Positions 1 to 28,891 of a DNA stretch of 28,891 bases are shown one piece after another (position 1 is the stretch's first letter; every line of letters starts with the position of its first letter). The position numbers and the translations under genes are program-made. The notes beneath the pieces are model-generated. The model did no database searches. It worked only from the letters and a program-made list of their open reading frames with translations, and was not told the DNA's origin. This DNA comes from a virus: IMG/VR virus record IMGVR_UViG_3300017743_000079, positions 1 through 28,891 of that record; one strand, given 5' to 3'.

Positions 1-408
1 CAATTGTTCTCTGGAATAGTTTTGTATCTGTCGTGAGTACCGAGGATTGCAAGGTAGTTCCCTCTCGAACTGTGCTCCGAAATGACAGTCAGTATCCACC
101 TCATCAAATACATTTGGGGCAGTATCCTTGATGAATATATCCGCATCAATCACGGCAATCTGATCATAATCCTCAAAGTGATCGAACACATTCTCTTTCT
201 CAAAGATAGGAAGGTATCCACCATACTTCATAAAACTATCGGTACTGCGTTGCCCAGTGAATGGATCAGGTCTTATCATCAGTTTTGGTGTTTTTAAAAC
301 AAGATGATCAATACCATACTTATGACCATACTTATCTACACTGTCTATACAATGTCTATACAGTTTAGACTGATCCCCGACTGCAACTTGGAATATTGCT
401 CTTTTCAT
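1..408 (-). CDS. GT-A-type glycosyltransferase, 3' part cut by window edge
   Basis: The reading frame starts at an ATG at 408 and stays open to base 1 (136 residues), so the C-terminus lies outside the window. It begins MKRAIFQVAVGDQSKLYRHC. A DxD motif (D88-A-D90, in IAVIDADIFI) follows a hydrophobic strand, as in GT8-like sugar transferases that use a metal ion and a nucleotide sugar. The layout resembles the complete GT-A gene at 3628-4458 (FIDSDI), so the two may be distant paralogues. The start overlaps the stop of the preceding gene by four bases (ATGA). The substrate cannot be told; with the neighbouring GT9-like and radical SAM genes it probably takes part in glycan synthesis or glycan decoration. 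The fold call is an inference from the DxD context. Confidence 0.75.
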   Translation of the reverse strand, partial: MKRAIFQVAVGDQSKLYRHCIDSVDKYGHKYGIDHLVLKTPKLMIRPDPFTGQRSTDSFMKYGGYLPIFEKENVFDHFEDYDQIAVIDADIFIKDTAPNVFDEVDTDCHFGAQFERELPCNPRYSRQIQNYSREQL

Positions 409-590
409 TGTTTTGTCAAAGTAATCATATTATCCACCACGGACAATACTAGATTATCTCCCTCTTTCCAATCAGCATTTAGATTCTGTAATAACAGTTC
501 TTGGTCAAACTGGATTTGACCCTCACTGTTACGAAATATTTTATAGTCGATAAATGTCATACCGAGTTCTTCAAATACTGCCTTTCTCAT
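405..590 (-). CDS. Small conserved phage protein, unknown function (61 aa)
   Basis: A 61-residue ORF beginning MRKAVFEELGMTFIDYKIFR. It is linked by ATGA overlaps to the genes on both sides, which is the main evidence that it is real. It has no Cys, no transmembrane stretch and no motif I recognise. The middle is rich in Gln, Asn, Leu and Asp, and the end (NLVLSVVDNMITLTKQ) looks like a beta strand pair. I recognise no function. It is probably translated by coupling to the upstream 75-aa gene. Confidence 0.6.
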   Translation of the reverse strand: MRKAVFEELGMTFIDYKIFRNSEGQIQFDQELLLQNLNADWKEGDNLVLSVVDNMITLTKQ

Positions 591-814
591 TCTATATCTA
601 CCTCTGCTTCCGTTTCAATTACTACCCTTGCACCACATGAAAGAATAGGTTTGCCCTCTTCTCCATAACGCACAACAGAGTCTCCATGAATGGTGACCTT
701 GTGTCCGTAGGTATTCTTCTTGCCTTCCTTGACTGTAATAACAGGTTCGTTGGTGCCGTGTTTTAGATTGGCACGAATTTTATGTTGATTCACATGAATA
801 TATTTTTTTGCCAT
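587..814 (-). CDS. Small conserved marine-phage protein (75 aa), unknown function
   Basis: The 75-aa product begins MAKKYIHVNQHKIRANLKHG and ends in an acidic tail after the motif SCGARVVIETEA. The pattern HVNQHxIRxN...NTYGHxVxI...LSCGARVxIET is one I recall from many T4-like marine phages, always as a protein of unknown function. It is likely a small all-beta protein. An ATG start at 814 follows an 18-bp gap after the radical SAM gene, and its stop overlaps the next ORF (ATGA). The role is unknown. Confidence 0.7.
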   Translation of the reverse strand: MAKKYIHVNQHKIRANLKHGTNEPVITVKEGKKNTYGHKVTIHGDSVVRYGEEGKPILSCGARVVIETEAEVDIE

Positions 815-832
815 GATGTATATATGCCTCAG

Positions 833-1795
833 TTATCGATAGTCGTTTAGGTCAAACTCCGTTCCATGCATTTTCATTAAATCTCTTTCGTGGTTTGTGT
901 AGACTAGGACTTCGGGGTCATCAAGAAGGAAGTCGCAACTACGACAATAATCAGGGTAGTTACCAGTGGTATGATCCTCACGGAGTTTGGTGTACTCTTC
1001 TCCTTCCCAGATTTCTTCAATGGTGTTTTTGCTAGTATGTCCAAGAACTGCTTCTTCATCTCTTCCGAGGACTTGGCAACACGGTGCAACAGCACCAGTA
1101 TTACCGTCAAGACCGCCAGCACGAATAACGACATCAGGACTAAAAGGTCTACCACAAGTTTTGACTTCTCCTTTTCTTTCGTTAGCACCGATCTCATATA
1201 CACCAGACCAGTTATGCATCTTCCAAATTTCTGTTTTGACCCCAAGGTCGTTGACCAACTTTTTATACTGTTGGAGTTCACTATTTAGGTTATCGTTGTC
1301 AGTAATCAAGTGATAGGTTGCGACCACACAGTCAGCATTTGTCTCGTCTACATACTTCTTCATCTCACGAATGTTATTCACAACAGTAGTAAAGTTTCCT
1401 CCAACAATGTTGTGCATCCACTCACCATACTTCTCTGCACTGTATCCGATGAAAGAGAATCGATAGAAGTCTAATCCTGCATCAACACAGTCTTTCATAA
1501 ACTGTCCCTGCATACGATACCCATTAGAGAACATGAAGCACTTTGCCCCATACTTCTTTACTATCTTGATATACTCTGGTAGGTTTCTATTGAGAGTAGG
1601 TTCACCACTACCCTCTAGGTTGACAACTCGTAACCCATGCTTGGCACAGTCTGCCACATTCTTCTCGAACTCTTCGAGTTTCATCTTTTTGAGAAACTTC
1701 TTGTCACGACCACCTGTACGCATATCCTGTGGACACATGGTACACGAGTAGTTACAACCACCGTTAATCTCTATTACTGCTCTATCAATTTTCAT
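833..1795 (-). CDS. Radical SAM protein with SPASM-like C-terminal domain
   Basis: The protein (about 320 aa) carries the radical SAM motif CNYSCTMC, with C14, C18 and C21 binding the [4Fe-4S] cluster that cleaves S-adenosylmethionine. A GEP-type motif follows (LEGSGEPTLN). The C-terminal half has further Cys pairs (APCC near 240, CRSC near 288) typical of the SPASM/twitch extension that binds auxiliary Fe-S clusters. I chose the ATG at 1795; a TTG at 1810 also opens the frame but is less likely. The start overlaps the upstream GT9-like gene by 11 bases, and GGAAAG sits a short distance before it. Neighbouring glycosyltransferases suggest action on a sugar or a peptide made in this cluster, but the substrate is unknown. 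Phage production of Fe-S enzymes fits the iscU gene elsewhere in this window. Confidence 0.88.
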   Translation of the reverse strand: MKIDRAVIEINGGCNYSCTMCPQDMRTGGRDKKFLKKMKLEEFEKNVADCAKHGLRVVNLEGSGEPTLNRNLPEYIKIVKKYGAKCFMFSNGYRMQGQFMKDCVDAGLDFYRFSFIGYSAEKYGEWMHNIVGGNFTTVVNNIREMKKYVDETNADCVVATYHLITDNDNLNSELQQYKKLVNDLGVKTEIWKMHNWSGVYEIGANERKGEVKTCGRPFSPDVVIRAGGLDGNTGAVAPCCQVLGRDEEAVLGHTSKNTIEEIWEGEEYTKLREDHTTGNYPDYCRSCDFLLDDPEVLVYTNHERDLMKMHGTEFDLNDYR

Positions 1796-2606
1796 CAAAT
1801 AACTTTCCAAGTTTCTTCAAGTATCTATCTGCTTTAGATTGCATATGTTTGTGACCTTGCTCTGTGAAACTTTCTACAAACTTCATTGTATGTTCTCTAT
1901 TAGGTCTACATACTACCTGTGGACAATGGTATCCAGTAATGCCTTCCCATGAAGGAATGAATATAGGTGTAGCAAACATTTTAGCAATATAATGCCACAT
2001 ACCATCGTAACAAAAAACATAATCAGCATCTTGTATCTGTTTGTATACATCTCTGATTGGAGTCCTGTAGGTCAACTCTACTGGTATCCAACCCTCCGCA
2101 GACAGTGAGCTTATTATATCACCCCAATCATCTTTTGTCAAGAACCTTTTCCATTTTCTTGGTGGTTCACTATTATATGTGGGTGTCCATATAGCAATCT
2201 TCTTTGTCTTGATATGATTTCGATATTCTTCCTTCTTGAATACCCAGTCCATTTCTTGGGGACATTGTTTGTTCCTATATGCACCAGAACCAAAATGAAA
2301 TCGTATCTTTTCTTTTATACCGTTAGTGTTACCAGAGTCAAATAGATCAGAATTATAGACATGGGTAACTGTCACATCTTCTTGACGATGGAACTTGGTA
2401 TGAATCCAAGTCATTCGTTCAACAATAGTTTCGGGGTCGTCAGGAGTCTCTAGGTGACCTTCATCAGTCTCCCAGTGCATCTCCAAATGGATTTGTTTCT
2501 TGGTGCGGTAGGCATAGTTGTGGCAGACATTCAATGCCAACATAAAGTCACCTACACCCCAAGTACCTCTCCATCGAACTCTTTCGATGTCTCTCAGGTC
2601 TGCCAT
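1785..2606 (-). CDS. GT9-like glycosyltransferase (GT-B fold)
   Basis: This 273-aa protein starts MADLRDIERVRWRGTWGVGD, where the N-terminal GxGD-like turn is typical of GT-B enzymes. The C-terminal half has the pattern DADYVFCYDGMWHYIAKMF followed by TPIFIPSWEG, which matches the family-9 (heptosyltransferase-like) donor-binding region of the form D-G-x-x-H-x-A-x-x-x-x-x-P. It is probably a soluble enzyme using a nucleotide sugar. The ATG immediately follows the TAA of the EF-hand gene (no gap), and the 3' end overlaps the radical SAM gene. The family call is a by-eye match; a different GT-B family or a degenerate relative is possible. Confidence 0.65.
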   Translation of the reverse strand: MADLRDIERVRWRGTWGVGDFMLALNVCHNYAYRTKKQIHLEMHWETDEGHLETPDDPETIVERMTWIHTKFHRQEDVTVTHVYNSDLFDSGNTNGIKEKIRFHFGSGAYRNKQCPQEMDWVFKKEEYRNHIKTKKIAIWTPTYNSEPPRKWKRFLTKDDWGDIISSLSAEGWIPVELTYRTPIRDVYKQIQDADYVFCYDGMWHYIAKMFATPIFIPSWEGITGYHCPQVVCRPNREHTMKFVESFTEQGHKHMQSKADRYLKKLGKLFDEN

Positions 2607-2933
2607 TTATTTTTTTGGATTGGTGTTTTGGAATCCAAAGAATGCGGATACGATAGCGGCAACCGACAAGAAGTAGATTGATGCAATGTCTCCGATAAGT
2701 TCTGCCGCCTTGTCTAAACCGAACAAGACTGTGATGAAAATGCCACTTGGATAGAACAGCATACCTATCAGAGAGAACCATGCCATCTTGCGTTGTGCAT
2801 CTCTCATCAGGTCTTGATCTTCGAGTTCTTTGCGTTTGAACTCAAGATACATTTCCTGTTCTGCTTTTGATACCTTACCATCCCCATTGCTATCAGCAGG
2901 ATGGTAGGTGTATGATTTAGTTGTCTCTTCCAT
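2607..2933 (-). CDS. EF-hand membrane protein (108 aa)
   Basis: Residues 14-25 (DSNGDGKVSKAE) form a canonical 12-residue EF-hand calcium loop: D1, N3, D5, G6, K7, S9 and E12. A charged helix follows (about 26-48), then two hydrophobic segments (about 50-70 and 80-102), so the calcium loop is tethered to a membrane. Similar short proteins with the sequence RDAQRKMAWF occur in marine T4-like phages as far as I recall, without a known function. The ATG at 2933 has an AGGG ribosome binding site 7 bases upstream, inside an inverted repeat. A calcium sensor at the host membrane, or a virion-associated protein, is conceivable; neither is shown by sequence. Confidence 0.72.
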   Translation of the reverse strand: MEETTKSYTYHPADSNGDGKVSKAEQEMYLEFKRKELEDQDLMRDAQRKMAWFSLIGMLFYPSGIFITVLFGLDKAAELIGDIASIYFLSVAAIVSAFFGFQNTNPKK

Positions 2934-2938
2934 TGAAA

Positions 2939-2970
2939 TACCCTATGAAGTTATTAGTTTACATAGGGTA
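2939..2970 (-). promoter_or_regulatory. Hairpin covering the ribosome binding site of the EF-hand gene
   Basis: A perfect 9-bp inverted repeat (TACCCTATG at 2939-2947, CATAGGGTA at 2962-2970) with a 14-base AT-rich loop lies between the HAD and EF-hand genes. On the minus strand the 3' arm carries AGGG, placed 7 bases before the ATG at 2933, so a folded transcript would hide the ribosome binding site. No U-run follows, which argues against a simple intrinsic terminator. Control of translation, or RNA end protection, is inferred. Confidence 0.55.
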
Positions 2971-2980
2971 TATAGGGGTT

Positions 2981-3565
2981 TTAACCTTCTAGGTATTCGT
3001 AAATGTCTTTCCAACCAGTCATTAGAGGGAACTCTTGGTTATCCATGTTGTAACCATGTTCCATCAAGATACTCTCTAGACCGAATCTCTTACCAACCTC
3101 GGCATTCTCAACCTTGTCTTCAACCCAGACATAACCAGTACCTTCGTATTGACTCAGAACTTCATCTTTGTCAGCACCAGTATCAAGGTAGATAAACTTG
3201 ACAAAAGAGGTCTCACCGAACAACTTCTGAATGTTCATCGTTCTGAGTTTCTGTGCATTCTCGTCTTTGCTCATAGAAGTGATTAGGTGAAAGACATAAC
3301 CATGTTCTTCGTGCAGTTTTCTAACATACTGCATGGCATCACGGAGAGGTGGGATGAAACCCATGTGTGCCGATTCGTTGAAGAACCTTACTAATTTCTT
3401 AGACTCTGTTCTTGGTATGTCATATACCTCACAGATGTCGTATTCCAAGGGTTTCTTTGCCACATAACCCTTCTCTTGCATCCAGACATTAAAAGCATAA
3501 CCCCAGTTTAAGAGGACTCCGTCTGCATCAGTCAATATTACTTTTTGGTGATCTTTATTTCTCAA
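2981..3565 (-). CDS. HAD-superfamily hydrolase (phosphatase-like)
   Basis: The 194-aa protein has HAD motif I as TDADGVLL (nucleophile D13, acid/base D15), motif II in LITSMSK (T96 or S97) and a motif III/IV-like acidic end WVEDKVENAE (E149, D150). The length and cap position fit small phosphatases such as phage 5'(3')-deoxynucleotidases, so dephosphorylation of a nucleotide or sugar phosphate is plausible. The start is TTG at 3565: an in-frame stop lies just upstream, no in-frame ATG is near, and AAGGA sits 8 bases before the TTG. A perfect sigma-70 promoter at 3603-3631 precedes it and probably begins a transcription unit here. Confidence 0.78.
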   Translation of the reverse strand: MRNKDHQKVILTDADGVLLNWGYAFNVWMQEKGYVAKKPLEYDICEVYDIPRTESKKLVRFFNESAHMGFIPPLRDAMQYVRKLHEEHGYVFHLITSMSKDENAQKLRTMNIQKLFGETSFVKFIYLDTGADKDEVLSQYEGTGYVWVEDKVENAEVGKRFGLESILMEHGYNMDNQEFPLMTGWKDIYEYLEG

Positions 3566-3584
3566 TTCATTGTTCCTTACTCAT

Positions 3585-3632
3585 CTCATTCTCAATACAA
3601 GTATTATACAACACTCAGCACACTTTGTCAAG
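3585..3632 (-). repeat. 48-bp promoter repeat, copy 1
   Basis: This 48-bp segment matches 7536-7583 at 44 of 48 positions by my count. It spans the whole promoter (-35, spacer, -10) and about 18 bases of the transcribed region. The four differences are three in the spacer and one after the -10. It looks like a mobile promoter cassette duplicated within the genome. Confidence 0.85.
3603..3631 (-). promoter_or_regulatory. Consensus sigma-70 promoter P1
   Basis: On the minus strand, TTGACA (3626-3631) and TATAAT (3603-3608) are both perfect hexamers with exactly 17 bases between them. The promoter lies just upstream of the HAD gene. The TGA stop of the upstream glycosyltransferase gene (3628-3630) is inside the -35 hexamer. 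Such strong host-type promoters usually drive early phage transcription. Confidence 0.9.
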
Positions 3633-4458
3633 GTTTTAGATATTTAAATTTGCCTTTTTTATAGTCTTCTAGCATAGTGACCTTATTGCCACCACCAGTA
3701 TAATGCAGGAAGTTCTGGTCATATCCACGATCATCCTTATAATGGGTCGGAGTATCATTCCAAGTCTGATCGATACTCTGAATCTTGAATCCGTGTTTGG
3801 TCAACTGACCAGAAATGAATGGTTGGTCATTGTTGATCCAGAAGGGATCACCGTGTTCGTCACCATCCATCATATAACTGTACCAAGGGTCAAATACTTC
3901 TCTTGCCTTGAGTCTTGCTTCCTTAGTCCACACCAACATACCAGTATTGAATGTCAGTACGCAAGAAGGTCTGTACGGTGGTTCGGTGGGCACTATTGGC
4001 ATACCATTGCGTTCTAACTTGGTAATCAGTTGTTGTTTGATCTTGTCACTGTAGTCCCAACTGTTATATCCACCTTCGGTATCTGATCTTATCTCTGATT
4101 CAAAGACACCTGTGACCTCGTAGTCACCACACTGGTCAAACACATTTTCCTCGGTATTACAGATGATGTCTGAGTCGATGAATGCCACCTTGTCGAAATC
4201 ATCGTACATCGGGTCATAGATCATTCGCAGACATTCAAAGAGTAATACAGTTGACCCATTGAAGTTCTTGGTGTATACTTGCTTGGTAGAATAGTGGTGG
4301 GTGCAACCAATCTTATCTGCATAGATTTGGAATGACTTGGCAGATAGGTCGGCAGTTCTCCGATACAGTTCACCACGAGTGCCTTGGGGATACTGAGGCA
4401 CTTTGCCTCGTTTATCGGTCTCCTCGTTGGTGATCATGTATTGGTAGATTAGATTCAT
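3628..4458 (-). CDS. GT8-like glycosyltransferase (GT-A fold)
   Basis: The 276-aa protein contains a hydrophobic strand ending in a DxD motif (VAFIDSDI, D95 and D97), the metal/nucleotide-sugar site of GT-A enzymes. Further family-8-like blocks follow: FNTGMLVWTKEA, NNDQPF and FLHYTGGG. It begins MNLIYQYMITNEE at an ATG that overlaps the M15 peptidase stop by four bases. The sugar and acceptor cannot be inferred. With the partial gene at 1-408 and the GT9- and GT2-like genes, it suggests that the phage makes or modifies a glycan, perhaps on its virion or the host surface. Confidence 0.78.
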   Translation of the reverse strand: MNLIYQYMITNEETDKRGKVPQYPQGTRGELYRRTADLSAKSFQIYADKIGCTHHYSTKQVYTKNFNGSTVLLFECLRMIYDPMYDDFDKVAFIDSDIICNTEENVFDQCGDYEVTGVFESEIRSDTEGGYNSWDYSDKIKQQLITKLERNGMPIVPTEPPYRPSCVLTFNTGMLVWTKEARLKAREVFDPWYSYMMDGDEHGDPFWINNDQPFISGQLTKHGFKIQSIDQTWNDTPTHYKDDRGYDQNFLHYTGGGNKVTMLEDYKKGKFKYLKP

Positions 4459-4919
4459 TCGGGCAGACCAACTGAATATTGTGTCTTACCATCTACTCGT
4501 TGTGCAGTCAAGCATCGGTTACGATTCTCTTCTGGACTCACATAGGATAGATGAATCCAACCAGATGTCGGATCACCTTCTTCGTAGAACTCAGAGATCA
4601 ATTGATCAAAGTCTAGATTATCTCTAATCCATTTTGCGACTTCTAGGTTGTCTGTACCATCACACTCAAAGTCAACTGCTTGACCTTTACTGTGTTGTGA
4701 TGTCGTAGAACCACCAATTGCTTCGTTCAATGCAGGACTTCTGTATCCCGAACTGATACGAGTAGTGCCCCAATGTTCTCGAACCTTCTGTACGCAGTTC
4801 TCGAACAATGCCACCGCACTAACCAAGTGTTCATCTTGGGGTGTGTTGTCGATACCCAAACGAGTCGCAGTCATAGACTTGGTGAACTCTTTGAGTGTAA
4901 AGTTTTTACTTAGTCTCAT
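4455..4919 (-). CDS. M15-type peptidase, candidate endolysin
   Basis: The 154-aa protein has the M15 zinc-peptidase signature: SxHxxGxAxD as SQHSKGQAVDFE (H76, D83) and a distal WIHLSY (H123), plus SSGYRSPALN before them. Family members (peptidase_M15_3) cleave peptide cross-links in peptidoglycan and act as phage endolysins. No signal peptide is visible, so it would need a holin to cross the membrane; a 3TM holin candidate lies at 12457-12918. The ATG overlaps the PhoH stop by four bases and follows an AGAGGA ribosome binding site. Being downstream of PhoH rather than beside the holin is unusual but common in T4-like genomes. Confidence 0.85.
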   Translation of the reverse strand: MRLSKNFTLKEFTKSMTATRLGIDNTPQDEHLVSAVALFENCVQKVREHWGTTRISSGYRSPALNEAIGGSTTSQHSKGQAVDFECDGTDNLEVAKWIRDNLDFDQLISEFYEEGDPTSGWIHLSYVSPEENRNRCLTAQRVDGKTQYSVGLPE

Positions 4920-5602
4920 TTTATGTTTCCTCTTTCAACCATTTCCTTTGTCATTATATAGTCCCGAACAAAGTCAGACCTTACGATGTCTGCCCACCCA
5001 TATTCCACAGTGGTAAAGTTGTTCATTACTTCCATAATGTTCATAAAGTCAAGGATGCCTTTTTTATCTGAACCCGACTTGAGATCAGACTGATAATAAT
5101 CACCACTGAATATGATTCGACTGTTGCGACCCACCCTTGTGATAATACTGTCTAGTTCGTGATATGTGAGATTCTGCATCTCATCCACGAGCACAACACA
5201 ATCATCCAGAGTTGTACCACGGATAAACGATGTAGACACAAACTCTATGAGACCCTGTTGTTCTAGATTCTCGTATGCCATCTTCTCATTAAAGAGTTCG
5301 GTACAGATAGACCGATAGGGTGCGGTGTAGGCATCAACCTTTTCTTCTACCGAACCGGGAAGATAACCCATCTCTCGTGTGGGGACAACACTTCTTACAA
5401 TAACAAGTTTACTCTGATCGTAGGACTTGTCCATGACATCCCACAGTGCAAGGTACATACCTACAAAGGTTTTACCAGTACCCGCAGAACCACAGAGAAC
5501 CAAGTGGTCTCCGTCATTCCATGCATCGTGTGCGATTTGTTGATTTGATGTGATAGCAGGATAGGTGAGTAGATCGTCTACTCTCAATCGTTTCATTGTC
5601 AT
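4916..5602 (-). CDS. phoH: PhoH-like P-loop ATPase
   Basis: The 228-aa protein has Walker A GSAGTGKT (38-45), a Walker B acidic pair in VLVDEMQNLT (D140, E141), and the motifs TREMGYLPG and FSGDYYQSD expected of the PhoH ATPase family. PhoH is one of the commonest genes in marine phages; its exact task is unknown, with RNA metabolism or phosphate stress proposed. Length fits phage PhoH. The start ATG overlaps the stop of the 78-aa gene (ATGA), so expression is coupled. Confidence 0.93.
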   Translation of the reverse strand: MTMKRLRVDDLLTYPAITSNQQIAHDAWNDGDHLVLCGSAGTGKTFVGMYLALWDVMDKSYDQSKLVIVRSVVPTREMGYLPGSVEEKVDAYTAPYRSICTELFNEKMAYENLEQQGLIEFVSTSFIRGTTLDDCVVLVDEMQNLTYHELDSIITRVGRNSRIIFSGDYYQSDLKSGSDKKGILDFMNIMEVMNNFTTVEYGWADIVRSDFVRDYIMTKEMVERGNIK

Positions 5603-5835
5603 GTTTTTATGGTAGTCCCTTTACCCGATCCCTTCTCGATATTTTTCAAGTGCTGTTTCCAGTCACCACTTGTTTTGTTAATGATATTGCCTGTAGCACT
5701 GATCAATGCAGGGGCACCAATCTCTTGAGACCAATCCTCTCCCAAACTTTTCAAATGTTCTTGAAGTTTTTCATACGAGCAAAACATCGTTTGAGTGTCT
5801 TTGGTTTTCTTATTTACAACTGTATACATTGGCAT
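5599..5835 (-). CDS. Small conserved phage protein before phoH (78 aa)
   Basis: The product begins MPMYTVVNKKTKDTQTMFCS and ends in a Gly/Lys-rich tail. The N-terminal MPxYxxxNKxT...E pattern resembles a small beta zinc-ribbon-like (FmdB-type) protein in which the Cys ligands are missing, since there is only one Cys. Similar proteins commonly precede phoH in T4-like marine phages, as I recall. The ATG is preceded by AGGAG at a 9-base distance. Function unknown. Confidence 0.65.
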   Translation of the reverse strand: MPMYTVVNKKTKDTQTMFCSYEKLQEHLKSLGEDWSQEIGAPALISATGNIINKTSGDWKQHLKNIEKGSGKGTTIKT

Positions 5836-5860
5836 ATTAATATACTCCTATATGACGAAA

Positions 5861-5877
5861 GGGGTGACTCGCACCCC
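5861..5877 (-). terminator. GC-rich hairpin, possible terminator or processing site
   Basis: GGGGTG and CACCCC pair perfectly around a five-base loop in an otherwise AT-rich gap between the 57-aa gene and the 78-aa gene. On the minus strand only three T residues follow (CACCCCTTTCG), so termination would be weak at best. It may tune read-through toward phoH or protect an RNA end. Confidence 0.45.
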
Positions 5878-5900
5878 CTCCGAGATACTTACCACCTACC

Positions 5901-6074
5901 TTATGCTAGAATTTGAGTTGAATTTTCGTACTCGGCAATAGTTTGATTCAAGTATGATTTTTTTATCGCTAACTTGTGTGCGAGGTTGTCTCTTCCCTTT
6001 TTCTTGAGACGGTGGATGTAATTATCAAGTTCTCGACTATCATTCTTTAATCTCTCTATTTGGTTTCTTGGCAT
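5901..6074 (-). CDS. Small basic coiled-coil protein (57 aa)
   Basis: The start is taken as ATG at 6074 (MPRNQIERLKNDSRELDNYI) because AAGGAG lies 8 bases upstream; an upstream GTG at 6083 would overlap that site. The protein is helical, with a heptad-like pattern of Leu and Ile and many Lys and Arg residues, so a coiled coil or nucleic-acid contact is possible. Function unknown. It ends 24 bases before the GC-rich hairpin. Confidence 0.6.
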   Translation of the reverse strand: MPRNQIERLKNDSRELDNYIHRLKKKGRDNLAHKLAIKKSYLNQTIAEYENSTQILA

Positions 6075-6114
6075 TAAACGCACTCCTTGGTTATTGAAAG
6101 AAACATAACGAAAA

Positions 6115-6537
6115 TTAAGATAGCAGGGTCGGGAATGCCTCCTCTACTAACTTCTTAGTCAAACCTTTGACTGGAGATTTCTTGTCTTTCATACTTAGGA
6201 CAATCAAGGCATCCTCGGCATGAATACTCTCCAATAATTGAATAAATTTCGTTTCGACTCGCAGTTGACCTAACTTGGAACTCCGTGCACCTTCAACAAA
6301 GTCACCGAACTCACGGTGAAGTTTCCTCAGAGTTGAGGGAGTGCTTTCTGGTCGATTGGGGTTATAGGGAGGTTTCCCTTCGGGTAAACAGAACTTGAGA
6401 CGGTCATCGAATGTGCCTCGAATGACATCTTTGATAGCAGGGACTCGACTCCCTTGTTCTTGTAGGAAAGTAATTTTATCCTTCCTCGTTTTTAGTTTAG
6501 TGAAATCCTCAAAGATTTCAAACACTTCTTTTTCCAT
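6115..6537 (-). CDS. Conserved T4-like marine phage protein (140 aa, DUF6433-like)
   Basis: The protein begins MEKEVFEIFEDFTKLKTRKD and contains the blocks LKFCLPEGKPPYNPN and LRKLHREFGDFV, then a helical C-terminal half with IHAEDALIVLSMKDKK. This combination is typical of a conserved family found widely in T4-like marine phages, which I believe is DUF6433; the family name is from memory. No catalytic motif is visible. AGAGGA lies just before the ATG. Its place in the early block suggests a host-takeover or replication-related role, as inference only. Confidence 0.75.
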   Translation of the reverse strand: MEKEVFEIFEDFTKLKTRKDKITFLQEQGSRVPAIKDVIRGTFDDRLKFCLPEGKPPYNPNRPESTPSTLRKLHREFGDFVEGARSSKLGQLRVETKFIQLLESIHAEDALIVLSMKDKKSPVKGLTKKLVEEAFPTLLS

Positions 6538-6562
6538 AATTTCCTCTTACTTTATATATACA

Positions 6563-6745
6563 TCATTTGTTTTTAACACGGTCAAAATGTGCAATTAATT
6601 CATCACGCATTTGCTCATATTCACCAACCAAGTAAGAATAAGTCACAATCTTTTCTTCGTTATCTTCTTCGGTTGCTTTATAAAGTTCTTCTTGGGCACT
6701 TTCAATCAATGCTTGTGCGTTAGCAATTTGTTCCTCTTGACTCAT
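6563..6745 (-). CDS. Small acidic helical protein (60 aa)
   Basis: The 60-aa product begins MSQEEQIANAQALIESAQEE and is highly acidic with one long predicted helix, ending in a basic KNK tail. It has no Cys and no transmembrane segment. A good AAGGA site lies 7 bases before the ATG. Function unknown; small acidic early proteins of phages are often inhibitors of host nucleic-acid-binding proteins, but nothing here proves that. Confidence 0.6.
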   Translation of the reverse strand: MSQEEQIANAQALIESAQEELYKATEEDNEEKIVTYSYLVGEYEQMRDELIAHFDRVKNK

Positions 6746-6755
6746 TATATAGTCC

Positions 6756-6926
6756 TTAGTTAAAAGTCTCAGTCCACGCAGTAAATATCTGCTTTGCCTC
6801 TTGTTTAGTCATATCAAACTCTTGTTGCAACATACGAGGTGCACCAAACATATTCATCTGACCACTCTCTCGCAGTTCATCAAGAACAGAGAAATAGAAA
6901 TCGTAATCCGATTGTGCAATAAACAT
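6756..6926 (-). CDS. Small conserved phage protein (56 aa)
   Basis: I place the start at ATG 6926 (MFIAQSDYDFYFSVLDELRE), since it forms a TAATG junction with the upstream 58-aa gene; an upstream TTG at 6938 would overlap that gene further. The pattern LRESGxMNMFGAPRxLQxEF followed by EAKxIFxxWxxxF is one I recall as frequent in many phages. It is likely a small three-helix protein. Function unknown. Confidence 0.68.
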   Translation of the reverse strand: MFIAQSDYDFYFSVLDELRESGQMNMFGAPRMLQQEFDMTKQEAKQIFTAWTETFN

Positions 6927-7102
6927 TAGATTCTCCAACTCGTTACAAACTCACCCAGACCACCGCATTTGCCATCTTCGTCATATTCGACAGTCCAGAC
7001 CTCAACCACTTCCGCATCATCAGTGACACGCATCTCATACTCAGTTCCGAACAGAGTGAAATGAGTCGCATCACTTGGGTTTCTCAAATCGAAAGTATAC
7101 AT
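6926..7102 (-). CDS. Small acidic protein (58 aa), unknown function
   Basis: An ORF from ATG 7102 to TAA 6926, sharing one base with the stop of the upstream gene and one with the start of the downstream gene. It begins MYTFDLRNPSDATHFTLFGT and has alternating hydrophobic residues (VVEVWTVEYDEDG), consistent with a small beta protein. Tight junctions on both sides support it as a real gene. No known motif. Confidence 0.65.
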   Translation of the reverse strand: MYTFDLRNPSDATHFTLFGTEYEMRVTDDAEVVEVWTVEYDEDGKCGGLGEFVTSWRI

Positions 7103-7521
7103 TAGGCAACCAACTTGATGTCAATGTAGTGTGAACGATGGAAGTAGTCAGTCATCGAATCATCTTCACAGAAGAAATCTTCACCTTCCATTGCGTCTTT
7201 CAACTCAGTCAAAAACGCAGTACCTTTCTCACCGTAGTTCTCACTGATCCAGTACTCGTTGACATTGTGATCCCACTTGCGGTATTCTTCCATCACCGAC
7301 TTGGGTTCAAAGGTGTAGTGATTGAACTCACGTTTGCGAACCTTCTCTGGATGCATCTGAACATCAATGTACTCTTCCATGATGTCATCAGCACCTTTGA
7401 CTTTCGCAACCAAAGTACTGTAGTGATTAACACTCAAGGATACCTTGTATCCGTACTTCTTACAAACTGCTTTGATCGCAGGAGCAAGTTTCTTTTTATC
7501 TTCTTGACTAACATATGCCAT
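7102..7521 (-). CDS. Conserved phage protein (139 aa), unknown function
   Basis: The start is ATG 7521 (MAYVSQEDKKKLAPAIKAVC) with AAAGG upstream; a TTG two codons earlier is less likely. The N-terminal block YVSQEDKKKLAPAIKAV...YG(Y/M)KxSxxVxxHSTL is one I recognise from many unrelated phages. The C-terminal part is acidic and ends in YFHRSHYIDIKLV. No catalytic residues are evident. The gene is first after the strong promoter P2, so it is likely expressed early at a high level. Confidence 0.72.
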   Translation of the reverse strand: MAYVSQEDKKKLAPAIKAVCKKYGYKVSLSVNHYSTLVAKVKGADDIMEEYIDVQMHPEKVRKREFNHYTFEPKSVMEEYRKWDHNVNEYWISENYGEKGTAFLTELKDAMEGEDFFCEDDSMTDYFHRSHYIDIKLVA

Positions 7522-7535
7522 AATCAATTACCTTT

Positions 7536-7583
7536 CTCATTATCAATACAAGTATTATACAACACTCAACATCCTTTGTCAAG
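7536..7583 (-). repeat. 48-bp promoter repeat, copy 2
   Basis: This segment matches 3585-3632 at 44 of 48 positions and contains promoter P2 plus the first transcribed bases. Copies lie about 3.9 kb apart in the same orientation. Confidence 0.85.
7554..7582 (-). promoter_or_regulatory. Consensus sigma-70 promoter P2
   Basis: TTGACA (7577-7582) and TATAAT (7554-7559) on the minus strand are separated by exactly 17 bases. It lies between the 115-aa gene and the 139-aa gene and should drive the block of small genes from 7521 downward. Confidence 0.9.
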
Positions 7584-7590
7584 TGTTTTT

Positions 7591-7938
7591 TTATGCAAGT
7601 TGCACATTTAATTGGTTTTCAAGGATCATTCGGACTCGTTCACGGTCAAGTGAATCACCGTCACCCCAAGTGGTCACATCGTTCAGAGACATCATGTATC
7701 GTTTGATTGCTTCTTCTTGTTGACTCACAGTCGCAAAGTTCTCTTTGTCAGCATAGAGACCATTCTCACCATAGAAACTGTCAACATACTGTTGAAACTC
7801 AATCATCATTGGTTTCTTCAACCACTCTTCAAGTGGCATATGGTTCTTCAACTCCCAGAAGTGTTTATCGGGGATTGAGTAGGTTTGAGACTCTGCAACA
7901 AAGGCAGTTCCATCATTAAACTCAACATAATTTATCAT
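7591..7938 (-). CDS. Hypothetical phage protein (115 aa) behind promoter P3
   Basis: The protein begins MINYVEFNDGTAFVAESQTY and is mostly polar, with an acidic middle and a helical C-terminus (RVRMILENQLNVQLA). No Cys cluster, transmembrane segment or catalytic motif is visible. It is alone between two strong sigma-70 promoters (P3 upstream, P2 downstream), which suggests high early expression. Function unknown. Confidence 0.62.
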   Translation of the reverse strand: MINYVEFNDGTAFVAESQTYSIPDKHFWELKNHMPLEEWLKKPMMIEFQQYVDSFYGENGLYADKENFATVSQQEEAIKRYMMSLNDVTTWGDGDSLDRERVRMILENQLNVQLA

Positions 7939-7971
7939 AATTTTCTCTCTCTTTTTTGACTTTACCTTGTT

Positions 7972-8000
7972 ATTATAACGAGACTGACACCTTTTGTCAA
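7972..8000 (-). promoter_or_regulatory. Consensus sigma-70 promoter P3
   Basis: TTGACA (7995-8000) and TATAAT (7972-7977) on the minus strand with a 17-base spacer. Its flanks differ from P1 and P2, so it is an independent promoter. It precedes the 115-aa gene and probably marks the start of the early block. Confidence 0.9.
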
Positions 8001-8010
8001 GCGTTTTCTT

Positions 8011-8415
8011 TCACTTTTTTATGTGTTTTGAGTGTATTTTACACCCGATGAACTCGTTATAATACTCATCTGAGAGTAGAACATCGTACTCGAATTGTAG
8101 TTTTGCTTCGTAATAGGAACACTCACCTTTGGTACGACACAGTCTTAGAACGGTTCTCTGGAAGTCCTGACCCCCTTCTACGAGGGTTTTTACCTGTTCC
8201 GAGGAACCATAGTAGTCCCTCCAGTCAGACTGGACTTTGGTGCGTTTGCGTCTTTTTCTTGTTTTTGTGACAGGGAGTATCTTGGGTTTCCAGAAGAACT
8301 TCTTACCAATATACTTTTTACCAGTGCTCAACTCGGTCAAGCAGTAGACGAATCCTTGGTATTGCTCCAAGAACTCTTCATCGGGTTCAAACTCTTTATC
8401 TTCGTATATCCACAT
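8011..8415 (-). CDS. GIY-YIG nuclease-like protein (134 aa)
   Basis: The fold signature appears as GFVYCL (21-26) and KYIGKK (34-39), a variant of the GIY...YIG pair. It is followed by a basic stretch (KTRKRRKRTK), DWRDYYGSS (64-72), and a C-terminal SYYEAKLQFEYD with E103 as a candidate metal ligand. Length is that of a stand-alone catalytic domain with no DNA-binding tail, so it is less likely to be an active homing enzyme. Related proteins are common in T4-like marine phages. Its ATG follows the 2OG oxygenase stop by 12 bases with no clear ribosome binding site. Confidence 0.72.
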   Translation of the reverse strand: MWIYEDKEFEPDEEFLEQYQGFVYCLTELSTGKKYIGKKFFWKPKILPVTKTRKRRKRTKVQSDWRDYYGSSEQVKTLVEGGQDFQRTVLRLCRTKGECSYYEAKLQFEYDVLLSDEYYNEFIGCKIHSKHIKK

Positions 8416-8427
8416 GAAAGTATATAG

Positions 8428-8847
8428 TCATTTATGATACCATGCAACATATACGATTCTACTACCACTTGTCACCTCCTCAACACCGTGGAGTTCATCT
8501 GGTTCATAAAAGACGGTTTCACCTTTCTTCGGTTTGAATACAACTTCCTCAGTTATAGAGTAACCACCCTCATAATCATCGGACAGAAGTGTTATTGCAG
8601 TAATAACATTTCCAGTATCGTAGTGCAAATCACAATAAGCACCTTTACAATACTCTACAAAATAATGTTGTTTTAACTTCTTATCAGATATTTTTCTTGT
8701 GAAGTGATCAGACCCATGTCGTGAACAAACAAAGGTATTCTTCAATAATGAGTCTGTTGCCTCTTGTCCATGCACCAAAACCTCAAGTTCATAAATCTCC
8801 AGAAGATGTTCTATCTCCTCTTTCGAGAAGATAGTTTTTATTTTCAC
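8428..8847 (-). CDS. 2-oxoglutarate/Fe(II)-dependent oxygenase
   Basis: The double-stranded beta-helix metal triad is present: LHYD gives H75-x-D77 and ELHGV gives H120, with R130 in SGSR as the 2-oxoglutarate-binding residue (numbering from the chosen start). The block GDTVFYEP-like (KGETVFYEP) before the distal His is typical of prolyl-4-hydroxylase-like members. The start is taken as GTG 8847, which forms a GTGA overlap with the zinc-ribbon gene; a TTG at 8871 is possible. Such enzymes are frequent in marine phages and may hydroxylate proteins or nucleic acids; the substrate is unknown. Confidence 0.82.
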   Translation of the reverse strand: MKIKTIFSKEEIEHLLEIYELEVLVHGQEATDSLLKNTFVCSRHGSDHFTRKISDKKLKQHYFVEYCKGAYCDLHYDTGNVITAITLLSDDYEGGYSITEEVVFKPKKGETVFYEPDELHGVEEVTSGSRIVYVAWYHK

Positions 8848-8969
8848 ATTGCCACCCCACACATGGGACAAAACTGAGGTTCTTCTTCACAATCCTTTAC
8901 AAGAACCTCAGTCTCCGTCTCGCACAGATGACATTCTAGGGTGTAGGTAATATCATCTTCATCTTCCAC
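8844..8969 (-). CDS. 41-aa zinc-ribbon-like protein between nrdB and the oxygenase
   Basis: A short ORF from GTG 8969 to TGA 8844. The start shares one base with the nrdB stop and the stop overlaps the next start (GTGA), so it fills the gap exactly. The product is acidic and has two CxxC knuckles: CHLC (13-16) and CPMC (34-37), plus a further Cys at 27. This is the spacing of a small zinc ribbon. It may be a metal-binding regulator or an adaptor protein; function unknown. Confidence 0.68.
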   Translation of the reverse strand: MEDEDDITYTLECHLCETETEVLVKDCEEEPQFCPMCGVAM

Positions 8970-9964
8970 TAGGCGGCACAACCTTGACCATCAAGACCAC
9001 ATACTTCGGTGGGTTCATCCCAACCCCATTCACCTTCCATGCCATTCACAGAATATTCGGTTACTCGTTTCTCAAAGAAGTTATCGTGTGATGCACCATT
9101 CAGTACCCAGTCCAACCAAGGTAGTGGATTGTCCTTGACACCGAACTTGGGTTTCATACCCAGTTGTAATAGTCTACGATCAGCAATATGTCGGATGTAC
9201 TGTTTCACATCTTCCTCTGACAGACCTTCGATGTCTCCAGACTTGTATGCGAGTTTGATGAATCGATCTTCCAACTTGACTGCGTTCTTTGCCATCTGGT
9301 AAATCTTAGACTTCAACTCATCGTTCACGATACGAGGATGTTCCTCACAGAACTCACGGAAGAGTTTGGCATTACCCTGTACATGGAGAGTCTCGTCTCG
9401 GATAGACCACTCAACGATTGTACCCATACCTTTCATCTTACCGAATCGTTGGAAGTTCAGTAGCATCACGAATGATGCGAACAGGGACATACCTTCGTTG
9501 AATACAGACTGTGCCAGTACAAGTGCCAGACCAGTGTGAGAGTTGATGTCACCCTCTTTCATAAAGTCGATCTTGTCTGCCATCTCTTTATATTCCATAA
9601 ACGCAGAATGCTCTTCGTCTGGTAGACCCAGTGTATCGTTCAACAGTGCATATGCTCGTTGGTGTACACCTTCACGATTTGCAAAGGATGCCAACATATT
9701 ACGAACCTCGTTGTTCTTGAACTTCGGAATCAATAACTCATGGTAATTCTCACCTACCTGTACATCAGACTGCGTAAACAATCGTAGTACTTGGGTGATA
9801 AACTCTTTCTCTTCTTCGGAGAGTTTGGTTCTCCAGTCTTGGATGTCCTCGGATAATTCTGCCTCATCCTCGACCCAATGAATCTCTTCGTGCTTGGTAG
9901 TTAGTTCCACTGCCCAAGGGTAGAGGAAGGGTTTGTATGTTTTGCTAAAATCTAATAATGCCAT
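8969..9964 (-). CDS. nrdB: Class I ribonucleotide reductase, small (radical) subunit
   Basis: The 331-aa protein has all diiron ligands at the spacing of E. coli NrdB: D67, E98, H101, E157, E191 and H194. The radical tyrosine is present as Y105 in EGVHQRAY. It would generate the tyrosyl radical that the NrdA subunit uses to make deoxynucleotides for phage DNA synthesis. The C-terminal tail is unusual, with two Cys residues (VCGLDGQGCAA). The ATG is preceded by AAGGA at a 9-base distance, just after the iscU stop, so nrdA, iscU and nrdB form one operon. Confidence 0.96.
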   Translation of the reverse strand: MALLDFSKTYKPFLYPWAVELTTKHEEIHWVEDEAELSEDIQDWRTKLSEEEKEFITQVLRLFTQSDVQVGENYHELLIPKFKNNEVRNMLASFANREGVHQRAYALLNDTLGLPDEEHSAFMEYKEMADKIDFMKEGDINSHTGLALVLAQSVFNEGMSLFASFVMLLNFQRFGKMKGMGTIVEWSIRDETLHVQGNAKLFREFCEEHPRIVNDELKSKIYQMAKNAVKLEDRFIKLAYKSGDIEGLSEEDVKQYIRHIADRRLLQLGMKPKFGVKDNPLPWLDWVLNGASHDNFFEKRVTEYSVNGMEGEWGWDEPTEVCGLDGQGCAA

Positions 9965-9967
9965 GTG

Positions 9968-10348
9968 TTATTTCCTTTTATCTTTGTAATCTTTTATTGC
10001 CGCCTTTATCGCATCTTCGGCAAGTACACTACAGTGGATTTTGACTGGTGGTAGTGCGAGTTCTGATGCAATGTCCGTGTTTTTAATATTCCCTGCTTCA
10101 TCAAGATTGCGACCTTTAACCCATTCGGTAAGCAGGGAGGAAGATGCGATAGCACTTCCGCATCCGTAGGTTTTAAATTTAGCATCTTCGATAATTCCAT
10201 TGTCATTCACCTTTATTTGTAGTTGCATAACATCTCCACAAGCAGGAGCACCTACCATGCCTGTTCCAATGTCAGAATCTTGTTTGTTAAATTTTCCTAC
10301 ATTCCTTGGGTTCTCGTAGTGGTCAAGAACCTTCTCTGAGTATGCCAT
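9968..10348 (-). CDS. iscU: IscU-type iron-sulfur cluster scaffold
   Basis: The 126-aa protein is close to bacterial IscU along its whole length. It keeps the three cluster-binding cysteines C37 (APACGD), C63 (YGCGSAIASSS) and C106 (KIHCS), plus D39 and H105. The HscA-recognition motif LPPVK (99-103) is intact, so it could take sulfur from a host IscS and hand clusters on through host HscA/HscB. It has no N- or C-terminal extension. It sits between nrdA and nrdB, with GAGGG at the end of nrdA 7 bases before its ATG. No iscS, hscA or ferredoxin gene is in the window. The high similarity to proteobacterial IscU suggests acquisition from a host. Confidence 0.95.
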   Translation of the reverse strand: MAYSEKVLDHYENPRNVGKFNKQDSDIGTGMVGAPACGDVMQLQIKVNDNGIIEDAKFKTYGCGSAIASSSLLTEWVKGRNLDEAGNIKNTDIASELALPPVKIHCSVLAEDAIKAAIKDYKDKRK

Positions 10349-10351
10349 CTG

Positions 10352-12340
10352 CTAACCCTCGCAAGCACGACATTCGTCAGTTTCTCCAGTTTCTAATGGT
10401 CGGTCTAGATATGCCATTAGTTCTTCATAACCACCTACATATTCACCTTCGATATAAATCTGCGGTACAGTCTTGACCTCTCGACCAGTAACCTCTCTCG
10501 CAGTCTTGCCAATATCGGCAAGGTCAATCTTGTCAAATGGAATCCCTCTCAACTTGAGTTCCTCCATTGCCATTGCACAGAAAGGACAGTTGCCCTTGGT
10601 GTAGACGATTGACCGAGTATCACCTTGTAATGCAACTCGTTCTACTTTCTCCGATACATTTTCGGCACGTTGCTTTGCTTCGGTACGGAGATAGTACAGA
10701 CCTTTCAGTCCTTCTCTCCATGCTTTGAGATGTACCTTATTTACATAGGACTTCTCTGCACCCGATGGGAAGAATAAGTTTACACTCTGCCCTTGACAAA
10801 TGTAGGGTTGTCTTTCGGATGCGTGGGTAACAACCCAGTTCATATCCAACTCAGCGGCAGTCTTGTAGATTGCCTTCTCACCTTCGGTCAGAAACGGTAG
10901 ATGTTGTACCGATCCTTTATTGGTGATAATAGATGTCCAGTTGGACTGGTTGTTCTCACCCTTCTCATCCAAGAGTCGAGTCAAGTACTTGTTTTTCACA
11001 AGGAATGATCCTGCTCTTGTACGATGGGTATATGCGTTTGCCTTCATCGGTTCGATAGAAGGACTTGTTGATAGAATCACACCAGACGAGGCATTAGGTG
11101 CAATCGCAAGAAGATGGGCATTCCTTCTTCCAGTTCCCTCTCCATCGGGATACTCTCCTCTTTCTTTCGCAAGCAGTTTTGTCTCTGCGACTGCCTCAGA
11201 GTTGATGTGTTTGAATACGACTTTATTGATCTCTCTTGCCGATTCAGATTCCCATGCGACTCCATGTTTTTGTAACAAGGAATGGAATCCCATTGCTCCG
11301 AGTCCAATGCTTCGTTCTTGCTTTGCAGAATACTTTGCTCTTGGTATAGTGTCTGGTGCTTCGTTGATGAAGTACTCCAGAACATTATCCAACATCCTAA
11401 TAATATCCCGAACAATGCTCGTGTCTTTCCACTCATCATAATACTCTAGATTGAGAGAAGATAGGCAACAAACGGCAGTACGGTCTCCATCTGTGGGCAG
11501 ATGTATCTCATTGCATAAATTTGAACCATGAATCTTTAATCCTTTATCTTTTAGTGATTGGGGTAGTGCTTTGTTTGCCGTATCGATGAAGTTCAGATAT
11601 GGTTCACCTGTACGGAATCTTGTTTCAAGAATGCGTTCCCACAGTTTACGAGCAGGGATCGTTTCTTTTACAGTGTCATCCTTGGGGTCTCGCAAACTCC
11701 AATCAAAACCCATAGACACACAGTCCATGAACTCGTCAGAAATGTTGATTGCGTTGTGTAGGTTCAGTGCCTTTCGTTGCACATCACCAGTAGGTACTCT
11801 GAGATTTAGAAATTCAATAATGTCTGGATGACTGACATCCATGTAGGCGGCATACGAACCCTTCCGAGTCTTACCCTGTCTGTATGCGATCATGTCGGCA
11901 TCTACAGTATGAAGAAAAGGAATCGGTCCCGGTGCAATGTCGGATACTGTCCGAACATCTGACCAGTGACCACCTACACCACCACCATAGACAGACAACC
12001 ATCTCAACTCAGATGAGTGACCGATCAATCCTTCTAGGGTATCTGGAACATAGGTTAGGAAACAAGAGATGGGCATCCCTTTGCTTTTCATGTCGTGTCC
12101 ATTGGGTGCATTCGATAGAACTGGTGATGCAAACATGAACCATTTGTTTGAGACATAATCATAGAGACGTTGTGCTAATGCATCATCCATCTCATCTCGG
12201 TATTTACTCCATGCTTTACTTGCTCTTGCGAAACCCTCTTGTGGACTCTTCTCATAATCATTTAGGTAGAAATCTTTTAACATTCCTACTGCGTATTCTG
12301 CTAGTAGGTCGTCTTTCTTCTTATCAATTTTTAGGGTCAT
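10352..12340 (-). CDS. nrdA: Class I ribonucleotide reductase, large subunit with inserted glutaredoxin domain
   Basis: From ATG 12340 the protein is 662 aa; the open frame extends upstream to 12427, but that part lies over the promoter. Catalytic residues are present: C93 (MPISCFL), N274-C276-E278 (SNLCNEI), C291/C292, and the tyrosine pair in GLYYLRT (Y549, Y550). There is no N-terminal ATP-cone. Residues about 577-648 form a glutaredoxin domain with active site CPFC (585-588), TVP (624-626) and a GGY turn. The chain then ends in CRACEG (C657, C660), the swinging redox tail of NrdA. The glutaredoxin is therefore inserted just before the tail it should reduce. First gene of the nrdA-iscU-nrdB operon. 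Confidence 0.95.
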   Translation of the reverse strand: MTLKIDKKKDDLLAEYAVGMLKDFYLNDYEKSPQEGFARASKAWSKYRDEMDDALAQRLYDYVSNKWFMFASPVLSNAPNGHDMKSKGMPISCFLTYVPDTLEGLIGHSSELRWLSVYGGGVGGHWSDVRTVSDIAPGPIPFLHTVDADMIAYRQGKTRKGSYAAYMDVSHPDIIEFLNLRVPTGDVQRKALNLHNAINISDEFMDCVSMGFDWSLRDPKDDTVKETIPARKLWERILETRFRTGEPYLNFIDTANKALPQSLKDKGLKIHGSNLCNEIHLPTDGDRTAVCCLSSLNLEYYDEWKDTSIVRDIIRMLDNVLEYFINEAPDTIPRAKYSAKQERSIGLGAMGFHSLLQKHGVAWESESAREINKVVFKHINSEAVAETKLLAKERGEYPDGEGTGRRNAHLLAIAPNASSGVILSTSPSIEPMKANAYTHRTRAGSFLVKNKYLTRLLDEKGENNQSNWTSIITNKGSVQHLPFLTEGEKAIYKTAAELDMNWVVTHASERQPYICQGQSVNLFFPSGAEKSYVNKVHLKAWREGLKGLYYLRTEAKQRAENVSEKVERVALQGDTRSIVYTKGNCPFCAMAMEELKLRGIPFDKIDLADIGKTAREVTGREVKTVPQIYIEGEYVGGYEELMAYLDRPLETGETDECRACEG

Positions 12341-12379
12341 ATTGTCTTTTCCATAGGGTATAATTTTTCGGAGGGTAAT

Positions 12380-12406
12380 ATTATATATACCCTTTCGTTT
12401 TTTCAA
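12380..12406 (-). promoter_or_regulatory. Likely nrdA promoter
   Basis: On the minus strand, TTGAAA (12401-12406) and TATAAT (12380-12385) have a 15-base spacer; reading the -10 as TAATAT gives 17. The -10 lies in the loop of a hairpin with GGGTA/TACCC arms (12373-12392). The leader to the ATG at 12340 is about 35-40 bases and contains TACCCTATGG again. Strength should be moderate. Confidence 0.6.
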
Positions 12407-12415
12407 GTATGCTAT

Positions 12416-12437
12416 TATACCCCACAAAGGGGGTATA
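12416..12437 (-). promoter_or_regulatory. Hairpin between holin and nrdA
   Basis: A perfect 8-bp inverted repeat (TATACCCC, six-base loop, GGGGTATA) sits 20 bases past the holin stop and just before the nrdA promoter. No T-run follows on the minus strand, so it is either a weak terminator, an RNA-end-protecting hairpin or an operator. The GGGTATA core recurs four more times, in both orientations, within the next 80 bases. Confidence 0.5.
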
Positions 12438-12456
12438 TGTCAAGAAATATTTTAGT

Positions 12457-12918
12457 CTATTTTGACCGTGCTTTTTCTACTGCACGAGAACCAAACCAGA
12501 ATGACATGATGGCGGCAAAGATTGCCTTGGTGTCATCATCCCATAGGATGTTGATTGATTCTGCAACTGACTTGCCCTCTTCCATTGCTTGCATCAGAAG
12601 AGTATATTCGATTGCACAGAACAGACCAAAAAAGGCATAGGTGATTACTGGTCGTACAGACTTCTGTAGTCCTGCAATAATGCCTGTTGATTGGTTGATT
12701 GAGATGTCATGTTGAATCAGACGATCATGCTCTTTGTCAGCACCCATCTGTTCATACATTTTTATTTCATGGTCAAATCCAGCGGCACGGAGTTCTGCCA
12801 TCTTCTCCATCTTCTGGAGTTCAAATTTGTTGTTTGCTTTTGTTTTAAAGTGATCGGTGATAGCAGGAACAACAGAACCTCCAAACCCCAATACACTGCC
12901 TAATAATCCACTTAGCAC
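12457..12918 (-). CDS. Holin-like membrane protein (3TM type)
   Basis: The 153-aa protein starts MLSGLLGSVLGFGGSVVPAI, a Gly-rich hydrophobic segment. It continues with a long charged helix (about 25-75) and ends with two hydrophobic segments: VITYAFFGLFCAIEYTLLM and AIFAAIMSFWFGSRAVEK. This matches the 3TM phage holin family (PF11351 type). Holins make the membrane hole that lets the endolysin reach the cell wall. The start is GTG at 12918 with GAGG 9 bases before it. Genes upstream are late-type, downstream is the nrdA promoter. Confidence 0.78.
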   Translation of the reverse strand: MLSGLLGSVLGFGGSVVPAITDHFKTKANNKFELQKMEKMAELRAAGFDHEIKMYEQMGADKEHDRLIQHDISINQSTGIIAGLQKSVRPVITYAFFGLFCAIEYTLLMQAMEEGKSVAESINILWDDDTKAIFAAIMSFWFGSRAVEKARSK

Positions 12919-12920
12919 AA

Positions 12921-13067
12921 TTATTTACCTCGTTTAATTACATTTGGTTTTTCTTTCTTTTTCTTCTTGAGATGAACTGGCACAATCTTTTCTGGATTGT
13001 CTCCTGCTCCTGCAACTGAGGCAGTTGATGTCATCTCCTCATAGAAGTCTTTGAAACCTTTTCTCAT
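12921..13067 (-). CDS. 48-aa basic phage protein
   Basis: A short ORF from ATG 13067 to TAA 12921. It overlaps the stop of the 197-aa gene by four bases (ATGA) and ends two bases before the holin start. It begins MRKGFKDFYEEMTSTASVAG and ends with a very Lys-rich tail (HLKKKKKEK). Small proteins with this F-x-x-FxEE start and basic tail occur in T4-like marine phages, where they are probably virion-associated. The role is unknown. Confidence 0.65.
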   Translation of the reverse strand: MRKGFKDFYEEMTSTASVAGAGDNPEKIVPVHLKKKKKEKPNVIKRGK

Positions 13068-13657
13068 CGGGTGATCTCCCCTGTAGTGAAATACACTTCT
13101 GCCTGTGATGCAACGTGTACTCCTTTGTAAATGTCGATGCCCAAAATCTCATCAAAGGGGAATGTATCTTCTAGTACCCTTATCTTATCGTCTTTGTGTA
13201 CTTCTCTACACAGACCATTTATTGTATCGTGTTTGATACGATATATTCCCGGTGATAGTTGTTTATCTTCCAAGACAAACCACTGTGAATTTTCAGCAAG
13301 GCAATCTAAGATGTCGATGCCTGTCTCTGCGTGTATCTTGTCTAGATTCTTATCAGACAGTTCACCATGCTCTTTGATCAGTGCAAGTGCCGCTCCATAC
13401 CTTGCGACCACAGACTGACCTCCCGGTGCCTTTGCCATGATCTTCTTTAAATTGAATACCAATCGATGAAAGGGTGTATAATGAGAACGATATGCTTCAC
13501 GGTCATCAGTACTATTCGTATTGAAGTCCTTGCGTTTTTTTCCGTTCTCGTCAATAATCCCTGCCTTGAATGCTTCGGTATCCGTGATCGGAGTAACCAA
13601 CAATTTCAAGAATCGAATCGTGTATACGAGGTCTGCCGCTGTCTTTAGTAATCCCAT
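13064..13657 (-). CDS. Conserved T4-like marine phage protein (197 aa), probably virion-associated
   Basis: The start is taken as ATG 13657 (MGLLKTAADLVYTIRFLKLL); a TTG at 13675 would place the late promoter inside the coding region. The N-terminal part has the block VTPITDTEAFKAGIIDENGK, with FHRLVFNLKKI and GGQSVVARYGAALALIKEH further on. This arrangement is familiar from marine T4-like genomes, where the protein is annotated as structural or unknown. The C-terminal half looks beta-rich. The late promoter immediately upstream supports a late, virion-related role. Confidence 0.7.
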   Translation of the reverse strand: MGLLKTAADLVYTIRFLKLLVTPITDTEAFKAGIIDENGKKRKDFNTNSTDDREAYRSHYTPFHRLVFNLKKIMAKAPGGQSVVARYGAALALIKEHGELSDKNLDKIHAETGIDILDCLAENSQWFVLEDKQLSPGIYRIKHDTINGLCREVHKDDKIRVLEDTFPFDEILGIDIYKGVHVASQAEVYFTTGEITR

Positions 13658-13662
13658 AGTTC

Positions 13663-13670
13663 TATTTATA
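13663..13670 (-). promoter_or_regulatory. T4-type late promoter octamer
   Basis: TATAAATA on the minus strand, in the 30-base gap between the asparagine-synthetase-like gene and the 197-aa gene. With T4 geometry, transcription would start at or beside the ATG at 13657, giving a leader of almost no length. Either the message is leaderless or the promoter is not used in the T4 way. Confidence 0.65.
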
Positions 13671-13687
13671 CTCAAAAAGTCTTTCAG

Positions 13688-15088
13688 TTATATGTTTTGT
13701 CCAATATCATGGGAGAAAGTTGCATCAAAGACACTCTCCCTCATCTCTTGGTAATCTGCCTGTACAGCATCCTTGTGTGGAGTTATAAATTCGTAGTTAT
13801 GTCTCTTCAACAACATCTTCTGAATCGGAGTGTCCAGTGCATCACCCAACAAGAACTTCTTCGGTGTCTTTTTGATCTCGTGGAATATCCTTCGATCACA
13901 ATACAATGAGGTACACAATACATCTGAGTTTACTGTAATGTTCCTATTATATAGTTTGGGAGACCAACCTTTGAGCATATCATACTTTGCCCTGTCCCAT
14001 TCGGGTCTCTTATCATATCGAAACCACTCATCCAACCACTCATCCAGATATGTCATTGCATTCTTATGTTTACCTACAGTATATGATGCACCATAGAAAT
14101 GCTTTCTTTTTTCTATCTCAGACTTAATATGTAACTTTAACAATGAAGGTTGTTTCGATCTATTGTTCTGCATGACATAATGAAGGTAGGGAACCAACTT
14201 ATGAAGGCACATCTCATCTCCATTTGAACCATATACTACAATGTCTGGTTTGGTGTCGAGTTTTGCCAACTGCATAAATGTGGGTAGGAAGTCAACTCCA
14301 CGATTTGAACTGTCAACCAAATGCTCTGCCAGTAGATCAACACCTTTACTCAGATCAAGAACTTCCAGAGATACATCAGAAAACTTTTTGGCAGTCAACT
14401 GTTTGTATTTCATTGCATCATCTCCTGCCTCGGCAGGGGTGACATGGTACATATACTTCGGGTCATCCAGAAAGTACTGAGTCTGTAGTGCGGAATCGAT
14501 TCCCTCACTCAGAGAGATAAACCTGTTTTTAAAACGAGACTTTATCAGATTAGAATGTTGCTCCATGCATTCATGGATATAGTCAGCAAGTGGTTCGAGG
14601 TCTTTCCACTTTTCTTCTTCGAGTGCTCTCTTGGTATCACCAAGATAATCATACCTCGGCATCCACCCTTGGATGTGCTTATAGAATGTGTTATTCTCTT
14701 CTCTGCTATATTCCAAACACTGCACATCTTCTAGATATTTTGACACGACATCTGACTTATTACAGGTCATAAATGGTATGTGATTTGATATTTCTATACC
14801 ATACTTGTGTGCCACAAATATCTTATGCTGTTGGAAGTAGTCAATCGAAATATCGTAATGTCGTTTGGTTAGTTTGATTGCAAAGAAGTTTCCATTCTCG
14901 TCATCAAAACTCCATCTCTCACACGCATCCTCTATGTCACCTTCGATTAGGTAACCAGAGTATAGAACCATGTACTCATCACACTCCCAGACGGATACCT
15001 TATCGTCATGGTAGTAGCACCATTCACCATATTGTTTGTAACTGTGTTTGATAAACTTTGAAGGGTCTTTACAAATAAAAAATCTCAC
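13688..15088 (-). CDS. Asparagine-synthetase-like PP-loop protein
   Basis: The 466-aa protein has the ATP-pyrophosphatase (PP-loop) motif as SEGIDS (194-199, usual SGGxDS) and the second synthetase motif as GSNGDE (287-292, usual SGxGADE). These lie about 93 residues apart, as in AsnB. The first 110 residues resemble the class II amidotransferase half (GYLIEGD, FFAIKL), but Cys2, its catalytic nucleophile, is absent (residue 2 is Arg). It could therefore use free ammonia, or adenylate a different acceptor. The start is GTG 15088 with AAGGAG 5 bases before it. It follows two Cys-cluster genes and a glycosyltransferase, so it may amidate a sugar or a peptide. Confidence 0.75.
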   Translation of the reverse strand: MRFFICKDPSKFIKHSYKQYGEWCYYHDDKVSVWECDEYMVLYSGYLIEGDIEDACERWSFDDENGNFFAIKLTKRHYDISIDYFQQHKIFVAHKYGIEISNHIPFMTCNKSDVVSKYLEDVQCLEYSREENNTFYKHIQGWMPRYDYLGDTKRALEEEKWKDLEPLADYIHECMEQHSNLIKSRFKNRFISLSEGIDSALQTQYFLDDPKYMYHVTPAEAGDDAMKYKQLTAKKFSDVSLEVLDLSKGVDLLAEHLVDSSNRGVDFLPTFMQLAKLDTKPDIVVYGSNGDEMCLHKLVPYLHYVMQNNRSKQPSLLKLHIKSEIEKRKHFYGASYTVGKHKNAMTYLDEWLDEWFRYDKRPEWDRAKYDMLKGWSPKLYNRNITVNSDVLCTSLYCDRRIFHEIKKTPKKFLLGDALDTPIQKMLLKRHNYEFITPHKDAVQADYQEMRESVFDATFSHDIGQNI

Positions 15089-15089
15089 A

Positions 15090-15575
15090 TCATCTCCTTA
15101 GATATATCCATCCTTGATTAGTTTCAAGTTCAACAGGTAACTTTCTACCTATACTTATCTCTATCTCTTCAATCAAATTATCTAGTAATTGTTTATTGTT
15201 GTTATATTGTATTTCTGGTGGTAGTGTCTTGTCCATCGATAGTATAGTAATTGTATCGGGGTAGGGCCATGCATCAGGATAATTCTCATCATAGACATTG
15301 ACAGTTGCCATGAATCCACAATCCTTGGGGTAGTATTGATCGTCTAAATCCTGCTTCACATACTCACAGAAGAACTCACTACAGATACGAGGTTTGTTTT
15401 CTTGAATAGAACATCCAGTGTCACAGAGTTTATTACAAGTCTGCATTGGATCAAACTGTAAACCGAACTTCTGTGCTTCGTTATACTTATCCGTATATGA
15501 CCATTCACCAGTAAATCCTGCAATATGACAACACACAGTGCAGTCTCCACACCTCGGTTCAGTTGGAACAATCAT
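15090..15575 (-). CDS. YkgJ-type Cys-cluster protein, second copy
   Basis: The 161-aa protein has nine Cys in the first 70 residues: CGDCTVCC (C9, C12, C15, C16), C47, C51, C55, C65 and C70. This is the CxxCxxCC pattern of the YkgJ/UPF0153 family, thought to bind zinc or an Fe-S cluster. The first 70 residues are nearly identical to the adjacent upstream copy; the C-terminal halves differ. The ATG overlaps the stop of that copy by four bases. Family members often accompany modification enzymes, and the neighbouring asparagine-synthetase-like gene fits that; the reaction is unknown. Confidence 0.8.
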   Translation of the reverse strand: MIVPTEPRCGDCTVCCHIAGFTGEWSYTDKYNEAQKFGLQFDPMQTCNKLCDTGCSIQENKPRICSEFFCEYVKQDLDDQYYPKDCGFMATVNVYDENYPDAWPYPDTITILSMDKTLPPEIQYNNNKQLLDNLIEEIEISIGRKLPVELETNQGWIYLRR

Positions 15576-16030
15576 CGTAACAACATATCCCCTTGTTTGG
15601 TTATGAATTGTACTCTAAACCTTCTCCCTTCACAAACCTGTATTTCCTCAACGAGATCATCCAAAAGTTTTTTGTTATTATCATATTGAATCTCTGGTGG
15701 TAGGGTCATGTCTTTTGAGATAATAACAATTAAATCAGGATTCATATCTAAATCAATGTGTGCCACAAACCTAGAGTTCTTTGGATAATATACTTCATCT
15801 AAATCGTGTTCGATATAAGAACAGAAGAACTCACTACAGATACGAGGTTTGTTTTCTTGGATAGAACACCCTGTGTCACAAAGTTTGTTGCAAGTCTGAA
15901 ATGGATCATACTTTACACCAAACTTTTCTGCTTCGTTATACTTGTCTGTACATGACCATTCACCAGTAAATCCTTCAATTTCACAACACACAGTGCAATC
16001 CCCACACCTTGGTTCAGTTGGAACAATCAT
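15572..16030 (-). CDS. YkgJ-type Cys-cluster protein, first copy
   Basis: The 152-aa product starts MIVPTEPRCGDCTVCCEIEG and carries the same nine-Cys set as its neighbour: 9, 12, 15, 16, 47, 51, 55, 65 and 70. It has an extra Cys at 27 (GEWSC). The C-terminal half keeps the block TLPPEIQYDNNKKLLDDLVE shared with the second copy, so the whole gene was duplicated and then diverged mainly in residues 70-110. The start overlaps the 119-aa gene by four bases. Metal or cluster binding is expected from the family. Confidence 0.8.
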   Translation of the reverse strand: MIVPTEPRCGDCTVCCEIEGFTGEWSCTDKYNEAEKFGVKYDPFQTCNKLCDTGCSIQENKPRICSEFFCSYIEHDLDEVYYPKNSRFVAHIDLDMNPDLIVIISKDMTLPPEIQYDNNKKLLDDLVEEIQVCEGRRFRVQFITKQGDMLLR

Positions 16031-16386
16031 GTCAAGTTTCGTAGTGCCTCAATTACAGTCTTGTCCATCACTATATTAGTGTACTCGGTGTTCTTGATTG
16101 CCTGTAGGTATATGAGGAATGGTTTGAGTGCACCCCACTGGTCAAGTTCTATTTTGAGTTCTAGGATGTCCAGTCCTGCTTCGTAACCAAAGACATTGAA
16201 TATTACTATGAGGTGATTGAGAATGAGTCTCTCGGACAACACCCCAGTATCTCTGTACCGATTGAGTAGTCGTTTCACATATTTGAATTTCTTTAAATCT
16301 TCGTGAAATTCTTCACCGTCAATACACATGGGATTGTGATAGTGTTGAGCGGCAAATAGTGTAAGGTTGTCTTTAGTTAATTGCAT
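16027..16386 (-). CDS. Small conserved marine-phage protein (119 aa)
   Basis: The protein begins MQLTKDNLTLFAAQHYHNPM and is mainly helical. The blocks FHEDLKKFKYVKRLLNRY and LNHLIVIFNVFG with a following GLDIL resemble a family repeatedly seen in T4-like cyanophages and pelagiphages, annotated as unknown. No catalytic motif. The start lies 14 bases inside the end of the glycosyltransferase gene. It is probably translated from the same message as the two YkgJ-type genes. Confidence 0.7.
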   Translation of the reverse strand: MQLTKDNLTLFAAQHYHNPMCIDGEEFHEDLKKFKYVKRLLNRYRDTGVLSERLILNHLIVIFNVFGYEAGLDILELKIELDQWGALKPFLIYLQAIKNTEYTNIVMDKTVIEALRNLT

Positions 16387-17326
16387 TGTTTATCCAAGAT
16401 CGTGTCCAGTCATCATCTAAAAATTCAGGTAGACTCGCATATTTCGGAAAGTCCTTGTAGTCTACATCATTATGTATAGCATCAATAAATGGTCTCATCC
16501 AGTCCCAGTCATATCTCCTCTCTCCCATCACAGAATCTTTATCATCACTATTATCGTAAATGTAAGTCGGTATGTTCCTCTCTTTTCTACGATAGATTCT
16601 TAGTGACTGGTTCACCAATGCAATCTTTTTCAACTTCAAGAACTGTAGGGTATCTTCTCCGACAATGATCGAATTGTCGTAGTGCATAACCTTTGCCACT
16701 TCTTTGGAATGCCAGACCATACGACACATTGCCTCCCAAGATTCCATCAGTGTTCTTACTATCTCCTGTAACTCAACCCTATCTTCTGCCCATCTATGTG
16801 CATTCTCGTGGGTCTCGTTATACTGCCATCCCCTAAACATTTCATATAATGATTTGTAATTCAGACCTACATCTATACTCTTATCAAAAGGAAAGGATGG
16901 AAGATAAACATCAGGTATTCTTTGCTTTGCGTGAGGTTTATCAAAGAGAGATGAATCACCACCATTCAATCCCAACTGTCTGTACAACACGACCATATCA
17001 GGTGGTTCAGGATGATCTGCAAGTTCTTGATACACCTTCACCCCATACGGAGTCAGATAGTCATCTCCATCAATTGCCACCATGTAGGTTGCATCTGGAT
17101 TATTGATAAAATGTTTTAGTACGGAGTTCTTACCAGTGGCAGGGGTACCATCTGATTTGGTCACTTGAAATTCTATTTGATTATCTGAGCAGTATTGTAC
17201 ACCCACCGAGACATTCAGGTTGTCCTGTGAGTTTATTATTACTATGAGTTGATCTTTGGGGATGATTGATGTAGATCGTTTGAGGTTATCGATGTCTCTT
17301 GTCCAGAGAACATAGAACTTTAACAT
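16373..17326 (-). CDS. Family-2-like glycosyltransferase
   Basis: The 317-aa protein opens MLKFYVLWTRDIDNLKRSTS. It has a strand ending in DGDD (86-89, in MVAIDGDDYLTP), the metal-binding motif of GT-A family 2 enzymes, preceded by an ATGKNSVL-type loop. A conserved WAEDRVELQEIV block in the second half may carry the catalytic base. It likely transfers a sugar from a nucleotide donor. The neighbouring hairpin at 17343-17381 lies between it and the previous gene, so it may begin a separate message. The acceptor is unknown. Confidence 0.76.
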   Translation of the reverse strand: MLKFYVLWTRDIDNLKRSTSIIPKDQLIVIINSQDNLNVSVGVQYCSDNQIEFQVTKSDGTPATGKNSVLKHFINNPDATYMVAIDGDDYLTPYGVKVYQELADHPEPPDMVVLYRQLGLNGGDSSLFDKPHAKQRIPDVYLPSFPFDKSIDVGLNYKSLYEMFRGWQYNETHENAHRWAEDRVELQEIVRTLMESWEAMCRMVWHSKEVAKVMHYDNSIIVGEDTLQFLKLKKIALVNQSLRIYRRKERNIPTYIYDNSDDKDSVMGERRYDWDWMRPFIDAIHNDVDYKDFPKYASLPEFLDDDWTRSWINNAIN

Positions 17327-17342
17327 ATGAGCAATTCCGTAT

Positions 17343-17381
17343 ACAACTGAGTGGGTTCATTTTATATATACCCACTCAGTT
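17343..17381 (-). promoter_or_regulatory. 13-bp perfect stem-loop with TATATAAAAT loop
   Basis: CAACTGAGTGGGT (17343-17355) pairs exactly with ACCCACTCAGTTG (17369-17381) around a 13-base AT-only-rich loop. It is the strongest inverted repeat in the window. It lies between the 116-aa gene and the GT2 gene. The loop reads ATATATAAAATGA on the minus strand and could double as a -10 or late-type promoter element. No T-run follows, so a terminator is uncertain. Confidence 0.65.
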
Positions 17382-17394
17382 GACACGAATTGTT

Positions 17395-17745
17395 TTAGAG
17401 TACTTCTTTGACTTCTTCTACAAGTGATGCTTTGGATTTTCTACGATCCAATTCAATACCGTGGGTACGACCTAGTGCTTCTAGTTCAATCTTACTCATC
17501 TCTTCGAGAGACTTACCACCTACTGGTGCTTCGGTAAGAGTTTGAACTGGTTCTTTCTCAAAGTCGTTTACAGGTACTTCTACCAGTACTTCGGGTTCTT
17601 TTTGTGGTGCGGTTACACCGTGAAACTCTGCGATTTGTTCGGGTGTGAATCCACCAGACTTGAACAATTCACCAGTTACGGGATCTTCCCAACCATTTGC
17701 GGTGGGAACTGCGTGTTCACACCAAGCGGGTGCTTTGATTGCCAT
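17395..17745 (-). CDS. Conserved phage protein with C-terminal Rho-N/SAP-like domain (116 aa)
   Basis: The N-terminus, MAIKAPAWCEHAVPTANGWE, followed by PVTGELFKSGGFTPEQIAEF, is a conserved block of T4-like marine phages, likely structural. The middle is Pro/Glu/Val-rich and disordered. The last 35 residues (SKIELEALGRTHGIELDRRK) resemble the Rho N-terminal/HeH helix-extension-helix that binds nucleic acid. AAAGG precedes the ATG. A virion protein that contacts DNA is a reasonable guess. Confidence 0.7.
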   Translation of the reverse strand: MAIKAPAWCEHAVPTANGWEDPVTGELFKSGGFTPEQIAEFHGVTAPQKEPEVLVEVPVNDFEKEPVQTLTEAPVGGKSLEEMSKIELEALGRTHGIELDRRKSKASLVEEVKEVL

Positions 17746-17760
17746 AATATTTACCTTTTA

Positions 17761-18027
17761 TTAATGTGAGAATCCGACTGCTACACCAAGTACAGCGGCA
17801 TTGGCAGCGAATATTTTATCCGTAGGTGCTTTCTTCAAAACAACTACTTCTTTGGGAGCAATAGTACAGGTACCAATATCAGTACCTCCTGCTTGCTCCA
17901 AAGTTACCAAGTGAACCGCAGTACCAGTATTGATTAATCGTACTGCGGATGCACCACCAAAATTAGAAGCAGTACCAGTGGCAGTACCACACGCTGCTTC
18001 TGTTCCTTGTAAGACTACTGTGTTCAT
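17761..18027 (-). CDS. Small structural-type protein (88 aa)
   Basis: The protein is rich in Gly, Ala, Thr and Val with almost no charged patches (MNTVVLQGTEAACGTATGTA...). The pattern of short strands (VRLINTGTAVHLVTL, EVVVLKK) suggests a small beta-sandwich or decoration protein. Such proteins are usual near structural genes in marine myophages. The ATG overlaps the stop of the 394-aa gene (ATGA). Confidence 0.68.
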   Translation of the reverse strand: MNTVVLQGTEAACGTATGTASNFGGASAVRLINTGTAVHLVTLEQAGGTDIGTCTIAPKEVVVLKKAPTDKIFAANAAVLGVAVGFSH

Positions 18028-19208
18028 TTGTATCCTCGTCTCTTTGCCATGCGTTCTAAGAATGCTTTTGCTTCTCTGGTACGAGCATCGTGTGGATTCT
18101 TTTGTTTGTCAGAACTCAAATCAGCAATCTCAGATACGGTCTTACCATTGATGATGTCTTGTGCCTGTGCGATAATATCTTCCGCAGTCTCTTCTTTCAG
18201 AGGTTGACCCATCATGTCATCTGCTTTCTTTTGACTAACAGGTTTCTTCAATTGAACAATTTTCAAAGTCTTTTTGTCTTTGATGTTCATTGGAGGTTTC
18301 TCAGCAGATGCAATAGAACTTTTCAAATTCTTCTCAGCATTTGAACCAGCGGCAGATGATACAATCTTATTACCATCAGCAGTATCTACAAGTACATGAG
18401 TAGTCTTTAGTGCTTCTTCGAGTTCAACTTCTTCCTTGACTTCGGTAGACTTCACAACATTCTTGTCACCAGTGGCATTGTCCTGTGGTCGTTTACCAGA
18501 TGATGCTTTGGTTGCATCTTCGGCAGACTTAGACTTCTTCTTGGCATCTTCTTCGTTATCTTCGATCTTCTTGTCAGACTTGTCGTGTGCCTTTGCGAAC
18601 TCTTTAGATTTAGGTGATTCCTTGTCCATAACACCTTCGGGTTTGGTTGCCCCTGCGGTCTCTTTGCGTTCACCTAGAATGTTCTCGAACATATCAAGAA
18701 GTGCTTCGGTTGCTTCACCGATCTTAGAGATTTCAGCAGTCTTGGCATTAGATGCAACTTTCTTCTTGTCATCTTTCTTCCCTGCAACTTTGGGTGCTTC
18801 CTTCTCTTCTTCGTCATCACCCTCTTCTTCATCTTCTTCTTTCTTAGCAGGTTTTTTGCCACCGTCAATCGCATCGTCAGTTGCTTTGCGTTTCTTGTGT
18901 AGATACTCGTCAGACGAATCAACATCTCCATCGTTGTCGATGTCTTTGTCTTTACGGTCTTTGAATTTCTTATCGTTCTCTGCATCGTCAACAGGGTCGA
19001 GTTTCTTCTTCTCTGCGAGTTGCCAACCTTTCTTGAGGTATTCTTTCTCTTTTGACTTATCGATTACGATTGTTTTACCACCTTTCTGAACCATAGAGTC
19101 CTTCTTGGGGTCTTTCATTTGTCTTGCTTCGTCAATCGCAAGTGCTTCTTCACCTTGGATGACTTGGTTGTAGGCATCCATTAGTGATTTCATATCTTTT
19201 CTTTGCAT
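18024..19208 (-). CDS. Highly charged, largely disordered protein with an EF-hand-like loop (394 aa)
   Basis: Starts MQRKDMKSLMDAYNQVIQGE at ATG 19208 with AGGAGA 6 bases upstream. Residues 89-100 (DIDNDGDVDSSD) form an EF-hand-like calcium loop followed by EYLHKKRKA. Most of 105-260 is a Lys/Glu/Asp mix with runs of E and D. A more ordered domain covers about 266-330 (HVLVDTADGNKIVSS). (I/L)xE-Ala sites resembling T4 gp21 protease sites occur at 27/28, 165/166 and 265/266. This composition suits an internal head protein or scaffold-like protein in the prohead. Function otherwise unknown. Confidence 0.65.
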   Translation of the reverse strand: MQRKDMKSLMDAYNQVIQGEEALAIDEARQMKDPKKDSMVQKGGKTIVIDKSKEKEYLKKGWQLAEKKKLDPVDDAENDKKFKDRKDKDIDNDGDVDSSDEYLHKKRKATDDAIDGGKKPAKKEEDEEEGDDEEEKEAPKVAGKKDDKKKVASNAKTAEISKIGEATEALLDMFENILGERKETAGATKPEGVMDKESPKSKEFAKAHDKSDKKIEDNEEDAKKKSKSAEDATKASSGKRPQDNATGDKNVVKSTEVKEEVELEEALKTTHVLVDTADGNKIVSSAAGSNAEKNLKSSIASAEKPPMNIKDKKTLKIVQLKKPVSQKKADDMMGQPLKEETAEDIIAQAQDIINGKTVSEIADLSSDKQKNPHDARTREAKAFLERMAKRRGYK

Positions 19209-19218
19209 GGTTGTTCTC

Positions 19219-19551
19219 CTACATCCACAAATAATTAACGAGACCTGCGACTATCGCTGCCCCTATTAGATATACAACTTTGTTGATAATTGCAACAGTA
19301 TGGGCATTATCATCCACTTTTTTCTCGATCTCATCTAACTTCTGAGAGAACCTGTTCATTCTCTCGTATTGATTTTGATTGTTCTTCTCCATTGCCATCA
19401 TTTTCTCTTCTACACGAGCAAGTGCAACTAATGCCTCTGCAAGTTTATCAATCTTTACCTCTATACGGTCAAATCTTACGGTAGAGTCTGCCTCTAACCT
19501 CGCAAGTTTGACTGATTGTGTCTCTTTAGTTGCCATGCTCGGATTACCCAT
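19219..19551 (-). CDS. Coiled-coil protein with C-terminal membrane anchor (110 aa)
   Basis: About residues 15-85 form an uninterrupted heptad-patterned coiled coil (ARLEADSTVRFDRIEVKIDK onward). The end is a single hydrophobic segment (INKVVYLIGAAIVAGLVNYL). This is the layout of XhlA-type lysis accessory proteins and of some phage tail-tip anchors. The ATG at 19551 has no strong ribosome binding site; an ATG at 19536 is an alternative. A late promoter octamer inside a hairpin lies just upstream. Confidence 0.65.
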   Translation of the reverse strand: MGNPSMATKETQSVKLARLEADSTVRFDRIEVKIDKLAEALVALARVEEKMMAMEKNNQNQYERMNRFSQKLDEIEKKVDDNAHTVAIINKVVYLIGAAIVAGLVNYLWM

Positions 19552-19565
19552 TAAATTTAGATTAT

Positions 19566-19583
19566 AGTCTTATTTATAAGACT
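19566..19583 (-). promoter_or_regulatory. Late promoter octamer inside a hairpin
   Basis: AGTCTTA and TAAGACT pair around a four-base loop, and the minus strand reads TATAAATA at 19571-19578 across loop and stem. Transcription would start about 15 bases before the ATG at 19551. It is in the 40-base gap after the cupin stop at 19592. Confidence 0.6.
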
Positions 19584-19591
19584 TTAATTCT

Positions 19592-19855
19592 TTATTCGTA
19601 AATTCGTACAACAAGATCACCTGTTCCTTTGATGATTCTGTGGTACTCCATTTTGTCTATACTGTAACTATGACCTTCAAGTAAATCTTTAGGTTCTTCA
19701 TTATCTAGTTGTAACTGCCAACCAAACCCTTCGAGGACAATAAGAGTTCGGTCTTTCTTATCTCTATGCCAGATCAAATCTTCTTCGTTGACACTATCCC
19801 TAAAAACCCTAATCTTACCATTACGAACCTTTAACTCCAAATAAGGTTTTACCAA
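19592..19855 (-). CDS. Small cupin-like protein (87 aa)
   Basis: The chain has a single beta-barrel pattern. One His-containing strand, IWHRDKKDRTLIVLEG, gives a cupin motif 1-like H-x-D. The later HSYSID and EYHRIIKG give the motif 2 region with a further His. The start is TTG 19855, because the upstream gene ends at 19849, no ATG is near, and a strong GGAGGA lies 8 bases before the TTG. Cupins bind a metal and take part in sugar or small-molecule chemistry; this one is short and its activity is unproven. Confidence 0.66.
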   Translation of the reverse strand: MVKPYLELKVRNGKIRVFRDSVNEEDLIWHRDKKDRTLIVLEGFGWQLQLDNEEPKDLLEGHSYSIDKMEYHRIIKGTGDLVVRIYE

Positions 19856-20358
19856 AAGAATGATCCTCCACCAGAGAGTCCTAGTTGTTTCGCATACCGA
19901 GGCAGTCTACACGCCCAGTATCTTGCTGTGGTCTTATCATTTGCTTGATCGCACTTATGACGAGCGGCAAATGACTTCCGTGCCTTCGGGTCATTCAACT
20001 TGACTTTCAGTCCAGTAGTATCACCCCAAGATATTTTCTTTATATTACCAGTCGATGGGTCTTTGACATACACATAGTACTTCTTTGACCCACCCTTCTT
20101 TGGTTTGTTTAGTTCAGGTTGTTTCTCTTCAAAGATACAATCCAGTGCAACATCCTCACCATTGAACTGTGCGAACTCACCAAGATTGGATTCCATTATG
20201 TCAATCTCACTTGGTTTGATTTCAAGTTCACCACTATTGTACTGTTCACGCAAGTCTCTCCAGTACTGGAAATACTTCTCCGAACCAACCCGATAGAGGT
20301 TGTTCTCTACCAGATCGGATTCTGAACCACAACTACAATGTTCGTTGAACGATTTCAC
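19849..20358 (-). CDS. Conserved T4-like marine phage protein (169 aa)
   Basis: Start GTG 20358 shares one base with the TAG of the preceding gene. The N-terminal 65 residues are acidic. The C-terminal half carries KYYVYVKDPSTGNIKKISWG and a second block ARKSFAARHKCDQ with YWACRLPRYAKQLGL and GGGSFFW at the end. This C-terminal module is one I recall as widespread in marine T4-like phages, sometimes near head genes, with no assigned function. The Arg/Lys-rich part may contact DNA. Confidence 0.72.
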   Translation of the reverse strand: MKSFNEHCSCGSESDLVENNLYRVGSEKYFQYWRDLREQYNSGELEIKPSEIDIMESNLGEFAQFNGEDVALDCIFEEKQPELNKPKKGGSKKYYVYVKDPSTGNIKKISWGDTTGLKVKLNDPKARKSFAARHKCDQANDKTTARYWACRLPRYAKQLGLSGGGSFFW

Positions 20359-22121
20359 TACCTACCCATTCTCTTCAATAGTGTTTTGATTGCACTCATA
20401 TCTTTGGATATAAGTTTCTGGAACTTTGTCTTGTCCACTGGTTTCTTCAAGGTGTTAAACATCTTGACGATCATCTTGGCATCGTCTTGAGAAATCTTAC
20501 CCTTCTTTTTACTATCAGGGAATTCAATATCACCACCTTTGGGTAGGTCAGATGCCTTACGAATTTGCATCAGAACATTCTTAGATGCCGCCTTACGATC
20601 ATCATCGGATGCCTTGTAGTCATCTACATCGGCAGGGTCAACACCTCGTTTGCCCATAGCAGACATTGCATCTCGTTTCGCACGAGAACTTTCCATGAAC
20701 TGTGCCAGATCAAATGAGTCCTTTAAACCATACTGCTTCTTGAGTTTCTCGTGCTCTGCCTTACGGTCTTTTGCTCGTTTGTCTAAGTCCAGTCCACCCT
20801 TCTTGAGTTTAGCACGGAGTCGGTCATGTGCAGAACCTTCTTCAACTTCCTCTTTCTTCATCAGTTTCATTGCAAGGTTAGCAAGTTGGGTAACTTTCAT
20901 CTTGTCCATCTTCCCCTTGTTCACATCATTTACCTTGTCGTAAATCTGAGAGATGGCAGATGCAGTAAACATATCAACCATGACACCTTGGATTTTCTTT
21001 GCCTGTTTCTTGGCAACAATGTCTTTGACATCAGAGATTACAGACTCGTCTAGTTGTACACTTTCAATGTACATATTCAACTCATACCGTTTGTTGTCTA
21101 GGTTTGCAACCTGTACATGAAGTTTCTGTTTCTTGTTGGTATCTAGGATATACTTATTGGTCTTACCACTGGATGGTCTCTTGGGCCCCATTGCCACCTT
21201 GTGGTCAACATCGTCTTTGTCTACGATGAAACCTTTCTTCTTTGCGTGTGCATATGCGTGTTGCATTGCACCAGAGAAGTCACGGTGATAGAGTTCGTAA
21301 CCAGACGAGGACTTTGCTTCATCAAGTTCTTCTTTTTTACTCTTGCCATGAGTTTTCTTTTTGAGGTCTGCAATTGACTTTTTAAGATTTTTCCTAACCT
21401 CTGGATTTTTAGGTGAACCACCTATTTTAGCATATGGATTAGATGCTTCGTTGATTTTTTTCTTTGCGTAGGCAATTGCCATCTTAGGGCCTTTCGCTGC
21501 CGTGACATCATCGGTGTCTTTCTCGTCAGTTTTCCAGAACATATTATGCATTTGTGTGCGTTCTTTTGCACTTGCAGACTTCATAAACTTGTTCAGAATT
21601 TTAGCATCTGCATTAGATAATTTATATGCCACCATGTCATCATAACTTCTATGTTTACCTACTTGGTGTATAGTGTTACCTTTATATGTCTTACTCACAC
21701 CTTCTTCAAGTTCAACTGACTCGTTTGCTTTCTTCATTGCCTTTGAAACAGCATCAGGTTTTTTGCGTTTAACCATTGCAATAAACTTTTGTAAAAGACT
21801 TTGGTCTTCTTTACTAGGTTTGAATCCTTTCTTTGCAGATTTTGCCTTCAACTTTTTTAGGTCATCTCGCATTGCATCCCCTGCTATGTACATAAATGGT
21901 AAAAGTGTGAGAAACATTGAACCAAAGAATGCCGCCGCCACGGGATCCGCTGCTTCTTTGATTTCTGGTTTCTCGTGGGTGTAACCCATCTTATCCATCT
22001 TCACATGGTCTGCATAGGTGTTTGCCTTATAACCCTTTCCAGTCTTGGGGTCATACATCATGTGTGGTTTGAAGTCTTCCTCACCTTTACATTCGGCAAG
22101 TATTTGTTTAATAGTTTTCAT
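20358..22121 (-). CDS. Modular Lys-rich protein (587 aa), candidate processed internal head protein
   Basis: Begins MKTIKQILAECKGEEDFKPH, resembling a T4 capsid-targeting N-terminus. A hydrophobic segment covers about 60-80 (FFGSMFLTLLPFMYIAG). The rest is a string of small modules, for example GNTIHQVGKHRSYDDMVAYK, GYELYHRDFSGAMQHAYAHA and HDRLRAKLKKGGLDLDKRAK, which recur singly in other marine phage proteins as far as I recall. Between them lie (I/L)xE-(A/G/S) sites at 56/57, 140/141, 225/226, 268/269 and 359/360. It may be a polyprotein cut by a prohead protease. The unprocessed function is unknown. Confidence 0.68.
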   Translation of the reverse strand: MKTIKQILAECKGEEDFKPHMMYDPKTGKGYKANTYADHVKMDKMGYTHEKPEIKEAADPVAAAFFGSMFLTLLPFMYIAGDAMRDDLKKLKAKSAKKGFKPSKEDQSLLQKFIAMVKRKKPDAVSKAMKKANESVELEEGVSKTYKGNTIHQVGKHRSYDDMVAYKLSNADAKILNKFMKSASAKERTQMHNMFWKTDEKDTDDVTAAKGPKMAIAYAKKKINEASNPYAKIGGSPKNPEVRKNLKKSIADLKKKTHGKSKKEELDEAKSSSGYELYHRDFSGAMQHAYAHAKKKGFIVDKDDVDHKVAMGPKRPSSGKTNKYILDTNKKQKLHVQVANLDNKRYELNMYIESVQLDESVISDVKDIVAKKQAKKIQGVMVDMFTASAISQIYDKVNDVNKGKMDKMKVTQLANLAMKLMKKEEVEEGSAHDRLRAKLKKGGLDLDKRAKDRKAEHEKLKKQYGLKDSFDLAQFMESSRAKRDAMSAMGKRGVDPADVDDYKASDDDRKAASKNVLMQIRKASDLPKGGDIEFPDSKKKGKISQDDAKMIVKMFNTLKKPVDKTKFQKLISKDMSAIKTLLKRMGR

Positions 22122-22364
22122 TTATGCTAAATCCTTATCGTGGTTCAAACCACCTTTTTTCTTTTTGACTATGAACGCATTTACTCTTGCGTATCCCCAT
22201 TGTTGTGGTGTGGTTCCCGGTCGATGACCAGTTTTCCATGCCGCCACTCCACGATTGTATACCTTCCGTAATGTAGCAAGAGAGATTCCAGACTTCTTTG
22301 CCTTATCTGCCAGTGCACCCTCAATGAGTTGCCCTGCTCGTTTTGTTAATGCCATCTTTATCAT
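22122..22364 (-). CDS. DUF5824-like small protein (80 aa)
   Basis: The protein has the signature KSGISLATLRKVYNRGVAAW followed by GHRPGTTPQQWGYARVNAFI. I recall this block as DUF5824, found in phages and in some large eukaryotic viruses. The ATG at 22364 makes a TAATG junction with the upstream gene (a second ATG at 22355 is possible). It is basic and probably binds nucleic acid. Function unknown. Confidence 0.75.
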   Translation of the reverse strand: MIKMALTKRAGQLIEGALADKAKKSGISLATLRKVYNRGVAAWKTGHRPGTTPQQWGYARVNAFIVKKKKGGLNHDKDLA

Positions 22365-24193
22365 TACTTGGTTTCCCTATTCTTATTCCTTGCACGAGCA
22401 AGTCTGGCACGATCTAATGCACGATCATGCTTTCTACGATCTCTCTCTTTCTCTGCCTTGATCTTATCTCTGGCACGTTCGACTGCATCTTCGTTCTGTT
22501 GCGGAGTATCTTTCTTGTACTTCTTGACGAGTTTATCAGTACCTTCCTCTCCTGCACCACAACCCATTTCGGTTACAAAATTACTCGGTAATAGATCGTG
22601 AAGAACCTTTCGGTCTACACCCCTAAAACCAGACGCAACCCTTTGTGCGTAGTAGTGAGTACTGTGTCTCAGTGAACCACCACCCTCTTTCTTCTTACGA
22701 ACCAATAACTTCTTGAGAGTATCAAGGGCGCTTCCGTACACCTTCTTGTTGGTGGTAACAGACATCAACTTATTAAGCATTTTACCTTCGGTTTGTTCCG
22801 TGGTTATCGTCTTAGAAGAGGTCTTGAAGTCCTTCTTACGCATGATGGTTTTATTGATGACCTCGAACTCATCCTTGTTACGATCATAGTTGATCACAAC
22901 AGGTAGGTTCAGATCAGTCTGTAAATCTTTGATCACTGCTTCACTATCAGGATTCTGTCGAATGTTCTTTGCCTTTCTCTTGGCAATCTTCTTGAATACT
23001 CGTTGTAACTCTGCCACAGTGATAGGTGGATCGTTGCGTTTATCGTTCATACGATCAGCAAAGTGACGAGTAAATTCGATGTCCACATCAAACTTGGCAA
23101 GTAGTCGATCAGCAAACTTCTCAAGGTCATTGAGTTGCTTCTGAGATACTGCCTCGTACATATCCTTGAACTGTGTGGTGTACTTGGATGGTTTGGTCTT
23201 GGCAGTTGCATCTCCCGGTGCGGGTTTGTACGCACTCGGATCATCGTCTGCTTTCTTGCCATGCTTCTTGAAGTGTGCGTCTCTTTTAGACTTGGTAGAC
23301 TTCTCCAATCCTGCATAGTACTTCTTAGGTTGAGTACCTTTCTTGTCTTTGATGTCAGAGTCTTGAGGTGCTTTCTTCTCGACCAGTTCTACTGCATCCA
23401 ACCACTTACGAATTTTACGGTCACCGCATTCCACGATGACATAGTTAGAACCCAGTACCGATACGATACCGACCTCTTCACTTTCTTTGATAACAACAGT
23501 ATCACCAAGTTCAAACAGTTCACCTTTGACAAACTGTTCACGGATGTCCGATACTTTTGGCAATTCGATGTGTCTTTTGAAAGATGTCTCTTCCTTGAGA
23601 CCGAGACCCTTCCTAACGTCATTGAACAACTTACGAGTGTCCCTGTCCGACATAGACTTGGGAACACCCTGTGTGAATGCTTGATAATCATTTTCTTTGG
23701 CATTGGCACGTTGCTTGGATGCAGACATTCCTTCTACACCTTCTGCATCGGGGTCTCTTGCCCCTGCGGAAACAACCTTGATTGACTCAAAGTTATAGAA
23801 TCCGTGTCGTGCTTTTTTGCCGTTATACTTGTTCAGCAGGACATCAAACTCACGCAGACGATCTTCACCGACCACCATCGTGATGTTCTTATATCCTTGG
23901 TCATATAACTTTGCGGAGATGTCAAATACATTCTTGACACTCTTGTCCACCATGATGTTTCGACCATACTTGGGGAACATCTTGCGGAGGTGTTTTACTT
24001 TGTCAGAATATGACAGTGGGTCTTTGGCACCAACAGACTGAGAGACATAGACTTTCCAGTCTGCTCCCTTTGCTTTCTTGGCAATTGTATCTAATACTTT
24101 ACCATGACCAATGGTAGGTGGGTTCATTCTACCAAATGTAAAATAAACTTCTTTTGCTTCTTCGGTTAGGTACGACTTAAAATCTTTAATCAT
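22364..24193 (-). CDS. NMNAT/cytidylyltransferase-like fusion protein (609 aa)
   Basis: Start taken at ATG 24193 (MIKDFKSYLTEEAKEVYFTF); the frame opens further upstream, but that part overlaps the preceding gene. Residues about 17-200 form a nucleotidyltransferase domain with GRMNPPTIGHGK (T/HxGH motif at 27-30), VVGEDR and MSASKQR (156-162, the SxxxxR motif). Such domains transfer AMP or CMP, e.g. onto nicotinamide mononucleotide. Residues about 229-272 look like a KOW-type barrel. Residues about 375-455 hold HFADRMNDKR...VINKTIMRKKDF, resembling the DUF4258/RelE-like fold. A Lys/Arg-rich tail closes it. The first 11 residues resemble a capsid-targeting sequence. Confidence 0.78.
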   Translation of the reverse strand: MIKDFKSYLTEEAKEVYFTFGRMNPPTIGHGKVLDTIAKKAKGADWKVYVSQSVGAKDPLSYSDKVKHLRKMFPKYGRNIMVDKSVKNVFDISAKLYDQGYKNITMVVGEDRLREFDVLLNKYNGKKARHGFYNFESIKVVSAGARDPDAEGVEGMSASKQRANAKENDYQAFTQGVPKSMSDRDTRKLFNDVRKGLGLKEETSFKRHIELPKVSDIREQFVKGELFELGDTVVIKESEEVGIVSVLGSNYVIVECGDRKIRKWLDAVELVEKKAPQDSDIKDKKGTQPKKYYAGLEKSTKSKRDAHFKKHGKKADDDPSAYKPAPGDATAKTKPSKYTTQFKDMYEAVSQKQLNDLEKFADRLLAKFDVDIEFTRHFADRMNDKRNDPPITVAELQRVFKKIAKRKAKNIRQNPDSEAVIKDLQTDLNLPVVINYDRNKDEFEVINKTIMRKKDFKTSSKTITTEQTEGKMLNKLMSVTTNKKVYGSALDTLKKLLVRKKKEGGGSLRHSTHYYAQRVASGFRGVDRKVLHDLLPSNFVTEMGCGAGEEGTDKLVKKYKKDTPQQNEDAVERARDKIKAEKERDRRKHDRALDRARLARARNKNRETK

Positions 24194-24572
24194 CACTTTT
24201 GGTTCCACCACGTTTCTTCGCAAGTTCTGCTTTACGAACTTTGGGAAGAAGTTTCTTTGCAAGTTTTTGTATTTTGGGTTTCATCTTATCTAGTCGTTTC
24301 TCAATTGACTGTCTACGAGACATTGAGAGATCACCTTTGTCAATACCCTTAGTGATTTTTTTGAGTATGGTCATTCGTGCTTGCTTCTGAGCACGTTTCT
24401 TGAGTTTTTCGGGAGACGCAACTCTTCGTTCCGCTCGTTTGCGACCAAGTGCGATTTTTGCTTTATTTTTCTTGAAGGTTCGTGCCATCTTTAGACGTTG
24501 TTGCATGGTCAATGCTTCGTCTGGAGATTCGACAACCTTTATGAATTCTTTGAGTCCCATTGGTTTGGACAT
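24186..24572 (-). CDS. Very basic small protein (128 aa), probable internal/DNA-binding protein
   Basis: The 128-aa protein begins MSKPMGLKEFIKVVESPDEA and is then about one-third Lys and Arg, in helical repeats such as LKKRAQKQARMTILKKITKG and PKIQKLAKKLLPKVRKAELA. It has no Cys and no aromatic core, so it is likely to bind DNA or the prohead core. The N-terminal LKEFIKVVE is similar to the short starts of the neighbouring genes. AGGGG lies 7 bases before the ATG. Confidence 0.65.
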   Translation of the reverse strand: MSKPMGLKEFIKVVESPDEALTMQQRLKMARTFKKNKAKIALGRKRAERRVASPEKLKKRAQKQARMTILKKITKGIDKGDLSMSRRQSIEKRLDKMKPKIQKLAKKLLPKVRKAELAKKRGGTKSDD

Positions 24573-24581
24573 AGTTTACCC

Positions 24582-25799
24582 CTACGGTTTTTCCCATCCT
24601 TTCAGTATATCTGGACTGAAATTATTATACGAAAATTCTAGGCGGTCAACCAACTTGACCGCATCACCACCTAATTTGTCAATAGCAACAAAACCTTCTG
24701 CACCTGTGCGGAGTTTATAACCCTTCTTTGTCTGCACAAATGCATCAATATTTGAAATACTATTAAGTTTATTTATAAGTTTTAACTTTGCTAGTACAAT
24801 ACTTTTTTGTAAATCAAACATAGAAACGAGAGATTTTTTGTTTCTAGCAGAGAAGAACTTTAAAATTTCATCCAACTTCTGTTTCTGCACCATCTTACCC
24901 TTGTCAGACTTGCGTTTGTCCATCTCTTTCTGAAACTTATCCGTGACCCACTTGATCAATCCGTTCACATGAGTATTGCTGTTGGGTATGATACTCTGTG
25001 CTCGAACAAAGGTATTGTTGTACTGCTCAATCAATTGTGCAAGGTCTTGGTTTCTCTCCAACTCTCGCAGAGTAGAACCAGAAATCTTATTGAATATCTT
25101 TCCTGCGTTGGACAGATGCTTCGTAACTTCGGCAGTCTCTTTCTTATCTAGGGTTGCTCCAGATACATCTCTAAGCATTGCATCCTGCGACCAGACATTT
25201 TTACTTTTCTTAAATTTGGATATGTCCACTCCATAGGATGCTTTGAGTGACTCGAAAGTATTACCTGTATAGGTGGTGTGCCAGACGATTCCAATGGTTG
25301 CATCTCGAACTTCTTTTGCCTGTTCGTATGGGATTGCGTAGATGATCGTGTTGGGGTGGAAGGTTGTATACTTCTCACCTTCGATAGTCTCATTTTTAGT
25401 GTCTCCTTTTGAGAACAAGAAGTCCCCTTGAATGATACCCTTGATACCAAGTTCTGGTAAATGTTTCAATGCGAGTTTCATTTTGGTTGCCAGATCACCA
25501 CTGCCGATGTCTGCATCAATATCTGCATCGGTCTTGTAGACCTTTGGGTTCTTGGCAAACACACCCTTCTTGGCAACAAAGAACTCACCATCGGTTGGGT
25601 CTTGACCACAGAAGATTGCAGGGGCACCATCCCACTTGGTGGACAGTTTGCTCTTGGTTTCTCCTGCCAACATATCACGGAGTTCTCTCAGTGCATTGAT
25701 TGCCTGTCGAGTACCGTTGACACCCCCATAGAGAACCTTGTCCTCAATATGGGTCATGTGAGTATTCTTTTGTTCTGTTATGAATTCTGCAAATTTCAT
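24582..25799 (-). CDS. Ligase/nucleotidyltransferase-like protein with KxDG motif (405 aa, DUF6267-like)
   Basis: The protein starts MKFAEFITEQKNTHMTHIED. Residues 51-63 (KLSTKWDGAPAIF) contain KWDG (55-58), which looks like the KxDG nucleotide-attachment motif of covalent nucleotidyltransferases (DNA/RNA ligases, capping enzymes). Candidate later motifs are VAKKG (75-79), IIQGDFLF (122-129, in place of the EGE-type motif) and GIVWHTTY (170-177). I recall this family as DUF6267, common in marine T4-like phages. If active it would bind AMP on K55. Length and the helical C-terminal half differ from known ligases. Start overlaps the upstream stop (ATGA). Confidence 0.7.
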   Translation of the reverse strand: MKFAEFITEQKNTHMTHIEDKVLYGGVNGTRQAINALRELRDMLAGETKSKLSTKWDGAPAIFCGQDPTDGEFFVAKKGVFAKNPKVYKTDADIDADIGSGDLATKMKLALKHLPELGIKGIIQGDFLFSKGDTKNETIEGEKYTTFHPNTIIYAIPYEQAKEVRDATIGIVWHTTYTGNTFESLKASYGVDISKFKKSKNVWSQDAMLRDVSGATLDKKETAEVTKHLSNAGKIFNKISGSTLRELERNQDLAQLIEQYNNTFVRAQSIIPNSNTHVNGLIKWVTDKFQKEMDKRKSDKGKMVQKQKLDEILKFFSARNKKSLVSMFDLQKSIVLAKLKLINKLNSISNIDAFVQTKKGYKLRTGAEGFVAIDKLGGDAVKLVDRLEFSYNNFSPDILKGWEKP

Positions 25800-27148
25800 T
25801 TCTTGAATATCTTTTTAAAGTCTGCGGTTGCCACTGCTTGGAACTGTGGGTTTGCTGAGTAACTACCCTTGTATCTTACTTCAATATCAAGGATGGGTGA
25901 ACCATCGGAGTAGATTGACAGGAAGACCTTAGCGGCACCCGCACCCTTTTCCCATGCACCTATCTTACCAGAAGTCCTTTTTACTTCGAGGTTACTATTA
26001 TACAGGTCTTGAAGTGCGGTCACAATATTACTTAGTTCTTGACCATCTGCTTTCTCAACTTCTAACTTACCACGAACAAATCTGCCCACACCTGTCAATA
26101 GAGTAAACTGAAACTCTTCGGCAGATAATGTTTCATCCAGTTTTGTTCTGAATACAAGTTCAAGAAACTTCTCAACAAAGTTTTGATCGTGGGACTTGAT
26201 CACATTGAATACTTTCTTGAAGAAAATGTTTGTGGGTTTTTTGAGTTCTACACCCCAGACTTTGACAGGAATCGAATTGACTGCCTTGGAGTACTCTAGA
26301 GGTTTCATCTTACGAATATCTTGTTGTGATAACTTCAACTTATCCATGAGAACTCGTTCAAAGAATATCTTCTTCGCATTCTCAATCAGGATTGTATCTG
26401 CACCGACAATGTCCTGTAGTACACTTTCTTTACCAGTGATAGGTTTGTTGATAAGTGTTGGATCAGGAGATTTTAACGATGCCTTCTTCTTGAGAGAGTA
26501 TCCATAGAACTTACCCGAACTTGACTTGACCACTATGTCGGATGAATTGTAGTCTTTGATACGACCCAGTTTAGGGTTGAACTTCGCAATGTCTTTATCC
26601 CAACCTTTACCAGTCCAGTAGACTTTGGATGCCGTTCCTACTTCATCAAGAATATAGTTAGAGGCAGATATTGCGGTTGCAAGGTCATTGAAGTTACCTT
26701 GAAAGAAATCTAAGAAGTCGGGTCTACGATCTGAACCATCAACCTTTTTATAAATGTCCTTAGACTTCTCAATAAGGTCAACTGCTTCTTCTTGTGTAAG
26801 TGAAGAACCACCCTTGTATTTCAAGAGAACCAGACACGCAGTCATCATCTCTTGGACTTCGGTAGGAACTTTCTTACCACCTACACCAATAGAACCATCA
26901 CCAAACATCTGACTTGCGAAAGGAATCTTTAATCCATTATCCTTCACAAAGTCCTTGATCTTCTGTTCTTCATCTTCAAACGAGCGTTTGATTTTATACT
27001 TCTTTAGATCACCAGTGGATACCATGACCAGATCGTCTTTGTCTCCACCTTGGAGAAAAGAAATTAATTTCTGAATGTCGGCATCATCTGATGATGAATG
27101 TCCCACATTAAATGCCGCTTCAGAAAGAAATCTGTTAAATTTGAGCAT
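25796..27148 (-). CDS. Nuclease-like protein with possible PD-(D/E)XK core (450 aa)
   Basis: It begins MLKFNRFLSEAAFNVGHSSS, with a capsid-targeting-like start (FLSE then A). The segment 198-222 reads KDYNSSDIVVKSSSGKFYGY then SLKKKA; D204 and S218-x-K220 are spaced like the acidic-strand and (D/E/S)xK ends of the PD-(D/E)XK nuclease fold. A preceding TGKGWDKDI (179-187) could be an N-terminal Trp/Glu region of such enzymes. The rest is helical, with a second domain near 330-400. It lies just behind a late promoter. The nuclease call is inference; no other family fits by eye. Confidence 0.6.
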   Translation of the reverse strand: MLKFNRFLSEAAFNVGHSSSDDADIQKLISFLQGGDKDDLVMVSTGDLKKYKIKRSFEDEEQKIKDFVKDNGLKIPFASQMFGDGSIGVGGKKVPTEVQEMMTACLVLLKYKGGSSLTQEEAVDLIEKSKDIYKKVDGSDRRPDFLDFFQGNFNDLATAISASNYILDEVGTASKVYWTGKGWDKDIAKFNPKLGRIKDYNSSDIVVKSSSGKFYGYSLKKKASLKSPDPTLINKPITGKESVLQDIVGADTILIENAKKIFFERVLMDKLKLSQQDIRKMKPLEYSKAVNSIPVKVWGVELKKPTNIFFKKVFNVIKSHDQNFVEKFLELVFRTKLDETLSAEEFQFTLLTGVGRFVRGKLEVEKADGQELSNIVTALQDLYNSNLEVKRTSGKIGAWEKGAGAAKVFLSIYSDGSPILDIEVRYKGSYSANPQFQAVATADFKKIFKK

Positions 27149-27189
27149 TATTCGATTTTCCCATAGGTTATAAAGTGTTATTATACATC

Positions 27190-27197
27190 TATTTATA
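27190..27197 (-). promoter_or_regulatory. T4-type late promoter octamer
   Basis: TATAAATA on the minus strand, 42 bases before the ATG of the 450-aa gene at 27148. The TAA stop of the exonuclease gene is inside the octamer. A TATAAT also lies about 10 bases downstream, so a second promoter type could share this gap. Confidence 0.7.
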
Positions 27198-27870
27198 ACA
27201 AAATGGAAGTCGAATTTTCCTCATTATACTGTTTAATAGTATTTTTTAATGTGTTTATCCAGTTATCACGGTGTTCAACAAACACTTGGGGTTCGTGACC
27301 ATCAACAGATATGATCGTAACCAACTGAGTAATCGGCATACCAGTTCGTTCTTCCCACATAACCGCATACCCAGACTCCTGCATGAAGTAGTTCTTGACC
27401 CAGTCTTTCTTCTTGGGTTTCATGGATGTCTTGTAGTCAATGATACTTATCTTACCATCAAAGACACCCACACAGTCAACCCTTCCTGCCACACCGAGGT
27501 GGTTAGAGTACAGGGGTGCTTCTTGGGCATAGACCTTAGTCAGTCTTTCATCCAATATGGGTTTGACCGCAAGGAAAGATTCAATGATGTCTGGAGTATA
27601 ACCCTTCTTGAAATCTGGATCATTGTTGACATACTTCTCAATGATTTCGTGAACTGATGTACCACGAGTCGATGCACGGTATGAGATGCGATTTGCTTCT
27701 GCCTCACCAACTCGTGCTCTCCACTTCGCAATAGATTCTCGTGACAGTATCGACAACACAGTAGTGATAGATGGGAGATCAATCCCTTCGGGAGTTCGAT
27801 ACTTCCGACCTTTATCGGTAGTCACCGCATCCATCTCAGTTAGTTCAACTTGCTCGTGTAAAAAATTCAT
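27193..27870 (-). CDS. MGME1-like PD-(D/E)XK exonuclease (225 aa)
   Basis: From ATG 27870 the protein is MNFLHEQVELTEMDA onward. The RecB-like nuclease motifs are in order: RGTSVHEIIE (H74, E75), GRVDCVG (D132), IIDYKTS (D145, K147) and QESGY (Q164, Y168). This matches the small MGME1/Cas4-like exonucleases of marine phages, which process DNA ends in replication and recombination. I rejected a longer start at 27981 because it would overlap the upstream membrane-protein gene; the chosen ATG makes a four-base overlap with it. The first residues also look like the short starts of the genes after it. Confidence 0.87.
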   Translation of the reverse strand: MNFLHEQVELTEMDAVTTDKGRKYRTPEGIDLPSITTVLSILSRESIAKWRARVGEAEANRISYRASTRGTSVHEIIEKYVNNDPDFKKGYTPDIIESFLAVKPILDERLTKVYAQEAPLYSNHLGVAGRVDCVGVFDGKISIIDYKTSMKPKKKDWVKNYFMQESGYAVMWEERTGMPITQLVTIISVDGHEPQVFVEHRDNWINTLKNTIKQYNEENSTSILL

Positions 27871-28184
27871 AGTGTATATCCAGTTAATGTTTGTATTAAG
27901 TTTCGTAGCAGGAACAATAGTCCCACCGAGTTCACGATGATCAAAGCACGATCCTGCCACAATATCGAAACCCATAACCATAGTGTAACACCAATGACTG
28001 ATATTGTCAAGTCATAAATTACGAGACCTTCAACACCTCGTATAGACATACCAAGAAGTAACATAAAAGATGCTACCCACTTGACATACCAGTCTAAGGT
28101 TTGTTTCGGAGTCGCAGACTTGAACCATCGGTTACTGTTTGCGATCTCTTCTACTGGTGGTATTTTATCTTCTTTCGGACTCAT
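27867..28184 (-). CDS. Small membrane protein (105 aa), unknown function
   Basis: Three hydrophobic segments follow a polar start: about 32-50 (VKWVASFMLLLGMSIRGVEG), 55-75 (YDLTISVIGVTLWLWVSI) and 80-98 (ALIIVNSVGLLFLLRNLI). The pattern TPKQTLDWYVKWVASFML is one I recall from T4-like marine phages. ATG 28184 lies 4 bases after the TAA of the metallopeptidase gene. Function unknown; a holin-like or virion membrane-contact role is possible. Confidence 0.72.
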   Translation of the reverse strand: MSPKEDKIPPVEEIANSNRWFKSATPKQTLDWYVKWVASFMLLLGMSIRGVEGLVIYDLTISVIGVTLWLWVSILWQDRALIIVNSVGLLFLLRNLIQTLTGYTL

Positions 28185-28188
28185 CTAT

Positions 28189-28842
28189 TTACTCGCATGG
28201 TTGTATTATTGAATCGTATGCCTTACGTTCTGCTTGCTCCTTTGCAAGAGCAGTTTTCTCACGCAGTGCCTCCATTCGATCACGACTCTCTATCCACTTA
28301 TGGTAACTCAATGCCTTACGAGCATTACCACAAGCAAGACCCTTGCGTTTGAATTCATTCTTGAGAATCTTCTTCTCTTCCGCACCCATGAACACACCGA
28401 CCATTTTCAATAGAGTCTGTCGGAAAGATCGACCATGATGCATATGACCAAGACAGTGAGTCAGTTCGTGCAGTAGAGTGTAACGATTCAAACCAGACTC
28501 AGCAAGGGTCACAGTGCGACCATTGGTAAATCCAGATAGTTTCTTGTTTCGTTTACTCATTGCAACAACTTGTGGATTAGAGTCAAAGAGTTTCGCAACA
28601 TTATTTTCGACAGACTCTTTCCAAAGTTTCTGCCATGTCTTAGATTTATAAATCTTTTTGGCAAACTTCTGTGCCTCTTTGAGATCAGCAAACTCAACAT
28701 CTTGAATCTGACGTTGAAACATCCACTCGGCACGATAGGTTTTCAATCGTTCTGAGTCTTTACACTTTTCACCACGATTCTGTTTCTGTTCGTGTTTCAA
28801 GAGATAGGTTGCATACTCAAGTTTATCGTAATTAGCACTCAT
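28189..28842 (-). CDS. HExxH zincin-type metallopeptidase (SprT-like)
   Basis: The 217-aa protein has the zinc-binding site HELTH (125-129) followed by CLGHMHHGRSF, where H135 or H136 can be the third ligand, and E126 the base. This is the layout of SprT/WLM-type metallopeptidases and related phage zincins. The N-terminal helix region (FADLKEAQKFAKKIYKSKTW) may bind a partner and the C-terminal part is basic and helical. No signal peptide is seen. Possible tasks are cleaving a host DNA-bound protein or a structural protein. ATG 28842 shares one base with the upstream stop (TAATG). Confidence 0.75.
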   Translation of the reverse strand: MSANYDKLEYATYLLKHEQKQNRGEKCKDSERLKTYRAEWMFQRQIQDVEFADLKEAQKFAKKIYKSKTWQKLWKESVENNVAKLFDSNPQVVAMSKRNKKLSGFTNGRTVTLAESGLNRYTLLHELTHCLGHMHHGRSFRQTLLKMVGVFMGAEEKKILKNEFKRKGLACGNARKALSYHKWIESRDRMEALREKTALAKEQAERKAYDSIIQPCE

Positions 28843-28891
28843 TATATAACTCCTTCATTCCAAGCACGATCAGCATACACTTCTTGAAGTC
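28842..28891 (-). CDS. 3' end of a gene cut by the window edge
   Basis: The minus strand is open from base 28891 down to TAA at 28842-28844, encoding ...LQEVYADRAWNEGVI at the C-terminus. The TAATG junction with the metallopeptidase gene supports it as coding. Too little is visible to name it. Confidence 0.5.
   Translation of the reverse strand, partial: LQEVYADRAWNEGVI

What the first reader, a model, noticed from the sequence alone, without database searches (positions are those of the whole stretch)
24582..25799. KxDG nucleotidyltransferase motif in a poorly known marine phage family
Seen: KWDG at 55-58 with later GIVWHTTY and IIQGDFLF; no standard ligase C-terminal domain. Known: the covalent nucleotidyltransferase superfamily uses a Lys in KxDG to bind AMP or GMP. 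Inference: a divergent ligase, capping-like or adenylylating enzyme, possibly injected.
Basis: partly seen in the sequence, partly recalled or inferred. Interest (0 to 1): 0.58.

Follow-up and report, generated by a model that had tools for sequence, protein, structure and literature searches.

The report
Capsid-tagged ligase-like enzyme of marine phages
A gene of unknown function shared by hundreds of T4-like marine phages looks like an enzyme that carries a nucleotide on a lysine, as ligases do, and in this phage's lineage it bears the short tag that T4 uses to load proteins into its head for injection.

Summary
The ORF (minus strand, 405 aa) is Pfam DUF6267, a phage family of unknown function. 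K55, D57 and G58 of KWDG are invariant in 84 of 84 non-redundant homologues, as are E368, G369 and K382, which fit ligase motifs IV and V. Confident AlphaFold2 models weakly resemble ligases; for a shorter homologue all 50 rows shown are RNA or DNA ligases (best Z 9.2). No sequence profile links the family to any ligase. 'Possibly injected' gains support: the N-terminus MKFAEFITE|Q resembles T4's capsid-targeting MKTYQEFIAE, 76 of 79 close relatives keep the pattern, and cleavage would leave the N-terminus of tagless cyanophage homologues. In phage S-CREM2, 4 of 6 proteins with the pattern are in the virion against 47 of 212 without; in S-SZBM1 1 of 3 against 26 of 215 (not significant). A HIGH-motif 'cytidyltransferase' gene follows in 314 of 319 loci of five clades, but 3 of 62 of a sixth. 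Fifteen of 18 DUF6267 phages lack four known ligase families, and a 2010 review found no DNA ligase in cyanomyoviruses. I propose a lysyl-AMP enzyme acting on polynucleotide ends, probably a ligase. Activity, substrate and packaging are untested.

The parts
24582..25799 (-). DUF6267 protein, 405 aa, predicted covalent nucleotidyltransferase
   Evidence: PF19782 E=1.9e-104; pLDDT 91.4, pTM 0.87
25773..25799 (-). Capsid-targeting-like peptide MKFAEFITE, residues 1-9, with L/I-x-E cleavage motif at its end
   Evidence: T4 ipII/ipIII MKTYQEFIAE read; motif rule from PMC9026906
25740..25760 (-). Conserved N-terminal motif HxxHxED (residues 14-20)
25626..25637 (-). Motif I, K55-W-D-G58
25422..25430 (-). 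Motif III-like Q124-G-D126 (Asp where ligases have Glu)
   Evidence: motif name by my assignment
25269..25280 (-). Motif IIIa-like H174-T-T-Y177
   Evidence: motif name by my assignment
24759..25181 (-). Helical insert between motifs IIIa and IV (about residues 207-347); shorter in other clades
   Evidence: Secondary structure of models
24687..24698 (-). Motif IV, E368-G-F-V371
   Evidence: register with chain 6vt1_A
24642..24656 (-). Motif V, K382-L-V-D-R386
   Evidence: register with chain 6vt9 and its kin
22364..24193 (-). HIGH-motif 'cytidyltransferase' (NMNAT-like) gene, likely start at the ATG at 24193, with tag MIKDFKSYLTE
   Evidence: (PHROG 3041, 395; CTP_transf_like E=6e-4, just below cut-off)
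24186..24572 (-). Small basic protein between the two, tag-like MGLKEFIKVVE (outside the strict pattern)
25796..27148 (-). Upstream protein of 450 aa, PHROG 3060, tagged MLKFNRFLSE; overlaps the DUF6267 start by 4 nt
20358..22121 (-). Downstream protein of 587 aa, tag-like MKTIKQILAE (outside the strict pattern)
   Evidence: related locus L009 has MKKLKEILAE inside the anchored pattern

Best explanation
DUF6267 is a covalent nucleotidyltransferase: K55 attacks the alpha-phosphate of a nucleotide (ATP most likely) to form lysyl-AMP, with E368 and K382 (motifs IV and V) completing the pocket, and AMP is then passed to an end phosphate, most likely of a nicked or broken polynucleotide, which is sealed. 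In cyanophages it is made in the cell, from the replication gene cluster. In the window's lineage and in methylophages an N-terminal capsid-targeting peptide routes it into the prohead; the prohead protease cuts after FITE, and the mature enzyme enters the host with the DNA, along with the tagged HIGH-motif nucleotidyltransferase encoded beside it. Shown: conservation, motif set, tag pattern, gene pairing. Inferred from a model: fold. Inferred only: activity, AMP as the nucleotide, polynucleotide substrate, packaging of this particular protein. My step-wise odds: lysine-nucleotidylate chemistry 0.85; packaged in this lineage 0.75; seals polynucleotide ends 0.45.
For: Invariant K55/D57/G58, E368/G369, K382. 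Models pLDDT 91.4 and 92.4; all 50 rows shown for the short homologue are RNA or DNA ligases, Z 9.2-5.5. For the window protein the last aligned pair with several Naegleria RNA ligase chains is 395 with 339, a shift of 56; E368-56=312 and K382-56=326 are the residues named as mutated in the entries titled E312A and K326A. Tag: 76/79 close relatives, 59/80 methylophage group, 0/79 and 0/78 in two cyanophage groups; spacing identical in 74/74 relatives with the anchored pattern. Tag and virion content in S-CREM2: 4/6 against 47/212, p=0.028 (table read). Four known ligase families absent from 15 of 18 DUF6267 genomes; cyanomyoviruses reported to lack g30 ligase (PMC2984593, passage read).
Against: No sequence-level link to any ligase: PDB profile search nothing, hhalign against a T4 Rnl2 alignment nothing. 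Foldseek to PDB has no hit at E<=0.001 and TM below 0.3 for ligase hits; Z of 8-9 is near what unrelated models can give by the tool's own note, and for the full-length model a helical Hsp70 fragment ranks first. Asp replaces the usual Glu of motif III. No OB or other ligase C-terminal domain. The tagless DUF6267 of S-SZBM1 and S-CREM2 is not in their virion tables, so no DUF6267 protein has yet been seen in a virion. The tag test in S-SZBM1 alone is not significant (1/3 against 26/215, p=0.33). 3 of 18 genomes also hold a canonical DNA ligase.
Confidence: 0.5

Rival explanations
1. It is a nucleotidyltransferase whose acceptor is not a polynucleotide: together with the NMNAT-like HIGH enzyme it adenylylates or guanylylates a host protein or small molecule, or caps RNA ends, as an injected host-takeover pair.
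For: Pairing with the HIGH gene in 78/78, 66/66, 63/63, 56/58 and 51/54 loci of five groups; viral models of 591-601 aa, two of them named cytidyltransferase-like, that match DUF6267 at TMq 0.68-0.91, and PHROG 455 whose profile holds both parts, point to fusions; both are tagged in this lineage; family-specific invariants H14/H17/D20, HTxY, F389/N393.
Against: One group (2014f) keeps DUF6267 without the HIGH gene in 59 of 62 loci. Best structural neighbours are ligases, with capping enzymes lower.
Confidence: 0.3
2. It uses NAD+ rather than ATP: the invariant N-terminal histidines handle NMN, and the NMNAT-like neighbour recycles NMN to NAD+.
For: N-terminal invariant H14, H17, D20; the NMNAT-like neighbour; NAD+ ligase adenylation domains appear among weak Foldseek hits.
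Against: Pfam finds no NAD+ ligase domain in the protein and PF01653 is absent from all 19 phage genomes searched; the idea rests on neighbourhood; NMNAT identity of the neighbour is not shown here (one search found no solved relative by sequence).
Confidence: 0.1
3. A catalytically dead or structural internal head protein that keeps a ligase-like fold.
For: Capsid-type tag; Asp at the motif III position.
Against: Motif I, IV and V residues are invariant in 84/84, also in tagless clades that lie beside replication genes.
Confidence: 0.08

Closest known systems
Pfam DUF6267 (PF19782), PHROG 455, cyanophage cluster T4-GC 71
   Same: It is a member (T4-GC label read in records)
   Different: No function was assigned; the family name occurs in no paper of the library searched
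Naegleria gruberi RNA ligase, nucleotidyltransferase domain
   Same: Closest solved structures: Z 7.6-8.0 over 180-185 residues for the window protein, up to 9.2 over 177 for the short homologue; KxD, E and K at matching places
   Different: Its first 142 residues have no counterpart; DUF6267 has a helical insert, HxxHxED and Asp in motif III; 10-13% identity
T4 RNA ligase 2 / T. brucei RNA editing ligase 1
   Same: Z 7.5 and 7.8; lysine and EG motifs
   Different: No sequence relation detectable to T4 Rnl2; Rnl2 has a further C-terminal domain (recalled)
T4 internal proteins IPII and IPIII (capsid-targeting sequence)
   Same: Aromatic-x-x-aromatic-I/L-x-E tag at the N-terminus
   Different: Cargo is an enzyme-like domain present without a tag in sister clades
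T4 gp30 DNA ligase
   Same: Would be the functional counterpart if it seals DNA
   Different: Not recognised by PF01068; only 3 of 18 DUF6267 phages also have PF01068

Membership tests
Covalent nucleotidyltransferase superfamily (ligases, capping enzymes) | Motif I KxDG lysine | tested here: met
   K55, D57, G58 each 84/84
Covalent nucleotidyltransferase superfamily (ligases, capping enzymes) | Motif IV EG and motif V lysine | tested here: met
   E368, G369, K382 each 84/84; spacing 14 as between E312 and K326 named in PDB titles
Covalent nucleotidyltransferase superfamily (ligases, capping enzymes) | Motif III glutamate | tested here: inconclusive
   Invariant D126 instead; residue pairing is not printed by the aligner
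Covalent nucleotidyltransferase superfamily (ligases, capping enzymes) | Nucleotidyltransferase fold | tested here: met
   50 of 50 shown rows are members, best Z 9.2; weak by Foldseek, so met only on a predicted model
Covalent nucleotidyltransferase superfamily (ligases, capping enzymes) | Lysyl-nucleotidylate intermediate | not testable with these tools
   Needs the adduct assay
Known ligase families by sequence (Pfam) | Profile match over cut-off | tested here: not met
   Only DUF6267 is over cut-off for the window protein and 6 homologues
DNA ligase | OB-fold domain after the nucleotidyltransferase domain | tested here: not met
   Both models end with one helix after motif V
Naegleria-type RNA ligase | N-terminal domain before the nucleotidyltransferase domain | tested here: not met
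   Alignment starts at residue 11 of the model against chain residue 143
T4-type capsid-targeted internal protein | N-terminal targeting peptide with L/I-x-E cleavage motif | tested here: met
   rule from PMC9026906
T4-type capsid-targeted internal protein | Presence in the virion and cleavage | not testable with these tools
   No proteome of a tagged DUF6267 phage was found; tagless ones are absent from two virion tables

The most novel reading that the evidence does not exclude
DUF6267 is the overlooked polynucleotide ligase of T4-like marine phages (Kyanoviridae and kin), a new ligase family with a helical insert and a fused or adjacent NMNAT-like partner, and some lineages ship it inside the capsid so that breaks are sealed before any phage gene is expressed.
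Probability: 0.33. Interest if true: 0.82.

Novelty: new variant of a known kind. Interest (0 to 1): 0.62.

Why it matters
T4 has a DNA ligase at its replication fork, yet a review found none in cyanomyoviruses and guessed that the host's serves (PMC2984593). A widespread gene of unknown function beside the polymerase, UvsX and gp41 genes that carries the ligase residues makes that question testable by one adduct assay and one nick-sealing assay. The tag adds a second handle: a simple N-terminal pattern points to enzyme-like proteins in a cyanophage virion and suggests which marine phage genes are injected.

Tried and rejected
Sequence routes to a known fold failed: single-sequence and profile searches of PDB, NCBIfam, hhalign against an alignment of T4 Rnl2-type proteins. 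The PilJ, SoxY and similar hits are weak and were discarded. Hsp70-lid hits match helices and were discarded as generic. That Foldseek found no confident match is told as evidence against.

The idea that every DUF6267 is injected was rejected: the tag is absent in two cyanophage groups (0/79, 0/78), rare in a third (2/80) and variable in the HTVC008M group (17/80). That DUF6267 strictly replaces ligases was rejected: 3 of 18 genomes have PF01068. A cellular home was not found: 41 of 118 candidate stretches in the genome collection encode a relative, almost all in marine MAG or single-cell contigs that I take for phage sequence without checking each; 14 control genomes hold none. No fused DUF6267-HIGH ORF was found among the fetched loci (0); the fusion claim rests on viral models, PHROG 455 and a reading of S-PM2.

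The tag pattern was written after reading the window and T4 and before the two proteome tests. In the window it also matched an internal ATG (codon 40) of 13688-15088, which I take for chance. S-CREM2 gp12, gp15 and gp136 look tagged but fall outside the strict pattern and were not counted; gp85 was left out of the 218 tested. Three of the 30 S-SZBM1 virion proteins could not be assigned by length and count as not detected. Three of 497 loci without a located N-terminal motif were dropped.

Full report
What is there. The finding lies on the minus strand: an ORF of 405 aa at 25799-24582, whose start overlaps the stop of the upstream gene by four bases. Pfam calls it DUF6267 (E=1.9e-104) and PHROGs family 455, both without function. 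tblastn finds it in 468 of 50,697 phage records, nearly all T4-like phages of Synechococcus and Prochlorococcus, with Pelagibacter, Methylophilales and a few others; the best named relative is phage C48C1 at 64%. The window itself is a 28,891-base virus record.

Conservation. Six scans of viral contigs gave 479 loci with relatives (a seventh was for T4 RNA ligase 2), and 18 annotated phage regions were read. DUF6267 ORFs were found in 497 of 498 loci, the exception being L001, the window's own locus. In 84 sequences made non-redundant at 75% identity, 22 positions are invariant: H14 H17 D20 K55 D57 G58 G65 V75 K78 F81 Q124 D126 N150 Y154 H174 T175 Y177 E368 G369 K382 F389 N393; E19, N262, K338 and R386 are 83/84. 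K55-x-D-G, E368-G and K382 read as motifs I, IV and V of covalent nucleotidyltransferases; the naming of motifs is mine, from general knowledge of the superfamily.

Fold. AlphaFold2 with 111 sequences gives pLDDT 91.4 and pTM 0.87; the only run below 50 is residues 5-8, in the tag. Foldseek against PDB has nothing at E<=0.001, yet its first four rows are DNA ligases. VIA-align places Naegleria RNA ligase (Z 8.0, rmsd 3.8, 181 residues), T. brucei editing ligase (7.8), T4 Rnl2 (7.5), T4 Rnl1 (7.4) and fungal tRNA ligase among the top rows, mixed with Hsp70-lid hits to helices, one of which ranks first (8.2 over 73 residues). Because the insert of about residues 207-347 clouds this, I predicted a 300-residue homologue with a shorter insert (pLDDT 92.4). 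There all 50 rows shown are ligases; 13 chains reach Z 8, all of them Naegleria RNA ligase, the best 9.2 over 177 residues. For the window protein the last aligned pair with several Naegleria chains is 395 with 339, a shift of 56; E368 and K382 minus 56 give 312 and 326, the residues mutated in entries titled E312A and K326A. I read this as motifs IV and V in register; the aligner does not print pairs. Sequence profiles show no link at all, so the claim rests on predicted structure plus invariant residues.

The tag. T4 ipII and ipIII begin MKTYQEFIAE. According to a review, residues 4 and 7 of that peptide govern targeting, 8 and 10 processing, and the prohead protease cuts after L/I-x-E (PMC9026906, passages read). 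The window protein begins MKFAEFITE|Q. With the pattern [FYL]xx[FYLI][IL]xE near the start, 76 of 79 close relatives match, 59 of 80 in the methylophage group, 17 of 80 in the HTVC008M group, 0 of 79, 0 of 78 and 2 of 80 in three cyanophage-type groups, and 4 of 18 annotated phages. With an anchored form 74 of 79 close relatives match, and in all 74 exactly three residues lie between the tag's Glu and the located motif start (the Thr of TH); in the S-CAM9 group 76 of 79 have the start Met plus three residues before that point. So cleavage would recreate the tagless N-terminus, if the initiator Met is removed there (inferred).

Does such a tag predict virion content in this phage family? The S-CREM2 virion table (PMC10665884, section 18 read) lists 52 proteins. 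Of 218 proteins tested, 6 have the strict pattern in their first 20 residues and 4 of these are in the virion (S-adenosylmethionine hydrolase, kinase, cytidylyltransferase, gp13), against 47 of 212 without it (Fisher one-sided p=0.028); the same pattern at residues 61-80 occurs in 0 of 144. In S-SZBM1 (PMC9146016, section 27 read) 3 of 218 proteins match and 1 is detected, the cytidylyltransferase, against 26 of 215 (p=0.33). The DUF6267 proteins of both phages lack the tag and are absent from both tables. This agrees with the reading, but it also means that no tagged DUF6267 has been seen in a virion yet. The authors of the S-CREM2 paper caution that such enzymes might be carry-over.

Neighbours. 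Tagged genes cluster: in the window 25796-27148 and the downstream HIGH-motif gene match the strict pattern, and two more look tag-like; among close relatives the HIGH gene often begins MIKNFSQYLVEEE or similar, and the upstream gene differs in size from relative to relative yet is tagged in many. Where at least 1.5 kb downstream is held, the HIGH gene follows DUF6267 in 78/78 (window group), 66/66 (S-CAM9), 63/63 (P-RSM4), 56/58 (HTVC008M) and 51/54 (methylophage) loci, 314 of 319 in all, but in 3/62 of the ACG-2014f group and 12/18 annotated phages. Viral models of 591 and 601 aa align to the whole protein with TMq 0.91 and 0.82, the first named cytidyltransferase-like; I take these for fusions. 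In cyanophages the pair lies after UvsX, helicase gp41 and MazG genes.

Missing ligase. A 2010 review says that homologues of T4 g30 DNA ligase are not found in cyanomyoviruses and thinks host ligase stands in (PMC2984593, passage read). I searched 18 DUF6267 genomes and T4. PF01068 is in 3 of 18 (DLP6, XaC1, S-CRM01), PF01653 in 0, PF09414 in 1 and PF09511 in 1 (both XaC1); T4 holds PF01068, PF09414 and PF09511 and no DUF6267. So 15 of 18 have none of the four families. The sample was chosen for having DUF6267 and is not a random draw. A cyanobacterium among the controls has an NAD+ ligase, so the gap need not be filled by the phage.

Literature. The word DUF6267 occurs in no paper of the library, and 'capsid targeting sequence' with 'cyanophage' only in the T4 review. 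A survey of viral NAD+ systems and one of jumbo phages do not name the family in the passages I read. NMNAT-like proteins in cyanophage virions are already reported (PMC9602691 and PMC10665884, passages). The Syn9 and S-CRM01 papers were not held, and the supplementary proteome tables of PMC3037559 were not read.

Verdict. The substrate is unknown. Ligase activity is my first choice because the nearest structures are ligases and most of these phages lack any other.

Noticed in passing
window 9968-10348: A NifU-like iron-sulphur scaffold gene (PF01592, E=1.1e-54) lies between the two ribonucleotide reductase genes.
   Followed up: no
window 10352-12427: Ribonucleotide reductase large subunit ends in a glutaredoxin domain.
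   Followed up: no
window 15090-15575 and 15572-16030: Two neighbouring genes with near-identical starts (MIVPTEPRCGDCTVCC...), a tandem duplication of a cysteine-rich protein; the one tested has no Pfam match.
   Followed up: no
L531-L533 (phage S-CREM2): The virion-detected Cas9-like nuclease gp12 has a tag-like stretch RFASFMAE about 18 residues in, and gp136 begins MQTFSMFFSE; both fall outside the strict pattern.
   Followed up: partly
L099 (phage S-CRM01) 5667-8132: A kinase gene two genes after DUF6267 begins MISFDQFLSE, and a putative kinase of this phage is reported in its virions.
   Followed up: partly
L339-L418: The ACG-2014f-like DUF6267 subgroup sits without the HIGH gene in 59 of 62 loci, so the pairing is not obligate.
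   Followed up: partly
L536 26312-27126 (phage S-SZBM1): Two small genes begin MKSFKSFLSES and MKTFKQYITEA but are not in the virion table; possible undetected internal proteins.
   Followed up: no
window 833-1810: Radical SAM protein with SPASM domain in a phage.
   Followed up: no
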